NCBI GenBank assembly: GCA_903918315.1
Contig: CAIXEA010000208.1
Location: forward strand, 1 to 64,000
Reading direction: 5' to 3'
Origin: an uncultured Acetobacteraceae bacterium
Lineage (GTDB): Bacteria; Pseudomonadota; Alphaproteobacteria; Acetobacterales; Acetobacteraceae
DNA: 64,000 nt
Shown here: positions 1 through 64,000 of the stretch, piece after piece
Layout of the letters: every line of letters begins with the position of its first letter
How positions within the stretch are numbered: the stretch's first letter is position 1
Translations under genes and position numbers: made by a program
The notes under the pieces: generated by a model
Database searches by the model: none
What the model was told of the DNA's origin: nothing
Seen by the model: the letters and a program-made list of their open reading frames with translations, nothing else

Positions 1-50
1 ACCAGGGCAAGGGCACGTTCACGCAAGTCATGCGAATAAGGACGAGGCAT
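1..50 (-). CDS. IS630-family transposase, N-terminal fragment (cut by window edge)
   Basis: Reading the minus strand from the ATG at 50-48 gives 16 residues, MPRPYSHDLRERALAL, followed by a split Val codon at the window edge. The pattern 'PYSxDLRERAL' is the typical opening of the helix-turn-helix domain of IS630/Tc1-type transposases. The start is supported by an AGGAGG Shine-Dalgarno (minus strand, 65-60) nine bases upstream. The rest of the gene and the far terminal repeat lie outside the window, so intactness cannot be judged. The identification rests on a short stretch of sequence and is moderately secure. Confidence 0.65.
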   Translation of the reverse strand, partial: MPRPYSHDLRERALAL

Positions 51-52
51 CA

Positions 53-78
53 ATGCTGGCCTCCTACCCAGCCAGCAT
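53..78 (-). promoter_or_regulatory. Hairpin enclosing the transposase ribosome-binding site
   Basis: ATGCTGGC (53-60) and GCCAGCAT (71-78) form a perfect 8-bp inverted repeat around a 10-base loop. On the transposase mRNA strand the loop and the start of the 3' arm contain the AGGAGG Shine-Dalgarno, and the stem ends two bases before the ATG. Such hairpins are known in insertion sequences to limit transposase translation from read-through transcripts. It may also overlap the terminal inverted repeat of the element. The structure is seen directly; its function is inferred. Confidence 0.5.
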
Positions 79-84
79 CTTGAA

Positions 85-858
85 TCAGATTTCTCGTCGC
101 GCCGGAATCCCCCGATTCAACTTTGAGCGGACAGGCTCTAGGGACGGCGACAGACCCTTGGCCGGCTTGGGACCCGGAGGTGCGAAACTGCCCCGCAGGG
201 GTTGACGCGGGCTCAAGGCCACCAAGGTCTCTGCCATCCGCACCGCGCAACTCACCCCGTCGAGGGTTGGCACTGGGATGTCGGCTGCCACTTCCCGAGC
301 CAGTCCGGCGAGGGGACCGCCGCCGAAGATGATCACTTCGGCTTCGTCCTCCTCGATCGCGCGCATCGTTTCAGTCAGAAGCGCGGCGCGGAATTGATCC
401 TTGGCCTGGGTGATATCCGGAATTGGCACGTCCAGCGCCCGCACGCTGGCGAGGCGGCCGTCCAATCCATTGTCCCGCGCGCATTCCTGGTACCAAACGC
501 GCAAGCGAGACGTCAGGCACACGATGGAATACCGCCGCCCAAGCATCCAGGCGGTCAGCATCGCGGATTCCGCGAGTCCGACAACTGGAATTGTGGCCAG
601 TTCGCGGGCCGCTGCGAGTCCAGGGTCACCAAACGCGGCGACAATCGCAGCGTCATGACCGTCCGCATGGCACGCAAGGGCTTCCAATACCGCATGGGCT
701 GCAATCGCGGCCTCGACCCGGGTTGCGATGTATTGCGGGCCAAAGCCGGCCGTGACGGCGGTGATTTCGGTGGTGGCGGAGGCGAACCGGCGTGCTTCCG
801 CCACCATCGCATGGGTCATGGACTCGGTGGTGTTGGGATTGATGAGCAGAAGCTTCAT
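85..858 (-). CDS. Asp/Glu/hydantoin racemase superfamily protein
   Basis: This 257-residue protein opens MKLLLINPNTTESMT, the hallmark start of the HyuE/allantoin racemase group of the Asp/Glu racemase superfamily, and carries the FGDPGL motif at about residues 76-81. The ATG at 858 is preferred over longer in-frame starts because it gives this family N-terminus. The two cysteines that act as acid and base in hydantoin racemases are absent. The first position is in AIVAAFGDPG (residues 71-80, Ala instead of Cys); the second is in IIFGGGPLAGLA (about 177-187, Gly instead of Cys). Racemase activity is therefore doubtful and substrate unknown. The last ~40 residues are a basic, proline-rich tail unusual for the family. 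A dispersed hairpin element (886-934) separates it from the co-directional upstream gene. Confidence 0.8.
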   Translation of the reverse strand: MKLLLINPNTTESMTHAMVAEARRFASATTEITAVTAGFGPQYIATRVEAAIAAHAVLEALACHADGHDAAIVAAFGDPGLAAARELATIPVVGLAESAMLTAWMLGRRYSIVCLTSRLRVWYQECARDNGLDGRLASVRALDVPIPDITQAKDQFRAALLTETMRAIEEDEAEVIIFGGGPLAGLAREVAADIPVPTLDGVSCAVRMAETLVALSPRQPLRGSFAPPGPKPAKGLSPSLEPVRSKLNRGIPARREI

Positions 859-885
859 ATCACCCGCCGGCCTGGCTTCTTGCCT

Positions 886-934
886 GATCGCGGGATTCAG
901 ACCTTCGGTGATTCCACCTGCGGTCATCCCGCTC
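886..934. repeat. Dispersed intergenic hairpin repeat, copy A
   Basis: A 49-bp element running from GATCGCGGGATTCAG to CATCCCGCTC. GCGGGAT/ATCCCGC form the outer stem, GACC/GGTC an inner stem and GGTGgaatCACC a central arm. Close copies occur at 52440-52488 and 52495-52542, and a shortened one at 16254-16287. The last base is the first base (plus-strand order) of the stop codon of the minus-strand gene 934-2346, so on that mRNA the hairpin follows the stop immediately. It resembles REP-type elements. Its function, perhaps 3'-end formation or mRNA protection, is inferred. Confidence 0.8.
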
Positions 935-2346
935 TAACGCCCGGTGACGATGCGTTCGACGAGTTGCTTCACCGTCGGTACGAAGCCGTTGGAATAGAAA
1001 GGGTCCTGTCCGAAGCGAAAGGCATTGTGCCCGCTGAACACCAGACTCTGTTCCAATCGCTCTGGGTTGTCACCCTCATGCACCGCGCTTTGCAATGCTT
1101 TCTGAATGCAAAAACTCCGCGGATCGGCGCGCTTGCCGGTGCTGAAATCAGCCTCGTGCTGCGACCAGTTGGAGAAGCGGCAGGTACTCAGGCAGCCCAT
1201 GCAATCGGCCTGGTCCTTGACGATCTCCTGCGCCTTATCAGGCGTGACGAAGACCAAGGTCGAGTCCGGCGTACGAAGCGTTTCGGTAAATCCGCCCGCC
1301 TCATAAGACAGCGCCCGCTGCCGATCGGCTGGGGCGACGTAGACGATGCGCTTGCGGGGCCCGACGGCGAGTTCCGCGAGATGCTCCCCAATCGGTTCAC
1401 TGGAATAAGCGATCTGACGGTCCGAACGTTCACGCAGTTCCTGAATGAAATGGTTGTTCACCGCGCTGGAATAGAAGCCGGTCGGACTGAAGCGATTGAG
1501 GAATACGTCTCCCTCTTTGAGGGTCAGGAGCCGCTGCTTCCAGGCTGAGCCGATGGGGCTTTCCTGTGTCAGCAAGGGGCGTGTGCCGAACTGGAAGGCG
1601 ATGGGGCCCAGCTCAGGGTTGTCGATCCAGTGCTCCCATTCTTCCAGCCACCACACCCCTCCGGCCATGATGATCGGCGTATCGTTCAGGCCATAGGCCC
1701 GCATCTGCTTACGCAGTGCGAGAACACGCGGATAAGGATCTTCGGGCTTGTTGGGATCTTCACTGTTTGACAGGCCATTATGGCCGCCGGCCAGCCAGGG
1801 ATCTTCATAGACCACGCCGCCAAGCAGTCCCGCGGCCTTGGAATAGGCCCGGCGCCACAGCGCATTGAAAGCGCGGGCCGAGGAGATGATGGGATAATAG
1901 TGGACGTTGAATTTCGTCGCGATGTCAGACAGGCGATAGGGCATGCCCGCACCGCAGGTGATGCCGTGAACCAGGCCCTTGGCCTGCTCCAGAACGGCAT
2001 CGATGATGCGCTCCGCGCCCCCCATCTCCCAGAGGATATTGGCGTGGATTCGTCCTTTACCGCCTGTGACGTCGTGCGCGCGGCGCGCCTGCGCCACAGC
2101 CCCCTTGATCGCGTAGTCGATGAGCTCCTCATGCCGCTCCCGGCGGGTACGGCTATGATAGATCTGGGGAATAAGCTTGCCGTCGTCGTCATAACTATCA
2201 GCGTTTACCGCGCTGAACGTACCGACGCCTCCGGCTTTGGCCCAATGACCCGCGGACAGACCATTGGAAATCGCAACACCTTTCCCACCCTCCACGAGCG
2301 GGAGAACCTCGGCGCCACCCATTCTGATCGCATTGATCGCTTGCAT
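934..2346 (-). CDS. Nitronate monooxygenase-like (NPD family) flavoprotein
   Basis: This 470-residue protein resembles the 2-nitropropane dioxygenase/nitronate monooxygenase TIM-barrel family, which binds FMN and oxidises alkyl nitronates. The N-terminal half contains GGVGTFSAVNADSYDDDGK and a glycine-rich ITCGAGMPY segment. The start at 2346 is preceded by AAGGA about ten bases upstream; longer in-frame starts would add a low-quality arginine-rich extension. The C-terminus is distinctive, with C382-x2-C385-x3-C389 followed by C413, a spacing that could hold an iron-sulfur cluster or zinc and is not part of classical nitronate monooxygenases. The physiological substrate is unknown. It lies downstream of pnp on the same strand with a 130-bp gap, and its stop codon runs straight into hairpin repeat copy A. 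Confidence 0.75.
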   Translation of the reverse strand: MQAINAIRMGGAEVLPLVEGGKGVAISNGLSAGHWAKAGGVGTFSAVNADSYDDDGKLIPQIYHSRTRRERHEELIDYAIKGAVAQARRAHDVTGGKGRIHANILWEMGGAERIIDAVLEQAKGLVHGITCGAGMPYRLSDIATKFNVHYYPIISSARAFNALWRRAYSKAAGLLGGVVYEDPWLAGGHNGLSNSEDPNKPEDPYPRVLALRKQMRAYGLNDTPIIMAGGVWWLEEWEHWIDNPELGPIAFQFGTRPLLTQESPIGSAWKQRLLTLKEGDVFLNRFSPTGFYSSAVNNHFIQELRERSDRQIAYSSEPIGEHLAELAVGPRKRIVYVAPADRQRALSYEAGGFTETLRTPDSTLVFVTPDKAQEIVKDQADCMGCLSTCRFSNWSQHEADFSTGKRADPRSFCIQKALQSAVHEGDNPERLEQSLVFSGHNAFRFGQDPFYSNGFVPTVKQLVERIVTGR

Positions 2347-2476
2347 CGACCCGAATTCCTTGCAAGGCCTTCGCCTTACTTTGTGAAGGTGACACCGATA
2401 CGGCGCCTGCCACGGGATGCAAGGGTTTTTGCAGCCGGATGACAGACGCCGTGGTGTCAGACGCGTGAGGTACCGC

Positions 2477-4717
2477 TTACGGTTGGTCGGAGTCCGTCGG
2501 CATCGGCGCACGTTCGCGATATTCGCGGCGTGGGCCGCGATCGCCGCGCTCCGGCCGATCACCCCGTTCAGGGCGATCGCCGCCATCGCCGCGGGCCGGC
2601 TTGGCGCCAACCTGCTCGGTAATGTCGGCACCGGTGGCCTGATCAACGACCCGCATCGACAGCTTCACCTTGCCGCGATCGTCGAAGCCGATGACCTTGA
2701 CCTTCACCTGGTCGCCATCCTTGACGACATCGGTGGTCTTGTTGACCCGGCCCTGCTGCAGCTCGCTGATGTGAACCAACCCGTCCTTGGAGCCGAGGAA
2801 GTTCACGAACGCGCCGAATTCAGCCGTTTTCACGACCTTGCCGTTGTAGATGACACCGAGCTCGGGTTCAGCGACGATGCCGCGGATCCAGTCGATGGCT
2901 TTCTGCGCCTGATCGGTATCGGTGGCGGCGATCTTGATGGTGCCGTCGTCATTGATGTCGATCTTGCACTTGGTGGCTTCGACGATCTCGCGGATCACCT
3001 TGCCGCCGGTGCCGATGACTTCGCGGATCTTTTCCTTCGGCACGTTGATGACCGTGATGCGCGGCGCGGTGGTCGCCACATCGCCACGGGCGCCGGTCAG
3101 CGCCTTGGCCATCTCGCCCAGGATGTGCAACCGGCCGTCCTTGGCCTGCTCCAGCGCGGTCTTCATGATGTCGAAGGTGATGGACGTGATCTTGATGTCC
3201 ATCTGCAGGCTGGTGACGCCCGCTTCGGTCCCGGCCACCTTGAAGTCCATGTCGCCGAGGTGATCCTCATCGCCCAGGATGTCGGACAGCACGGCGAAGC
3301 CCTTGTCTTCCTTGATCAGGCCCATGGCGATGCCCGCCACCGGCCGCTTCAGGGGAACGCCAGCGTCCATCAGCGCCAAAGACGAGCCGCAAACGGTCGC
3401 CATGGAGGACGAGCCATTGGATTCGGTGATCTCCGACACCACGCGCAGCGTGTAAGGGAACTTGTCCTTCTCCGGCAGCAGCGGGTGGATGGCGCGCCAG
3501 GCCAGCTTGCCATGGCCGATTTCGCGGCGGCCCGGGGAGCCCATGCGGCCGGCTTCACCCACGGAGTACGGGGGGAAGTTGTAGTGCAGCATGAAGTTGG
3601 AGCGGTATTCACCCTCCAGCGCGTCGATCACCTGCTCATCCTGGCCGGTGCCGAGGGTCGCCACGCAGAACGCCTGCGTCTCCCCACGGGTGAACAGCGA
3701 CGAACCATGGGCGCGCGGCAGGATGCCGACTTCGGCGATGATCGGGCGCACGGTGCGGGTGTCGCGACCGTCGATGCGGATGCCGGTGTCCAGGATGGCG
3801 TTGCGGACGATGTCGGCTTCCAGGTCGTGCAGGATCGCGCCGGCCTTGGACACGTCCAGGCCTTCGGCGGCCAGGGCGGCCGTCGCGGCCTTCTTGGCGG
3901 CGCCGACTTTCTCGTAACGGACCTGCTTGACCCGCTCCTGATAGGCTTCGGCGATGGAGGCACGGCCAACGGCGTCAGCACGGGCTTTCAGGGCCAGTTC
4001 GGCTTCCGACTTTTCCGTCAGAGCCCAGGGCTCTTTGGCGGCGTGTTCGGCCAGTTCGATGATCGCCTGGATGACCGGCTGGAACGCGGCGTGGCCGAAG
4101 CTCACGGCGCCGAGCATGATCTCTTCCGACAGCTCAGCGGCTTCGGACTCGACCATCAGCACGCCTTCGCTGGTGCCGGCGAGCACGAGTTCGAGGGCGC
4201 TTTCCTTGGTCTCGGCGATGGTCGGATTCAGGACATATTCGCCGTTCTTGTAGCCAACGCGGGCGGCGGCGACGGGGCCGAAGAAGGGAATGCCGGACAG
4301 CGTCAGCGCGGCCGAGCAGCCGATCATGGCGACGACATCGGGGTCGTTTTCCATGTCGTGGCTGAGGACGGTGGCGACGATCTGGACTTCATTGCGGAAG
4401 CCCTCTGGGAACAGTGGGCGGATCGGACGGTCGATGAGGCGGCTTTTCAGCACTTCGGCCTCACTCGGGCGGCCTTCACGCTTGAAGAATCCACCTGGGA
4501 TCTTGCCGGCCGCGAAGGCCTTTTCCTGGTAGTTCACCGTCAGTGGGAAGAAATCCTGGCCCGGCTTGGCGGTTTTCACGCCAACGGCGGTGCAGAGCAC
4601 GATGGTTTCCCCGTAGGAGACCATGACGGCGCCGTCGGCCTGACGGGCGATCTTGCCGGTTTCGAGAACGAGCTTGCGCCCGCCCCAGTCGAGTTCCTTG
4701 CGGAAATAATTGAACAT
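2477..4717 (-). CDS. pnp: Polyribonucleotide nucleotidyltransferase (PNPase)
   Basis: PNPase degrades RNA 3' to 5' using phosphate and is a core subunit of RNA-decay complexes. The 746-residue protein begins [16 protein letters not shown] and shows two RNase PH-type domains (about 1-230 and 320-550). A KH domain follows near 560-620 ([12 protein letters not shown], with GTGG where many have GPGG), then an S1 domain ([19 protein letters not shown]). The Arg/Gly/Asp/Glu-rich tail ([13 protein letters not shown]) makes it somewhat longer than the usual ~700 residues. The ATG at 4717 has AAGGA upstream (GCTATAAGGACGC). It follows rpsO on the same strand in the classic rpsO-pnp order. The 278-bp leader contains strong alternative hairpins, which suggests post-transcriptional control as known for pnp in other bacteria. 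Confidence 0.97.
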
Positions 4718-4821
4718 GCATGCGTCCTTATAGCTGTGCGAACGGGCGGACGGCATGCCGGTCGAACCACCAATTCCCTGGGTCGGACGGGAGGCGGCGT
4801 CTCGGGTCACCAGGAATGACG

Positions 4822-4870
4822 GGCCGCGCACCCCATCGGGGGTCTCTGCGCGGCCACATGCCATGTGGCC
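4822..4870 (-). promoter_or_regulatory. Overlapping alternative hairpins in the rpsO-pnp spacer
   Basis: GGCCGCGCA (4822-4830) pairs with TGCGCGGCC (4847-4855), enclosing an inner CCCC/GGGG stem (4831-4834 with 4839-4842). A second perfect palindrome, GGCCACATGCCATGTGGCC (4852-4870), reuses bases 4852-4855, so the two full-length stems exclude each other. The region lies about 105-150 bases upstream of the pnp start on the transcribed strand. In Escherichia coli the equivalent spacer carries the RNase III site used in PNPase autoregulation; a similar role here is inference. A weaker CCCCGG/CCGGGG stem lies at 4953-4975, just after rpsO. Confidence 0.55.
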
Positions 4871-4995
4871 GGAAACGCCGTCGCGGTTCCCGCTCCTTCA
4901 GGGGCGTGCCGGTTCGGCTGGTCTGTCGATCCGCCGTGGTTTCGCGGCGTTACCCCGGACCAAGGCGGCCCGGGGGTCGTCATTCTGATCAGGCG

Positions 4996-5265
4996 TTAGC
5001 GGCGCAGGCCGAGGCGGCCGATCAGGGCTTCGTAGCGGGACTGGTTTTTCCGCTTCACATAGTCGAGCAGCCGCCGACGGCGGCCGACGAGCATCAGCAG
5101 GCCGCGGCGCGAATGGAAATCCTTCGCATGCGTCTTCAGATGCTCTGTGAGGTTCACGATACGCTCGGTCAGCAGGGCAACCTGCACTTCCGGGCTACCG
5201 GTATCGGTTTCATTGGTCTTGTAGTCGCCAATAAGCGCCGTGCGGCGCTCCGCCGTGATCGACAT
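4996..5265 (-). CDS. rpsO: 30S ribosomal protein S15
   Basis: The 89-residue product is a full-length S15, which binds the central domain of 16S rRNA early in 30S assembly. It begins [15 protein letters not shown] and contains [30 protein letters not shown] and the terminal [12 protein letters not shown], all conserved signatures. The purine run rcAAAGGGG... upstream of the ATG at 5265 (plus strand ccccctt, 5280-5286) is a reasonable ribosome-binding site. It lies between truB (48 bp upstream) and pnp (downstream), the usual bacterial order, and the three are probably co-transcribed. Confidence 0.97.
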
Positions 5266-5313
5266 CGGATGATCTCCGTTAAAGGGGGTGAAAGGAACGC
5301 GCGATGAGGTGCG

Positions 5314-6246
5314 TTACAGCACCCGTTCAGGTTTCATCAGGCCGTCTTCAAGACGCACCAACCCGATCACGCGGCCCCCCGCCATGGCACGAACCAATCC
5401 ACCACTGGGATTGGCGTTACCAGGAATCCGTCCCATCAGCGCCACCAGGCTGATCGCCTGGCCGTGCCGGAGGTCGGCGGCCTCAGATTCCGTCAGGGCC
5501 AGCGCCGGGATGTCGGCCAGCGCGGTCGCGACCGGAAGCAGAAGGTCCGGGGAAGCTGGCGCGGTATCCTCCGCCTCGCGCAGTTTGTCCAGCGGAATCG
5601 AGGCTGCCTCCAGGAAGGGGCCGACCCGCAAGCGGCGCAGGACGGCGATGTGGCCGACGGTGCCGCAGGCCTGCGCCAGATCGCGGGCCAGGCTGCGCAT
5701 GTAAACGCCCTTGCCGGACGCGACCTCAAACACCGCCGTGTCCGCATCAGTGCGCTCGACCAACTCAAACCGATCGACCCGGGCGGGGCGGGGTTCGAGC
5801 ACGGGGGCACGGCCTTCACGCGCCATATCGTAAGCGCGTTCGCCAGCGACCTTGATGGCGGAATAGATCGGCGGAACCTGCATGATCTCCCCCCGAAACG
5901 CCGGGAGCGCATCACGAAGCTGTGCGTCGGTCGGGCGTACATCGGATGTCGCGATGACCTGGCCGTCGGCGTCGTCGGTGTCGCGCGCTTCACCGAGCTT
6001 CAATGTGAAGCGGTACAGCTTCGTCCCATCCATCACATAGGGGACGGTCTTCGTCGCCGCCCCGAAGGCAATAGGCAATACCCCGGTGGCGAGGGGATCG
6101 AGCGTCCCGCCATGACCGGCTTTCTGCGCGTCGAATATGCGCTTCACCCGGTTGACCACATCCGTGCTGGTCATGCCGGCTGGCTTATCAATGATCAGCC
6201 ACCCGTCCAGCGGGCGACCTTTGGGTTTACGGCGGGACATGGGCAA
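5314..6246 (-). CDS. truB: tRNA pseudouridine(55) synthase TruB
   Basis: TruB isomerises uridine 55 in the T-loop of most tRNAs. The 310-residue protein has WLIIDKPAGMTSTDVVNRVKR near its start and the catalytic loop GGTLDPLATGVLP with nucleophile Asp50. Further conserved features are the YRF...G sheet segment and a PUA-like C-terminus ending in GLMKPERVL. Start may be Met1 (6246) or Met3 (6240). It leads the truB-rpsO-pnp series. Upstream, where rbfA/infB/nusA stand in most bacteria, there is instead a large repetitive protein gene on the same strand, 125 bp away. Confidence 0.96.
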   Translation of the reverse strand: MPMSRRKPKGRPLDGWLIIDKPAGMTSTDVVNRVKRIFDAQKAGHGGTLDPLATGVLPIAFGAATKTVPYVMDGTKLYRFTLKLGEARDTDDADGQVIATSDVRPTDAQLRDALPAFRGEIMQVPPIYSAIKVAGERAYDMAREGRAPVLEPRPARVDRFELVERTDADTAVFEVASGKGVYMRSLARDLAQACGTVGHIAVLRRLRVGPFLEAASIPLDKLREAEDTAPASPDLLLPVATALADIPALALTESEAADLRHGQAISLVALMGRIPGNANPSGGLVRAMAGGRVIGLVRLEDGLMKPERVL

Positions 6247-6371
6247 GGGGGTCCGTTAGGGAGCGCGCGGGGTAGGGGAGGCCGAGGGCGAAGTCAATGC
6301 GCCGACCCCGCCCCCGCGGTGTTACGAAACCACGGACCGCCCCACCTGACAGTCAGTCATAGCCGGCTGGA

Positions 6372-9300
6372 TCAGTGAAAATCGCTGGCCTTATAGACCC
6401 GATACCACATCGTGTCGTCGGTGGCGGCGATTGCGTCGCCAAGGGTGTGCGCCGGCACCCCGTTCTGGTTCAACTGCACCAGCTTGCCGTTACGCCAGAT
6501 AACCGCGAACGGCGTATCACCCAGGATATTGTCCCCCATGAAGACCTGCAGGGCCCGCTGACCACTGTCGATCCCGCCACAGATGAAATTCTTGATGCTC
6601 GCATTGGCGAAGTCATTGAGATACCCGCGATACCGGATGGAAGGCGGGCTGTTCAGACCATGCCCCTGTATGGCCAGTTCCTCCAGCGCGGCGTGGCTTT
6701 GCAGGGTCCGTTCCAGTGCGAGGTAAGATCCCTGCACCAGCGCCGCCTGGGGATTAATCCCGAGCGTCGCAGCGTTGATCTGCATCGATCCGGCCATGGC
6801 GTCGAGTTGCCGCTGCACATCCTCCCGGTCGATCTTCTGCTGGGTGGCGCTGAGGCTGGTCAGGCCAGTGCTTTCGAAGGTGATTTCCGCATTGCCTTCC
6901 GCCCGTTGAATCGCGGTCAGTGAGCCGCCAAAGCCACCCAGCATCTGCTGGTAGTAACCCTGCCATTCGGCCGCGAGGTTGGTCGCCGTATGGAACAGCC
7001 CATCGGTTCCCGCCGTCCAGGTATGGCCATTGGCGGTCATGGTGCTGCTGATCAGGCTCCCATCCAGTGTCACGATCTGGCCGGGCCCCGCCACGATCGT
7101 GCTGATCGCCGCCGCACCTGGCGCGGCCGCGCCTGGGATCAGCACGACCGCACCGGTGGCCGTCGCGGTCTTGCTGAAATCGGAGGCGACCAGAACCTGC
7201 CGGTACATCACGTTGTTGAGGGCAGCGGCCGATTGATCAGCCGAGAATGTCACATCGCCGTTGAAGCCCAACTGCTGCCAGGCCCCGTTCTGCCAAACGG
7301 AGGCAAACGGGATATCGGACATCACCAGATCCTGGAAGAAGTACGGCAACGCGGCCCGGCCATTGTCGAGGCCACCGCCCACGTAGTCGGTGGTCCAGTC
7401 AGCGCCGCTGATAAAGTCACCCCAGGCCCCTTTGTATTGGACGGTCGGGGGATTGACGATCCCATGTCCCTGCAACGCCAGTTCTTCCAAAGCGACATTG
7501 GACTGGATGGTGTGCTCCATCTGCAAATAGCCATGCTCGGTCAGCGGCGCGTTTGCGGCGATCCCGAAGGTCGCCTGATCGATCTGCATGGCGGCGGCCA
7601 TGGCGTCGATCTGGCGTTGCACGTCCGCGCGATCCGCCGCCTCCTTGTCAGCGCCGTTCCAGGCGGTGTTGATGCCGGTGTTTTCAAATACGGCTTCCGC
7701 GTTGCCCTCCAGCCGCTGGGTCGCGGTCAGCGTATCACCATGACCGGCCAGCATGATTTGGTAATAGGTCCGCCATTCCATCTCCAGGTTCGTGGTCGTC
7801 TGGAACACGCCGTTGGCATCAGCGGTCCAAACGTGACCATTGACCGTCATGGTCGCGGCGATCGTATTGCCTGACAGAGTCGTGATCGTGCTGGGACCAG
7901 CCGGCACGGCCAGGGGCGGCATCTGGCCCGGGATTTTGAAATCGGACGCTTTATAGAGCCCTGTGAACATCGCCGCATTCGCGTTCGCGACCGCCGCCTC
8001 CAGCGTGCTCTCATGGTTGCCGTTCTGATTGAGCTGGATGATTTCGCCGTTCTGGGCAACCGTCGCGAACGGCAAATGCGTCATAATACTGTCATCGAAT
8101 AGATCGGCGATGGCCCGCTCCCCCGCATCCGGCCCGTTGCCGACATAGAGCGTGTGATTATCGACGTTGTGCTGGAAATCGTTGGTGTATCCGTTGTATC
8201 GCGGGGCGTTCGGGCTATTGAGCCCGTGCCCTTGGATCGCCAGCTCCGCCAACGCCGCATTGCCCTGAAGCGCATGCTCCACTTGCAGGTATGCCGCCGC
8301 GGTCAGGGGTGCATTGCCCAGTCCAAGCGACGACATCGTGGCAGCGACTGCATCGAATTCGCGCTGGGCGTCAGCACGATCGATGGCCTGCTGCCCCTCA
8401 CTGACGTCGTCCAGGCCGGTGTTCAGAAAAACGACCTCCGCATTGGCCTGGAGACGCTGCATTGCCGTCAGCGGTGCCCCTGAAAGGGCGGTCTGATAAC
8501 TGTTGTACCATTCCAACGTCAGGTCAGTGGAGGTCTGATACAGCCCATTGGCATCCGCCACCCAGGTGTGCCCGGATGCAACAAGCGTGGTCGGGATGAC
8601 CTGGCCCGTTAATGACAGCATCTGACCAGGGCCCGGCGTGGGTGAGGCCGGCGGTGTGGCGGTTGCCATCGCCGGGCTGACATAGATGACCGGACCGGTG
8701 GTCGTGGCGACCTTGCTGAAATCGCCGGCTACGAAAACCCGGGTGAACATCGACTCATTGGCGCCAGCCACGGTCACCGACAGCAGGTCCTCGGCGGCGG
8801 CGTTCTGATTCAACTGCTCTTCATGCCCATTCTGCGCCACGGTCGGAAACGGCAGATGGGTCAGAATGATGTCGTCAAACAGGTTCGTGACCGCGGTTTC
8901 ACCGGAATCCAACCCGCCGCCCACGAAGAACGTTGTGTTGTCGCTGTTGTTCTGAAAATCGTTGGTATATCCGTTGTATTTGGCTGAGGGCGGGGAATTC
9001 AACCCATGCCCCTGCATCGCCAGCTCCTCGAGCGCGGCATCGGACTGCAAGCCGCTTTCGATGTTCAGATAATCCTGATTGGTCAGCAGCGCGCCGCCGA
9101 GCCCCAGCCGGGTCATTTCCACCGAGATCGCGTCGAATTCGCGCTGCGCGTCTTCACGGAACGATTGCTGCTTGGCGGCGGTCACGGTGTTGAGGCTGGT
9201 GTTCTCGAACACCGCTTCCGCATTGCCAGCCATGCGTTGGACGGCCGTCAGGCTGGTGCCATTGCCCGCCAGCATCGTCTGGTAGTAACCCTTCCATTCC

Positions 9301-10940
9301 GCGACCAGATCCGTCGTCGTATGAAATTTTCCGTCGGTCCCGATTGTCCAGACATGGGCACCGGCCGTCATGGTATTGGCGATTTCGGCGCCAAAGAATG
9401 TTGTGACATCGCCGACAGGCGGTTGGCCCCCTCCAACCGGCGATGATCCTGGGATGTTGAAATCGGACGCCTTGAGCACCGTCGTAAACCAGGTCGTGTT
9501 GAGCGCGTCGACCGCCGCCTGAAGGGTGCTTTCATTGGCCCCATTCTGATTCAGCTGAATCAGCTCACCGTTCTGAGCTACCGTCGGGAACGGCAAGTGC
9601 GACATGATGGCATCGTCGAACAGATCGGCGATCGCCCGCTCCCCGGAATCATAGCCGGCGCCGACAAACAGCGTCCGGTTATCGACATTGTTCTGGAAAT
9701 CGTTGGTATAGCCGCGGTACCGGACCGATGATGGGTTGTTGAGTCCATGACCCTGCACGGCCAATTCTTCCAACGCCACGTTGTCCTGTAGCGTATGCTC
9801 GAGGGCAAGATAGGTCTGGGTCGTCAACGCGGTCTTGCCGTTCAAGCCCAGGGACTGCATCGCGCCATAGATCGCGTCGAACGCCCGCTGCGCGTCAGAG
9901 CGGTCGATCTGCTGCTGGGCGGCGCTCAGCTGGGCCAGGCCGGTATTCTCAAACACCGCCTCAGCATTGCCCTCCAACCGCTGAATGGCGGTCAAAGACC
10001 CACCATTCCCCGCCAACATGGCTTGATAGTCACTCTGCCATTCGGCCGCGAGGTTGGCCGTGGTCTGGAATGTCCCGTTCGCGTCTGCCGTCCATGTATG
10101 CCCGTTCAGCGTGAGCGTGGACGCAACCGTGCCTCCCCACAATGCGGTGATGGTCGCCCCCGGAAGTGCTACGACCGTTGGCGTCGAGCTGGCAGTGCCG
10201 GCGGTGGCCGAGAAATCCGCCGCTCCATAAACCCGCACCGCACCGGTATCGTCGATCGCCCCGACCGCCTGCGCCAGCGGGTCTTCGTTCGCCGCGTTTT
10301 GATTGAGCTGATCAAACTGTCCATTAATCGCCACGGTCGGGAATGGCAGGTGCGACAGGACGGAATCGTCGAAGAAATCGGCGATCGCCTTCTGGTTGTT
10401 GTTCAGACCACCGCCGACAAAGAGCGTCGTGCTATCCACGTTGTTTTGGAAATCGTTTGTATACCCATTGTATTTGGCCAATGGCGGACTGTTCAGACCA
10501 TGCCCCTGAACGGCCAGCTCATAAAGACTGGCATCGGATTCGATGGTGCGCTCAAGAGCCAGGTAACCGGTCGCCGTCAGAGGGGCCTTGGAGTCCAGAC
10601 CCAATCGCCCCATCGCCGCCCCAATGGCATCATACTCCCGTTGGACATCCATCCGGTCGCGGGCCTGGTCGGCGGTGCTCAGTGTGGCCAGGCCGGTATT
10701 CTCAAAGACTGCTTCAGCATTTCCTTCCAGGCGCTGGACAAACGTTAACGTGTCCGCCGCCCCACTCAGCATAATACTATAGTAATTTTTCCATTCGGAT
10801 TGGAGATCGGTCGTGGTCTTGAAAAGACCGTTGGCATCGGCGGTCCACTGATGGGCTGTGTTGGTGATGGTTCCAGAAATTGTCCCGCCAAAAAGCGTGA
10901 CAACCGTGCTCGGATTCAGCGACAGGCTCGTGTCAGTCAT
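6372..10940 (-). CDS. Giant protein of six ~230-residue tandem modules, unknown family
   Basis: I do not recognise this 1522-residue protein. It consists of six homologous modules at about residues 12-243, 262-494, 512-742, 773-1001, 1018-1255 and 1288-1521, joined by Pro/Ala/Thr/Gly-rich linkers. Each module runs in the same order. It has GHTWTADANG, EW..YYQ.MLAG, QRLEGNAEAVFENTGL, an R.DAQR.FDAI helix, ALEELA.QGHGLN.P, YNGYTNDFQNN.DN.TLFVG, A...LFDD.I..HLPF.TV.QNG and QLNQN, closing with VYKASDF. The protein has one cysteine, few lysines, no signal peptide, no transmembrane segment and no RTX nonapeptide repeats. A strong GGAGGT ribosome-binding site lies upstream of the ATG at 10940. It could be a surface or secreted scaffold (inference from linkers and composition) or a multi-domain cytoplasmic protein. 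Conserved Glu/His in each module could form a site, but none is proven. Confidence 0.85.
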   Translation of the reverse strand: MTDTSLSLNPSTVVTLFGGTISGTITNTAHQWTADANGLFKTTTDLQSEWKNYYSIMLSGAADTLTFVQRLEGNAEAVFENTGLATLSTADQARDRMDVQREYDAIGAAMGRLGLDSKAPLTATGYLALERTIESDASLYELAVQGHGLNSPPLAKYNGYTNDFQNNVDSTTLFVGGGLNNNQKAIADFFDDSVLSHLPFPTVAINGQFDQLNQNAANEDPLAQAVGAIDDTGAVRVYGAADFSATAGTASSTPTVVALPGATITALWGGTVASTLTLNGHTWTADANGTFQTTANLAAEWQSDYQAMLAGNGGSLTAIQRLEGNAEAVFENTGLAQLSAAQQQIDRSDAQRAFDAIYGAMQSLGLNGKTALTTQTYLALEHTLQDNVALEELAVQGHGLNNPSSVRYRGYTNDFQNNVDNRTLFVGAGYDSGERAIADLFDDAIMSHLPFPTVAQNGELIQLNQNGANESTLQAAVDALNTTWFTTVLKASDFNIPGSSPVGGGQPPVGDVTTFFGAEIANTMTAGAHVWTIGTDGKFHTTTDLVAEWKGYYQTMLAGNGTSLTAVQRMAGNAEAVFENTSLNTVTAAKQQSFREDAQREFDAISVEMTRLGLGGALLTNQDYLNIESGLQSDAALEELAMQGHGLNSPPSAKYNGYTNDFQNNSDNTTFFVGGGLDSGETAVTNLFDDIILTHLPFPTVAQNGHEEQLNQNAAAEDLLSVTVAGANESMFTRVFVAGDFSKVATTTGPVIYVSPAMATATPPASPTPGPGQMLSLTGQVIPTTLVASGHTWVADANGLYQTSTDLTLEWYNSYQTALSGAPLTAMQRLQANAEVVFLNTGLDDVSEGQQAIDRADAQREFDAVAATMSSLGLGNAPLTAAAYLQVEHALQGNAALAELAIQGHGLNSPNAPRYNGYTNDFQHNVDNHTLYVGNGPDAGERAIADLFDDSIMTHLPFATVAQNGEIIQLNQNGNHESTLEAAVANANAAMFTGLYKASDFKIPGQMPPLAVPAGPSTITTLSGNTIAATMTVNGHVWTADANGVFQTTTNLEMEWRTYYQIMLAGHGDTLTATQRLEGNAEAVFENTGINTAWNGADKEAADRADVQRQIDAMAAAMQIDQATFGIAANAPLTEHGYLQMEHTIQSNVALEELALQGHGIVNPPTVQYKGAWGDFISGADWTTDYVGGGLDNGRAALPYFFQDLVMSDIPFASVWQNGAWQQLGFNGDVTFSADQSAAALNNVMYRQVLVASDFSKTATATGAVVLIPGAAAPGAAAISTIVAGPGQIVTLDGSLISSTMTANGHTWTAGTDGLFHTATNLAAEWQGYYQQMLGGFGGSLTAIQRAEGNAEITFESTGLTSLSATQQKIDREDVQRQLDAMAGSMQINAATLGINPQAALVQGSYLALERTLQSHAALEELAIQGHGLNSPPSIRYRGYLNDFANASIKNFICGGIDSGQRALQVFMGDNILGDTPFAVIWRNGKLVQLNQNGVPAHTLGDAIAATDDTMWYRVYKASDFH
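6378..10907 (-). repeat. Six tandem coding repeats of ~690-715 bp
   Basis: Module boundaries in bases (minus strand, from the 5' end of the gene) are 10907-10212, 10157-9459, 9407-8715, 8624-7938, 7889-7176 and 7079-6378. Linkers after modules 2 and 4 share an 'F.IPG' opening. Linkers after modules 3 and 5 share 'SK.AT.TG.V...P' and the later GPGQ(M/I)(L/V)(S/T)L. Modules 5 and 6 share an insertion with MQI..AT.GI. These patterns suggest stepwise duplication, probably of two-module units. Confidence 0.85.
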
Positions 10941-11143
10941 AGGTACCTCCGGACATCTGCGGCGAAGCGGAGATCGGGTATCACGGGGCGAGGGAATGTT
11001 GGATCACGATCCGTTGTGAATAAATCATCGGTCGATTCTCAGAATTAATACTTTCGCTGGACGCAGGCAGGCAGCGTATCCCGGGCTTGCAACCGGCCGG
11101 GCCTCGGCTGAACATCGCGGTCTGCCGCTTCGGAGCAAACGCC

Positions 11144-12718
11144 ATGAACTTCAACCCCTCCCCCCATGTCACCCAGCACTGGGCCTTGACCAAACCAGCC
11201 GCGACCGGCCGAAAGGGCATGGTCGTGTCGCAGGTTCGTGCGGCGGCGGAGGCCGGGGTGGCAATCCTCGACGCCGGCGGCAATGCTATTGACGCAGCCG
11301 TCGGCACGGCACTGGCTCTGTCAACGACCGAGCCTTGGAATTCCGGACTGGGCGGGATCGGGTTCGCCTTGGTGCATCGCGCCGGACAGTCCAGAGCCGA
11401 GTTGGTCGACTTCGGCCCGGTCGCGCCCCGCGGTCTGAACCCCTCGCTCTTTAAGCTCACGGGCCGCATGAAGCAGGACCTGTTTTCCTGGCCGGAGGTT
11501 GAGGGTGACACCAACATCCACGGACCGCTGTCATTCGCCATTCCATCGGCCTTGGCGGGTTATGACCGGATGTTAAAGCAATGGGGCAGGCTGCCTTTGT
11601 CAGACATCATGGCGCCCGCCCTTGCGCTCGCGCAGCGGGGGCTCCCGCAGGATTGGCTCACCACTCTCAAGATCAGCGCCTCGGCCTCGGTTTTGCGGGA
11701 ATACGCGGAAAGCGCCCGGATTTATCTGCCCAATGGCCTGCCCCCTGTCGCCCCCTATCAGGGCAAGCCTGGCTTTTTCCGGTTGGGCCATCTACCCGAT
11801 ACGCTGGCCCATCTCAGCCGGGCCGGCCTGGGCGATTTTTATCATGGCGACATAGCCCGCGCCCTGGCGGCGGACGTGAGAGCCGTGGGCGGTGTCCTGG
11901 ATGCCCAGGATCTGGCCCAGTGTCAGGCCCGGATCCTGCCGGCGACGGAATACCAGTGGCGGGGCCGGACGCTGCAACTGGCGGGCGGCCTGACTGCCGC
12001 GCCCACCATGACGCGGGTCCTGGACCAGCTTCAGGCCGTCCCCTATGGCGCAAGACCGGATGCGGTCTGGTTCACCGCCTTTGCCCGCGCCATGAAGACG
12101 GCCTATGCCGAGCGCCTCGAAGGTCTCGGCGACGCTGATCCGATGGCAGCGGAAACGTGCACAACCCATCTGACGGTGTGTGACGCGGAGGGAACGATGG
12201 TCAGCATGACCACGACACTCTTGTCGTCCATGGGAAGCCGTGTGGTGCTGCCGGGCACCGGCGTGCTGATGAACAACGGCGTGATGTGGTTCGATCCACG
12301 CCCCAATCAGCCCAACTCGATCGCGCCCGGCAAGCGCCCGCTCACTAATATGTCCCCCATCATCCTCAAGGACGGCGATCGTCCCTGGATGGCAGCCGGC
12401 GCGTCCGGCGGGCGGCGCATTCTGGCTTCCGTCGCACAGATCATGACCTTCGTCGCCGATTTCGGCATGTCGGCGGAGGAAGCCGCGCATCATCCACGCC
12501 TGGATATTTCGGGTCCGGAGGGCTGTTCGGCCGATATCCGCTTACCGGACGCCGTACTCGCGGCCCTGGCCGCCGAGGGGCCAACCGAGGTGGTCGAGCA
12601 TGGGGTCATGCCCATCAACTTCGCCTGCCCCAACCTGATTCTGAACCAGGCCGACGGAACCAGGATTGGCATCAGCGATGTGGCCAGCCCTTGGTCATCC
12701 GCGGTGGCGCAGGCCTGA
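11144..12718 (+). CDS. Gamma-glutamyltransferase family protein
   Basis: This 524-residue protein belongs to the gamma-glutamyltranspeptidase Ntn-hydrolase family, which cleaves gamma-glutamyl bonds such as in glutathione after self-cleavage before a Thr. The large-subunit part has GMVVSQVRAAAEAGVAILDAGGNAIDAAVG and the GGIGF segment. The predicted nucleophile is Thr340 in CTTHLTVCD, and the small subunit carries LTNMSPIILKDG and AAGASGGRRI. ATG 11144 with GGAG upstream is preferred to 11087. No clear signal peptide is visible, so a cytoplasmic location is possible, unlike periplasmic Ggt. It is divergent from the six-module protein, with a ~200-bp relatively AT-rich spacer holding GGATCacGATCC (11001-11012). 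Its TGA overlaps the next ATG. Confidence 0.9.
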   Translation: MNFNPSPHVTQHWALTKPAATGRKGMVVSQVRAAAEAGVAILDAGGNAIDAAVGTALALSTTEPWNSGLGGIGFALVHRAGQSRAELVDFGPVAPRGLNPSLFKLTGRMKQDLFSWPEVEGDTNIHGPLSFAIPSALAGYDRMLKQWGRLPLSDIMAPALALAQRGLPQDWLTTLKISASASVLREYAESARIYLPNGLPPVAPYQGKPGFFRLGHLPDTLAHLSRAGLGDFYHGDIARALAADVRAVGGVLDAQDLAQCQARILPATEYQWRGRTLQLAGGLTAAPTMTRVLDQLQAVPYGARPDAVWFTAFARAMKTAYAERLEGLGDADPMAAETCTTHLTVCDAEGTMVSMTTTLLSSMGSRVVLPGTGVLMNNGVMWFDPRPNQPNSIAPGKRPLTNMSPIILKDGDRPWMAAGASGGRRILASVAQIMTFVADFGMSAEEAAHHPRLDISGPEGCSADIRLPDAVLAALAAEGPTEVVEHGVMPINFACPNLILNQADGTRIGISDVASPWSSAVAQA

Positions 12719-13545
12719 TGTCGGATCCGGTCCCGGCCGTTCTCGAATCTGACGCGATCGGCGAAATTGCCGCCATTTTCGCCGATATCAGGGCCGTTTA
12801 CAGGGTCGGGGCGGTCAATCTGATCTGGCGCCATCTGGCCACCATTCCCGGCGCCTTGCCTTGGGCCTGGCGAATGGTGCGCCCCGTCTACGTGGACGAC
12901 ACCATCGCGCGGGTCGCCGAGGCCTTCAAAGCCGACATGGTGAGCCCCGTCCTGCCATCCGTCCCGCCGGAGGTGTTCGCGGCGATTGGCCTGTCATACC
13001 ACGACTTGTCCGAAATTCGGAACGTCCTATCGGCGTATGACCGCACCAACAGTATGGCGCTGATCGCGTTGACCGCACTGACGGGCTGGGATGACCCCGT
13101 GTCGCAAACGCCGCACGCGATATCCCTGCCACAAGCACCGCCCGCCCATCGGGCGTTGCCACTTCCGGCGCTGACACCCGTGGATGCCATGCCGCCCCAT
13201 CTGGCTGCATTGGTCGAGCGCCTGAACCGCTTCGGCACATCGCAAGAGCGGCCCATCCTCGCCAGCATGTATCGGCACTTGTCGCATTGGCCAGCCTATC
13301 TGGGAATCGCCTGGACCGCGCTGGCACCTACGGCAACGAACGGCAGTCTGGATGCCGCCATCGACGCGACTTCCAGACGGGCTCGTATGCATGCCATGTC
13401 GATCAAAATGATGGGTGGCCCGCCTCCGATCGATAGCCGAGACCAAATCCTGGCAGCCATCCAACCCTTTAGGACCGAGGTGCTCGTGAAAATGGTTGTG
13501 ATCTGTGGCATGCTGTTAAGGATGACACCCGAACAGGACGCCTAG
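12718..13545 (+). CDS. DehI-like (halocarboxylic acid dehydrogenase/dehalogenase) family protein
   Basis: The 275-residue protein contains VNLIWRHLATIPGALPWAWRMVRPVY near residues 36-60. This resembles the repeated helical core of the group I 2-haloacid dehalogenase family (DehI), which hydrolyses D- and L-2-haloacids without a covalent intermediate. The second half repeats a related pattern (HLSHWPAYLGIAWTAL), consistent with DehI's pseudo-dimeric fold. The start overlaps the preceding stop as TGATG, so it is probably co-translated with the gamma-glutamyltransferase. Whether it acts on halo-acids is unproven; many homologues are uncharacterised. The TAG stop at 13543-13545 is in frame with the next gene. 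Confidence 0.65.
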   Translation: MSDPVPAVLESDAIGEIAAIFADIRAVYRVGAVNLIWRHLATIPGALPWAWRMVRPVYVDDTIARVAEAFKADMVSPVLPSVPPEVFAAIGLSYHDLSEIRNVLSAYDRTNSMALIALTALTGWDDPVSQTPHAISLPQAPPAHRALPLPALTPVDAMPPHLAALVERLNRFGTSQERPILASMYRHLSHWPAYLGIAWTALAPTATNGSLDAAIDATSRRARMHAMSIKMMGGPPPIDSRDQILAAIQPFRTEVLVKMVVICGMLLRMTPEQDA

Positions 13546-13548
13546 GTC

Positions 13549-16212
13549 ATTCGCCTCCACCCTTTCAGACGTCGCCGCCCGGCCTTGATTGTCGCGGCCC
13601 TGGCGACCCTGGCATTCGCCCCCGCCGATCTCCCGAAGGACCCAAGCCTGCTTCCGGGCGCGGGCCTGATCACGCCGGTCGGGTCTGAGCCAGTGACCCC
13701 GCGGTATTCCCGTCAGGATTTCAGCATCTTGCGTAAACGGGCAATCGCCGGAGACGCGGAGGCAGCGGCTGAGCTCGGTCAGATGTTCGCGCGCGGCGGT
13801 AACATCGCGCCAGACACGGATGAGGCGTTTCGCTGGTTAACCAAAGCCATGGACCTTGGCTCTGATGCGGCACGCCGGGAGTTTGGCTTGCTGCTCATGC
13901 GTTTGCCTGGCAACCAACGCGACCCGGTACGGGCGCTGCCCTATCTACGCCAGGCGGCCGAGGCGGGTGATGTCGAGGCTCAGGCCAATCTCGGCATGAT
14001 GTACGCGTGGGGGGACGGGGTCGACCGTGACGGCGATCAGGCTCTGCTCTGGATCCGCAAGGCGGCCGAACACAATGACCGGGTCGCCATCGCCAATCTC
14101 GGTACATTGATGGAACTCGGGGTTGGCGGTCCCAAAAACCTGCCAGCCGCGGCCGAGCAGTTCCAGCGCGCGGCCGATATGGGGCTCGCCGCGGGGGAAG
14201 TGCGGCTGGCCATCCTGTATCAGCGCGGCATCGGGGTTCCCAAGGATGTGGAACGGGCTTTTGGTTTGCTGTCGCGCGCCGCGCAGCAGGACGACGCGAT
14301 TGCCCAACGCCTCCTGGGGTTGGCTTACCGGGAAGGTTGGGGGGTGACTGCCAACCCAGCGGAGTCGCTCGCCTGGTTGCGCCGCGCCACCGATCGCCAC
14401 GACCCTGACGCCGCGTTTTTGCTCGCGGAGGCCTATGAAACAGGTCGCGGCATCCCGATCGACCGGCAGCAGGAATGGACCTGGCTGGTCCGAGCGGGTG
14501 AGGACGGTCATACGATCGCCGCTGCCTTGCTGGGAGAGGCCTACTACACCGGTAATGGTGGACCCGCGATCAATCATACCGAGGCCGCGTCATGGCTCAC
14601 CAAGGCGCTCGATCGCGCAAAACTGGACTCCTGGCTGAACCCCGAGGAGCCGAGTTCCTACCGCGCCCAGCATCTGGCGATGGCACGCTACCAACTCGGA
14701 CTGATGCGGCTGAGCGGTGATGGCATCGATCAGGACGAGGCCGCTGGGTTGGCACTTATTGAAGCGGCCGCCGCACGCGATTGCGGCCCGGCGCTCTATC
14801 AGCTCGGGACGATGTACCACACGGGGCGGCTGGTGCCGCACGACGACGTCAAGGCTGTGACATTGTTTCGGCAGGCTTTCGCCAAAGGCACCGCGATGGC
14901 GGCCGTGCAACTGGGTGATGCTTATCTGGTCGGCTGGGCGGGGACCACGAACCAACGCGATGCGGTGCAGTGGTACCGCGCCGCGGCGGGCCTGCGCGAA
15001 CCCTTGGGCTGGCTGGGCATGGCGCGGGCCTATGAAGCCGGCCACGGCGTCACAAAAGACGGTTCCGAGGCCTTCGTCTGGTACCAAATGGCCGCGACTG
15101 CCGGGATCACCGATGCGCAGGCACGCATGGGCGACATCGCCAGGTTTGGTCTGTTCGACCAGCCACGCAACGAAGCCACCGCGATCGGCTGGTACCAGGC
15201 CGCGGCCGGTCGCGGCCACGCCGGCGCGGAATACATGCTCGGCGTTATCGGCGAACCCCATCCCGCCCACCAGGCGGACGCTGTGACATGGTTTCGAAAA
15301 GCAGCCGATCATGGGTCGCAAGCGGCTTTGGCGCGGTTGGGAGATGCCTATCGCGATGCCACTCTCGGCCTGCAACGCGACGATGCCGCGGCGGTGGACT
15401 ACTATCGACGGGCGGCGGCGCTGGGGAATCTGATGGCAGCAGCCCAGCTGGCATTCATGGCTGAACAGGGTCGCGATCCCACTCACGCACCCCATTCCGC
15501 GCTGGACCTTTGGCGTGACGTGGCGAACAAGGGGCTTGCCTACGCGCAGAACCGCATGGGCAACGCAGCCCGAGACGGCAGTCTGGGCCAGCCTCAGGAC
15601 GATGGCGAAGCCGTTCGCTGGTATCAGTTGGCCGCCGCGCAGGACTTCGCGGAGGCGGAAGTCAATCTCGGCTGGATGATCGACCACGGTCGTGGGATCG
15701 CCAAAAACGACGACGAAGCACTTCGCTGGTATTGGCGTGCCGCCGCATTGGGGAATGCCACCGCGCACACCAACCTTGGCAGCCTGTTCTGGGCCGGGTC
15801 TGGTGGACTCAAACAGGATCGGTCCGAGGCGGTGAAGCACTATCGGCTGGGCGCCGAAGGCGGCAATGCCATCGCGCAACGCATGCTGGCCCAAGCCTAT
15901 CGAACCGGCGAAGGCATTCCGGTGGACGAAGCGCAGATGCTGCTGTGGGCCCGGAAGGCGGCCGAACAGGGCGACGCGAACGCGCAAGCGATCCTCGGCT
16001 ATGCCATCCTGAGCGGCATGGGCGGCACATACGATTTCATCGAGGCCGCTTGCTGGCTGATCCTGGCCGACGAGCGTCTGCCAGAGGGTCCGGACAAAGC
16101 GCGTTCGAGCGTGAACCTTCGCGATGCCCGGGCCCAGCTAAGCGCCGCCGATACCGCCGCAGCAGAGGCCCGCGCCGCGACCTGGCGTGTCCGATGGCCC
16201 GCAGGGCGCTGA
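13549..16212 (+). CDS. Large exported Sel1-repeat protein
   Basis: The 887-residue product is almost entirely Sel1/TPR-like repeats of ~36 residues (G.G...D...A..W...AA..G...A...LG.MY), roughly twenty of them. Such solenoids mediate protein-protein contacts, often in envelope or secretion functions. No ATG, GTG or TTG gives a full signal peptide. Reading from ATT 13549 gives a basic n-region (RLHPFRRRRP) then the hydrophobic core ALIVAALATLAFA. AGGA (13535-13538) sits ten bases upstream of that ATT. The TTG at 13585 is the conventional alternative but loses the n-region and has no Shine-Dalgarno. It follows the DehI-like gene after three bases in the same frame, so stop-codon read-through is a further, less likely option. 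Confidence 0.88.
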   Translation: MRLHPFRRRRPALIVAALATLAFAPADLPKDPSLLPGAGLITPVGSEPVTPRYSRQDFSILRKRAIAGDAEAAAELGQMFARGGNIAPDTDEAFRWLTKAMDLGSDAARREFGLLLMRLPGNQRDPVRALPYLRQAAEAGDVEAQANLGMMYAWGDGVDRDGDQALLWIRKAAEHNDRVAIANLGTLMELGVGGPKNLPAAAEQFQRAADMGLAAGEVRLAILYQRGIGVPKDVERAFGLLSRAAQQDDAIAQRLLGLAYREGWGVTANPAESLAWLRRATDRHDPDAAFLLAEAYETGRGIPIDRQQEWTWLVRAGEDGHTIAAALLGEAYYTGNGGPAINHTEAASWLTKALDRAKLDSWLNPEEPSSYRAQHLAMARYQLGLMRLSGDGIDQDEAAGLALIEAAAARDCGPALYQLGTMYHTGRLVPHDDVKAVTLFRQAFAKGTAMAAVQLGDAYLVGWAGTTNQRDAVQWYRAAAGLREPLGWLGMARAYEAGHGVTKDGSEAFVWYQMAATAGITDAQARMGDIARFGLFDQPRNEATAIGWYQAAAGRGHAGAEYMLGVIGEPHPAHQADAVTWFRKAADHGSQAALARLGDAYRDATLGLQRDDAAAVDYYRRAAALGNLMAAAQLAFMAEQGRDPTHAPHSALDLWRDVANKGLAYAQNRMGNAARDGSLGQPQDDGEAVRWYQLAAAQDFAEAEVNLGWMIDHGRGIAKNDDEALRWYWRAAALGNATAHTNLGSLFWAGSGGLKQDRSEAVKHYRLGAEGGNAIAQRMLAQAYRTGEGIPVDEAQMLLWARKAAEQGDANAQAILGYAILSGMGGTYDFIEAACWLILADERLPEGPDKARSSVNLRDARAQLSAADTAAAEARAATWRVRWPAGR

Positions 16213-16253
16213 CCATCGATAGTCCAACGGAGGTCCGCTCTCACCTCTTGTCT

Positions 16254-16287
16254 GATCGCAGAATTCAGACCTGCGGTCATTCCGCTC
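16254..16287. repeat. Dispersed intergenic hairpin repeat, shortened copy C
   Basis: GATCGCAGAATTCAGACC...GGTCATTCCGCTC matches the ends of the 49-bp element at 886-934 but lacks the central GGTGgaatCACC arm (34 bp in all). It lies between the convergent Sel1 gene and paaD. Its terminal TC forms two of the three bases of the paaD stop codon, the same placement as the other copies. Confidence 0.65.
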
Positions 16288-16780
16288 AGTGACATTTGAA
16301 CGCATCGAAGGGCTCCTTGCAGGTCAGGCACCGATGGAGCGCCTTGCAGGCCGTGGAACCAAAAGCGCTGATCCGTTCAGTGCTGGCGCTGCCACATCGC
16401 GGACAGTCCGGATGCTCTTCGCCAAACAATGCGCGCCGGCCAGCGCTTCCAGCGGGTGGCGCGATCCCATAAGCGAGGAGCTTACGCCGCCCAGCCTCAC
16501 TGAGCCAGTCGGTGGTCCAGGCGGGAGCGAGCACCTGCACGACCCGCGATCGCGGAAATCCGGCGCGTGACAGTGCGGCCTCAATCTCCCACGCGATCAC
16601 CGCCATCGCGGGACAGCCGGAGTAGGTGGGCGTGATGGTGACGGTGACTCCGTCCGCATCGAGCGCGATGGTGCGAAGCACCCCAAGGTCGTCGATCGTC
16701 AGCGCGGGGATTTCGGGGTCTTCGACCGCAGCGACGGCGGCGCGGGCGCGCGCCAGCGCCCGATTCAGGTCATCTACCAC
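16286..16780 (-). CDS. paaD: 1,2-phenylacetyl-CoA epoxidase assembly subunit PaaD
   Basis: This 164-residue protein has the MIP18/DUF59 fold of PaaD (AVEDPEIPALTIDDLGVLR, TPTYSGCPAM). The C-terminus is a cysteine-rich zinc-ribbon-like segment (CPRCGS ... CLTCKEPFDAFKCH) typical of PaaD. PaaD is needed for maturation of the epoxidase, probably in iron or Fe-S handling. Its start overlaps the end of paaC by seven bases, so translation is probably coupled. It is the last gene of the paaABCD unit here; no paaE follows. Confidence 0.95.
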   Translation of the reverse strand: MVDDLNRALARARAAVAAVEDPEIPALTIDDLGVLRTIALDADGVTVTITPTYSGCPAMAVIAWEIEAALSRAGFPRSRVVQVLAPAWTTDWLSEAGRRKLLAYGIAPPAGSAGRRALFGEEHPDCPRCGSASTERISAFGSTACKALHRCLTCKEPFDAFKCH

Positions 16781-17481
16781 GCCGCGCCAGGATAGCTGCG
16801 CGGCAGGATCTGCATCTCAGCCAATAAGTGGCCCAGATATTCGGTGTGCCGTCCCTCACGGCCCCCCGCCTGCATCCAACTTTCAGCAGGCTGAGCGAGC
16901 GTGGCCCGCGCCAGGATCGGCGCGACGACCGCTAACCAGGCTTCGCGATCGACGGATGCGGTGATCTCTCCGGTATACGGCCATAACGTATCGAGGGCTT
17001 CTTGCGCGCGACGATGGGATTCGTCCGTGCCATCGCCCAGCCGGATCAGCCATTCCGCCGCGTGGCGAACGTGATAAGCGGTTTCCTTTTCCGCCTTGGC
17101 GGCGATGGCAGCGAGGTCGGGATCCGTTGCCCCCATCGCCCCGCGCCAGAATAGATCGGATGCCGCTGACACCAAAAACAGCCGCGCGATCGTGAACGCG
17201 AAATCACCATTCGGCAGCTCGGCGATCAGTGCATTCCGGAATTGCGGCGGATCGCGGAGATAAGCGAGCGCGTCTTCCGCATAGCCCGTCGCCTGATACA
17301 AGGCCCGCGCCTGGCCGATAAGGTCGAGCGCGATATTGGCCAGCGCAAGTTCTTCCTCCAGCGTTGGCGCATGCCCTGTCCATTCGCTGGTCCGATGCCC
17401 CAGGATCAGCGCATCATCGGCGAGTGCGAGGAATGACCGGATACGGGGCGTTTCGTCGATGGTGATGGAGGTGGTGGCCAC
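16774..17481 (-). CDS. paaC: 1,2-phenylacetyl-CoA epoxidase structural subunit PaaC
   Basis: PaaC is the non-catalytic ferritin-like partner of PaaA in the ring 1,2-phenylacetyl-CoA epoxidase. The 235 residues include LADDALILGHRTSEWTGHAPTLEEELALANIALDLIGQA near the N-terminus and AEKETAYHVRHAAEWLIRLGDGT in the middle, both highly typical. The C-terminal GREGRHTEYLGHLLAEMQ is also conserved. It starts two bases after the paaB stop and overlaps paaD. Confidence 0.96.
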   Translation of the reverse strand: MATTSITIDETPRIRSFLALADDALILGHRTSEWTGHAPTLEEELALANIALDLIGQARALYQATGYAEDALAYLRDPPQFRNALIAELPNGDFAFTIARLFLVSAASDLFWRGAMGATDPDLAAIAAKAEKETAYHVRHAAEWLIRLGDGTDESHRRAQEALDTLWPYTGEITASVDREAWLAVVAPILARATLAQPAESWMQAGGREGRHTEYLGHLLAEMQILPRSYPGAAW

Positions 17482-17483
17482 GT

Positions 17484-17771
17484 CTACATGTGCCCCACGT
17501 CTTCCGGCACCTCATAGAATGTCGGATGCCGGTAGATTTTCGACCCGGTCGGTTCGAACAGCATGCCCCGATCGGAAGGGTCCGAGGCGACGATGGCATT
17601 GGAGGGAACGACCCAGAGGGACAGCCCTTCGCCTCGCCGCGTATAGACATCGCGGGCAGCCTGCAGCGCCATGGCAGCATCAGCGGCATGGACGGAACCG
17701 ACATGCTTATGCGCCAGCCCATTGCGGGCGCGGACGAAGACTTCCCAAAGCGGTGTGCGGCCTTCAGCCAT
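17484..17771 (-). CDS. paaB: 1,2-phenylacetyl-CoA epoxidase subunit PaaB
   Basis: This 95-residue protein matches PaaB throughout: PLWEVFVRARNGLAHKHVGSVHA, then ALQAARDVYTRRGEG.SLWVV, ending FYEVPEDVGHM. PaaB bridges and organises PaaA-PaaC heterodimers in the complex. The ATG at 17771 begins MAEGRTPLWEV and lies one base after the paaA stop; a longer frame opening at 17957 lies inside paaA and is not the start. Confidence 0.95.
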   Translation of the reverse strand: MAEGRTPLWEVFVRARNGLAHKHVGSVHAADAAMALQAARDVYTRRGEGLSLWVVPSNAIVASDPSDRGMLFEPTGSKIYRHPTFYEVPEDVGHM

Positions 17772-17772
17772 G

Positions 17773-18747
17773 TCAGGCGGCCTTTCGTTGCTGTTTGGCC
17801 GCATGCGCCAGGGCGGCGTCCCGGACCCAGGCGCCCTCGGCATGCGCTTTCTGACGCGCGGTGAGCCGGTCGCGGTTACATGGCCCGTTGCCGGCCAGCA
17901 CGCGGCGGAATTCGTCCCAGTCAATGGTGCCGAACTGCCAATGGCCAGATGCTTCATCCAACCGCAGTTCGGGATCCGGGAAGGTCAGGCCAAGGAACTG
18001 CCCCTGCGGCACCGTCGCATCGACAAATTTCTGCCGCAGCGCGTCGTTGGTGAAGCGCTTGATCTTCCAGCGCATGGAGGTGTCGGAGTGCGCGGACTCC
18101 GTATCCGGTGGGCCGAACATCATCAGACACGGCCACCACCAGCGGTTCAGCGCATCCTGCGCCATCGCCTTTTGTTCGGGCGTGCCGCGGCACAGCGTCA
18201 ACATGATCTCATAGCCCTGGCGCTGGTGGAACGACTCCTCCCGGCAAACGCGGATCATGGCGCGGGCGTAGGGGCCGAACGAGCAACGGCAGAGCGGGAT
18301 CTGGTTCATGATCGCCGCGCCATCCACGAGCCAGCCGATGGTGCCGATATCGGCCCAACTGAGCGTGGGGTAGTTGAAGATCGAGGAATATTTCGCACGG
18401 CCGGACAGCAACTGGTCGGTCAGCTCCTCCCGCGACACGCCGAGCGTTTCTGCCGCTGAATAGAGGTAGAGGCCGTGCCCGCCCTCATCCTGAACCTTGG
18501 CCAACAGGGCGGCCTTGCGGCGGAGCGAGGGGGCACGGGTGATCCAATTGCCTTCAGGCAGCATGCCAACAACTTCAGAATGCGCGTGCTGACTGATCTG
18601 ACGAATCAGGGTGCGGCGATAGGCCTCTGGCATCCAGTCATTGGGTTCGATTCGCTCCTCCGCGTCGATACGCGCCTGGAAGCGGTCAGCGTCCGGGGAT
18701 GCGTCAGCGGCGGCGGTATCCTTGGTGTTCAGGGCTTGGCTGTACAT
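17773..18747 (-). CDS. paaA: 1,2-phenylacetyl-CoA epoxidase catalytic subunit PaaA
   Basis: PaaA is the di-iron oxygenase subunit that epoxidises phenylacetyl-CoA in aerobic phenylacetate degradation. The 324-residue protein keeps the iron-binding motifs EGGH (88-91) and EESFH (170-174), along with the strongly conserved [16 protein letters not shown]. Start at 18747 gives MYSQALN; a longer frame to 18882 adds a poor arginine-rich stretch. It leads paaABCD on the minus strand, divergent from a glutaredoxin gene across ~250 bp where its promoter must lie. Confidence 0.96.
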
Positions 18748-18999
18748 GCGGGGAGTATGGCAATAATCCCGTCCGAAACCAACGGGCGTTTCCCTGAGCC
18801 CGGTGCTCCGCCGGTGCGGGGGACGGGATATGCGGCTCGCTTGATCCATTCGCACATCTTGCAAGACTATCGACCGGCGCATCTGTCACTTCGAACGCCC
18901 ACGAACGACCGGACAGATCACGCGCTAGCCACACGCAGTGCTTGCCCCCTTGCACAACCCCTGACTTCGCACGACATTTCCGTGACGAGGTGGAAGTTC

Positions 19000-19254
19000 A
19001 TGCCAAAAATCGAAATCTATACCCAGCCCTGGTGCCCGTTCTGCGAACGCGCGGTGCATATCCTGTCCACCAAGGGTGTCGAATTCACGGAAATCGACGC
19101 GCCGCATGGTTCGGCCGCGCGGGTCGATGCCAATACCCGGTCAGGTGGGCGGACGACCATGCCGCAGATCTTCATCGGCGGTCAGCATATCGGCGGCTGT
19201 GACGACCTGGTGGCGCTGGACCGCGCGGGTAAGCTGGACCCTCTGCTGCGATGA
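19000..19254 (+). CDS. grxC: Glutaredoxin 3
   Basis: An 84-residue monothiol/dithiol oxidoreductase with the classic CPFC active site (residues 11-14, in YTQPWCPFCERA), TMPQIFIGGQHIGGCDDL glutathione-binding segment and short C-terminus. It reduces disulfides and deglutathionylates proteins in the cytoplasm. ATG at 19000 has AGGTGG upstream. The TGA overlaps the ATG of the next gene (ATGA), so the two are probably translationally coupled. Confidence 0.96.
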   Translation: MPKIEIYTQPWCPFCERAVHILSTKGVEFTEIDAPHGSAARVDANTRSGGRTTMPQIFIGGQHIGGCDDLVALDRAGKLDPLLR

Positions 19255-19718
19255 TCCACTACCAGCTCCGCTGCAGCCAGGACCACGAATTCGATGGCTG
19301 GTTCCCCGATAGTGCGGCTTTCGACAAGCAGGCCAGGCGCGGATTGGTGGAATGCCCGACCTGTGGTGACGTCAAGGTCGAACGTGCGCTGATGGCCCCC
19401 GCCGTCGCGACCCGTGCCAGTGCACCCGAGCCGGTACCCACGGAAGCGCCGATCGCGGCACCGCCGATGCCCGCGGTCGCCGGCGGTGGGCGCATGCCGG
19501 CACAGCTTGTCGCGATGCTGCAGAGACTGCGCGCCGAAGTGGAGAAGAACTGCGACTATGTCGGCCCGGATCTGGCGGAAGAGGCCAGGCGAATCCATCA
19601 CGGGGAGGCGGAAGAGCGGGGCATCTACGGCGAAACCACCGCGGAAGAGGCCGAGGCCTTGGCTGATGAGGGCATCGACCTGCACCCATTGCCCTGGGTA
19701 CCGCGCGCGGACGGCTGA
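19251..19718 (+). CDS. DUF1178 family protein
   Basis: The 155-residue protein starts MIHYQLRCSQDHEFDGWF and has ECPTCGDVKVERALMAP, giving a likely zinc-binding pattern of Cys8 with the later CPTC pair. A Pro/Ala-rich linker is followed by the conserved DYVGPDLAEEARRIHHGEAEERGIYG block. This is diagnostic of DUF1178, an alpha/betaproteobacterial family of unknown function often placed after grxC and carbon-nitrogen hydrolase genes. Its start overlaps the grxC stop. Confidence 0.93.
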   Translation: MIHYQLRCSQDHEFDGWFPDSAAFDKQARRGLVECPTCGDVKVERALMAPAVATRASAPEPVPTEAPIAAPPMPAVAGGGRMPAQLVAMLQRLRAEVEKNCDYVGPDLAEEARRIHHGEAEERGIYGETTAEEAEALADEGIDLHPLPWVPRADG

Positions 19719-19748
19719 CGGCCGCCACCTCGCCCAGACAGACACTGA

Positions 19749-20822
19749 TTACCGCGATGAACCCGGGCAGGCCGTCGGGGGCACAGCATCCATCACGAAA
19801 TGGATCAGGCAATCCGCATAGACCTGGGCGAACATAAAGCTGCCCCCGCCGCCATGCCCGGTGATAGCCGGGGGGCGATCGATCAACAGGAGGGCGCCGA
19901 CACGGGACGGGAGCGCGTCGCGGAACAGCCCCGCACGGCTTGTCATATCGGTTACATAGATATCCTTGTCGAAGAGCGCGATGGCGACGCGGGTGGCGGG
20001 TGCCTTGGCCGCGTGAACGATGGTGTGCATCTCCGCGGTATTGTCCGACCGGGTGGTCCCGCCAAAATAAGCCGGCGAAGTCACGATCACCGCATCGGCC
20101 AATCCGGCGACATCCAGAATTTCCAGGCTGGTCCAGCCGCCGCGCGACTGACCCCCCGCGACGATCCTGCGCCAACCCTTTTGACGGAGTTTGGCAAGAC
20201 CGTCCCTTAACCAGAGCGCGGCACGATCCGCGTAATCGTGGGAAGGTTCCCGGTCGAAGCGAACGATATCGAAGCCAGCGTTGTTAAAGGCCCGGACATA
20301 CGGGGGTGGTTGCTGGCCGCGCATATCCATCATGTTGTTCTTGCCATGGCCCCAAACATACAGACCCGCCGCGGCGGAGGGCCCGTGCCACAGGAAACGC
20401 GGATCGGGCACGAACGCGTAGTCCGTGGTCTCGATCAACGGTCCGGGTGGGGAGGATGGGGCAGGGGATTCCTTGCCCGGCCATACAATCCGCAAATCCT
20501 CCGCGTATAGGGCACAGTGTTCGGCGCCCTTGCCGGAGCAGGATTTCAGGGCTTTATCGCGGGCTTCCTCGGGCGTTGAGGCTCCGCCGTACCAGCCGAA
20601 CGTCCCATCGGGCGCCAGCGCGAAGGCGCGTGGCAGGTTGGATTGGAGGAAGCGCGCATAGGATTCGCGCCCGGTCGCATCGAGGTTGGGGGCGAGCCCG
20701 ATCGTCATAATCGGGGGCTCAGTGGCCTGTGTGGATAAGGGCGCCCCCGCGCTGGCCAGCACCGCAAGGAGCCAGGCCCTGGCCCGGGCACGCAAGGTGA
20801 CACACCCGGGCCAGGTCGGCAT
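19749..20822 (-). CDS. Exported alpha/beta-hydrolase-fold protein
   Basis: The 357-residue product has an N-terminal signal-like stretch (basic LRARARAW then LLAVLASAGAPL). An early domain contains a FGWYGG...A...AL..C pattern, and a hydrolase domain carries the nucleophile elbow GGQSRGGW. Candidate catalytic acid is in FDKDIY and histidine in ITGHGGGGSF. Three or more cysteines (KSCSGKGAEHC) suggest periplasmic disulfides. The substrate is unknown. It lies immediately downstream of the SDR and PuuD-like genes on the same strand, six bases from the SDR stop. Confidence 0.7.
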   Translation of the reverse strand: MPTWPGCVTLRARARAWLLAVLASAGAPLSTQATEPPIMTIGLAPNLDATGRESYARFLQSNLPRAFALAPDGTFGWYGGASTPEEARDKALKSCSGKGAEHCALYAEDLRIVWPGKESPAPSSPPGPLIETTDYAFVPDPRFLWHGPSAAAGLYVWGHGKNNMMDMRGQQPPPYVRAFNNAGFDIVRFDREPSHDYADRAALWLRDGLAKLRQKGWRRIVAGGQSRGGWTSLEILDVAGLADAVIVTSPAYFGGTTRSDNTAEMHTIVHAAKAPATRVAIALFDKDIYVTDMTSRAGLFRDALPSRVGALLLIDRPPAITGHGGGGSFMFAQVYADCLIHFVMDAVPPTACPGSSR

Positions 20823-20828
20823 GGCGGG

Positions 20829-21590
20829 TTAGCCGCCGCCGTTGATCGTCAGCACGGTCCCGGTGGTGTAACCAGACAGCGGGCTGGCGAGGAATGCCAC
20901 CGCGTTGCCGATTTCCGCCGGGGAGGCGGCGCGGCCGAACGGCATGGATGCCGACAGCTCCCGCCAGCGATTTTCATCGCCCCATTTCGCCTGCGCTTCA
21001 GCCTTGCGCAGCATGATCAGCCGGTCGGTTTCCACCGGGCCGGGATTGATCGCGACGACGCGCAGGCCGTCCGCCGGGGCGCCTTTGCCCAGCGCGCGCG
21101 TGAACGCCATCAGGGACGCGTTGCCGGCCGCGCCCGCGATGTAGCCGGTCGGGAAGCTTTCGCCCGCCGCACCGATGACGTTGATGATGACGCCGGCTTT
21201 GCGGGCTTTCATCTGGCCATAGATCACGCGGCAGAACGAGATGTAGCCGAACACCTTCAGATCCCAGGCCTGGCGCCAGCGCTCGTCATCGATCGACAGC
21301 AGGTCACCCGGCGGGATGGCGCCGGCGTTGTTGACCAGAATGTCGATTTCGCCCGCTTCCAGCGCAACCTTGCGCACGGCCGCGTCAGACGACAGATCCG
21401 CGGCGATGGTGCGAACGTTGACCTGCCGCTTGGCGCGAAGGCCCGCGGCGGCCTGATCCAGCAGCGCCTGATCCCGGGCCACCAGGATCACGTTAACGCC
21501 CTCGGACGCCAGGACGTCGGCGGTGGCAAGCCCAATGCCCTTGGAGCCGCCGGTAATGAGAGCCGTCTTACCGGCCAGTTGTAGGTCCAT
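20829..21590 (-). CDS. Short-chain dehydrogenase/reductase with atypical active site
   Basis: This 253-residue SDR has the NAD(P)-binding TGGSKGIG motif and NNAG, and the C-terminal GYTTGTVLTINGG. In the catalytic region the usual Ser and the Lys of YxxxK are missing: the segment reads GAAGESFPTGYIAGAAGN, so Tyr is followed by Ile-Ala-Gly-Ala. Some family members share this form, so it may be a divergent subfamily, not a broken gene. ATG 21590 begins MDLQLAGKTALITGG; it starts one base after the stop of the PuuD-like gene. Confidence 0.88.
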   Translation of the reverse strand: MDLQLAGKTALITGGSKGIGLATADVLASEGVNVILVARDQALLDQAAAGLRAKRQVNVRTIAADLSSDAAVRKVALEAGEIDILVNNAGAIPPGDLLSIDDERWRQAWDLKVFGYISFCRVIYGQMKARKAGVIINVIGAAGESFPTGYIAGAAGNASLMAFTRALGKGAPADGLRVVAINPGPVETDRLIMLRKAEAQAKWGDENRWRELSASMPFGRAASPAEIGNAVAFLASPLSGYTTGTVLTINGGG

Positions 21591-21591
21591 G

Positions 21592-22335
21592 TTATGCAGC
21601 CTTTCTTGTGACACCCTTCCGCGTCCGGCATGCATCGCCGAACGCCTGGAATAGCGCCACACTAGCCGGACTCTCCGCGAAGCGCCATTCAGGGTGCCAC
21701 TGGAGGCCCAGGACAAAGCCCGGTGCACTCGGATAGGATACGGCTTCAATGGTGCCATCGGCGGCACGGGCTTCGACGATGAGACCTTCCGCGAGCCGAT
21801 CGATCGCCTGGCCGTGCAGGGAGTTCACCATGATCTCGCTGGCGCCAACGATGCGCGCGAGTTGGCCGCTCACGGTGACGGGGTGTTTCGGGCCGTATTT
21901 TTCGTCGAGAGTCCCCGGTCCGCCCCGGTGATCCATACGGTCGTCCTTGATGTGCACCCGCTGGAATAAGGTGCCGCCGAGCGCGACGTTCAGTTCCTGA
22001 ATGCCCCGGCAAATCGCCATGACGGGAATACCGCGTGCGATCGCGGCTCGGATGAGGGGCAGAGTGGTGGAGTCGCGGTCCGGATCGTGCTTGTCCGGTG
22101 TCTCACTTTCGCCGCCATCATAATGGTCGGGATGCACGTTGCTTGGGCTTCCTGGAACGAGCAGGCCGTCGATCGTTTCCAGCAGTGCCAACTGCCGATC
22201 GCCCATGGGCGGGATCATAATCGGTAGCGCCCCAACCCCGTGCACGACTGCGTGCGCATAGCGGGCTGGGGTTAAATGCATCTCCCGCTCATCGATCACT
22301 CTGGCGCAGGCGGGGATGCCGACAATCAGATTCAT
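21592..22335 (-). CDS. Class I glutamine amidotransferase-like hydrolase (peptidase C26, PuuD-like)
   Basis: A 247-residue member of the gamma-glutamyl-GABA hydrolase group, which cleaves gamma-glutamyl amides in polyamine breakdown. The nucleophile cysteine is in MAICRGIQELNVALGG and the catalytic His/Glu in GLQWHPEWR; the conserved MVNSLHGQAIDRLA block is present. ATG 22335 (MNLIVGIP) is chosen over upstream in-frame starts. No other putrescine-pathway genes are nearby, so the substrate is uncertain. The unit MFS-hydrolase-SDR-exported hydrolase runs on one strand with very short gaps. Confidence 0.85.
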   Translation of the reverse strand: MNLIVGIPACARVIDEREMHLTPARYAHAVVHGVGALPIMIPPMGDRQLALLETIDGLLVPGSPSNVHPDHYDGGESETPDKHDPDRDSTTLPLIRAAIARGIPVMAICRGIQELNVALGGTLFQRVHIKDDRMDHRGGPGTLDEKYGPKHPVTVSGQLARIVGASEIMVNSLHGQAIDRLAEGLIVEARAADGTIEAVSYPSAPGFVLGLQWHPEWRFAESPASVALFQAFGDACRTRKGVTRKAA

Positions 22336-22363
22336 ACCCGGGTCTCTCCTGTTCTTGCTCCGA

Positions 22364-23566
22364 TTATGAGCGAGGCCGGAGGCGATCGGCAATCACCGCG
22401 CAGAGCATTCCGAAGACCATCAGCGCCGCCATGCCGCGTGGGGTTCCGTCGGTCAGCAGGCCTACGAATAAGCCGCTGGTGGCGCCAAGTGAGAACTGGA
22501 ACAGTCCCATCAAGGCCGAGGCGCTGCCGGCATGCGCCCCATGGCGGGCGAGGGCGCCGACCGCGCTGTTGGAATTGTTGAAGCCCTGGCAGCTGAGGAT
22601 GACGATCAGTGGTGCCACGATCACGGGCAGGATGTGAACCCCGCTGAACGCCAGCACCGCGAGGATGATCGTGGCACCGAGCGAAATGCGGCAAATGATG
22701 GTCAGCATGCGCGACAGCCCGACCTTGGGCAGCAAGCGCGCGTTCACCTGGGAGCCCGCGATCAACCCGCAGGCGCAAAGGCCGAACACCAGAGCGTAAC
22801 CCGACGGCGAAAGGCCAAACCCCTGAATGAACACCGGTGCGGAACCGGCGAGATAAGCAAACATGCAGAATGTGCCGCCTCCGCCCATCGCGGCATGGGT
22901 GATGAAGCCACGCTCCCGCACGATCAGGATGTAGCGGGCCAACTGCTCCCGCGCGCCCAGATAGATGCGCTTTTCGGGCGGCAAGGTCTCCGGCAGGACC
23001 CGCCATGCCAGCAGGCTGCAGGTGATTCCATAGACGGCCAGGATCACAAAGATCAGCCGCCATTGGAAAAACGTCAGAATCAGCCCGCCCAATGACGGCG
23101 CGAGGATTGGCGCCACCCCCATCACCAGCATCAGCCGCGACATCAGGATGGCGGCCTGGTGCCCTTGTGCCAGATCGCGCACCATCGCGCGGGCGATCAC
23201 CATCCCCGCGGAGGCGCCGACGGCTGCGATTGCCCGTGCGATGGCCAAAAACGTGAGGTTGGGTGCCATCGCGCAGCCGATGGTGGCAATCGCGAACAAG
23301 GCGGTGCCCAGGATCAGTGGCGGGCGGCGGCCGAAGCGATCGGACAGCGTCCCCTGCATGATCTGGCCGACCCCGAGCCCGGCGAACCAGGCGGCCAGGG
23401 TGAGCTGCGCGGTGCCGGAGGCAGTGCCGAACGTGGCCTCGACCGCCGGAAAGGCCGGGAGGTACATGTCAGTGGCGGCGGGGCCGATGGCGATAAAGAA
23501 ACCAAGCAGCCGCGGCAGCCAGGAGGGGATGGGCGGTCGGGAGACGGTGGCGGTGTCAGTGCTCAT
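22364..23566 (-). CDS. Bcr/CflA-type MFS multidrug exporter
   Basis: The 400-residue protein has about twelve hydrophobic segments. It shows Bcr/CflA signatures: the early ATDMYLPAFPA, the loop LSDRFGRRPPLILG between helices 2 and 3, and RAMVRDLAQG. Proteins of this group export drugs, dipeptides or sulfonamides by proton antiport across the inner membrane. The start at 23566 gives MSTDTATVSR, a short cytoplasmic tail. Stop lies 29 bases upstream of the PuuD-like start, so co-transcription is likely. The true substrate cannot be read from sequence. Confidence 0.9.
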   Translation of the reverse strand: MSTDTATVSRPPIPSWLPRLLGFFIAIGPAATDMYLPAFPAVEATFGTASGTAQLTLAAWFAGLGVGQIMQGTLSDRFGRRPPLILGTALFAIATIGCAMAPNLTFLAIARAIAAVGASAGMVIARAMVRDLAQGHQAAILMSRLMLVMGVAPILAPSLGGLILTFFQWRLIFVILAVYGITCSLLAWRVLPETLPPEKRIYLGAREQLARYILIVRERGFITHAAMGGGGTFCMFAYLAGSAPVFIQGFGLSPSGYALVFGLCACGLIAGSQVNARLLPKVGLSRMLTIICRISLGATIILAVLAFSGVHILPVIVAPLIVILSCQGFNNSNSAVGALARHGAHAGSASALMGLFQFSLGATSGLFVGLLTDGTPRGMAALMVFGMLCAVIADRLRPRS

Positions 23567-23649
23567 GGAGTGCGTATGTCCGGGTGTGGTCGTCCGTTGT
23601 CTCGCTCCCCTGTTTTATTGATTGCATCGCCTAAGGCGTCGAAGCTGCG

Positions 23650-23678
23650 TTGACAAGGCCGGGTGTTTGGCATTAACC
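23650..23678 (+). promoter_or_regulatory. Probable promoter of tRNA-Tyr
   Basis: A consensus -35 hexamer TTGACA (23650-23655) is followed by an AT-rich CATTAACC (23671-23678) at -10 distance, placing a transcription start a few bases before the tRNA at 23693. The match at -35 is perfect, the -10 is weak. Confidence 0.5.
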
Positions 23679-23692
23679 CCCGGCCTCTGTGC

Positions 23693-23778
23693 GGAGGGGT
23701 GCCCGAGTGGCTAAAGGGGGCGGACTGTAAATCCGCTGGCGCACGCCTACGTTGGTTCGAATCCAACCCCCTCCACCA
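23693..23778 (+). tRNA. tRNA-Tyr (GTA)
   Basis: An 86-base type II tRNA. The acceptor stem is GGAGGGG/CCCCTCC with discriminator A and encoded CCA (23776-23778). The D-arm has GAGTGGCTAAAGGGG, the anticodon loop CTGTAAA has GTA at 23727-23729, and there is a long variable arm and T-arm GTTGGTTCGAATCCAAC. The long variable arm and GTA anticodon identify it as tyrosine-specific. Confidence 0.97.
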
Positions 23779-23927
23779 GATCCCCGCGCCACCTCGGTTG
23801 GATCTGCGCCTGCTTTGGCCTTCATACCAGCGTGGTGGGCGATTGAGGTGGCAAACACTTCCCCCTTGCCGTCAGGCCGCGACCGGTCGCAGTATTCCGT
23901 GTCCAGTTCGAGCAGGGAGCCGCGTCC

Positions 23928-24461
23928 ATGACCGCCAAAAGCAAGGGTAAAATCCGTCACTTCGCCTTCAGCGTCGCAGACCCGTGGGAGACCGCGGAGT
24001 TCTACAAGGATGTCATGGGATTGGAGGAAGTCTCCGAACTCGACGGCCCACTGGCCGAGGGTATCTTCCTCACCGACGGTGTCGTGAACCTGGCTCTGCT
24101 ACATTTCAAGGACGAAGAAGCCTCCCAGGGTTTCGGCACACAGTACGTGGGCCTGCATCACATCGGCTTCTGGGTCGATGATGTGATCAAGTCCTCTGAA
24201 CAGGCGGTGGCCGCCGGCGCCAAATGGATGATGGGTGATCCGGAAAATCCGCATGGCTATGAGGTCAAGCACACCGACCTGTCGGGCATCGTCTTCGACG
24301 TGGCGGCCCATGGCTGGGCGGGCGCGCAGAAGGACCCTGGTGAGCCGGGCAATGAAGTGCATCCTAATCCCCGCCGCCGCCTCGCCAAATTCGACGAACG
24401 CCGCGAAGCCGCCCGGAAGGCACATGAAGCCCGCAAGGCCAAGGTATTGGAAGCGGTCTGA
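23928..24461 (+). CDS. VOC (glyoxalase/dioxygenase superfamily) protein
   Basis: A 177-residue single-VOC-domain protein: IRHFAFSVADPWETAEFYKDVMGLEEVSE at the start, HHIGFWVDD in the second beta-alpha unit and SGIVFDVAAHGW near the end. The first metal ligand position is probably His11 and a second His is in LHHIGF. VOC proteins include lyases, isomerases and dioxygenases, so no reaction is assigned. The last ~40 residues are a charged Arg/Lys/Glu/Ala helix. The gene lies 150 bases after tRNA-Tyr and is not obviously linked to it. Confidence 0.82.
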   Translation: MTAKSKGKIRHFAFSVADPWETAEFYKDVMGLEEVSELDGPLAEGIFLTDGVVNLALLHFKDEEASQGFGTQYVGLHHIGFWVDDVIKSSEQAVAAGAKWMMGDPENPHGYEVKHTDLSGIVFDVAAHGWAGAQKDPGEPGNEVHPNPRRRLAKFDERREAARKAHEARKAKVLEAV

Positions 24462-24619
24462 CCGGCGCCACGTCGCACGCCCAACAAGGCGCCGACCTGC
24501 GCTTTGCGCGGGTGGAGCGTCTGACGGGCAACGATGACACCCGGCCACACGCTATCTGGGGTCCCGATCGGCGAAGCGTGCTAAACTGCACGCCGTCACG
24601 TTTGACCGAAGGGTCCCCC

Positions 24620-26647
24620 ATGCCGCGGCTGCTTGCTTCGCTGATCCTGCTTGTTGCTCTCGCGATGCCGCTGCAGCCGGGCCGCGCGATGGAGAGCGCG
24701 GCTGTGATCTCCAAACGCGCCGCGGTCACGCTGGTCACCGACACCAATGCCATCACGCCCAACGCGCCCTTTCGTGCCGCCTTGCGCATCCGCCTGACGG
24801 AGGGCTGGCATACCTACTGGAAAAATCCCGGCGATGCGGGTGTGGCCCCGGACCTGACGCTCGATCTGCCAGCGGGTGCGACCGCGGATCCGATCGACTG
24901 GCCGACACCCAAGCGGGTGGCGGAGGGGCCGGTGATGACCTACGCCTATACAGGCGAAGTCCTGCTGCCCGTCACCATTCGGGGCGTTGCAGTCGGTATG
25001 ACGCTCAAGGCCCATGCCAACTGGCTGGTCTGCAAAGACATTTGCGTCCCCGAAGAGGGCGATTTCAGCCTGACCCTGCCGCTCGGCTCGCCCACATCCA
25101 GCGCCGAAGCGCCGCTCTTCGCGGCCCATGATCGCATGGTCCCACGCGCGGCGCTTTGGCACGCCAGCATTGCCGCGGATGGGTCGCTGTTCGTGCGAGG
25201 CGCTGAGTTGAGGCCGGGCATGGTTGAAGATGCCTGGTTCATTCCCGATACGCCCGGCCGCATCCAGGATAACGCGGCGCAACCTCTCCCGGTGCGAGGC
25301 GATGGGTTCGTGCTGTCCCTGAAACTGGCGGAGGGCTCTAAGTTCGGACAGGGGATCTCGGGCATTCTGTCGGTGCGCGATCGCGCGGGCATGCAGACCG
25401 ATATGGTCATCTCGGCCGAAGCCGGCCCGGCGCCAGCGCCGGAAACGCCGTTGCCGGACATGCTGCTGTTCGCCTTCCTGGGCGGACTGATCCTGAACCT
25501 CATGCCTTGCGTTTTCCCCATCCTGGCGATGAAGGCAGTCGGGCTGGCCGCGGGACTGGCGCACGGCAAGGCGAGGGCCCATGCCGTGGCTTATACAGCC
25601 GGTGTCCTGGTGACCTTCGCCAGCCTGGCCGCCGCGTTGCTGACCGCGCGGGCGTTGGGCTCGGTCGCCGGTTGGGGCTTCCAGTTTCAGTCACCCGCCT
25701 TCGTGGCTGCCATGGCATGGCTTCTGTTCGCTGTTGGGCTCAATCTCTCGGGGGTTTTTCAGGTCAGCGGTGGCATTGCCGGGTTCGGCAGCCATCTCGC
25801 CATGAAAGATGGCAGCGCCGGCAGCTTCTTCACCGGCTTGCTGGCGGTTCTGGTCGCGACGCCTTGCACCGCCCCCTTCATGGGTGTCGCTATTGCCGCT
25901 GGGCTGGCCGCGCCCCCGGCTGTGACCATGCTGGTGTTTCTGGTCATGGGGTTGGGTTTGGCAGCGCCCTATATCGTCCTGGCGATCATGCCGGGTGTTG
26001 GCCGCCTGTTGCCGCGTCCCGGGCACTGGATGGAAACCCTGAAACAGGGGCTGGCCTTTCCGATGTATGGCGGCGCGGTTTGGTTGCTTTGGGTGGTCAG
26101 TCAGGAGTCCGGCTCCGCTGGCGTTCTGATTACCGCCGCCGGCTGCGTGCTGCTGGGCTTCGCCGCCTGGGTGCTGGGGGTGAGCCAGGCGTCACGCCGC
26201 CACCGCCGTTTCGGCCAGGCTTTGGCTTTATCGGCCTTACTCTGCGCGGGTGGTTTGTTGGTGGGACTGAGCGTGGCCCCGCCCGCCGCCGCCGAGACTG
26301 CGGCCACCGAGGCTGAGTCCTTCACAGCCGATCGGCTGCAGACTTTGCGGGATGCGGGGCGGCCGGTATTCGTGAATATGACGGCCGCCTGGTGCGTGAC
26401 GTGCCTGGTCAACGAGCGGGTGGCGATCCGCACCGACGCTGTCCGGCAGGCTTTCGCCGCCGGGAACGTGGCTTATCTCAAGGGCGATTGGACCCGCCAG
26501 GACCCGGAAATCACCGCCTTCCTCCGCCGCAATGGGCGCGATGGGGTGCCTTTGTATTTGTATTATGGGCCTGGCGCGACCGAGCCGGTGGCTTTGCCAC
26601 AGATACTGACTGAATCCGCTGTCCTGGCTGCCCTGGGGCGGGGCTGA
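24620..26647 (+). CDS. DsbD/ScsB-type thiol:disulfide interchange protein
   Basis: This 675-residue inner-membrane protein relays electrons from cytoplasmic thioredoxin to periplasmic thiols. It has a signal peptide (PRLLASLILLVALAMPL). The periplasmic alpha domain has WLVCKDICVPEEG. The central membrane domain carries the paired cysteines LNLMPCVFPIL and ATPCTAPFMG. The C-terminal thioredoxin domain has AAWCVTCLVNE. The large N-terminal domain with NPGDAGVAPDL is like ScsB rather than short CcdA. ATG 24620 follows GAAGGG and gives the signal peptide; an upstream start at 24512 does not. It is convergent with a TlpA-like gene two bases away, which may be a functional partner. Confidence 0.93.
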   Translation: MPRLLASLILLVALAMPLQPGRAMESAAVISKRAAVTLVTDTNAITPNAPFRAALRIRLTEGWHTYWKNPGDAGVAPDLTLDLPAGATADPIDWPTPKRVAEGPVMTYAYTGEVLLPVTIRGVAVGMTLKAHANWLVCKDICVPEEGDFSLTLPLGSPTSSAEAPLFAAHDRMVPRAALWHASIAADGSLFVRGAELRPGMVEDAWFIPDTPGRIQDNAAQPLPVRGDGFVLSLKLAEGSKFGQGISGILSVRDRAGMQTDMVISAEAGPAPAPETPLPDMLLFAFLGGLILNLMPCVFPILAMKAVGLAAGLAHGKARAHAVAYTAGVLVTFASLAAALLTARALGSVAGWGFQFQSPAFVAAMAWLLFAVGLNLSGVFQVSGGIAGFGSHLAMKDGSAGSFFTGLLAVLVATPCTAPFMGVAIAAGLAAPPAVTMLVFLVMGLGLAAPYIVLAIMPGVGRLLPRPGHWMETLKQGLAFPMYGGAVWLLWVVSQESGSAGVLITAAGCVLLGFAAWVLGVSQASRRHRRFGQALALSALLCAGGLLVGLSVAPPAAAETAATEAESFTADRLQTLRDAGRPVFVNMTAAWCVTCLVNERVAIRTDAVRQAFAAGNVAYLKGDWTRQDPEITAFLRRNGRDGVPLYLYYGPGATEPVALPQILTESAVLAALGRG

Positions 26648-26649
26648 CC

Positions 26650-27204
26650 CTATCCCACCAATTTCCGTACCAACGTGATCGCCGCCGGGCTTGACCAGTC
26701 CGCCGCGCCTTCCAGCCGGGCGACGTCACGGCCTTTTCGATCGATGATCACCGTCATCGGGATCCCTCTGGCATCCCAGGCCCGCGCCAGCCGGCCTTTC
26801 GGATCGGTCAGAACGGGCAACCCCGATACCGCATGATCCTGGAACCAGCTCCGCACCGTGTCCGCCCCCCCTTTGTCGGACGAGAGCGGCAGCACGGCGA
26901 TATCAAACGGGGCCAGCGCCAGGGCGAGCTGCGCCAACGACGGCATCTCCGCGACGCAGGGCGCGCACCAGGTCGCCCATAGGTTGATGACCATGCCATG
27001 GCCCAGGAATTCAGCAAGCCGATGCTCGGTCCCGTCCGCGCCGAAGAAAGCCTCATCCGGCGGCGCGGCCGGCGGCTCGGTTGGGATCAGGACCTGCGTC
27101 AGATCGGGCAGATTCCGCGCCGCGAATGGTTTGCGCGGGGCCAGCGCGGCGGCTAGGGTGCCGCCCGCAACCGCCAGGGTCGTCCGGCGGGTGATCGATG
27201 CCAT
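26650..27204 (-). CDS. TlpA/ResA-like exported thioredoxin
   Basis: The 184-residue product has a twin-arginine-like leader ([18 protein letters not shown]). A thioredoxin-fold domain follows, with active site [15 protein letters not shown] and the cis-proline region [13 protein letters not shown]. Such proteins reduce periplasmic disulfides, for example in cytochrome c maturation or copper-site assembly, and are reduced by DsbD-type proteins. The neighbouring convergent DsbD fits this. ATG at 27204 begins MASITRR, only 15 bases from the proposed argH start on the other strand; a long in-frame extension further upstream is antisense to argH and rejected. Confidence 0.9.
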
Positions 27205-27219
27205 GATGGGTACCCTCTT

Positions 27220-28650
27220 GTGACCGAAGACGCAGATGTGACCAACGACGCAGAGCGCCGTAACGCCGCCGCGAACGCCCAATGGGGCGGCCGTTTCGCG
27301 GCAGGCCCGTCCGTTATCATGCAAGAGATCAACGCATCCATCGGATTCGACCAAAAGCTCTGGCGCCAGGACATCCGCGGCTCCCTCGCCCATGCCGCCA
27401 TGCTGGCCAAAATCGGTCTGATCAGCGCCGAGGATGAGCAGGCCATCCGCACCGGACTGGCCGACATCGCCGGGGAAATCGAGGCTGGGCGCTTCCCCTT
27501 CGCGGTCGAGCTTGAAGACATCCACATGAATATCGAGGCCCGCCTGACCGAGCGGATCGGGGAGGCCGGCAAGCGCCTGCACACCGCGCGCAGCCGCAAT
27601 GACCAGGTGGCGACCGATTTCCGCCTGTGGGTGCGCGACGCGATCGATGGGCTGAGCGCCCAGATCACCGACGTCATGCTGGCTTTGGCCGAACGCGCCG
27701 CGGCCTATGCCGGCGACGTGATGCCCGGCTTCACCCATCTGCAGACCGCCCAGCCCGTGACCTTCGGGCATCATCTGCTGGCCTATGTCGAAATGCTGGA
27801 CCGCGACCGCGGCCGCCTGGCGGATTGCCGCAAGCGGTTGAACGTCAACCCATTGGGTTCGGCGGCTTTGGCCGGCACGTCCTTCCCGATCGACCGCCAT
27901 ATGACCGCCGCGGCCCTGGGCTTCGACGGCCCGACCGCGAATTCGCTGGATGCGGTGTCGGACCGGGATTTCGCCTTGGAGTTCCTCTCCGCCGCCGCGA
28001 TCTCGGCCATGCATCTGTCCCGCTTCGCCGAGGAGATCGTGATCTGGTGCAGCGCGCCCTATCGCTTCATCCGCCTGTCCGACGCTTTCACCACCGGCAG
28101 CTCGATCATGCCGCAGAAGCGCAATCCGGATGCGGCGGAGCTGGTGCGCGCCAAGACCGGGCGCATCACTGGATCGCTGGTGGGCCTGCTGACGGTGATG
28201 AAGGGCCTGCCTTTGGCCTATGCCAAGGACATGCAGGAAGACAAGGAACCCGTCTTCGACGCCGCCGAGGCCTGGGCCCTGTCGCTCGCCGCCATCGCCG
28301 GCATGACCCGCGACATGACCCCCGTGCTCGAGCGGATGCGGGCTTTGGCCGGCTCGGGCTTCTCCACCGCCACGGATCTGGCGGACTGGCTGGTGCGGGT
28401 GCTGAAACTGCCGTTCCGCGAAGCCCACCATGTCACGGGCCGCCTGGTCGCGATGGCCGAACAGCGGGCTGTGGACCTGGCCGATTTGTCGCTGGCGGAG
28501 ATGCGCAGTGTGGAAGCCGGGATCACCGACGACGTGTTCTCAGTCCTGACCGTGGACGCATCGGTCGCGTCGCGCACCAGCTTTGGCGGCACGGCGCCGG
28601 TCAATGTGGCCAGGGAGGCGGCGCGTTGGTGCGCGGCGTTACAAGCATGA
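27220..28650 (+). CDS. argH: Argininosuccinate lyase
   Basis: ArgH cleaves argininosuccinate to arginine and fumarate, the last step of arginine synthesis. The 476-residue protein carries [12 protein letters not shown], the [13 protein letters not shown] segment, [10 protein letters not shown], and the fumarase/ASL superfamily signature [12 protein letters not shown]. Start is probably GTG 27220; a GTG at 27238 is a shorter alternative (VTNDAERRN). The ribosome-binding site is weak for both. The stop overlaps the ATG of lptM (ATGA). Confidence 0.97.
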
Positions 28651-28775
28651 AAACGGGTGTGATGGTTGCCATGCTGCTGGGCGCGCTGGTCGCGGGCTGC
28701 GGCAAGAAGGGGCCCCCGACACCGCCGGGACCAGCGGATCAGGAGACCTACCCGAAGGTTTATCCGACGAGGTAG
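28647..28775 (+). CDS. lptM: LptM-type small lipoprotein (YifL-like)
   Basis: A 42-residue lipoprotein overlapping the argH stop. After a short hydrophobic signal it has the lipobox LVAGC and the hallmark [12 protein letters not shown] directly after the lipidated cysteine (Cys18). The family, long annotated as YifL, has been reported to assist oxidative maturation of the LPS transporter LptD in enterobacteria. In many proteobacteria the order is argH or cyaY, then lptM, then lysA. Here lysA does not follow; typA is encoded convergently instead. Confidence 0.88.
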
Positions 28776-28827
28776 GGACGACGAAGCGGGGCACGGCTCG
28801 CCGGACCCGTGGCACTACGCTTTCGGC

Positions 28828-28856
28828 TGCATCCTCGGGTCAAGCCCGAGGATGCA
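28828..28856. terminator. Strong hairpin between convergent lptM and typA
   Basis: TGCATCCTCGGG (28828-28839) and CCCGAGGATGCA (28845-28856) form a perfect 12-bp stem with a five-base loop. It lies 53 bases after lptM and 14 bases after typA (minus strand), so it can act as a bidirectional 3' end. No U-rich tail follows, so Rho-independent termination is not proven; it may be a REP-like palindrome. Confidence 0.6.
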
Positions 28857-28869
28857 ACACGACCGTGCC

Positions 28870-30702
28870 TTAAGCCGCCGCTTCCTGCGACCGCTTCTCG
28901 AACCGCTTGCGCTCGTTCGGATCCAGATAGCGCTTGCGGATGCGGACCGCCGTCGGCGTCACTTCCACCAATTCGTCGTCTTCGACATAGGCGATTGCCT
29001 GTTCCAGGCTGATCTTGCGCGGCGGGATCAGCAGCATGGCATCGTCCTTGCCGGCGGCGCGGACGTTGGTCAGCTTCTTTTCCTTGATCGGGTTCACTTC
29101 CAGATCGGAACCGCGGCTGTGTTCGCCCAGGATCATGCCCTGGTAGATCTTCTCCCCCGGGTTCACGAACAGAGTGCCGCGTTCCTGAATATACCAGAGC
29201 GCGTAATGCACCGTCTCCCCACCCTCGGTGGAGATCAGGGAGCCATTGCGGCGGCCTTCCAGGGCGCCCTTCCAGGGGCCGTAACCCGCGAACAGGCGGT
29301 TCATGATGCCAGTGCCGCGCGTGTCGGTGAGGAATTCGCCATGGTAGCCAATCAGGCCGCGGCTGGGGATGTTGAAGGTCAGGCGGACCTTGCCGCCGCC
29401 AGACGGGCGCATGTCGCGCAGCTCACCTTTGCGGCGGGACATCTTCTCGACCACCACGCCGGAATAGGGCTCATCGACGTCGCAGAGCACCTCTTCCATC
29501 GGCTCTTCGCGGGCGCCGGTGTCCGGGTTGATCTGGGTCAGCACGCGCGGGCGGCCGATGGCGAGTTCGAAGCCTTCACGGCGCATCTGTTCGATCAGCA
29601 CGCCGAGCTGGAGTTCGCCGCGGCCGGCCACTTCGAACGCGTCGGTTTCGCCGGTCGAGTCGGTGATGCGAATGGCGACGTTGCCCTCGGCTTCCCGGAA
29701 CAGGCGCTCCCGGATTTGGCGGGAGGTGACCTTCTTGCCTTCACGGCCCGCCAGCGGCGAGTCGTTGATGCGGAAGGTCATCGCCAAAGTCGGCGGATCG
29801 ACGGGGATCGCGGGCAGCGGCGCGGCCACTTCGGGGGCGCAGATGGTATCGGGAATGGTGCCTTCGGACAGGCCGGCCACGGCCACGATGTCGCCGGCGA
29901 AGGCTTCATCGACGGTGATCCGCTCCAGCCCGCGGAACGACAACAGCTTGGTCAGGCGGCCGGTTTCGACGGTCTTGCCGTCGGCATGCAGCACTTTGAC
30001 CTGCATGTTGATCTTGGCGGTGCCCTGCTCGATGCGCCCGGTCAGCACGCGGCCGAGGAAGTTGTCATATTCCAGGATGCTGGCGACCATGGCGAAGGGG
30101 GCGTCGCGATCAACCGTGGGTTCCGGCACATGCGACACGATCAGGTCGAACATGGCCGACAGGTCCTTGCGCGGCCCTTCCATCGTCGTATCCGCCCAGC
30201 CCTGACGGCCGGAGGCATAGAGCATCGGGAAGTCCAACTGGCTGTCGGTCGCGTCCAGCGCGGCGAACAGATCGAACACCTCATTATGCACTTCATCCGC
30301 GCGGGAGTCCTGCCGATCGACCTTGTTCACCACGACGATGGGGTGAATGCCGCGGGCGAGGGCCTTGCCGACAACGAACTTGGTCTGCGGCAGCACGCCT
30401 TCGGCGGCGTCGACCAGCACGATGGCGCCATCGACCATGCCCAGAATGCGCTCGACCTCACCGCCGAAATCGGCGTGGCCAGGGGTGTCGACGATATTGA
30501 TGCGGGTGTCTTTCCAGACCACCGAAGTGCACTTCGCCAGAATCGTGATGCCGCGCTCTTTTTCAAGGTCATTGCGGTCCATCGCGCGTTCGGCCACGTG
30601 CTGGTGGTCGCGGAAGGTGCCGGACTGGCTGAGGAGCTTATCGACGAGCGTAGTCTTGCCGTGATCGACGTGGGCGATGATGGCGACGTTACGAATTTGC
30701 AT
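28870..30702 (-). CDS. typA: Translational GTPase TypA/BipA
   Basis: A 610-residue ribosome-associated GTPase involved in 50S assembly and stress adaptation. G-domain motifs are G1 AHVDHGKTT (10-18), G2 RGITI, G3 [14 protein letters not shown] and G4 NKVDR. Domains related to EF-G follow, including [24 protein letters not shown] and the BipA-specific C-terminal [23 protein letters not shown] 30702 gives [16 protein letters not shown]; a much longer open frame to 31587 runs antisense to the cupin gene and is not coding. Confidence 0.97.
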
Positions 30703-30933
30703 GTGGACCTGGGTGCCGCGGATGTTGCGGCGCACACATAGGCCGGTCAGCCGCCGGATACGAGCCAAAAAAGTGCCCGAATCGCGCGGCGCAGCCATGC
30801 TTCGCACAAAATTCACGCCGCGCGGGGTGTCACGGCAACACGATACCGCACATTCCCGTCGACGGCCACCAGAACGGGGTTGCTTTTTGCTCGGCCGATA
30901 TGGGCAAAATCCGGCGAACGGAGAGTGCGGCCG

Positions 30934-31476
30934 ATGCTCGATCTCGATCAATTCATAGCCGATTTGCACGCCAGTCTGGCCGAACGGTCCCGCCAGGCCA
31001 TGAAGGCGGTGGTTGCCCGCGCGGTGTCCGACCCCGCATCCGTGCTGCGAGCACTGGGGACGCCGGACAAGCCAGGGCTGAAGATCCTCCATAAATCGCC
31101 CGAACTGACGATCCTGAACGTGCTCTGGTCGCCGGGGCAGATCACCCTGCCGCACGAACACCGCCTGACCGCCGTCATCGGCATGTATAGCGGGCGGGAG
31201 GATAACATGTTCTGGCGCCGTACCCCCGACGCGCCGCGTTTCCATCTTGAGGCCGCGGGCGGGGAGGCGCTGGGCGTCGGCGACGCCGCGCTGCTGGGCC
31301 GTGACATCGTCCACTCCGTCATCAATCCGCTGGGGCGGATCAGCGGCGCGATCCATGTTTATGACGGCCCGTTCCTGACGGTCGAGCGCAGCATGTGGGA
31401 TGCCGAGACCCTGCGGGAGGAGCCCTACGACGTGACCAAGGTCTCGGCCCGGATGGGGATGCAGGGAGGACGCTAG
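30934..31476 (+). CDS. Cupin-fold protein, cysteine-dioxygenase-like
   Basis: This 180-residue protein has a cupin core with metal-binding HEHRLTAVIGMYSGREDNMFW (His-x-His then Glu) and a later His in DIVHSVINPLG. The pattern resembles thiol dioxygenases (cysteine or mercaptopropionate dioxygenase), though the substrate-binding residues cannot be confirmed. The first ~70 residues are helical (FIADLHASLAERSRQAMKAV). Start at 30934 follows GGAGAG. It stands alone between typA (divergent) and a long non-coding gap. Confidence 0.7.
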   Translation: MLDLDQFIADLHASLAERSRQAMKAVVARAVSDPASVLRALGTPDKPGLKILHKSPELTILNVLWSPGQITLPHEHRLTAVIGMYSGREDNMFWRRTPDAPRFHLEAAGGEALGVGDAALLGRDIVHSVINPLGRISGAIHVYDGPFLTVERSMWDAETLREEPYDVTKVSARMGMQGGR

Positions 31477-31955
31477 GCCGCCGCCATCACCGACCGGCGC
31501 CGGTTGGCGCCTGATCCTGGCCCGGTTCTGGATCGGCCGTCTCACGTTGCATGGGGTGTTGCCGCGCGCATCGGATTTCTCGGGCATTGCATCACCCGCT
31601 CAACCGCGCGGGGCCCCGTCGTGCGACGTTTCCCCATCTGGATGGGGCGCGACCTTGCTGGCTCACGGCGTATAGGGTCTTGCCGTACCATGTCGTCAAA
31701 CCGGTAGCATCAAGCCGGGGTGGGGCCCATTCCAGCCGGCGGCCGTCGCCCAAGCCGGCATGTGTAACCGGCGATGGGCTCATGTGTTCACGGCGTAAGG
31801 GGTGTTGCCGCGCGGTCTTCACGAGCGATACAGAGGGCGGGGATGTCGAACGGGCACGTTGGGTCATGCTCGCTTGCTAACCGGCCCGTATTTTCGCGCC
31901 AAGCGGCGTGGCTGTCAGCGCGGAGATCGGGTCGCGGAGGCGGGACGGTTGCCCC
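31477..31955. other. 479-bp gap with three degenerate ~26-bp repeats
   Basis: No convincing gene lies here. Three related segments occur at 31542-31567, 31663-31688 and 31788-31813 (pattern TCACGgcGtA.GGGTgTTGCCGcgC), spaced 121 and 125 bases apart. The first and third differ at about four of 26 positions. Other GC-rich stretches around them are only loosely similar. No open frame spans all three copies in one frame without stops. The gap could be decayed coding DNA, a tandem repeat remnant or a non-coding RNA region; no choice is possible from sequence alone. Confidence 0.5.
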
Positions 31956-32930
31956 TTACCGGACAGCCGCCAGCATGTTCCGCAGATCCGCCTCCGGCCG
32001 GGCGCCGTAGTGCCCGATGACCTCGGCCGCCGCCAGGCTGCCCAGCCGACCGCAGATGTCCAGTGTCCGGCCCGCCGTGAACGCCGCGAGGAACCCCGCC
32101 GCATACGCGTCACCGGCGCCGGTCGTGTCCACCACCGTGGCGGGCGCCGCCGCGATTTCCACCGTTTCCGCCCCGCGCACGATCAGGCTGCCGGCTTCAC
32201 TGCGGGTCAGCGCCGCGAGGGACACGTCCCGCCGTGTCGCCTCAGCGGCCGCTTCAAACGTGTTTTCCTCATAGAGGCTGGTGATCTCGGTCTCATTGGC
32301 GAACAGAATGTCCACATGCCCGGCCACCAGTTCGCGGAACGCCGCGCGGTGGCGGTTGACGCAGAACGCATCCGACAGCGACAGCGCCACCTGCTTGCCC
32401 GCCGCATGCGCGGCGGCAGCGGCCTTGTAGAATGCCGCCTGCGCGGCCGGGGGATCGAACAGATAGCCTTCCAGATAGGTCACGGCGGCTGACGCCACCA
32501 AAGCCTCATCGACATCGGCTTCATTCAGCGTCACGCAGGCGCCGAGGAAGGTGTTCATCGTCCGTTGCCCGTCGGGCGTCACCAGGATCAGGCAGCGTGC
32601 CGTCGGCGCCCCGCCCACCAGCGGGGATGACGGGAACGCCACCCCGGCGGCCTTGATGTCATGGGCGAACACGGTGCCGAGCTGGTCGTCGGCGACCTTG
32701 CCGATATAGGCGACCCGCGCGCCGAGGCCCGCCGCAACCGCGCAGGTGTTCGCCGCGGAGCCGCCACTGCTTTCCTGCCCAGGCGGCATGGCGGCATAGA
32801 TGGCCTGCGCCTGCGCCGCATCGACCAGGATCATCGCACCTTTGTGCATGTCATGGCGCGACAGGAACGTGTCGTCGGCGCGGGCGACGACGTCGACGAT
32901 GGCATTGCCGATGCCCAGGATGTCGACCAT
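31956..32930 (-). CDS. PfkB-family sugar/nucleoside kinase (adenosine-kinase-like)
   Basis: The 324-residue protein begins MVDILGIGNAIVDVVARAD. It contains the first PfkB signature region GGSAANTCAVAAGLG and ends with the ATP-binding/catalytic signature VDTTGAGDAYAAGFLAAF with the catalytic Asp. This layout is that of alphaproteobacterial adenosine kinase-like or ribokinase-like enzymes; the exact substrate is unresolved. It lies two bases after the enolase-superfamily gene on the same strand, an arrangement that could make it a sugar-acid kinase, but this is inference. Confidence 0.85.
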   Translation of the reverse strand: MVDILGIGNAIVDVVARADDTFLSRHDMHKGAMILVDAAQAQAIYAAMPPGQESSGGSAANTCAVAAGLGARVAYIGKVADDQLGTVFAHDIKAAGVAFPSSPLVGGAPTARCLILVTPDGQRTMNTFLGACVTLNEADVDEALVASAAVTYLEGYLFDPPAAQAAFYKAAAAAHAAGKQVALSLSDAFCVNRHRAAFRELVAGHVDILFANETEITSLYEENTFEAAAEATRRDVSLAALTRSEAGSLIVRGAETVEIAAAPATVVDTTGAGDAYAAGFLAAFTAGRTLDICGRLGSLAAAEVIGHYGARPEADLRNMLAAVR

Positions 32931-32932
32931 GC

Positions 32933-34111
32933 TCAGCGCCCTTTCACGGGATGCGCGCGCACCGCGTCTTCGTTCACGTCCACACCCCAGCCCGGTCCCT
33001 TTGGCACGATCAGCATCCCATCCTCGATGACGGGGGCGTTTATGAACAGTTCGTCGCGCCATGCAACGCTGTCGATGTCGATTTCCATCACCCGGAAGTT
33101 GGGCACCAAGGCACAGAAATGGGCGCTGACGGCCGAGCACAGGTGGCCGTAGTAGTTGTGCGGCGCGACATTGACCTCATAGGCCTCCGCCATCGACGCG
33201 ATCTTGATCGATTCCAGGAAGCCGTTCCAGATCACATCGATGATCGCCACATCCGCCGCGTAGGCATTCAGGAACGGCCGGAACGCCCGCCGCCCGGTGA
33301 CGGATTCCAGCGACGCGATCGGGCATGGTGCGCGGGAACGGATCAGCGCCAAAGCCTGCGGATCCCAGTTGTCGATTTCCAGCCAGGTCAGGTCGTAGGG
33401 TTCCACCGCCTTGGCGACCAGCAGATTCCCCTCGGTCTTGAAGTGGTAGTTGATGTCGAGATGGATGCCCATGTCCGGCCCCGCCCCATCGCGAAACGCC
33501 CCCAGCGTATCCCGCACCGCCTGCAACGTCTTGCGATCGGCGTTCAGTTCCGGGTGCCCCGGGGAGCGGCCGAAGCCGGGCCCGAAGCCCACCAGCTTCT
33601 CCCCATCGAAGGGCAGGATATTGGTTTTCAGGGCCTTGAAGCCGCGCCGCTTCACCTCGGCGCCCAATGCCGCCACGTCGTCGTAGGTGCGCAGCGGCGC
33701 TTCGCCCACGGCGGCGGCGTTGCGGACCCGGTAGGTGCCGCAATGGGACCAGTAGACCGGGATGCGCTCGCGCACCGGGCCGCCGAACAGTTCGTAGACC
33801 GGCACGCCGAGGGCCTTGCCCTTGATATCCAGCAGCGCGTTCTCGATCGCGGCGATGGCGCGCTGGTTGACCCCGTTCGGGGCCTGCACCTGCTTCACGT
33901 ACAGCAGCGAGTCGATCTTCTGGATCGGGCGAGGGTCCTGGCCAATCAGGTCCTCCGCCATGCCGTGGATGACGGCGGACAGGCCGCGGCTACCATCGGC
34001 CTCGGTGAATTCCGACCAGCCCACGAGCCCGTCATCGGTGGTGACCTTGAGGAAGGAGAAGGTGCGCCAGCCGGCGTCACAATGCAGATCTTCGACCTTG
34101 GCGATTTTCAT
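32933..34111 (-). CDS. Mandelate racemase/muconate lactonizing (enolase superfamily) enzyme
   Basis: A 392-residue barrel enzyme with an N-terminal capping domain. Candidate metal ligands are the Asp in HLDINYHF, Glu in WLEIDNWD and Glu in SLESVTG. A Lys in FKALKTNIL is at the KxK-type base position, and His in VAPHNYYGHL is a possible general acid. This arrangement resembles sugar-acid dehydratases and related racemases, which abstract a proton alpha to a carboxylate. The substrate is unknown. ATG 34111 begins MKIAKVEDLHCDAG. It is divergent from the SDR gene and is followed by a PfkB kinase two bases later. Confidence 0.87.
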   Translation of the reverse strand: MKIAKVEDLHCDAGWRTFSFLKVTTDDGLVGWSEFTEADGSRGLSAVIHGMAEDLIGQDPRPIQKIDSLLYVKQVQAPNGVNQRAIAAIENALLDIKGKALGVPVYELFGGPVRERIPVYWSHCGTYRVRNAAAVGEAPLRTYDDVAALGAEVKRRGFKALKTNILPFDGEKLVGFGPGFGRSPGHPELNADRKTLQAVRDTLGAFRDGAGPDMGIHLDINYHFKTEGNLLVAKAVEPYDLTWLEIDNWDPQALALIRSRAPCPIASLESVTGRRAFRPFLNAYAADVAIIDVIWNGFLESIKIASMAEAYEVNVAPHNYYGHLCSAVSAHFCALVPNFRVMEIDIDSVAWRDELFINAPVIEDGMLIVPKGPGWGVDVNEDAVRAHPVKGR

Positions 34112-34194
34112 GGTTACCCCCCATCGATGCGCTGTTTCGCGGCGATCCCGGGCAGGCTAGCGTGGTTCGCGGTGCCAGGCCACCAGGGCGGAGT

Positions 34195-34228
34195 CCAACC
34201 ATGAATACCCCCCAACCATGAATACCCC
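34195..34228 (+). repeat. 17-bp tandem duplication spanning a start codon
   Basis: CCAACCATGAATACCCC is present twice without gap or mismatch (34195-34211, 34212-34228). Each copy contains an ATG. The first (34201) lies seven bases after GGAG (34190-34193) but opens only six codons (MNTPQP) before TGA 34219-34221, which overlaps the second ATG (34218) as ATGA. The second ATG is the long frame. Confidence 0.9.
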
Positions 34229-34967
34229 AATGCGCGACCCGGTCGCGGTGATTATTGGCGCCGGCGATGCCATCGGCGCGGCGGTGGCACGACGCTTCGC
34301 CAAAGGCGGCTACACCATCTGCCTGGCCCGGCGCTCGCTGGACAAAGCGGCGCCGCATGTCGCCGCGATCGAGGCCGCGGGCGGCAAGGCGCATGCCTTC
34401 AGCACCGACGCCCGCGACGAGGCAGCGATGACGGCCTTGTTCGAGACCATCGAGCGTGACATCGGACCGGTGGAGGTCTGCCTGTTCAATGCCGGCGCCA
34501 ATACTCAGATGGGGGCCCTGGAGACCTCGGGCACGCTGTATCAACGGGTCTGGCAGCTCGCTTGTTTCGCCGGTTTCGTGTCGGGGCGGGAAGCCGCGCG
34601 CCACATGCTGCCGCGCGGCAAGGGCACGATCCTGTTCACGGGCGCCACCGCCAGTCTGCGTGGCGGGGCTGGTTTTGCCGCCTTCGCCGCCGCCAAGGCC
34701 GGGTTGCGGTCGACGGCGCAGAGCCTGGCGCGGGAATTCGGGCCGCGGGGCATCCATGTGGCGCATCTGGTGATCGATGGCGGCGTGGACAGCCCGGCGA
34801 TTCACGCGCGGCGGCGGGCGCGCTTCGGGGCGGACGCACCGCCGCCGGAGCCGGGCAGCCTCATCGCCCTCGATACCGTGGCGGAGGCTTACTGGACCCT
34901 GCATGCGCAGCCGCGCGACGGCTGGACGCATGAGATGGATCTGCGCCCATCCGTCGAGCGGTGGTGA
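34218..34967 (+). CDS. Short-chain dehydrogenase/reductase, Tyr-to-Phe active site
   Basis: The 249-residue SDR has the nucleotide-binding GAGDAIGAAVARRFAKGG and NAGAN. Its active-site segment reads ATASLRGGAGFAAFAAAKAGL, so the Tyr of YxxxK is replaced by Phe while Lys remains. Classical SDR chemistry is thus doubtful. The C-terminus (DGWTHEMDLRPS) resembles a subgroup annotated only as SDR oxidoreductases. Start is 34218, inside the second copy of a 17-bp duplication; Met at 34230 is an alternative. It is followed nine bases later by a GST gene. Confidence 0.85.
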   Translation: MNTPMRDPVAVIIGAGDAIGAAVARRFAKGGYTICLARRSLDKAAPHVAAIEAAGGKAHAFSTDARDEAAMTALFETIERDIGPVEVCLFNAGANTQMGALETSGTLYQRVWQLACFAGFVSGREAARHMLPRGKGTILFTGATASLRGGAGFAAFAAAKAGLRSTAQSLAREFGPRGIHVAHLVIDGGVDSPAIHARRRARFGADAPPPEPGSLIALDTVAEAYWTLHAQPRDGWTHEMDLRPSVERW

Positions 34968-34976
34968 GGAGCTACC

Positions 34977-35636
34977 ATGACCTCCATCACTCTCTGGGGC
35001 GCCACGACGTCGCGCACCATCCGGGCCCATTGGGCGCTGCGGGAACTGGGGCTGGCGTATCAGTGTGAGCCGATCCTGCCCCGGAATGGGGATACCAAGA
35101 CCGCCCGATTCACCGCGATCAACCCGCGGCAGAAGGTTCCCGCTTTGGTCGATGACGGCTTCGTCATCACCGAAAGCGCGGCGATCATCGCCTATCTTTC
35201 CGCCACCTATGGTTCGGACGCCAATCGTCTCGTGCCCACGGAAACCCGTGAACGCGCCCGCTACGACGAATGGGCCACGTTCATCATGGCCGAGCTGGAC
35301 GCCACCAGCCTCTATGTCGTGCGCCGGCATCTGGGCCTGCCGGAGATTTATGGCGCTGCCCCGGTCGCGGTGGATGCCGCCTTCGCCTATTTCCAGCGCC
35401 AGGTCGCCAGCGTCGCGGCCAAGCTCGACGACGGCCGCGCCTGGCTGATGGGGGAGCGGTTTACCGGCGCCGACATCCTGCTCACGACCTGCCTGACCTG
35501 GGCGGCGCGGCTGGAGCAACCCCTCGCGCCCAGCCTTGTGGCCTATTGCGACCGTGCCATCGCTCGCCCGGCCTATCGCGCCGCCGTTGCCGCCAACGAT
35601 CCAGGCTTCTGGGCCACAGGAAACACCGCGTCATGA
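34977..35636 (+). CDS. Glutathione S-transferase family protein
   Basis: The 219-residue protein has an N-terminal thioredoxin-like domain (MTSITLWGATTSRTIRAHWALRELGL, INPRQKVPALVDDGFVITESAAIIAYL). The VPAL/ESAAI motif binds the gamma-glutamyl part of glutathione. A helical C-terminal domain follows with the N-capping GERFTGADILLT. The GST catalytic residue is probably Ser12 (TTSRT). AGGAG lies upstream of ATG 34977, and the stop overlaps the next ATG. Confidence 0.92.
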   Translation: MTSITLWGATTSRTIRAHWALRELGLAYQCEPILPRNGDTKTARFTAINPRQKVPALVDDGFVITESAAIIAYLSATYGSDANRLVPTETRERARYDEWATFIMAELDATSLYVVRRHLGLPEIYGAAPVAVDAAFAYFQRQVASVAAKLDDGRAWLMGERFTGADILLTTCLTWAARLEQPLAPSLVAYCDRAIARPAYRAAVAANDPGFWATGNTAS

Positions 35637-36775
35637 CCACCGGTCCATTACGAGGGGTCAAGGTCCTCGACCTCACCAGCGTCGTGTCCGGCCCGCATGC
35701 GGCGATGATCCTGGCGGATCAGGGGGCGGATGTGATCAAGGTGGAGGCGCCGGAGGGCGATATCATGCGCCGGGGCTCGATGACGCCGGGTTTTGTGTCA
35801 TCGAACCGGGGCAAGCGCTCGATCGTGCTGGATCTGAAGCGGCCCTCGGCCTTGGCGGTGCTGCACAGGCTGATCGCGGTCAGCGACGTGCTGGTGCAGA
35901 ATTTCCGCCCGGGCGTCGCCGAACGGCTAGGCTTCGGGGAGCCGGCCGCGCGGGGGATCAATCCGGGGCTGATCTATGTTTCCATCAGCGGTGTCGGCGA
36001 AACCGGGCCTTACGTGCGCAAGCGGGTCTATGATCCGGTGATTCAGGCGCTGTCGGGCCTGGCCGATATCCAGCGCGACACCGATACCGGCCGCCCGCGC
36101 ATGGTGCGCACGCTGATTGCCGACAAAACCACCGCTTTGGCCGCGGCCCAGGCGATCTGCGCGGCGCTCTATAACAAGGCGGTGCGGGGCGAAGGCCAGC
36201 ATCTTCGCCTGTCCATGCTCGACACCGTCGTCGCCTATCTCTGGCCGGAGGGGATGTCGGCCATCACCATGGTCGATCAGGCAGATCCGGCGGCGCGGAG
36301 TGAGGCCGCACCCGATCTCGTCTTCAAAACCCTGGATGGCTACATCACCGCCGGCACCCTGTCGGACGCGGAGTGGCGCGGCCTGTGCCAGGTGGTGAAT
36401 CGGCCGGAATGGATCGAGGATCCCCGCTTCCGCACCGGCGCCGGCCGTTCCGCCAATGCGGTCGAGCGGCTGCGTCTGGTCGGGGAGGTTCTGGCCACCG
36501 GTCACAGCGCGGACTGGCTAACGCGGCTCGATGCCGCGCAGGTACCCTGCGCCCCGGTGCTGACGCGGCGGGAATTGCTGGACGATCCGCAGGTGGTGGC
36601 CAACGGGCTGGTGGTGGAATTCGACCAGCCGGGTCTTGGCCGAGTGCGCCAGGCCCGCCCGGCGGCACGGTTCGCCGGCACGCCGTCCCGCGTGCCGGGT
36701 CCGGCGCCGGCGCTTGGGGAGCATACGGAAGCCATTCTGGCCGCGTTGGGCCTCGATCGATCAGTCTTGGCATGA
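35633..36775 (+). CDS. CaiB/BaiF family (class III) CoA-transferase
   Basis: A 380-residue class III CoA-transferase: GVKVLDLTSVVSGPHAAMILADQGADVIKVE at the N-terminus, and NRGKRSIVLDLK. The catalytic Asp is in RVYDPVIQALSG (about residue 133). These enzymes move CoA between carboxylic acids via an aspartyl-CoA anhydride. The ATG overlaps the GST stop as ATGA and its own TGA overlaps the next ATG, so four genes (SDR, GST, CoA-transferase, EI24) are probably one transcript. Together with the divergent enolase-superfamily enzyme it suggests carboxylate catabolism, but no substrate can be named. Confidence 0.92.
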   Translation: MTTGPLRGVKVLDLTSVVSGPHAAMILADQGADVIKVEAPEGDIMRRGSMTPGFVSSNRGKRSIVLDLKRPSALAVLHRLIAVSDVLVQNFRPGVAERLGFGEPAARGINPGLIYVSISGVGETGPYVRKRVYDPVIQALSGLADIQRDTDTGRPRMVRTLIADKTTALAAAQAICAALYNKAVRGEGQHLRLSMLDTVVAYLWPEGMSAITMVDQADPAARSEAAPDLVFKTLDGYITAGTLSDAEWRGLCQVVNRPEWIEDPRFRTGAGRSANAVERLRLVGEVLATGHSADWLTRLDAAQVPCAPVLTRRELLDDPQVVANGLVVEFDQPGLGRVRQARPAARFAGTPSRVPGPAPALGEHTEAILAALGLDRSVLA

Positions 36776-37464
36776 CCCCGGTCATCATTCCCGTCGTGCG
36801 GGCCCTTGGTCAGCTGGACGACCGCGCGTTTCTGAGCGTGCTGATCCAGAGCATCGCGTTGTCGGCTTTGGCCTTCCTTGGCCTGCACGCGATGGCGCTC
36901 GGGGTGGTTCACGGCATGTTGAACTGGCACGGGCCGCTGGCCTGGTTCGCCGATATTCTCGGCTCGATCGGGGCCTCGGTGCTGGCGATGTGGCTGTTTC
37001 TGCCGCTTGCGGCGTTGATCGGGACGCTCTTCCTGGATCGGATCGCGCGGGCGGTGGAGCGGCGTTATTATCCGGATTTGCCGCCGGCCGCGGGGGCGTC
37101 CCTGGCCGCGCAGCTTTGGGATGGGCTGGTTCTGGGTCTGCGGATCCTGATGCTCAACCTATTGGCTTTACTGTTGATTTTTCTGCTTCCTGGCGTCGGT
37201 TTGGTCCTGGGGTGGCTGGTCGCGGCCTATGGCATGGGGCGCGGATTGTTTGTCGCGGTGGCAATGCGGCGCATGCCGCGCAGCGCGGCGGAGCAGGTCT
37301 ACAGGTCCTGCCGCGGGGTGGTGCTGGCGCAGGGCGGGATCATGGCGCTGGCGGCCGTGGTGCCGGTGCTGAACCTGTTGATCCCCATCCTCGGAACCGC
37401 GATCATGGTCCACGTGCTGGATCGCGCCGTCGGCCAGATGCCGCGGGATATTGCAGCCCGCTGA
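36772..37464 (+). CDS. EI24/CysZ-like integral membrane protein
   Basis: The 230-residue protein has five or so hydrophobic segments (SIALSALAFLGLHAMALG, ILGSIGASVLAMWLFLPLAALIGTLF, LLALLLIFLLPGVGLVLGWLVAAYGMG, and a final IMALAAVVPVLNLLIPILGTA). The FLDRIARAVERRYYP and FVAVAMRRM segments sit between them as in EI24-domain proteins. The family includes the sulfate permease CysZ, but many members are uncharacterised. Start overlaps the CoA-transferase stop (ATGA). Confidence 0.8.
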   Translation: MTPVIIPVVRALGQLDDRAFLSVLIQSIALSALAFLGLHAMALGVVHGMLNWHGPLAWFADILGSIGASVLAMWLFLPLAALIGTLFLDRIARAVERRYYPDLPPAAGASLAAQLWDGLVLGLRILMLNLLALLLIFLLPGVGLVLGWLVAAYGMGRGLFVAVAMRRMPRSAAEQVYRSCRGVVLAQGGIMALAAVVPVLNLLIPILGTAIMVHVLDRAVGQMPRDIAAR

Positions 37465-37561
37465 CAATGGAAAATGGGCTGTGGATAACCAGCTATACCC
37501 GGTTGTTCCTGATCGTCCGCCCGTGTAAGTCGGTCCCACTATCATTCGTCAGCCAAATGGG

Positions 37562-38245
37562 GTGCCCTTGTTCAACCGCCGCAAGCGTGACGAGACGCCA
37601 GCCGCCGCACCGAGCAACCAGGTGATGCCGGTCGCTTCGGACCACTCGAATCCCGACGGTTCTGGTGCGAACCAGGGCGTCATGGACCCGCTCGCCGGGT
37701 CTCCTGCCGGGCCGCGCGACAGCGGCCTCGGCGTTCCCCCCTTCCGTCCTGCCCCGTTCAAGGAAGCGTCAACCATGTCTCGTCCCCCTCTCCCGACCGG
37801 TGCCGCCAACCCGCAACCGATGCCCGGCGCACCGCCGCGCCCAGGCGCGGTGCCGCCGGCCCGCCCGATCGCCCGTGACCCGGGTGAGCGCCGTACGCTG
37901 GTCGTCAGCCGCGGCATCAGCGTTCAAGGCACCATCAGCGATGCCGAGCGTCTGGTGATCGAAGGCGTGGTGGAAGCCAGCCTGCTGCAGGCCACCGAGG
38001 TCTCCATCTCCAATGGCGGCGTGTTCAAGGGGTCCGTTGAGGTCGAAGACGCCGAAATCGGTGGCACCATCGACGGCACCGTGACCGCGCGTGGCAGTCT
38101 GATCGTGCGCGCCACCGGCCGCGTGCTTGGCACGGCGCGCTGCCGCCGTCTGCAGGTCGAGGACGGTGGTCAGATCACCGGCACAATCGAAATGATCACC
38201 GAGCCGCCGCGGACCGAAACCCCCCGCGCCCCGGCCGAGATCTAA
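37562..38245 (+). CDS. Bactofilin (polymer-forming cytoskeletal protein)
   Basis: The 227-residue protein has a long Pro/Ala/Gly-rich N-terminal region (1-105). A bactofilin domain follows, a right-handed beta-helix with repeats such as GISVQGTISDAERLVIEGVVEAS, GGVFKGSVEVEDAEIGGTIDGTVTARGSLIVRATGRV and GQITGTI. Bactofilins self-assemble into membrane-associated filaments that place cell-wall enzymes. Start is GTG 37562 (MPLFNRRKRDE, a short basic/amphipathic N-terminus that could contact membrane). A strong terminator follows at 38266-38306. Confidence 0.93.
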   Translation: MPLFNRRKRDETPAAAPSNQVMPVASDHSNPDGSGANQGVMDPLAGSPAGPRDSGLGVPPFRPAPFKEASTMSRPPLPTGAANPQPMPGAPPRPGAVPPARPIARDPGERRTLVVSRGISVQGTISDAERLVIEGVVEASLLQATEVSISNGGVFKGSVEVEDAEIGGTIDGTVTARGSLIVRATGRVLGTARCRRLQVEDGGQITGTIEMITEPPRTETPRAPAEI

Positions 38246-38265
38246 GCCTTCTTCGCAACCCACCC

Positions 38266-38306
38266 AAAGACGAGGCGCCGCGCATTCCCTGCGCCGTCTC
38301 GTCTTT
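38266..38306 (+). terminator. Hairpin terminator after the bactofilin gene
   Basis: AAAGACGAG (38266-38274) pairs with CTCGTCTTT (38298-38306), with an inner GGCGC/GCGCC stem, 21 bases after the bactofilin stop. The 3' arm ends in TTT followed by GTCTGTT, a modest U-rich tail. It also lies just inside the presumed 5' part of the next gene. Confidence 0.75.
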
Positions 38307-38308
38307 GT

Positions 38309-39532
38309 CTGTTCCTCTGGCTCGCGATCATTGGGGCGGCCCCGTGCCGAGCGCAAACCGGGCCAGTCTTTTCAGCCTCCGGCCCGGACGCGGCCGCTTA
38401 TGGCGCCGAGCAGGGTTATCCGATCGGCCCCCCCGTCAGCCAGCTCGCACAACAGTATATGGTCGGTGGTTACACCCATTTCGACCAGAAATACGGCTTC
38501 CACCGCGTCGGCAAAGCGGACACGCCGGCGCCTTTGGCCTATGCGGCGGCAGCGCTCCCGGTTGGTTTCAGCAATGCCGCGGGAACCTGGACCCTGGAGC
38601 AATACCTGGATCGGCATCCCACAACGGGACTGCTGATCGCGCGTGGCTCGACGATCCTGCGGGAGCACTATCGCTACGCCCGCGCCGACGCAGACCGTTT
38701 CCTGTCGCAGTCGATGGCCAAAACCATCACCGCCATGCTGATCGGCATCGCGGTGAGCGAAGGGCGCATCCGCTCCATCGATCAGCCAGCCGCCGATTAT
38801 GTCCCGGATCTGGCGGGTTCGAACTACGGCAGCACCTCGATTCGGGACCTGCTGCATATGGCGTCCGGGGTCGCGTTCCTGGAAACCTATGACGGCAAGG
38901 ATGACAGCGCCCGCATGGGGCGCATGTTGTTCGGCCGGGCCAACCCCGGACCCGCCCAGGTAGTCGCGTCGTTCAACACGCGGGAGGCCCCGGCCGGCAC
39001 CCGCTTTCATTACGCGGGGATCGAGACGGAGGTGCTCGGTCTGGTGCTCCGTCATGCCACCGGCCTGTCGCCGGCCGCTTATCTGGAAGATCGCGTCTGG
39101 CGGAAGCTGGGGACCGAGGCGGATGCGACCTGGGGCGTTGATACCACGGGGCAGGAAGCCACCTATTGCTGTTTCAGCGCGACATTGCGGGACTGGGCGC
39201 GGTTCGCGCTCATGTTGGCCCATGACGGCGCCTGGAACGGCCAGCAGATCGTGCCGAAGCAGTGGGTCCTGGATGCCACCACGGTTGCCGCGCCCTGGCT
39301 CGCGCCGGGGATGACCTCAAAATTCTATGGCTATGGCTATCAGATCTGGCTGCTGCCCGGGGCGCGGCGGCAATTCGCGCTGCTGGGCATCCACGGGCAG
39401 GTCATCTTTGTCGATCCGGCCGCCCATCTGGTGATGGTTCACACCGCCGTGCGGGTGCAAGCCACGGGCGATCCGATGGCAGGGGAAGTGGTGGCCTTGT
39501 GGCGGGCGGTGGTGCAGCGTTACGCGGATTGA
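38309..39532 (+). CDS. Exported serine hydrolase (beta-lactamase/class C-like fold)
   Basis: The catalytic part shows the SxxK motif SMAK (in FLSQSMAKTITAML), a Tyr-x-Asn-type position in FHYAGIETE and HGQ near the C-terminus, as in esterase/beta-lactamase-like (PBP4*/EstB) hydrolases. ATG 38459 is the first conventional start but would omit an obvious exported N-terminus. In the same frame lies LCLFLWLAIIGAAPCRAQTG, a signal peptide, then FSASGPDAAAYGAEQGYP, which looks like family sequence. No ATG, GTG or TTG exists between the bactofilin stop (same frame) and 38459. CTG 38309 is the proposed start, with no clear Shine-Dalgarno, so the exact start or a local sequence error is unresolved. 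Confidence 0.8.
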   Translation: MFLWLAIIGAAPCRAQTGPVFSASGPDAAAYGAEQGYPIGPPVSQLAQQYMVGGYTHFDQKYGFHRVGKADTPAPLAYAAAALPVGFSNAAGTWTLEQYLDRHPTTGLLIARGSTILREHYRYARADADRFLSQSMAKTITAMLIGIAVSEGRIRSIDQPAADYVPDLAGSNYGSTSIRDLLHMASGVAFLETYDGKDDSARMGRMLFGRANPGPAQVVASFNTREAPAGTRFHYAGIETEVLGLVLRHATGLSPAAYLEDRVWRKLGTEADATWGVDTTGQEATYCCFSATLRDWARFALMLAHDGAWNGQQIVPKQWVLDATTVAAPWLAPGMTSKFYGYGYQIWLLPGARRQFALLGIHGQVIFVDPAAHLVMVHTAVRVQATGDPMAGEVVALWRAVVQRYAD

Positions 39533-39549
39533 TCGGGTCGCCCCAAGCT

Positions 39550-40437
39550 TCAGCGTCCGAGTTCCAGCGCACGGGCGTAAACCAGTTTGCGCGGCAACCC
39601 GGTCGCGGCGGAGACCAAAGCCGCCGCGTCCTTGACGCTGTGCGTCGCCAGGGCCCGGGTCAGGGCGCCATCCAGATCCTCCTGATCGTCCTGCTCCGGC
39701 GGACCCACCAGCACGGTGATTTCGCCGCGCGGGGCCTGGGTCGCGTAATGGGACGCCAGCGCGGTCAGGGTGCCGCGGCGCACTTCCTCAAAATGCTTGG
39801 TCAACTCGCGGGCGACCGCGGCGGCACGCGGGCCGAACGCGGCTTCCATGTCCACGAGCGTTTCGGCCAGCCGGTGCGGGGCTTCATGCCAGATCAGGGT
39901 CGCAGACAGGCCGGCGCGCTCCGCGGCGCGTAAGGTGCCGAACGCGGCGCGCCGGGCGGCGGAGCGTGGGGGCGGGAAGCCCAGAAACAGGAAGGGCTGT
40001 GGCGGCAGGCCGGACAAGACCAGCGCCATGACCGCCGCGTTGGGTCCCGGAATGGCGCTGATCGGCAGGCCCTCGGCAATCACCGCCCGGACCAGCCGAT
40101 AGCCGGGATCCGAGACCAGGGGGGTTCCCGCGTCGGACACCAGAGCAATCCGGCGTCCCGCCCGGAGCATGCTCAGGATCGGCGCGATGCGCGCATCTTC
40201 GTTATGCTCATGCAGGGGCTCGGTGCGGACACCGATGCCAATCGCCGATAGCAGCCGCGCGCTGTGGCGGGTATCCTCACATAAGATGAGGTCGCTGGCG
40301 GCCAAAGCCTGTCGTGCCCGGGGCGGAATATCGCCGAGGTTGCCGATAGGCGTGGAAACCAGCACAAGACCAGAACACGGAGCGGCCGAACCGGTCTGCT
40401 CATCCTCGGGAGAATCGGCATATGCGTCGTCGGGCAT
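39550..40437 (-). CDS. rsmI: 16S rRNA (cytidine(1402)-2'-O)-methyltransferase
   Basis: The 295-residue SAM enzyme modifies C1402 in the ribosomal P site. It has LVLVSTPIGNLGDIPPRARQAL, CEDTRHSARLL, LVSDAGTPLVSDPGYRLV and IPGPNAAVMALVLSGLPPQPFLFLGFPPPR, the tetrapyrrole-methylase fold signatures of RsmI. The start at 40437 overlaps the divergent LpoA-like gene's start by 16 bases. This rsmI/LpoA-type pairing is conserved in many proteobacteria. Confidence 0.96.
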   Translation of the reverse strand: MPDDAYADSPEDEQTGSAAPCSGLVLVSTPIGNLGDIPPRARQALAASDLILCEDTRHSARLLSAIGIGVRTEPLHEHNEDARIAPILSMLRAGRRIALVSDAGTPLVSDPGYRLVRAVIAEGLPISAIPGPNAAVMALVLSGLPPQPFLFLGFPPPRSAARRAAFGTLRAAERAGLSATLIWHEAPHRLAETLVDMEAAFGPRAAAVARELTKHFEEVRRGTLTALASHYATQAPRGEITVLVGPPEQDDQEDLDGALTRALATHSVKDAAALVSAATGLPRKLVYARALELGR

Positions 40438-41687
40438 TCGCGCTCCTGCTCAGCACCCTCGGTCTCGCGGGCTGCGGCGTTGACCATACTGGCGGAACCC
40501 GCGGTGCCTACCAACCCCCCTCTGCATTTCTGCCGCAACCCGTCGTGGCGAGCCCGGCGGAGCCGGGGGGCAAGGCGGATCGGGTGACGATCCTGTTGCC
40601 GATGACCGGACCACGCGCGGATATCGGGCAGGCGATGCTGCAGGCGGCGCGTCTGGCGCTGCCGGGGGATGACCTGCCACGGCTGGAAGCGCTCGACACC
40701 GGCGGCACGCCCGAGGGCGCCGCGTCGGCGGCCCGTGCGGCGTTGGCGGGCGGGGCGGGCCTGATTCTGGGGCCGCTCACTTCCGCGGAGACCGCCGCCG
40801 TGGCGCCGATCGCGCGGGACGGGGGCGTGGCTGTTCTGGCGTTTACCAATGATCCGTCGCAGGCCCAGCCCGGGGTTTGGACGCTGGGTATCACACCCGG
40901 CCAGCAGGTCCGGCGCCTGGTCGCCGCCGCGCATGCGGAGAGTCACGATCAACTCGCGGCCTTGGTGCCGCAGTCGGATTTTGGTCGCCTCATGGGGGAG
41001 GCCCTGACTCAGGCGGCCTCCGCCGCGTCGCTGCCGCCGCCGGCGATCCGGACCTATGAGCCCAATATGGGGTCGATTACCGCTGCCATCCGATCGATGG
41101 CTGAGTATGACAGGCGGCGTGGCCCGGTCGATGCCCAGATCAAGGCCGCCCGGGCCAGGGGTACGGCCGAAGGGCGTCATGCCGCGCAGGAACTGGCCAA
41201 ACAGACGATCCCGCCGCCGTCGTTCAATGCCTTGCTGCTGGCCGATAGTGGTGAGGCCCTGGCGGAGATCGCGGCGGTGCTGCCCTATTACGACATCGAC
41301 CGTGGGACGGTCCGCATCATGGGGCCCGCTCAATGGGCGGCCCCGGCCAGCGGCGCGGGGGCCTTTGGCGGGGCCTGGTATGCGGCGCCTGACCCGGCCT
41401 CCCGGACGGCGATGGTGGCGCAGTACAATGAGAAATATGGCGCGCCGCCGCCGGGGATCGCCGATCTGGCGTTTGATGCCGCCTCGATCGCGCGTGCGGT
41501 GGGGGCGAAGGGCCGGTTCTCGATCGCCGCGTTGACGCAACCCGGCGGGTTTGGCGGCGTGGATGGGTGGCTGGCCCTGTTGCCGGACGGGCAGGTGCGC
41601 CGGGGTCTGGCGGTCTTCAACGTCGATCGCGGCGGCGCTTCGATGGTCGATCCGGCGCCGAACGCGGCGGGCGGGCCAGGGACCTGA
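40422..41687 (+). CDS. LpoA-like lipoprotein (penicillin-binding protein activator)
   Basis: The 421-residue protein has a lipoprotein signal with lipobox GLAGC (Cys18) and a periplasmic-binding-protein-like fold: VTILLPMTGPRADIGQAMLQAARLAL, GLILGPLTSAETAAVAPIA, VLAFTNDPSQAQPGVWTLGITPGQQV and FNALLLADSGEAL. This matches the C-terminal domain of LpoA, the outer-membrane activator of PBP1a; the N-terminal TPR domain of enterobacterial LpoA is absent, as is usual in alphaproteobacteria. It is divergent from rsmI with overlapping 5' ends. Whether it activates a transpeptidase here is unproven. Confidence 0.85.
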   Translation: MRRRAFALLLSTLGLAGCGVDHTGGTRGAYQPPSAFLPQPVVASPAEPGGKADRVTILLPMTGPRADIGQAMLQAARLALPGDDLPRLEALDTGGTPEGAASAARAALAGGAGLILGPLTSAETAAVAPIARDGGVAVLAFTNDPSQAQPGVWTLGITPGQQVRRLVAAAHAESHDQLAALVPQSDFGRLMGEALTQAASAASLPPPAIRTYEPNMGSITAAIRSMAEYDRRRGPVDAQIKAARARGTAEGRHAAQELAKQTIPPPSFNALLLADSGEALAEIAAVLPYYDIDRGTVRIMGPAQWAAPASGAGAFGGAWYAAPDPASRTAMVAQYNEKYGAPPPGIADLAFDAASIARAVGAKGRFSIAALTQPGGFGGVDGWLALLPDGQVRRGLAVFNVDRGGASMVDPAPNAAGGPGT

Positions 41688-41707
41688 TCGGGCGGCCTGC
41701 GTCGCGT

Positions 41708-42610
41708 TCAATCCGCGAAGACCAGGGTGGCTTTCAGCCGGGGTAACGCGAAATCCAGAAACGCCCGCAGCTTCTGTGGCACGAGCCGCCCGCCGGGATA
41801 GACGAGATGCACGGGTGCGGGGTTGGGCTCCTGATCCCGCATCAGCAATTGCAACGAGCCGGCGGCGATGGCTGACGCCACCTGATAGCAGAGCAGCCGC
41901 GTTACCCCGACGCCCGCTACGGCGGCGTCCGCGGCCGCTTCCGCCGTTGTGACCACGAGGCGGCTGCGGACCGGATAGCGTTCCGCCTGCCTGCCGGCCC
42001 TGAAAATCCACTCATGCGCCGGCTGCAGCGCGGTGCAGGAGATGCAGTCGTGGGCAGCCAGATCGCGTGGATGGGCTGGTGCGCCATGGGTGGCAACATA
42101 GGTGGGGCTGGCACAGACGACGTGGCGGATTTCCCCCACGCGCAGCGCCATGATGCCGCTGTCGGGCAGCTCACTGATCCGCAACGCGACATCGATATGG
42201 TCTTCAAGCAGGTTGGTGACGGAGTCCACGAGCCGCAAATCCACTTGCACATCAGGATAGGCGCGTAGGAATGCCACCACGATGGGCACCAGATACAACC
42301 GCCCGAACACGATCGGCGCGCTGACGACCAGCTCCCCTTTCGGGGCGCTATATTCCCCGGTCATGAGCCGCTCGACATCGCGGAGATCGTCCAGCATGCG
42401 CTTGCAGGCGGTCAGGTACTGCTGACCGCTATCGGTCAAAGCGAGTTGCCGCGTTGATCGGGTCAGCAATCGCACCCGCAGATGGTCTTCCAGTTCCGAC
42501 ACTTTGCGGCTGATGGTGGCCAGCGGTGTGCCCAGCTGACGCGCGGCGGCGGAGAAGCTCCCGGCCTCGGCCACGGCGACAAAGGCGGACATGGCTTCGA
42601 AGCGGTCCAT
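41708..42610 (-). CDS. LysR-family transcriptional regulator
   Basis: A 300-residue regulator with N-terminal winged helix (MDRFEAMSAFVAVAEAGSFSAAARQLGTPLATISRKVSELEDHL) and a LysR substrate-binding domain. ATG 42610 with GGGA upstream is chosen because in-frame ATGs further up (42622, 42682) would put the 9-bp operator palindrome inside the coding region. It is divergent from an AhpD-like gene and probably controls it in response to a small ligand. Confidence 0.93.
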   Translation of the reverse strand: MDRFEAMSAFVAVAEAGSFSAAARQLGTPLATISRKVSELEDHLRVRLLTRSTRQLALTDSGQQYLTACKRMLDDLRDVERLMTGEYSAPKGELVVSAPIVFGRLYLVPIVVAFLRAYPDVQVDLRLVDSVTNLLEDHIDVALRISELPDSGIMALRVGEIRHVVCASPTYVATHGAPAHPRDLAAHDCISCTALQPAHEWIFRAGRQAERYPVRSRLVVTTAEAAADAAVAGVGVTRLLCYQVASAIAAGSLQLLMRDQEPNPAPVHLVYPGGRLVPQKLRAFLDFALPRLKATLVFAD

Positions 42611-42622
42611 GGATATTCCCAT

Positions 42623-42646
42623 TTTATGGAATAGTGGTTCCATAAA
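42623..42646. promoter_or_regulatory. Probable LysR operator (9-bp perfect palindrome)
   Basis: TTTATGGAA (42623-42631) and TTCCATAAA (42638-42646) form a perfect inverted repeat around TAGTGG, 13 bases from the regulator's start and about 90 bases before the divergent gene. Position and symmetry fit a LysR dimer site that also allows autoregulation. Confidence 0.7.
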
Positions 42647-42735
42647 GTGCCAGATAATCACCCAATATGGAAGGGAATACATCTGTGCTCACGAGAGCCG
42701 GACAGTCTGGCTCCGCCACATGAAGGACTTTCGTC

Positions 42736-43287
42736 ATGACCCGTTTGATCACCCACGCTTCCATCGACGCCGCCCCGGCCGCCGCCCGCCCGCTGTTGGA
42801 AGGCGCCAAGAAGGCGCTCGGCAGCGTCCCCAACCTGTTCCGCACCATCGCCAGCAGCCCCGCCGCACTGGAAGGCTATTTCGGGCTGAACACCGCGCTG
42901 TCGAAGGGCTCTTTGCCCGCCGCCACCCGCGAACGCATTGCTCTGGCGGTCGCGGAGATCAATGGCTGCGGCTATTGCCTCTCGGCGCACACCTATATCG
43001 GCAAGCATGTCGCGAAGCTGGATGACGCGGAGATCACGGCCAACCGCAACGGCGCCTCCAACGATCCCAAGGCCGATGCGGCGGTGCGCTTCGCGGCGAC
43101 GATCGTGCGGGAACGCGGGCATGTCACCGACGCCGATGTCGGCGCCGTGAAGGCAGCGGGTTACGACGATGCCCAGATCGTCGAGATCGTGGCCCATGTC
43201 GCGTTGAACACGCTCACCAACTACGTGAATGAGGTGGCGAAGACCGACATCGACTTCCCGGTCGTGACACTGCGCCAGGCGGCGTAA
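42736..43287 (+). CDS. AhpD-like / carboxymuconolactone decarboxylase family protein
   Basis: The 183-residue all-helical protein carries the AhpD-type redox motif: EINGCGYCLSAHTYIGKH, with CxxC and a downstream His. That is the signature of alkylhydroperoxidase-like thiol peroxidases, and SVPNLFRTIASSPAALEGYF is typical of this 'peroxidase-related' subgroup. It probably reduces peroxides. It lies divergent from LysR with a palindrome between them, and its TAA directly abuts the convergent trpS stop. Confidence 0.9.
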   Translation: MTRLITHASIDAAPAAARPLLEGAKKALGSVPNLFRTIASSPAALEGYFGLNTALSKGSLPAATRERIALAVAEINGCGYCLSAHTYIGKHVAKLDDAEITANRNGASNDPKADAAVRFAATIVRERGHVTDADVGAVKAAGYDDAQIVEIVAHVALNTLTNYVNEVAKTDIDFPVVTLRQAA

Positions 43288-44298
43288 TCAACCCGGCGCT
43301 CCCCCCCTTAAAAACCCAACCAGCCGCTCCGCCTCCGCCACGATCGGATCAGCGATCGCCGCCGCCCGCTCCGCCCCATTCCGCAGCACCGCGTCCACCG
43401 CGCCCGGATCGGCCAGCAGCCGCCGGGTCTCATCGGCGATCGGCGCCAGCTTCTCCACCAGCAAATCCGCCAACGCCGATTTGAACGGGCCGAAGTTCTT
43501 GCCGCCATGTTCGGCCAGCACGCCAGCATGATCGGTGTCGGTCAGCGCCGCGTAAATGCCGACCAGATTGCGGGCTTCCGGCCGCTGCGCCAGGCCCTCG
43601 GCCTCCGTCGGCAAAGGCTCCGGATCGGTCTTCGCGCGGCGGATTTTCAACGCGATGGTGTCGGCGTCATCGTTCAGATTGATACGGCTCTGGTCCGAGG
43701 GATCGGACTTCGACATCTTTTTCGTGCCATCCCGCAGGCTCATGACCCGGGCGGCGGGGCCCATGATCACCGGCTCGATATTCTTGAAGAAGTCGACGCC
43801 ATAGTCGTGGTTGAACTTCTGGGCGATGTCGTTCGCCAGTTCCAGATGCTGGCGCTGATCGTCGCCCACCGGCACGCGGGTGGCGTGGTAGGCGTGGATG
43901 TCGGCCGCCATCAGGTTGGGATAGGCATACAGACCGACCGAGGCATTCTCCCGGTCTTTGCCCGCCTTGTCCTTGAACTGGGTCATGCGGTTGAGCCAGC
44001 CCAACCGCGCCACGCAGTTGAAGATCCAGGCCAGCTGCGCATGCGCCCGCACATTCGATTGCAGGAACAGGATGTGGTTATGCGGATCAACCCCGCAGGC
44101 CAGCAGCACGGCGGCCATTTCGCGGCTCTGCTGTTGCAGCGCCTTGGGGTCCTGGAACACCGTGATGGCGTGCAGATCGACCACGCACCACAGGCACTCG
44201 TGATCGTCTTGCAGTTTCACCCAGTTGCGGATGGCACCGAGGTAGTTGCCAAGCGTGGGGATGCCGGACGGCTGAATGCCGGAAAAGATGCGCTGCAT
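43288..44298 (-). CDS. trpS: Tryptophanyl-tRNA synthetase
   Basis: A 336-residue class I synthetase charging tRNA-Trp. It has the HIGH-type sequence [14 protein letters not shown] near the N-terminus, [18 protein letters not shown] and the KMSKS loop [11 protein letters not shown]. Length matches bacterial TrpRS. Start at 44298 ([12 protein letters not shown]) lies two bases after the murJ stop, so the murJ-trpS pair common in alphaproteobacteria is preserved and probably co-transcribed. Confidence 0.97.
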
Positions 44299-44300
44299 GA

Positions 44301-45890
44301 TCAGGTCTCTGGGGTGGAAGCCGGGTTGATGGCCGATCCGGGGGCGGCGCGCAAGCGGCGGCGGGAGAGCATGCGCGGGATTTGCCGCAGATCGTACGCG
44401 CCGGTGAGTTGCGTCGCGAGCCCGTAGACCAGCATCCCGACCGTCACCAGTGCCGCCAGCGCCAGATAGCGCAGCACACCCGTGGTCCCCGCCGTGAACA
44501 GCGCGGACTGCGCCAGCCATAGCGCCCCCCCCATCGCGAAGGCTGAAACCGCCATGCGCGGCATGCGATGCAGCAGGGCCGCGTCCGGGCGGAAGTGCCC
44601 CTGCCGGTTCAGGACCGAGCCGAGCGCGAAGACGTTGAAGATCGCGGCCACGCTGGTCGCCAACGCGGGCCCGATATGGCGCAACGGGATCATGAAGGCG
44701 ATGTTCATCGCCAGATTCAAACCCACGGCGATCATCGCGTATTTGACCGGTGTCGCGGTGTCGCCGCGCGCGAAGAAGCCGGGTGCCAGCACCTTCACCA
44801 GCACGAAGGCGGGCAGACCCAGAGCATAGGCCCCCAGCGCCTGGGATGACAGCCACGCGCTCTCGGCATCGAAGGCGCCTCGCCCGAACAGCACCCACAT
44901 GATGGGATAGGCCGAGACGATCAGCGCCACCGCCGCTGGCAGGGTCAGGACCAGTGTGTATTCGATGGCGCGGTTCTGAGTGTCGATGGCGGCCGCTTCT
45001 TCGCCCCCGCGGACCTGGCGCGACAGCAGCGGCAGCAGCGCCGTGCCCACCGCTGTCCCGATCACGCCCAACGGCAACTGCTGCAGCCGATCGGCGTAAT
45101 ACAAAAGCGACACTGTTCCGGCGGGGAGCAGGCTGGCGATCACCACATCGACCGCGAGGTTGAGCTGCGTCACCCCCGCCCCGACCAGTCCCGGTGCCAT
45201 CCGGCGCAGCAGCACCCGCACCTGTGGCGTCAGGCGAGGGCGGGGCAGGGTCAGCGTCATGCCCGCCCGCCGCGCCGCCCAGATCAACAGCCCCAGCTGC
45301 GCGACGCCGGAAATCGTCACCCCCCAGGACAGCGCGTGCCCGACCGTCGGAGTGTAGGGCGCCATCCAGAGCATGCAGGCGATCGAGATCACATTGAACA
45401 CGACGTAAGACGCCGCGGCGGCGGTGTAGCGCTCCATCCCGTTCAGCACGCCGGACACCAGCGCGGCGAGGCAGATCAGGATCAGATAGGGAAAGGTGAT
45501 TCGGGACAGATCGATCGCCAGATCGAATTTCGCGGGCTCATCGGCGAAGCCAGGCGCGAGGACGTGGATCAGACCGGGCATCGCGATCTCACCGATGATG
45601 GTGAGCAGGGCGAGCCAGAAGGTCATGACGGCGAAGGTTTCCCGCGCGAAGCGGCGCGCGGCGTCGGGCCCCTCGGCGGCGAGCAGGCCGGAAAATTCCG
45701 GCACGAAGGCGGCGTTGAACGCACCCTCCCCGAACAGCCGGCGGAACAGGTTGGGCAGCTTCAGCGCGACGAAGAAGGCGTCCGCGATCGGACCGGCACC
45801 GAGCATCGCCGCGATGAGCATGTCGCGCGCGAAGCCGAGGACCCGGCTCACCATGGTCCAGCCGCCGACGGTAAGGATGCCTTTAAGCAT
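44301..45890 (-). CDS. murJ: Lipid II flippase MurJ
   Basis: The 529-residue protein has about fourteen transmembrane helices and belongs to the MOP superfamily. It begins [66 protein letters not shown], whose motifs ([28 protein letters not shown]) are specific to MurJ. It moves lipid II across the inner membrane for peptidoglycan synthesis. A hairpin repeat (45902-45936) lies just upstream. Confidence 0.97.
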
Positions 45891-45901
45891 GCGGCTGATC
45901 C

Positions 45902-45936
45902 CCCGTCATGGCCGGGCCAGGCCGGACCATGACGGG
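45902..45936. repeat. Palindromic hairpin element upstream of murJ
   Basis: CCCGTCATGG (45902-45911) and CCATGACGGG (45927-45936) form a perfect 10-bp stem with inner CCGG pairs. It fills the gap between the Rap1a/Tai-like gene and murJ, which are on the same strand. Similar GTCATGG/CCATGAC palindromes are common REP-like elements in alphaproteobacterial genomes. It could attenuate transcription into murJ. Confidence 0.65.
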
Positions 45937-45943
45937 TGGATGC

Positions 45944-46312
45944 TTACTTACAGGGGAACCGCTCACCCAGGAACTGCATCAGCCCTTCTACCGGGCCGAG
46001 GGTCTTGTGTGTCGGCAGCGCGCGCACCCAGTTCACGAACTCACCCATCGTCGCCGTGCGGGTCGGAGCCGGGCTCGGCATGCAGAACTTCTTCTTGTCG
46101 CCGGCGTACTTCGCCTCAACGTCCAGCGCGCCCTGGGCGAAGCCGTGGCAGAAATTGATTTTCGCGTCCGCGGCCGTGTCCTTGGGGTTCACCCCGCACA
46201 GCTCCGCCAGATCGCCGGCCGTGCCGACGCGAACGCTGATCGAACCAGCGGCCTGGGCCGCGAGCGGCGCGGCGGCGCAGGCGAGCACCGCGAGCATGGG
46301 AAGGATTTTCAT
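45944..46312 (-). CDS. Exported Rap1a/Tai-domain protein
   Basis: The 122-residue product has a signal peptide (MKILPMLAVLACAAAPLAAQA). Its mature region has four spaced cysteines (AELCGVN, INFCHGF, KKFCMPSP and FPC near the end). The order LC...CHGF.QGA...KKFC.P...........F......FPC is that of the Rap1a/Tai domain, first known from type VI amidase immunity proteins. Most family members outside T6SS loci are just small periplasmic proteins of unknown function, and no toxin gene is adjacent. It lies between queC and murJ on the same strand. Confidence 0.72.
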   Translation of the reverse strand: MKILPMLAVLACAAAPLAAQAAGSISVRVGTAGDLAELCGVNPKDTAADAKINFCHGFAQGALDVEAKYAGDKKKFCMPSPAPTRTATMGEFVNWVRALPTHKTLGPVEGLMQFLGERFPCK

Positions 46313-46327
46313 TCAGGGTCACTCCGT

Positions 46328-47053
46328 TCAGGATGGGTTGATTTGGGCCCGCCAGCGGTTCCAGCCGCCCGCGCGCAATGCGCATGCCGGGCATGTGCCG
46401 CAGCCGTAGCCCCAGTCATGGCGATGGGTGCGATCGCCGAGATAGCAGCTATGGGAGCGTTCGCGAACGATATCCACCAGTCGGTCGCCTCCGATATGCG
46501 CGGCCAATTCCCAGGTGGCGGCTTTGTCGCGCCACATCAAGGGTGTCTCCAGCACGAACCGCCGCTGCATGCCCAGGTTCAGCGCCAGCTGCATCGCCTT
46601 CATCGTGTCGTCGCGGCAATCGGGGTAGCCGGAATAATCAGTCTCGCACACCCCCAGCACGATTCGCCTCAGGCCGCGGCGCCAGGCGAGGGCGGCGGCG
46701 CACGTCACGAACAACAGATTGCGGCCGGGGACGAAGGTGTTGGGCAGACCTTCCTCGGTCATGGCGATGGCGATATCGGCCGTCATCGCCGTCTGCCCCA
46801 GCCCGCCCAGAGTGGCGGTCAGGTCCACCATATGGTCGTCCTTCAGCCGGGCAGAGGCGAGCGCCTGGCGGATGGGCTCGCGGCAGGTGAGCTCAATGGC
46901 ATGGCGCTGGCCGTAGGCGAAGCCGATGGTCTCGACATGCGCGTACCGCTCCAGCGCCCAGGCGAGGCAGGTGGTCGAGTCCTGGCCACCGGAGAACAGC
47001 ACCAGGGCTTTGTCGTCGGATATGCTGCGCTGTGCCATCGGTTTCAGGATCAC
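46328..47053 (-). CDS. queC: 7-cyano-7-deazaguanine synthase
   Basis: QueC makes preQ0, the precursor of queuosine, from 7-carboxy-7-deazaguanine in an ATP-dependent step. The 241-residue protein contains the PP-loop [23 protein letters not shown] and [10 protein letters not shown]. It has four C-terminal zinc cysteines (HSCYLGD ... GCGTCPAC). The start may be 47053 or 47038 ([10 protein letters not shown]). It is divergent from moeB. No other queuosine genes are in the window. Confidence 0.95.
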
Positions 47054-47143
47054 CCATTGCGTCGTGGTTCGTCTTGGTCCGCTTCCTGCACTTACCGCCC
47101 CGCGCCCCTGTTATCCAACCCAAAGTCGTCCTATCTTCGCGCC

Positions 47144-47962
47144 ATGGACCTCGATTTCAGCGAAGACGAAATCCGCCGCTACTCGCGCCATATCCTGCTG
47201 CAACAAGTCGGCGGGATCGGGCAGGCGAAGCTCAAGGCCGCGCGCGTGCTGGTGATTGGTGCCGGCGGTCTGGGTTCGCCCCTGGCGCTCTATCTGGCCG
47301 CGGCCGGGGTCGGCACCATCGGGCTGGTGGACGACGATCACGTGGAGATATCCAACCTTCAGCGCCAGATCGCCCACACAACCGCCCGCATCGGTGTTGG
47401 CAAGGCCGCGTCCGCCGCCGAGGCGGCGCTGGCGATCAATCCCAATGTGGTCATTGAGCCGCATGCCTTCCGGCTGACGCCGGACAATGCGATCGACCTG
47501 ATCGCCCGCTACGATCTGGTCTGCGACGGCACCGACAATTTCGGTACCCGCTTCCTGCTGGCCGATGCCTGCGCGCTGGCGAAACGGACCCTGGTGTCCG
47601 CCGCCGTGCTGCGCTTCGACGGTCAATTGTCCGTGTTCAAACCGCATGAAGGTGGGCCTTGCTACCGCTGCCTCTACCACGAGGCCCCACCCGACGGGCT
47701 GGTGCCGACATGCAGTGAGGCGGGCGTGCTCGGCGCGGTCACCGGCGTGATGGGCACCCTCCAGGCTACCGAAGTGCTGAAGGAAATCCTCGGGATCGGC
47801 GAATCGCTGTCCGGCCGGCTGCTGGTCTGGGACGCGCTGGCGACCCGCTTCCGTACCATCAAGCTGCGCCCGGACCCGACCTGCGCGCTGTGCGGACCCG
47901 ACGCCTCGATCAAGGACCTGTCCGCCCATGCCGCAACCAGCGGCCCCGTCTGTGCCCTCTGA
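47144..47962 (+). CDS. moeB: MoeB/ThiF-family sulfur-carrier adenylyltransferase
   Basis: A 272-residue E1-like enzyme that adenylates the C-terminal glycine of MoaD or ThiS. It begins MDLDFSEDEIRRYSRHILLQQVGGIGQAKL, has the ATP-binding GAGGLGSPLALYLAAAGVG, the DGTDNFGTRF loop, two zinc-binding CxxC pairs (CYRCLYHEAPP, CALCGPD) and the TCSEAGVLG crossover loop cysteine. Sequence does not distinguish MoeB from ThiF with certainty. The gene for a DsrE-type protein overlaps its 3' end by 35 bases. Confidence 0.88.
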   Translation: MDLDFSEDEIRRYSRHILLQQVGGIGQAKLKAARVLVIGAGGLGSPLALYLAAAGVGTIGLVDDDHVEISNLQRQIAHTTARIGVGKAASAAEAALAINPNVVIEPHAFRLTPDNAIDLIARYDLVCDGTDNFGTRFLLADACALAKRTLVSAAVLRFDGQLSVFKPHEGGPCYRCLYHEAPPDGLVPTCSEAGVLGAVTGVMGTLQATEVLKEILGIGESLSGRLLVWDALATRFRTIKLRPDPTCALCGPDASIKDLSAHAATSGPVCAL

Positions 47963-48332
47963 TTCCCTCGGCATTTTGCTGCTCTCCGGCAGCCATGACC
48001 GGGCGCATTATGCCTTCGTGGTCGCGTCTGGTGCCGCGGCCCTTGGCCGCCGCGTGACTCTGTTCGCCACGAACCTCGGTTGCCTCGCGCTGATGAAAGA
48101 CTGGTCTGGCCTGCGGGATGCCGCGCGGGACGATCGGATCGCCGCGGCGGGCGTCGCGGGGTTGGACGCCCTTCGGGATGCGTCGATCGAACTCGATGTC
48201 CGCCTCATCGCCTGCGAGGCCGGCTTGCGGGCGGAGGGGTTGGAGGCCGCCAACCTGCTGGAACCGGTCACAGTCGCTGGCATCGCGACCTTTCTGGCCG
48301 CTGTCGGCCCGGGTCAGATCGTCACGATCTGA
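47928..48332 (+). CDS. DsrE-family sulfur-transfer-like protein
   Basis: The 134-residue protein has a DsrE/DsrF fold: LGILLLSGSHDRAHYAFVVASGAAALGRRVTLFATNLGCLALM, and the C-terminal IACEAGLRAEGLE...LEPVTVAGIATFL with a conserved-position cysteine. Homologues handle sulfur as persulfide carriers. Overlap with moeB/thiF hints at a sulfur-trafficking link, which is inference. Its start lies inside moeB in another frame. Confidence 0.8.
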   Translation: MPQPAAPSVPSDSLGILLLSGSHDRAHYAFVVASGAAALGRRVTLFATNLGCLALMKDWSGLRDAARDDRIAAAGVAGLDALRDASIELDVRLIACEAGLRAEGLEAANLLEPVTVAGIATFLAAVGPGQIVTI

Positions 48333-48411
48333 CCGTCATTTGGTGGGTGCTGTGGCCCGAATCGGAACTCAACCCTTGACCCGACACGGCACGGCGCGGC
48401 ACCCCTTAGGA

Positions 48412-49242
48412 ATGCGCCCGTTCACCCCGATCCCGTTGCTGCGCGTGCTGGTCCCGCTGATGGCGCTCGCGCTGGCGCCGAACCAGGGATGGGCGCAGTC
48501 GGGGGTCTTGCAACAACCGGCGAAAACCCTGCCGGACACGCCACCCAAGCCGCCCTCCGCGGCGCCGCGCGCGCCGGTTCAGCAGGTCGCGCCGCATGCC
48601 GCGCCAACGTCGCCCGTCGTGAAACCGCCCGTCGTGAAGCCATTCGGTGAGGTGCACGCACAAAAGCCACCCGCCGGCCCGGCTGGGCACAAGCCCGCCA
48701 CCCCGGAGCCGCCGGTCCCGCCGGCGCTTCAGGTCCCGGCTCCTCCGGTCCTGGCCGCACCCACGGAGGCGCCGGCCGCTGGTATCGCCAAACCAACGGA
48801 TGATAAGCCGGCGGGACTCGACGAGCCGCCGATACCCCGGTTTGCGTCGATCCGCTCGGACAAAGTCAATCTGCGTATCGGCCCCGGCGTTCGCTACCGC
48901 ATCGACTGGGTTTATACGCGCCCCGATCTGCCGGTCGAAATACTGCGCAAGATCGATGTCTGGTACCTGGTTCGCGACCCTGATGGGGTCCAGGGGTGGG
49001 TGAGCACCGTCACCCTGTCCGGCCGGCGCAATGTGATCGTTCAGGGTGCCGATGCGCCCCTGCGCGATGAACCGAAAGAGACCGGCAGCGTTCTCGCCAC
49101 CCTCAAGCCCGGGGTGATCGGGCGGTTGCAAAGCTGTGAAAAGACCTCTGATTGGTGCAAAATCCAGATTCCCGGTCATAAGGGTTACCTGAAGCGGTCC
49201 CAGTTTTGGGGCCTGCTGCCAGACGAGATTTATCCGAAATGA
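48412..49242 (+). CDS. Exported SH3-domain protein with proline-rich region
   Basis: The 276-residue product has a signal peptide (LLRVLVPLMALALAPNQGWAQS). A long Pro/Ala/Val-rich segment follows (about 38-140). A pair of bacterial SH3-like units comes next: FASIRSDKVNLRIGPGVRYRIDWVYTR ... VQGWVSTVTLSG, then DAPLRDEPKETGSVLATLKPGVIGRLQSCEKTSDWCKI. SH3b domains usually bind cell wall. Its TGA overlaps the next ATG. Confidence 0.85.
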   Translation: MRPFTPIPLLRVLVPLMALALAPNQGWAQSGVLQQPAKTLPDTPPKPPSAAPRAPVQQVAPHAAPTSPVVKPPVVKPFGEVHAQKPPAGPAGHKPATPEPPVPPALQVPAPPVLAAPTEAPAAGIAKPTDDKPAGLDEPPIPRFASIRSDKVNLRIGPGVRYRIDWVYTRPDLPVEILRKIDVWYLVRDPDGVQGWVSTVTLSGRRNVIVQGADAPLRDEPKETGSVLATLKPGVIGRLQSCEKTSDWCKIQIPGHKGYLKRSQFWGLLPDEIYPK

Positions 49243-49682
49243 GCGCGGATGGCCAAAGTGACGACGCCATCCGCACTGTTTTCGCGACGACGAAGCGCAT
49301 TGCCTTGGTCGGTGCCTCCGCCAAGCCCTGGCGCGCGTCGCACGAGGTGATGCGGTTCCTGCTCGACCGTGGTTTTGACGTGACCCCGGTCAATCCCCAT
49401 CTCGCGGGTCAGACCATCCATGGACGCACCGTGGTCGGATCGCTCGCGGAAGCGGCCCCGTTGGAGATGGTGGATGTGTTCCGCAATGCATCCCATGTCG
49501 GGGCGCTGGTCGATGCGGCGATCGCCCTGGGGGCGAAGACCATCTGGATGCAGCTTGGCGTGATCGATCACGCCGCGGCCGCGCGCGCCACCGCCGCCCA
49601 CCTGGACGTCTTCATGGATCGGTGCCCGGTGATCGAGGATGGGCGTCTGGCCTTGTTCACCCGCGATCAGGCGCCGCATTGA
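49239..49682 (+). CDS. CoA-binding domain protein (YccU/ACS-beta-like)
   Basis: The 147-residue protein carries a single Rossmann-like CoA-binding domain: KRIALVGASAKPWRASHEVMRFLLDRGFDVTPVNPHLAGQTIHG, then VDVFRNASHVGALVDAAIALGAKTIWMQLGV and CPVIEDGR. These are diagnostic of the stand-alone family exemplified by YccU, of unknown biological role. It overlaps the SH3 gene by ATGA. Confidence 0.93.
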   Translation: MSADGQSDDAIRTVFATTKRIALVGASAKPWRASHEVMRFLLDRGFDVTPVNPHLAGQTIHGRTVVGSLAEAAPLEMVDVFRNASHVGALVDAAIALGAKTIWMQLGVIDHAAAARATAAHLDVFMDRCPVIEDGRLALFTRDQAPH

Positions 49683-49763
49683 AGCCTCCCATTGAACCAG
49701 GCACCTTGCATCGCCACTTCCTGACGTGCTGAGGTCGACACAGAGGACCCACGGGGACCCATC

Positions 49764-50732
49764 ATGACCAACGAAGAACGCGACATCATTGCCCAGTTTA
49801 TCGCCCGCGTCAGCGGCGCCCGGCCGGCGGCTGCCGCCGCACCCGGGCTGACCGGCTCGCTACTGGCAGGCTCATCGGCCGCCGTCCCCGCGCAGCCACC
49901 TTTGCCGCCTGTTGATCGGGAGGCGGATGCCCTTATTGGCACCCTGTTCCAACAATATCCGGAAGCGCGGTACCGCCTGACGCAACTGGCCTTCGTTCAG
50001 GAACACGGCCTGGCCGAAGCGCAAAACCGCATCCAACGCCTGGAGTGGGAGTTGCAGCAGACCCATCAGGCGCTACAGCAGGCGCAGCAAGCCGCCGAAC
50101 AGGCAGCCCAGCAAGCCGCCCAGCAACGCGCCGCGGCGCCGGCCAGCGGCGGGTTGTTCGGCGGTCTGTTCGGTGGCCGCGCGCAGGCGGCGCCGCCGCC
50201 TCAACCCGGCCCGGTCTGGGGCGCGGGCGCCGCGCAACCGGCCTATCAACAACAGCCGGCGTATCAGCAACCTGTCTACCAGCAAGCGCCGCCGCCGCCG
50301 CAATACGCGCCGAGCTATCAGCCGGGCATGTTCCAGCAGCGCGGGTCGGGCTTCCTCGGTTCCGCCCTGACCACCGCGGCCGGTGTTGCCGGTGGTATGG
50401 TTGTCGGCAATGCGCTGATGAACATGTTTTCCGGCCATCACAGCGGCGGCTATGACAGCTTCGGCGGTGGTTTCGGTGGTGGCGGGTTCGCCGGAGGCGG
50501 TATGCCTGGTAGCAGCCCTTGGGCCGCGCCCCCTCAGCAGGGCTATGTGGATCAGGGAAGCTGGGACAATGGCGGTGCCGCGGCGGCGCCGTCGAACCAG
50601 GATTATGTGGATAACGGCACCTGGGATCAGCCGGCGGCGGATCAGTCTTCGTCCTGGTCCGATAACAGCGGTGGCGGCACCTGGGATTCGGGTGGTGATT
50701 CCGGCGGTGGCGGGTCCGACGACACGTTCTGA
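49764..50732 (+). CDS. DUF2076 family protein with glycine-rich C-terminus
   Basis: The 322-residue protein has the DUF2076 opening (MTNEERDIIAQFIARVSG) and DREADALIGTLFQQYPEARYRLTQLAFVQEHGLAEAQNRIQRLEWELQ. A Gln/Ala coiled-coil stretch follows, then a Gln/Pro/Tyr-rich region (YQQQPAYQQPVYQQAP), one hydrophobic GSALTTAAGVAGGMVVGNALMNMF segment, and a Gly/Ser/Asp/Trp-rich disordered tail with two related YVD.G.WD repeats. It is probably envelope-associated; the function of the family is unknown. Confidence 0.85.
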   Translation: MTNEERDIIAQFIARVSGARPAAAAAPGLTGSLLAGSSAAVPAQPPLPPVDREADALIGTLFQQYPEARYRLTQLAFVQEHGLAEAQNRIQRLEWELQQTHQALQQAQQAAEQAAQQAAQQRAAAPASGGLFGGLFGGRAQAAPPPQPGPVWGAGAAQPAYQQQPAYQQPVYQQAPPPPQYAPSYQPGMFQQRGSGFLGSALTTAAGVAGGMVVGNALMNMFSGHHSGGYDSFGGGFGGGGFAGGGMPGSSPWAAPPQQGYVDQGSWDNGGAAAAPSNQDYVDNGTWDQPAADQSSSWSDNSGGGTWDSGGDSGGGGSDDTF

Positions 50733-50741
50733 ACAAGGCCG

Positions 50742-50773
50742 GAGGGCGCTGCCGGTGTCCGGCCAGCGCCCTC
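50742..50773. terminator. Hairpin between convergent DUF2076 gene and slipin gene
   Basis: GAGGGCGCTG (50742-50751) and CAGCGCCCTC (50764-50773) form a perfect 10-bp stem with inner CCGG/CCGG. It lies 10 bases after the DUF2076 stop and 13 after the slipin stop (opposite strand), so it suits a bidirectional terminator, though no clear T-run follows. Confidence 0.65.
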
Positions 50774-50785
50774 TGACAGGCGATT

Positions 50786-51565
50786 TTACGGTGCCGGGCG
50801 CATCGCCTGATTGATCGCGACCGCCGAACCCAGGCTGCTGGCCATATCTGTCGGAATCAGCACCGTGGTCCCGCGTTCCTTGTTCATCTCATAAAGCAGG
50901 TTCATCTGCCGCAGCTTCAGCGCGTTGGGGTCGTCCCCATAAAGCCTGGCGGCTTCGAGGATCTGCATCGCGATTTCCTTCTCGGCCGAGGCCAGCGTCA
51001 CGCGGGCGTCCTTCTCCCGTTCCGCCTGTGCCTGGCGGCTCATGGCATCCTGCAATTCCCGGGGGATGGAGACGTCCTTGATCTCCACGCTGCGGGCCGT
51101 GACGCCCCAATCCTTGGTCTTGGCGGTGATGGTTTCCTTCAGCTGCTCATCGGCTGCTTTGCGGTCCGACAGCAGGCGCGACAATTCCGTGGCGCCGATC
51201 ATCTCGCGGAGGGAGGTTTGGGCAACGCGTTCGATGGCTTCGCGGTAATTGGCGATGCGGATCGCCGCGGCCTCCGCGTCGTCCACCTGCCAGAACACGA
51301 TGGCATCGACGCCGACCGCTACTGTGTCGCGGGTCAGCGCCTGTTCGGCGGTGATCGTGGTGGTCTGAATGCGGAGGTCAACGACCTGCGCGACCCGGTC
51401 GATGACGGGGAACAGCAGGTAGATTCCGGGACCTTTGGCTTTGTGAAAGCGGCCAAGGCGTAGAATCACGGCCCGGTTCCATTCCGCCGCGACCCGAACC
51501 GACATCAGGATGATGATCAGCACCGCAAGGGCGATGAAACCGCCCAGTCCAAAGAACGCGCTCAT
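50786..51565 (-). CDS. SPFH/stomatin-like slipin
   Basis: The 259-residue protein has an N-terminal membrane anchor (FFGLGGFIALAVLIIILM). The SPFH domain has AEWNRAVILRLGRFHKAKGPGIYLLFPVIDRV and the charged RDTVAVGVDAIVFWQV. The second half is a coiled-coil region rich in Glu/Lys/Ala (KDVSIPRELQDAMSRQAQAEREKDARV). Slipins organise membrane microdomains. The usual NfeD partner is not adjacent. ATG 51565 gives MSAFFGLGG; a longer frame opens at 51670. Confidence 0.92.
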   Translation of the reverse strand: MSAFFGLGGFIALAVLIIILMSVRVAAEWNRAVILRLGRFHKAKGPGIYLLFPVIDRVAQVVDLRIQTTTITAEQALTRDTVAVGVDAIVFWQVDDAEAAAIRIANYREAIERVAQTSLREMIGATELSRLLSDRKAADEQLKETITAKTKDWGVTARSVEIKDVSIPRELQDAMSRQAQAEREKDARVTLASAEKEIAMQILEAARLYGDDPNALKLRQMNLLYEMNKERGTTVLIPTDMASSLGSAVAINQAMRPAP

Positions 51566-51719
51566 GGTGAAGCTCCCGATTGCTGCCCGGGCGTCGTACG
51601 CCCCGCGGCCCAGTATCGGCGGGAAGCGGCCGGGATACCATCGTTTCGTGAGCGGCGTCCTCGACCCCACTGACTTGTGCGTTTAGTTTGGCGCCTGTCC
51701 CAGCGTCCAGGAGCCGACT

Positions 51720-52424
51720 CTGCCCACCGAAGCCCCTCTGTTCAGCCCTGATGAGTGGCGGGCCATCGGCCTGACGCTGGATGTTGCCATGCGCGCGGTG
51801 GTGCTGGATCTGCCCCTGGCATTGGCTCTCGGCTTTGTCCTGGCCCGCGGCCGGTTCATGGGGCGGGCGGTGCTCGACACCGTGACGCATCTTCCGCTGG
51901 TGCTGCCGCCTGTGGTCGTCGGCTGGTTGCTGCTGTTGCTGTTCGGGGTGCATGGGCCCGTCGGGGCGCGGTTGCAGGCCTGGTTCGGCATCCGGCTGGT
52001 GTTTACCGAAGCGGGCGCCGTTCTGGCCTGTTCGGTGATGATTTTGCCGCTGATGCTGCGCGCGATCCGCCAGTCGCTGGACGCGGTTGATCCGGGGCTG
52101 GAACAGGCGGCGCGTTCGCTGGGGGCAGGGGCCTGGGACCGGTTCTTTTCGATCACGCTGCCTTTGGCGGCCCCGGGCGTGCTGGTGGGGGCCATCACCG
52201 GGTTTGCCGCGGCGCTGGGGGAATTTGGCGCGGTCATCACCTTCGCTGCCAATATTCCGGGCCAAACGCAGACACTGCCGTTGGCCATCTACAGCGCCCT
52301 GCAAAGCCCCGGGGGGGAGGCGGTTGCCGCCCGGCTGTCGCTGGTGTCGGTTTGCCTCGCGGTTGTCCTGCTGGTGTTGGCGGAACGGCTTGGCCGAGGC
52401 TTGCGCGTCCGGCTTGGTCGCTGA
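51720..52424 (+). CDS. modB: Molybdate ABC transporter permease ModB
   Basis: The 234-residue permease has about five transmembrane helices and an EAA loop (EQAARSLGAGAWDRFFSITLPLAAPG), with LPLVLPPVVVGWLLLLLFG and GEFGAVITFAANIPGQTQTLPLAIY typical of ModB. ATG 51789 would cut off the first helix's N-terminal part. Reading from CTG 51720 gives LPTEAPLFSPDEWRAIGLTLDVA, matching the usual ModB opening. AGGAG (51709-51713) is six bases before that CTG. No ATG/GTG/TTG lies between the upstream in-frame stop and 51789. modA and modC are absent on either side within the window. Confidence 0.9.
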   Translation: MPTEAPLFSPDEWRAIGLTLDVAMRAVVLDLPLALALGFVLARGRFMGRAVLDTVTHLPLVLPPVVVGWLLLLLFGVHGPVGARLQAWFGIRLVFTEAGAVLACSVMILPLMLRAIRQSLDAVDPGLEQAARSLGAGAWDRFFSITLPLAAPGVLVGAITGFAAALGEFGAVITFAANIPGQTQTLPLAIYSALQSPGGEAVAARLSLVSVCLAVVLLVLAERLGRGLRVRLGR

Positions 52425-52439
52425 ACCCGATCAGAGCGC

Positions 52440-52542
52440 GATCGCGGGATTCAGACCTTCGGTGCTTCCACCTCCGGTCATCCCGCTCTTGCCTGATCGC
52501 GGGATTCAGACCTCCGGTGTTCCACCTCCGGTCATCCCGCTC
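52440..52542. repeat. Two tandem copies of the dispersed hairpin repeat (copies D1, D2)
   Basis: Copy D1 (52440-52488) and D2 (52495-52542) are nearly identical to each other and to copy A (886-934), with a period of about 54 bases. Each can fold with GCGGGAT/ATCCCGC, GACC/GGTC and a central GGTG/CACC arm. D2 ends on the first base (plus-strand order) of the stop codon (CTA, 52542-52544) of the minus-strand methyltransferase gene. Confidence 0.85.
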
Positions 52543-53159
52543 TACAGCTTACGCAGAACCACTTCGATCGCTGCGTCGGTCAATGGCGTCCGGGTCTGAT
52601 CGAAGCCCCGCCCGGCGAGCTGATGGCGGTAGCCGTGATCCGCGAGTTCGACCTTCAGCGGCTGCACCAGGTCGTTCACTTCGGTCAGCAAGGCGAACAT
52701 GTTCACCGATACCGGCGACCAGGACCGCCGCTTGCTCAGGGTCCAGCTGGTTTTGTGATCGGAATTGAAGGCGGACGGCCATTGCCCTTGTTCATACAGG
52801 TCCTCATCCGGAACGGCGAACACCAGATGCCCGCCGGGCCGGACCACCCGGATCCAGTTGCGCAGGGCGATCAGGGGATCGCGCACATGCTCCAGACAAT
52901 GCGAGGAGTAGCAGAAGTCGAAGTGATTGTCGGACAGCGAATCCAGCGTCTGAGCGTCGCCGTCCCCGACGTCAAAAAGGCGCAATGTGCTTATGCGGGG
53001 AAAGAACTCGGCATAGAGCGCCAGGGAATCCGGCCCCGGACCGATATCGAGGCCGGCGCCGACGAACCAGCGGGTGGCGTAGCGCGCGTCGAACAGGCGC
53101 CGCGCGGTGGCGATGCCTGTGGCACCGGGGATGCCCTGGGTGACGGTCAGTGCTGCCAT
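52542..53159 (-). CDS. Class I SAM-dependent methyltransferase
   Basis: The 205-residue protein contains a Rossmann-type methyltransferase pattern: GLDIGPGPDSLALYAEFF (SAM-binding region), then LRLFDVGDGDAQTLDSL, DFCYSSHCLEHVRDPLIALRNWIRVVRPGGHLVFAVPDEDLYEQ. The CLEHV motif is typical of methyltransf_11/25-like enzymes; substrate unknown. ATG 53159 is preceded by AGGAAAG. Confidence 0.85.
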   Translation of the reverse strand: MAALTVTQGIPGATGIATARRLFDARYATRWFVGAGLDIGPGPDSLALYAEFFPRISTLRLFDVGDGDAQTLDSLSDNHFDFCYSSHCLEHVRDPLIALRNWIRVVRPGGHLVFAVPDEDLYEQGQWPSAFNSDHKTSWTLSKRRSWSPVSVNMFALLTEVNDLVQPLKVELADHGYRHQLAGRGFDQTRTPLTDAAIEVVLRKL

Positions 53160-53192
53160 GATATCGGTCTTTCCTGTTTGGGGCCGCGCGCG

Positions 53193-54542
53193 TCAGCCTC
53201 CGCCGGTATTGCTCTGGAAGCCGGCGGCCGGCAATTCCGGCCGGTCCAGGCCGTAATGGCCGCGTAGCGTATCGGCGGCGTATTCCGTCCGGAACAGGCC
53301 GCGGCGGCGCAACAGGGGAACGACTTCGGCCACGAACACATCCAGCATGGCCGGAAGGACGGGCGGCATGAGATTGAACCCATCCGCGGCACGGTCGCGG
53401 TGCCAGTCCGTGATCAGATCAGCGATCTGCTCGGGCGTTCCGGCCGTCACGAAGTGGCCGCGCGCGCCCGCCATATAGCCCAGCAGTTGCCGCAAGGTCG
53501 GCTTTTCCCGCCGGACCAGCCCCACGATCACTTCTGTACGGCTGCGCGCGGCCTCGACCAGAGCAGGGTCGGGAAAATCGTCCGGTGATAGCGGCGTGTC
53601 CAGCGGCAGGTGAGAGAAGTCGTGTCCCCCGAACCGCCCTGACAAGCGTTTGCGGCCGACCTCCGGATCGCTCAGATCGTTAAGCGCGTTCGATAGTTTC
53701 ATGGCCTCCGCCTCGGTGCCCGCGATCACGGGACTGAGGCCGGGAAGGATCAGAATCTGATCAGGTGACCGGCCCTCCGCCACGGCGAGGCGTTTCAGAT
53801 CGCGATAGAAGTCGATCGCCGTGGCCTTTTCCATCTGGGCGGTGAAAACCGCCTCGGCATGGCGGGCTGCGAAGGCGCGGCCGGTTTCGGACGATCCCGC
53901 CTGCACGAAAACGGGTCGGCCCTGCGGGGACCGGGGCACGTTGAGCGGGCCGGCGACCTGGTAGAACCGGCCCTTGTGGTTGATGGGCCGGATCGAGCCT
54001 TCCCGGGCATAGACGCCGTTGCGGCGGTCGTCGATCACCGCGTCGTCGGTCCAGCTATCCCACAGGCCTTTCACGACCTGCATGTATTCCTCGGCCCGCT
54101 CATAGCGTTCCGCGTGACTGAGGGGCCCGGCACCGCCGAAATTGCCCGCCGCGGTCGCCAGCCATGTGGTGACGATGTTCCAACCCACTCGGCCCTGGCT
54201 CATGTGATCCAAGGAGGCGAACTGTCGCGCCAGATTGAATGGCTCGGTGTACGTGGTCGAGCAGGTGGCGATCAGCCCGATCCGGCTCGTCGCCCCGGCC
54301 ATCGCCGCCAGCATCGTGATCGGATCCAGCCAATTGCGCGGCGCGGCGGCGATGTCGTCCCCCGCGGCCAGCGTGTCGGCCAGAAACACTGAATCGAAGC
54401 AGCCCTTTTCCGCCGTTTGTGCCAGCGCGGTGAAATACCCCACATCGGTCAGCGGCAAAGGCGACGCCAGCGGATGCCGCCAGGCGGCTTCATGATGCCC
54501 GCGCCCGTGGATGAAAAGATTGAGGTGCACGTGACCTTGCAT
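53193..54542 (-). CDS. NtaA/SnaA/DszA-type FMN-dependent monooxygenase
   Basis: The 449-residue luciferase-like flavoprotein shows HGRGHHEAAWRHP, FLADTLAAGDD, LDPITMLAAMAGAT, GRVGWNIVTTWLATAAGNFGG and VFVQAGSSETGRAFAARHAEAVFTAQ, the signatures of two-component monooxygenases acting on nitrilotriacetate, dibenzothiophene sulfone or related compounds. These enzymes use reduced FMN from a separate reductase. ATG 54542 starts MQGHVHLNLF; the longer frame to 54806 enters the divergent transporter gene and is rejected. Confidence 0.93.
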   Translation of the reverse strand: MQGHVHLNLFIHGRGHHEAAWRHPLASPLPLTDVGYFTALAQTAEKGCFDSVFLADTLAAGDDIAAAPRNWLDPITMLAAMAGATSRIGLIATCSTTYTEPFNLARQFASLDHMSQGRVGWNIVTTWLATAAGNFGGAGPLSHAERYERAEEYMQVVKGLWDSWTDDAVIDDRRNGVYAREGSIRPINHKGRFYQVAGPLNVPRSPQGRPVFVQAGSSETGRAFAARHAEAVFTAQMEKATAIDFYRDLKRLAVAEGRSPDQILILPGLSPVIAGTEAEAMKLSNALNDLSDPEVGRKRLSGRFGGHDFSHLPLDTPLSPDDFPDPALVEAARSRTEVIVGLVRREKPTLRQLLGYMAGARGHFVTAGTPEQIADLITDWHRDRAADGFNLMPPVLPAMLDVFVAEVVPLLRRRGLFRTEYAADTLRGHYGLDRPELPAAGFQSNTGGG

Positions 54543-54633
54543 CGCAATTGTCTCCACCCGGGTTGACTTCATTCGGGGCAAGGTCAGTGTTTCCTGAACA
54601 GGCGCCGCGGACAAGGCGCCACAGGGAGGCATC

Positions 54634-56214
54634 ATGCGCATCGTCGCGCTCATTCTGTTCGGAATCGTGTTTTTGGCAGTGCCATCCCTGGCCCAGCACC
54701 AGGGTGGGACATTACGGATTACCCATCGCGACAGCCCGGCCAGCTTGTCGCTGCACGAAGAAGGCACCAACTCCGTCGCAACCCCGATGATGTCGGTGTT
54801 CAACAATCTGGTCGTGTACGATCAGCACGTGAAACAGAACAGCATGGCGACCATCGTGCCCGAGCTGGCGACGTCCTGGACCTGGAATGACGCCCACACA
54901 CGGCTGACCTTCAAATTGCGCGAAGGGGTCAAATGGCACGACGGCATGCCATTCACCGCCAAGGATGTGAAATGCACCTGGGATATGCTGGCGGGCCGGT
55001 CGGAGACGAAATTCCGGCTGAACTTTCGGGAGGGCTGGTACAAAAATCTGGCCGATGTGACCGTGGTCGGCGACTACGAGGTCGCGTTTCATCTGACCGC
55101 GCCGCAGCCGGCGTTCATTGCCTTGCTGGCCGCGGGTTATTCCGCTGTCTACCCCTGCCATGTCCCGCCCAACACGATGCGCAGCAAGCCCATCGGTACC
55201 GGGCCCTTTAAATTCGTCGAATACAAGGTCAACGAGTCTATCAGGATGGTCCGCAATCCCGATTATTGGAAGAAGGGGTTGCCCTATCTGGATGCGATCG
55301 AGTTCACGATCATTCCAAACCGTTCCACTGCCATTCTGGGTTTCGCAGCAGACCGGTTCGATGTGACGTTTCCGTTCGAGATAACGATTCCCTTGGTCAA
55401 GGATGTCCTGACGGCGGCGCCGGAGGCGATTTGTGAGATCGCGTCTAGCAATGTCAGCACCAATCTGCTGGTCAACGCGACCCGTGCCCCGTTCGACAAT
55501 CCAGATGTCCGGCGTGCGATGGCATTGGTTTTGGACCGCAAGGAATTTATCAACATCCTCTCGGACGGCAAGGCGGATGCCGGCGGTGCCATGCTGCCGC
55601 CCCCCGAAGGTGTTTGGGGCCTGCCGCCGGCGATGCTGGCAACCTTGCCCGGCTATGGCGCGGATGTCGCGAAGAACCGGGTTGAGGCGCAGCGCATCAT
55701 GACGTCTCTGGGCTATGGGCCGGATAAGCGTCTGGCGGTGAAGGTGTCCACCCGCAACATCATCCCGTATCGCGATCCGGCGGTGATTCTGATCGACCAG
55801 TTGAAACACGCCTATATCGACGGAGAGCTGGAGGTGATTGAAACCGCGTTATGGTTCCCGAAGATCACCCGCAAGGACTTCAGTGTGGCTTTGAATCTGA
55901 CCGGCAGCGCCGTGGACGATCCGGATCAGCAATTTTTTGAGAGCTATGTCTGCGGTGCGCAGCGCAACTACTCCAGTTATTGCAACAAAGATCTGGATGC
56001 GCTGATCATGCGGCAATCGGCGGAGGTCGATCAGGTCAAGCGCAAGCAGATGGTGTGGGAGATTGATCGGATATTGCAGCAGGACGTCGTCCGCCCCATC
56101 ATTTTCCATGGCCGTGCCGCCACCTGTTGGAACAAGCGGGTGAAGAACATGACCATCATGGTGAACAGCATCTACAACGGCTGGCGTTTCGAAGACACCT
56201 GGCTGGATCAGTGA
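54634..56214 (+). CDS. ABC transporter solute-binding protein, peptide/opine family (SBP_bac_5)
   Basis: The 526-residue protein has a signal peptide (MRIVALILFGIVFLAVPSLA). A family 5 binding fold follows: GGTLRITHRDSP, PELATSWTWNDAHTRLTFKLREGVKWHDGMPFTAKDVKCTWDM, KPIGTGPFKFVEYKVNESIRMVRNPDYW and the tail GYGPDKRLAVKVSTR. Ligands are typically peptides, nickel or opines. No permease or ATPase genes follow, so its partner genes lie elsewhere. It is divergent from an FMN monooxygenase and 17 bases before an amidohydrolase, suggesting uptake linked to degradation. Confidence 0.92.
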   Translation: MRIVALILFGIVFLAVPSLAQHQGGTLRITHRDSPASLSLHEEGTNSVATPMMSVFNNLVVYDQHVKQNSMATIVPELATSWTWNDAHTRLTFKLREGVKWHDGMPFTAKDVKCTWDMLAGRSETKFRLNFREGWYKNLADVTVVGDYEVAFHLTAPQPAFIALLAAGYSAVYPCHVPPNTMRSKPIGTGPFKFVEYKVNESIRMVRNPDYWKKGLPYLDAIEFTIIPNRSTAILGFAADRFDVTFPFEITIPLVKDVLTAAPEAICEIASSNVSTNLLVNATRAPFDNPDVRRAMALVLDRKEFINILSDGKADAGGAMLPPPEGVWGLPPAMLATLPGYGADVAKNRVEAQRIMTSLGYGPDKRLAVKVSTRNIIPYRDPAVILIDQLKHAYIDGELEVIETALWFPKITRKDFSVALNLTGSAVDDPDQQFFESYVCGAQRNYSSYCNKDLDALIMRQSAEVDQVKRKQMVWEIDRILQQDVVRPIIFHGRAATCWNKRVKNMTIMVNSIYNGWRFEDTWLDQ

Positions 56215-56231
56215 TTTCAGAGGGCCGCATC

Positions 56232-57257
56232 ATGTTCGAACCACGCGCTTATCCCCATCCGCATGTCAACGAGGCCTGGCTCGTGCGGCTGCGTGAGGAT
56301 ATTCTGGAGCCTGATTTGCCGATTATCGACCCGCATCATCATCTGTGGGACCGCGCCTCGGGCCTCTATCTGATGGATCAACTCAACGCGGATCTGAACG
56401 CCGGACACAATATTCGCGCGACGGTTTTCATCCAATGCGGCTATGCCTATCGCACGGATGGTCGGGACTCATTACGTCCCGTCGGGGAAACCGAGCGGGT
56501 GGCCGCCCTGACCCGGGATGCGGCGCCCGGTGTCTGTGCGGGTATCGTGGGCTACTGCGATTTTCGGCAGGTCGATCAGATCGATGCGGTTCTGGAGGCG
56601 CATATCGCGGCGGGGGAAGGGCGGTTCCGAGGCATCCGACAGAGCGCCGGCTGGGACGCTGCGATCATTTCGACCATCACCGCCGTGCCACCGCGTCATA
56701 TGCTGGCCGATCCGGCGTTCCGGGCGGGATTGGGGCGGATGCGGAAATATGGGTTGAGCTATGAGAATTCGTTGTATTTCCCTCAGCTGACCGAATTGAC
56801 TGATGTCGCTCGTGCGTTTCCGGATCTGCCCATTCTGGCCAATCATTGCGCGGGAATGATGATGGTGGGCCCCTACGCCGAGGATCCCGTCGCAACCATG
56901 CGGGCCTATCGCGCGGCGCTGAAGGAATTGGCCGCGTGCCCGAATGTCATGGTGAAACTGGGTGGTCAGGCCATGACGGTTCGTGGCTTCAACTGGCATG
57001 AGGCTGTGTTGCCGCCTTCGTCGGGTGAGCTCGCCGCTGCGTGGCGGCCAACGATGGAGGCTTGTATCGAGGCCTTTGGTCCGGATCGCTGCATGTTCGA
57101 GAGCAACTTCCCGGTGGACAAGGCTATGTGCTCTTATCCCGTGATCTGGAACGCGTTCAAGCGGCTGGCGGCGGGCTATTCGGCCGACGAGAAAGCGGCC
57201 CTGTTCCACGACACCGCTGCCCGGTTTTACCGTCTGGAAGCCTTCAGCCGGGCCTGA
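56232..57257 (+). CDS. Amidohydrolase family 2 (TIM-barrel) metalloenzyme
   Basis: The 341-residue protein has the metal-binding IIDPHHHLWDR (His-x-His-type) near residue 33. IRQSAGWD and LPILANHCAGMMMVG with a conserved His follow. The C-terminal ACIEAFGPDRCMFESNFPVDK carries Asp/Glu ligands for family 2 amidohydrolases (e.g. lactonases, decarboxylases). Start 56232 follows AGAGGG, 17 bases after the binding-protein gene stop; both are likely one transcript. Confidence 0.9.
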   Translation: MFEPRAYPHPHVNEAWLVRLREDILEPDLPIIDPHHHLWDRASGLYLMDQLNADLNAGHNIRATVFIQCGYAYRTDGRDSLRPVGETERVAALTRDAAPGVCAGIVGYCDFRQVDQIDAVLEAHIAAGEGRFRGIRQSAGWDAAIISTITAVPPRHMLADPAFRAGLGRMRKYGLSYENSLYFPQLTELTDVARAFPDLPILANHCAGMMMVGPYAEDPVATMRAYRAALKELAACPNVMVKLGGQAMTVRGFNWHEAVLPPSSGELAAAWRPTMEACIEAFGPDRCMFESNFPVDKAMCSYPVIWNAFKRLAAGYSADEKAALFHDTAARFYRLEAFSRA

Positions 57258-57300
57258 TCGTGTGATTCATGGCCGTTTGCCTCCGGCTTCCCTTTGGCGA

Positions 57301-58782
57301 TCACGCTTCAGGCGCGGCTTTGGTGCGGGCCTCGGTCTTGCGGGGCGCGGCTTTACGGGGCGCGGCTTTGCGGCGCGGCTTGGGTTCCTCGGCCTGCGCT
57401 GCCTGGTTCAGCAGGTCTGACAGGGCGGCGTTGACGGGGCTGAGAACGCTTTCCCAATCACCCGGCGCGGCTTGCTTGAACAGGCGCATGGTTGGGTACC
57501 ACGGCGTATCATCCTGGTTCAGCATCCAACGCCAATCGGCCGGTTTCGCCAGCAGCATCCAAACCGGTTTGCCCATCGCGCCGGCCAGATGGCCGATGGC
57601 CGTGTCGGCCGTGATGATCAGATCGAGGCTTTCCATAACGGCTGCGATGTCACCGAAATCCGCCATGTCCGCGGAATGATCGATCATCCCCGGGCATTGC
57701 GCCATGACCGCCTGTTCTTCGGCGGTGGCAGCCCTTTGCAACGAAACGAAGGTGGCGGTGCCACTGCTGGTCAGCGGCACCAGCGATTCGAGGGGCAGAG
57801 AGTGACGCCCTCTCCAGGCAAGGCCGATCCGTTTTGTCCCGTCCGCACCGGTTCCCGCAAGGCGCTCCCGCCAGGTTTCGGTCCGGGCCGGATCGGACTG
57901 GATATAGGGCGTCGCGCCGGGGTTCAGATCGCCCCCGGTGTTGAGCAGATACGGCAGGCTGGACAGGCGGCAATACACGGTGTGTGGCGGAACATCCTCC
58001 CAGCGCCGGCAATACTGCGCGACCCCGGGAACCGTTTCCAGCAACGACGCGAGGCCGGCGTCACAGGCGACGATCACCTGACCGACCCGTTCGGCCGCCA
58101 TCGGGATGTAACGCGCGAACTGGATCACATCGTCAACGTCCTGATCTTCAACGAGCAGCAGGACCCCGGATGGAATCCGCATCCCGTTCCAGGCCGGGGT
58201 GATCATCGCGGGCAATACGCCTTGGGTGGCGGCCCGTTTGTAGCGCCATTCATATTCCGCCCATCCAGGGCCGTAATCCCCTTGGGCCAACAACGACTCG
58301 CCCAGGCACAGATGGGTTTCAGCGTGGTCTGGGCTCAGCAGGAGCGCGCGGAGCAGGCAGGGCAGGGCGCGGGCGTGATCACCCATGGTGCTGTAAATGG
58401 CGGCCAGCGAGGTCAGGAACACGGCGCTGTTGGGATCGATACGAACAGCTTCCAAACCGGCGGCGACGGCGTCGTCCCACTGGCCCAGGCTGAAACACAT
58501 CGACATCAGATGCCCATACCAACTGGCGACGCCCGGTTTCCGGCTGATCGCCCGCCGCATCAAATCCACCCCGGCGGCCGGGTTGTTCTCCATCCCGGCG
58601 ATCGCGCCCATCATCGCCAGAGCATCCGGCTGATCGGGGATATCAGCGAGAATAGCCTGGCATATCACCCCGGCTTGTGCGCGCTGGCCGCCATTCATCA
58701 GCGCCAGGGCCTGCGTCAGGGTGGCGTTGAGAGCACCGGCCGCGGGGCCTGCGTTGACATCCGCCTGGGGAGCTTTGGTCAT
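57301..58782 (-). CDS. TPR protein with glycosyltransferase-9-like C-terminal domain
   Basis: The 493-residue protein starts with about four TPR units (AILADIPDQPDALAMMGAIAG, AAISRKPGVASWYGHLM, AVRIDPNSAVFLTSLAAIYS, ALLLSPDHAETHLCLGE). A domain like heptosyltransferase/ADP-sugar-binding TPR proteins follows: LIITADTAIGHLAGAMGKPVWMLL. It resembles O-GlcNAc-transferase-like or hypothetical 'tetratricopeptide' proteins. The last ~28 residues are a Lys/Arg/Ala-rich tail (AAPRKAAPRKTE). Start MTKAPQ at 58782 is chosen; a longer frame to 58878 is not supported. Confidence 0.8.
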   Translation of the reverse strand: MTKAPQADVNAGPAAGALNATLTQALALMNGGQRAQAGVICQAILADIPDQPDALAMMGAIAGMENNPAAGVDLMRRAISRKPGVASWYGHLMSMCFSLGQWDDAVAAGLEAVRIDPNSAVFLTSLAAIYSTMGDHARALPCLLRALLLSPDHAETHLCLGESLLAQGDYGPGWAEYEWRYKRAATQGVLPAMITPAWNGMRIPSGVLLLVEDQDVDDVIQFARYIPMAAERVGQVIVACDAGLASLLETVPGVAQYCRRWEDVPPHTVYCRLSSLPYLLNTGGDLNPGATPYIQSDPARTETWRERLAGTGADGTKRIGLAWRGRHSLPLESLVPLTSSGTATFVSLQRAATAEEQAVMAQCPGMIDHSADMADFGDIAAVMESLDLIITADTAIGHLAGAMGKPVWMLLAKPADWRWMLNQDDTPWYPTMRLFKQAAPGDWESVLSPVNAALSDLLNQAAQAEEPKPRRKAAPRKAAPRKTEARTKAAPEA

Positions 58783-58884
58783 GAGACTGGCTAAACCTTT
58801 CTTCCGACAGCCCCTGCCGAAATGGGTCTGTCTGCGCATTATTGGCGGGTGATTACGATCCGTCGTCCTGCTCTGCAAGGCCCG

Positions 58885-59220
58885 TCATGGGGCCGCCGCG
58901 CCTTCGTTATGCCCGGGTAAGTCGATGGTCAGCATCAGCGCACTCAGGCTTTTGCCATGCGGGTCGATCGCCAGGGACCGGGTCACCCCGCCGCCCAGGG
59001 CGTTTTCGATGACGAAGTTCAGCGCCCGCAGCTGCGGCAGCTCATACCGGCGCACCGGCCCGGCGCCGAGGTGGCGGAAATGGGCCAACACGCGCTCGGT
59101 CGTCAGCTCGCGGTGAATCACCTGCCAGCCCGCATCGTTGTAGGCAGTGACGGAGATGTTGGACGTATTGCCTTTGTCGCCCGCGCGGGCATGGGCGATG
59201 TCGTAGAGCCGGATGCTCAT
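58885..59220 (-). CDS. AtuA-associated C-terminal-like protein
   Basis: The 111-residue protein has the opening LYDIAHARAGDKGNTSNISVTAYN and RALNFVIENALGGGVTRSLAIDPHGKSLS, the same as the C-terminal domain of AtuA-type acyclic-terpene-utilisation proteins. Here it is a separate protein, overlapping the stop of the larger AtuA gene by ATGA. The two presumably act as one complex; function in this organism is unknown. Confidence 0.85.
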   Translation of the reverse strand: MSIRLYDIAHARAGDKGNTSNISVTAYNDAGWQVIHRELTTERVLAHFRHLGAGPVRRYELPQLRALNFVIENALGGGVTRSLAIDPHGKSLSALMLTIDLPGHNEGAAAP

Positions 59221-60569
59221 GCCGCGCGCTCCATCACGATTTCAGGCCGCACCCATTCGCGCGGGATCAGCACCGATTTCACCGCCAGAATCTGCCGCGC
59301 CCCGAAATTCACCCCGCCGCCGGCGCCGGTCGGGCCCTGCATATGCAGGCTGCGGACCTCGGCCCCCACCGCCTCCGCCGCTTTCTTGTCCGTTGTGCGC
59401 GCGGCGATGCGAAGGCGCACCTCATAGGGCTCCGGCGCCAAAGCCGCGTCGTTGGCATGCAGGGAATTCATGCCGATCAGATCGATACGCATTTCGGAGT
59501 AGGTCAGGCCGCGGCGGCGGAGGCGTTCTTTCACCACCTCGATCCCCAGCTTCGCCCGCGCCACGGCGTTCACCCCGGCAAATCCCATCTCGCCTGAACC
59601 CATGTAGCCGTCGAAATAGCCTACCACGACCTTATAGGTCGCCGTCCGCGGCTTGCCGCGCGCGCCATCCAGGGCCACGCGGTCCTTCGCCAATTGTCGG
59701 AACGAGACGCCGGAGGCATCCAGCACGCAGTCCGGCGTGATGTAAGCGGTCGGGTCATGCATCTCATACAGCAGTTGCTCCGTACAGGTCGCGACATCCA
59801 GCCGCCCACCGGACCCGGGGGTCTTCGAAATCTCCACCCGCCCATCGGCCCAGACATCGGCCAACGGGTACCCAAGCCCCGCCAGGTCCTCCACCTCCTT
59901 CTTCCCCGGATCGGCGAAGCAGCCGCCGGTGAGCTGGCCGGAACATTCCAGCAGATGCCCAGCCAGTGTCCCGTTCGCCAGCTTGGCATAATCGTCATAG
60001 GACCATCCGAAGGCATGCAGCATCGGCCCCAGAAACAGCGCCGGATCCGCCACCCGTCCGGTGATCACCAGATCGGCACCCGTCGCGAAGCCCTGCGCCA
60101 CCACATCGGCACCGAGATAGGCATTGGCCGAGGCCATGCGCGGCAGCAAGGATTCCAGCGGCGCGCCATCCTCCATCAGCGCCAGCTCGGGGTGGGCGCG
60201 CATGATGTCGGTGACCTCATCGCCGCGGACGACGGCGCAGCGATAATCCGGGCAGCCCCAATCCGGCGCGTGCTTGCGCAGGATGTTCGCCGCGCCCATC
60301 GGATTGGCCGCGCCCATGTTGGTGACGATCTTGATTCCGCGCTTCAATGCCGGGGGCATGATCGCCTCCATCCGCTCCAGCAGCACGGGGGTGTAGCCCT
60401 TGGTTGGGTCCTTGGCGCGATCGAGGGTCTCACGCGCGATGGTGCGCTCGGCCAGGCATTCCATCGCGAGGTAGTCCAGATCCCCGCGTTCCACGATTTC
60501 CACGCCAGGTGGGATACGGTCGTCGGAAAACCCCGCGCCGCAGCCAATTCTGATTTTTGTCGGTGCCAT
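59217..60569 (-). CDS. AtuA-like (DUF1446) protein
   Basis: This 450-residue protein shows the DUF1446/AtuA features: IRIGCGAGFSDDRIPPGVEIVERGDLDYLAMECLAERTIA, VTNMGAANPMGAA, VADPALFLGPMLHAFGW, SGQLTGGCFADP and YGYxxxx-type SGEMGFAGVNAVARAKLG. AtuA belongs to acyclic-terpene degradation in pseudomonads, but DUF1446 proteins are widespread in carboxylate and isoprenoid catabolism. ATG 60569 begins MAPTKIRIG. It is divergent from an FAD-linked oxidase gene and overlaps the small companion gene. Confidence 0.88.
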   Translation of the reverse strand: MAPTKIRIGCGAGFSDDRIPPGVEIVERGDLDYLAMECLAERTIARETLDRAKDPTKGYTPVLLERMEAIMPPALKRGIKIVTNMGAANPMGAANILRKHAPDWGCPDYRCAVVRGDEVTDIMRAHPELALMEDGAPLESLLPRMASANAYLGADVVAQGFATGADLVITGRVADPALFLGPMLHAFGWSYDDYAKLANGTLAGHLLECSGQLTGGCFADPGKKEVEDLAGLGYPLADVWADGRVEISKTPGSGGRLDVATCTEQLLYEMHDPTAYITPDCVLDASGVSFRQLAKDRVALDGARGKPRTATYKVVVGYFDGYMGSGEMGFAGVNAVARAKLGIEVVKERLRRRGLTYSEMRIDLIGMNSLHANDAALAPEPYEVRLRIAARTTDKKAAEAVGAEVRSLHMQGPTGAGGGVNFGARQILAVKSVLIPREWVRPEIVMERAA

Positions 60570-60702
60570 CGGTTCCCCCTGTCGCAGGGGATGATAGGCG
60601 CCGGCGCGCGGCCCGGTCCAGACTAGCCGAGTCCCAGGCTTGCCGATTGGGGGCTTCTCCGGCAAGGAAGCGGGTCATAATCCGAGGAAAGGCCCGCCCC
60701 CA

Positions 60703-62103
60703 ATGAATGCTTTCGCCGATGTGATCGGACCCGCGAACGTGCTGACCGCGACGGACGATGTCTCGCCTTATGCCGTGGATTGGCGCGGCTCGTACCGCGG
60801 CACGCCGGAAGCGGTGCTGCGTCCCGGCTCGACGGCGGAGGTGGCGGAACTGGTCAGGCGTTGCGCGGCGGAGAATCTGGCGATCGTTCCCGCCGGCGGG
60901 CGGACGGGTCTGTCCGGCGGCGCCGTGCCGCAGGCGAACGGGCCGCGTTCGGTCGTGCTGTCGCTGGAGCGCATGAACCGCATCCGCGACATCGACACCC
61001 GCGACTTCTCCCTGGTCGCCGAAGCCGGCTGCGTCGTTCAGACCGTGCAGCAGGCGGCGGCTGAGGCCGGACGCTTCTTCCCGATCCAGTGGGGCGCGCA
61101 GGGTACGGCACAAATCGGCGGCATGTTGTCGACCAATGCCGGCGGTATCCGCACCCTGCGCTGGGGCAATGCGCGGGAGCTGGTGCTGGGCCTTGAAGTC
61201 GTCCTGCCGGATGGGCGGGTGCTGGACGATCTGCGGCGGGTGCGCAAGGACAACAGCGGCTACGCGCTGCGGCATCTGTTTATCGGCGGCGAAGGCACGC
61301 TGGGCATCATCACCGCCGCGGCGCTGCGCCTGCAGCCGGCGCTGAAGCGGGTGGAAACCGCGTTTGTCGCGGTGCCCAGCCCGGACGCGGCGCTGTCCCT
61401 GTTCTCTCGCATGATGGAAAGCGGCGCGGATGTGATCGCGTTTGAACTCTGCCAGCGCTTCTGCATGGAAATGGCGGCGAAGCACGGCGTCGGCCTGCGC
61501 ATGCCGCTGCCGCTGGAAAGCCCCTGGTTCGTGATGCTGGAACTCAGCGCCGCGCATGCCAGTGTGCCGCTGCGCGAAATTCTGGAAGACACGCTCGGCA
61601 GCGCCATGGAAGCCGGGGAGGTCACCGACGCCGCCATAGCCGAAAGCGACGCGCAGCGCCTGGGTATCTGGAAAATCCGCGAGGACTACCCCGAATGCTC
61701 CCGCAAGGATGGTCCGGCCATCGGCACGGATACCTCCGTCCCCGTGTCCGCCGTGCCAGAATTCCTGCGCGTGATCGAGCGGGAGATGCAGGAGCGTTGG
61801 CCGGAAGGCCGCATGTCGGCCATCGGTCATGCCGGTGATGGCAATATCCATGTTTCACTGCACGCGCCGCCTGGCATGGATCGCCCCACCTGGGTCGCCC
61901 GTGCCGGCGAGATGGAACCTTTGGTCAATGCTGTCGCCGTCTCACTCGGGGGTAGTTTTTCCGCGGAGCATGGGATCGGGCAGTCGAAGCGTCATGCCAT
62001 GACGACCCACAAGGATGCCATCGCGCTGGATCTGATGCGGACGCTGAAGGACGCGTTCGATCCGTCCCATATGATGAACCCAGGCAAGGTGCTCCCCTCA
62101 TAG
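60703..62103 (+). CDS. FAD-binding 2-hydroxyacid dehydrogenase (GlcD/D2HGDH-like)
   Basis: A 466-residue flavoprotein of the vanillyl-alcohol-oxidase family. It has VLRPGSTAEVAELVRRCAAENLAIVPAGGRTGLSGGAVP and GGMLSTNAGGIRTLRWGNARELVLGLEVVLPDGR (FAD-binding), plus the C-terminal HAGDGNIHVS and EHGIGQSKR typical of D-lactate/D-2-hydroxyglutarate dehydrogenases. The electron acceptor and exact 2-hydroxyacid are unknown. ATG 60703 is preceded by GAGGAAAGG. It may work with the divergent AtuA-like unit. Confidence 0.92.
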   Translation: MNAFADVIGPANVLTATDDVSPYAVDWRGSYRGTPEAVLRPGSTAEVAELVRRCAAENLAIVPAGGRTGLSGGAVPQANGPRSVVLSLERMNRIRDIDTRDFSLVAEAGCVVQTVQQAAAEAGRFFPIQWGAQGTAQIGGMLSTNAGGIRTLRWGNARELVLGLEVVLPDGRVLDDLRRVRKDNSGYALRHLFIGGEGTLGIITAAALRLQPALKRVETAFVAVPSPDAALSLFSRMMESGADVIAFELCQRFCMEMAAKHGVGLRMPLPLESPWFVMLELSAAHASVPLREILEDTLGSAMEAGEVTDAAIAESDAQRLGIWKIREDYPECSRKDGPAIGTDTSVPVSAVPEFLRVIEREMQERWPEGRMSAIGHAGDGNIHVSLHAPPGMDRPTWVARAGEMEPLVNAVAVSLGGSFSAEHGIGQSKRHAMTTHKDAIALDLMRTLKDAFDPSHMMNPGKVLPS

Positions 62104-62114
62104 GGCGTGTTTGT

Positions 62115-63266
62115 CTAACGCCCGAGTTCCACGCGCAGCCCGTCCCTCAGACGGGTCATCGCGCGTTCCATCGTCGCGGCCGACTGCGCGAAGCAGACGC
62201 GGAGGCTTCCCTCACCGGCGGAACCGAACGCGATGCCCGGCGCGACGGCCACACCGTGCCGCTTCACCAGAGCCAAAGCCAGGTCGAGGCTATCAGTGAC
62301 GCCGTCGACGCCGATAAAGGCATAGAACGCGCCGGGCGGCGCGGTGTAACGCACGCCGTTCAGCCCGCTGAGGGCCTCGCTGGCCAGCCGCCGACCGGTG
62401 GTACAATGGGCGTGGAAGGCCTGAACAATACCAGGATCGCGCATGGCCGCGATGCCGGCCCGCTGGGTGAATGGTGCGATACCGGAATGGGTTGCTTCGA
62501 CGATATCCGCGATCTGATCGCGCAGGCCTTCGGGTACCACCAACCAGCCCAAGCGCCAGCCGGTCATGATCCAGGCCTTGGAAAAGCTGTTGCACACCAT
62601 CACCCGGTCGCCGGGTTCGGCGATATCGAGGATCGACGGCGCGGCTGGGCTGCCGTCATAAACCAGCCTGGAATAGACTTCGTCTGAGATCAGCCAGACA
62701 CCGCGCCGGCGGGCGATCTCCAGGATGGCGCGCAGTTCCTGCCGCGTTGCTGTCCAGCCGGTTGGGTTGTTGGGGGAGTTCAGAACAAAGGCCCGTGCCC
62801 CGATCAACATGTGATCCAGCCGATCGAGATTGAGCTGAAACCCGTGTTCCGCGGAGGGGGTCAGGTCGATCTCCTCCACGATTGCACCGCGCAATCGGGC
62901 GGCGTTGCCGACATTGGGCCAGGCGGGGCTATGGAGGACCACGCGCTGCCCGGCGGAGACGATAGATGCCATAGCGATCGTGATCGCGGCCATGCCGGAC
63001 GCGGAGACCTGTATGCGGCTCTCGGTCACCGGCTTTGCATGGAGGTTGGTCAGATAGGCCGCGATGGTCGCACGCAGGTCGGGCAGACCGCGGACGTCGG
63101 GATAGCGCGTCTCCCCGTTATCGATGGCGGCGACCAGGGCATTTCGTGCCACGAGGGGGCTGGGCTGATCGGACTCCCCGAAACACAGGAAATCGACATC
63201 CGGCGTGGCAAAGGCGAGGCGGGCGACTTCGACGATACGGGAGCCGGGGATTCGGGTGATGTCCAT
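62115..63266 (-). CDS. Class I/II PLP-dependent aminotransferase
   Basis: The 383-residue protein has SGMAAITIAMASIVSAGQRVVL, NSPNNPTGW and DEVYSRLVYDG, with the PLP lysine in CNSFSKAWIMTGWRLGW, the normal fold-type I aspartate-aminotransferase-like layout. The substrate is unassigned. Its stop is 12 bases from the convergent FAD oxidase stop. Confidence 0.92.
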   Translation of the reverse strand: MDITRIPGSRIVEVARLAFATPDVDFLCFGESDQPSPLVARNALVAAIDNGETRYPDVRGLPDLRATIAAYLTNLHAKPVTESRIQVSASGMAAITIAMASIVSAGQRVVLHSPAWPNVGNAARLRGAIVEEIDLTPSAEHGFQLNLDRLDHMLIGARAFVLNSPNNPTGWTATRQELRAILEIARRRGVWLISDEVYSRLVYDGSPAAPSILDIAEPGDRVMVCNSFSKAWIMTGWRLGWLVVPEGLRDQIADIVEATHSGIAPFTQRAGIAAMRDPGIVQAFHAHCTTGRRLASEALSGLNGVRYTAPPGAFYAFIGVDGVTDSLDLALALVKRHGVAVAPGIAFGSAGEGSLRVCFAQSAATMERAMTRLRDGLRVELGR

Positions 63267-63301
63267 GTTGGGGCCGCTGGCTCCGCGCTGGTCGATGGTT
63301 A

Positions 63302-64000
63302 CTATTCGATGTCATCGAGGCTGAATTGTTCGGCTTCTTCATCGTAGCTGAAGATCTCAGCATAACGGCCCCAGCCGATTACGGTACGCAGCGTGTCGTC
63401 GGCATAGTCCGGCGACATGTGGTCTTCCAACTCGTCACGGAAGCGAACGGCGGAGGCGCGGTGATTCCACCGCTCATCCAGCACCTGGCGGATCATCATC
63501 ACCAGCGGCACGTGGGCGCGCAGGGCCTCGGCGAACAAGCGCTTACGCTCATCCACATCGGCGTTGACGAAGAGCTGCCCGCCCTCGGTCAGCATGATGT
63601 CGCCTTCTTCGACAACGGCGAAGCGCAGCATTTGCAGCGCTTCACCCAGCGGCAGCAACTCATCGACTTCATATTGCAGCGCCGCGGCCAGCGCGGGCAG
63701 ATCCGCCCGGCCGTGATACGGGTCTGCTGCCATCGTTTCCATCAGTCCGGACATCAGGTTGGTGCCGACGCGTTGGAGCGGTATCGCCAGTGGGGATACG
63801 GGGGCTTCCGTCGCGGCCTTTGGCGCGGTGATCGGGCGGCGTGTCATCAGCGCATAGATGTCGTCCACCATCTGCCGGAACGCGGGATCCAGGCGGTTGC
63901 GCGGATGGGGGAAGGGCACGGTCAGTTCGCTCGCCACCCGGCCGGGATTGGAGGAAAACACCAGAATGCGATCGCACATCAGCACCGCTTCCTCGATGTT
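63302..64000 (-). CDS. ABC transporter ATP-binding protein, C-terminal part (nitrate/taurine type)
   Basis: The minus-strand frame runs off the right edge, so only the C-terminal ~232 residues are seen. It begins NIEEAVLMCDRILVFSSNPGRV, the end of an ABC ATPase domain. A regulatory domain of the AAA-associated C-terminal type follows (DLPALAAALQYEVDELLPLGEAL, FAEALRAHVPLVMMIRQVLD). This domain is found on NitT/TauT and related ATPases. The Walker motifs lie outside the window. Likely operon partners are to the right. Confidence 0.88.
   Translation of the reverse strand, partial: NIEEAVLMCDRILVFSSNPGRVASELTVPFPHPRNRLDPAFRQMVDDIYALMTRRPITAPKAATEAPVSPLAIPLQRVGTNLMSGLMETMAADPYHGRADLPALAAALQYEVDELLPLGEALQMLRFAVVEEGDIMLTEGGQLFVNADVDERKRLFAEALRAHVPLVMMIRQVLDERWNHRASAVRFRDELEDHMSPDYADDTLRTVIGWGRYAEIFSYDEEAEQFSLDDIE

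Follow-up and report, generated by a model that had tools for sequence, protein, structure and literature searches.

The window, by which we mean the whole stretch of 64,000 nucleotides that was analysed, contains at positions 52440-52542 an array of two tandem repeat units. A methyltransferase gene on the minus strand ends in this array, and a convergent ABC transporter permease gene lies on its other side. Copies of the same repeat were found at two further minus-strand gene ends, and the features of the three loci were as follows (the arms and subfamilies of the repeat are described below).

52440..52544 (units 52495-52544 and 52440-52489), minus strand: two direct tandem arm-1 units, subfamily A (repeat family D4, covariance model, folds)
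52542..52544, minus strand: stop codon TAG of the methyltransferase gene, TA being the target dinucleotide and G the element's first base (sequence, gene calls)
52542..53159, minus strand: methyltransferase domain protein, gene ending in the array (PF08241, PF13489, gene call)
51789..52424, plus strand: ABC transporter permease, convergent gene on the array's other side (PF00528, gene call)
886..936, minus strand: single arm-1 unit, subfamily A, giving the G of the stop TAG at 934-936 (model, sequence)
934..2346, minus strand: nitronate monooxygenase-like gene, ending in the unit at 886..936 (PF03060, gene call)
85..858, minus strand: Asp/Glu/hydantoin racemase, next gene downstream on the same strand (PF01177, gene call)
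16250..16293, minus strand: decayed arm-1 unit with an internal deletion; TGA stop at 16286-16288 (model 38.3 bits, sequence)
16286..16780, minus strand: paaD-type protein gene, ending at the decayed unit (PF23451, PF01883, gene call)

A 25-mer of the repeat core was recovered at four places in the window with at most three mismatches and at none in 100 shuffles, so that the presence of the repeat at all three loci, as had been predicted, was beyond chance. The two units of the 52440 array, about 55 bp apart, were hit by the covariance model at 52436-52494 (80.4 bits) and 52491-52548 (75.8 bits), and the single unit near the start of the window was hit at 882-940 (83.5 bits). The foldability claimed for these copies was reproduced on the minus strand, with -28.4 kcal/mol (z -4.7) at 886, -25.7 and -23.7 kcal/mol (z about -3) for the array and -14.5 kcal/mol (z -2.4) for the 16254 copy. 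Also as described, the repeat edge supplied bases of the stop codon at each locus: twice the G of TAG, and once the A of the TGA at 16286-16288, which is the first base of AGCGG of the decayed copy. The TGA stop of the permease gene lies a few bases outside the array. The unit at 886..936 occupies the gap between the nitronate monooxygenase-like and racemase genes; the racemase start was set at 858 by eye, the start given by the script (927) falling inside the repeat. All copies in the window were arm-1-only units of subfamily A. An Rfam scan of the window returned a tRNA only and no match for the repeat. Elsewhere in the window, at 6372-10940, a minus-strand gene of 1,523 codons contains internal repeats (families D1-D3), which are long and spaced by about 750 bp. 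As an observation the original prediction was confirmed; its interpretation, a 3'-end RNA element or a REP-type mobile element with strict target preference, was partly supported.

Copy number, anatomy and GANTC sites

A 21-base core of the repeat gave 45 forward and 27 reverse matches across the 241 contigs of the genome (5.04 Mb), and the reversed pattern gave none. With a covariance model built from 31 copies at least 147 copies were listed at E values up to 0.5; 150 of 4,649 candidates were scored, and the last five copies listed had E > 0.02. By a motif rule 83 of the copies were assigned to subfamily A and 64 to subfamily B. Together they formed 122 arrays, 103 of them single, 14 double, four triple and one quadruple. 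The full unit measured about 104 bp from TA to TA and was built as TA-GAGC, arm 1, linker, arm 2, GCTC-TA. Both arms are hairpins: that of arm 1 shows covariation and holds two GANTC sites, and that of arm 2 is near-perfect. The element was short, non-coding and dispersed in many copies, as is expected of a MITE.

Arm 1 was seen in tandem at several loci (L130, L132, L081, L069), with up to four units set about 55 or 62 bp apart and no arm 2 between them. Several contigs (C52, C166, C67, C23, C31, C112, C197, C241) start or finish inside an element or less than 100 bases away from one. Such contig ends suggest that the element breaks the assembly, so that the draft could lack an IS copy.

Among the 121 copies of exact model length 96 had GANTC at the loop site and 112 had it at the second site, the background being 2.1 GANTC per kb with the elements included. 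When 18 diverse copies were aligned, GAATC was the only run of five invariant columns (18/18). In arm 1, 10 of 15 stem pairs were changed on both sides and 95% of the cells were paired, compared with 81% in shuffles and at most 55% in slid versions; this alignment keeps one deleted copy (row L101). One ORF for a RAMA-domain methyltransferase was found in the genome, and among the control genomes Caulobacter alone matched. On the basis of this domain we take the enzyme to be probably CcrM. Because arm 1 is a conserved, covarying hairpin, a putative effect of the element on mRNA ends is possible.

Placement at stop codons and the insertion target

To the window we added 108 regions with flanks, which together covered the copies, and genes were called by a codon-usage script. 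The predicted placement at gene 3' ends held for 71 of the 122 arrays, in which an edge completes the stop codon of a called gene, but not for the other 51, which touch no called stop. At the left edge a same-strand gene stopped in 53 of the 122 arrays, in 44 of the 53 at one identical base, the stop being TAG in 43 arrays, TAA in seven and TGA in three. An intact right edge gave the stop of a convergent gene in 22 arrays, and both edges gave a stop in four. Counting only the single copies whose right edge was intact (36), a stop was made at the left only in 9, at the right only in 16, at both edges in 4 and at neither in 7. Since either end can make the stop, orientation is not fixed, and the shared orientation reported for the three loci was apparent only; the window copies agree in orientation because they are arm-1-only units. 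The genome-wide consensus search, which was expected to return copies at stops in one orientation, returned many at stops, but among full-length copies not in one orientation. Edge stops reading TGA (as TGAGC) were seen at window positions 16286-16288 and at L142, L114 and L341; TA insertion gives no direct explanation of them, and they possibly arose by decay of TAGAGC.

Removing one TA from the copies with both TAs intact restored YTAR in 23 of 25 cases. In the one-sided copies the base beyond the far TA made the original stop TAA or TAG in all left (8/8) and all right (10/10) cases; this test covered 8 of the 9 left and 10 of the 16 right copies, the remainder having an altered edge or an offset. 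What precedes TAR on the gene side is a base that the stop codon leaves free; it was C or T in 19 of 21 cases versus 35% of 148 other TAR stops. By eye the left and right edges of the element differ at Y and R, so only TA can be duplicated. The share lying in a stop was 12% for non-coding TAs and 22% for non-coding YTARs.

The closest relative found was G026, with 83% identity for the window methyltransferase. From elements in the source genome 64 adjoining C-terminal segments were prepared and 46 of them searched in G026, and the 30 sites compared were those with an orthologue among the 30 loci returned at ≥70% identity. The G026 orthologue ended at the same codon, plus or minus one, at 26 of the 30 sites. 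No element was present at that stop at 28 sites, and at the remaining two (L101, L134) a different element occupied the same stop in G026. For the window methyltransferase the orthologue had the same stop codon position, TAA, with no element, and at the place of the window array G026 has CTAA, in which two stops were recognised by eye, TAA for the methyltransferase and TAG for the convergent gene. The nitronate monooxygenase-like orthologue ended at the same codon and the paaD-type orthologue likewise, both with TGA and no element. These empty orthologous sites, in a between-species comparison, and the reconstituted sites agree with insertion at TA with TA duplication, as in MITEs of the IS630/Tc1-mariner type. 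TGA was found in G026 at 10 of the 26 co-terminal sites, one of them the window site that has TGA here too, and in a small control it was found in G026 for none of 10 genes with TAA or TAG here. As the reconstituted sites read TAA or TAG, we took the TGA stops of G026 as a probable later change of stops. Another palindromic element, with ends TAGACCATGATCG, was seen at L308 of G026 and at L033 of G003; one copy of it in G026 lies at a stop (L134) that bears the studied repeat in the source genome.

Source of mobility and competing explanations

No DDE_3 (IS630) transposase was detected in the source draft genome at E 0.001; a transposase in the same genome is no strict requirement for a MITE. 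DDE_3 was present in 28 of 33 genomes of the genus, and the number of IS630 copies did not track the number of elements: 13 (G029) and 11 (G006) DDE_3 matches occurred with 1 and 0 elements, and 2 (G003) and 1 (G015) matches with over 90 elements each. A TAGAGC/GCTCTA pair at IS distance was found in 4 of 30 IS630 loci (L355, L356, L359, L379). The left end of subfamily B has its first 13 bases in common with L355, the IS630 of G026, so that the repeat carries, like an IS630-type MITE, the inverted ends of an autonomous IS630 element. By eye, subfamily A has 12 end bases in common with ISRm2011-2 of Sinorhizobium, and the right end of the Azospirillum relative described below has 11 in common with a Roseomonas IS630. 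Nine IS copies were taken and their ends resolved in seven; all seven empty sites were YTAR, six of them CTAG. A CDS stop lay at the IS edge in three (L381, L382, L389) of the four resolved copies with an annotated neighbour. Insertion into TA with duplication of the TA is described for ISY100, of the IS630 family, in the excerpt of PMC2170065, the reference list of which also cites preferential IS630 transposition to the TA in CTAG. Other IS630 elements of the genus (L358, L366) have the ends TAGTAC, likewise TA-G inward.

An IS5-type source, raised by the YTAR target, was rejected, as both DUF4096 loci were without the TAGAGC/GCTCTA pair. Integron attC sites were set aside because the copies are dispersed between unrelated genes. 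At L078 and L079 an element end GGCCGTGTGGACGGA stands directly at the CTAG on the repeat's edge, and at L172 GGCCGTGTGGACGGA precedes a DUF4096 transposase fragment.

Matches to the model were found in 17 of 33 genomes of the genus (1 to over 90 each) and in none of 26 genomes outside it, where diverged relatives do exist. A search of plasmids with subfamily B returned a 104-bp relative at 72% identity in Azospirillum, and the same search with subfamily A gave no match. In the genome contig collection a near-exact consensus scan gave no match and a looser consensus pattern at least 96 stretches. Twenty Azospirillum regions were taken, 18 of them annotated, and counted singly with mutual orthology disregarded. 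An annotated CDS stop lay exactly at the element edge in 12 of the 18, in one of them at both edges; H9, H12, H13, H15, H16 and H18 had no stop at an edge, and the unannotated L331 and L332 had a called stop at an edge. With our own gene caller 6 of 13 arrays were at stops in G003, 14 of 32 in the other named records and 25 of 51 in one Acetobacteraceae MAG, which had five more at contig edges. The stop coincidence by this caller was weaker in these other genomes than in the source genome.

We consider it highly probable that the repeat belongs to the non-autonomous MITEs of the IS630/Tc1-mariner kind and entered the TA of TAA and TAG stops. The empty sites, the reconstituted YTAR and the IS630-type ends bear out that part of the original prediction which named a mobile element with a target preference, and mobilisation would most likely be of the IS630 type, judging from these sequences. 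An IS630-family transposase would insert the element at the TA within YTAR, and the TA would be duplicated during repair, the element supplying a G at each end. Read inward, each end begins TA-G, so that a gene whose TAA or TAG was hit would then end in TAG with either end of the element towards it, and where convergent genes share one YTAR both would keep a stop. Selection would remove insertions in genes and promoters, so that most surviving copies would be at stops. The arrays may have formed afterwards, as arm 1 was duplicated in tandem and arm 2 was lost.

The same mobile element might also be actively steered to gene ends beyond its YTAR preference, for example by transcription termination or DNA structure. 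Of the 25 copies with both TAs intact 21 lay in stops, versus 5.9 expected for their tetramers, and an excess was seen in co-directional gaps (7/8 vs 38/111, p 0.005, or 38/119, p 0.003). In convergent gaps, however, where promoters are not at risk, the excess was small (12/14 vs 9/14, p 0.19, or 21/38 on a wider background, p 0.04), and the excess in co-directional gaps can be put down to selection against copies that landed near gene starts; the split by gap type leaves three of the 25 copies at contig edges. Directed targeting as read from the stop excess became less convincing once the gap types were separated, and we regard it as unlikely. The YTAR target and the removal of harmful insertions explain much of the stop bias, perhaps not all.

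Function at gene ends was the other side of the original proposal: a 3'-end RNA element, acting as terminator, RNase barrier or attenuator, would be kept there for what it does. The stable folds and the gene-end placement agree with this, as does the arm-1 covariation, which would, however, be equally expected of a hairpin kept as DNA. Against RNA function as the reason for placement are the 28 of 30 compared stops that are element-free in G026 and the ability of copies to serve from either end. In addition, at the 52440 site, the single site scanned, no intrinsic terminator (GC-rich hairpin followed by a U tract) was found at 52300-52700. Only a slim chance is left to this explanation. Short, dispersed and at times tandem palindromes would also suit a REP-type repeat that depends on a RAYT (Y1) transposase. 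The search for PF01797 (Y1_Tnp), however, gave no match in the genome here and was positive for 5 of 14 controls, and a full unit of 104 bp with two arms, TA ends and a restored TA target speaks against this reading too. We give it hardly any chance.

Relation to known systems

An IS630-type MITE with CIR-like anatomy that is silent in stops via its YTAR target and TA-G ends would be a new combination of known traits. By hitting the TA of a stop and rebuilding the stop from its own first base, such an element could multiply without protein change in a gene-dense genome. More tentatively, and with a low probability for the whole, the elements and their IS630 relatives may be tuned for silent landing, with the GANTC pair coupling movement to CcrM and CIR belonging to the same class. 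Silent landing would follow from G as the first inward base at both ends, TA plus G being TAG on either strand, and from the palindromic nature of the short YTAR site, through which a single site can serve as a stop for both strands together. Movement would putatively be timed to just after the replication fork, when the GANTC sites are hemimethylated. If this were true, the CIR repeats of other alphaproteobacteria would be a methylation-timed, stop-codon-dwelling MITE lineage.

Among repeats with TA termini, RUP of Streptococcus pneumoniae is, as here, a MITE (107 bp) with TA insertions and IS630-like ends (IS630-Spn1); it has another host and sequence, and stop-codon placement is not mentioned in the excerpt of the review (PMC2229807). 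According to the same excerpt, the MITEs ERIC and Correia/NEMIS are likewise small, have inverted ends and TA termini and duplicate their target, but they differ in sequence and hosts and have no two-arm GANTC structure (PMC2229807). ISRm2011-2 and related IS630-family elements have the ends TAGAGCGGGATG and insert at CTAG/TTAG, like the element here, but they are autonomous, about 1,055 bp long and encode a DDE_3 transposase. Our search of the open-access literature turned up no description of such elements inserting into stop codons in alphaproteobacteria. The nearest precedent found for stop encoding is the pneumococcal BOX repeat, which encodes the extreme 3' stop in 36 of 58 overlapping genes; BOX is modular and much longer, and the excerpt gives no target or mechanism for the stop placement (PMC3049150).

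Closest in anatomy are the CIR repeats of Caulobacter and Brucella, described in the review excerpt as about 110 bp long, with two arms and a linker, TA ends and GANTC at the terminal loop, in alphaproteobacteria with CcrM (PMC2229807). The element here has the two arms and linker, a length near 110 bp, the TA ends, a conserved GANTC at the terminal loop and a host with a RAMA-domain methyltransferase; the likeness to CIR1-4 is one of described features. The target duplication of CIR is listed as '?' in the review table (PMC2229807), whereas a TA target and stop-codon placement were shown for the element here. Its TA target and IS630-type ends suggest a testable answer to how CIR-type GANTC repeats move.
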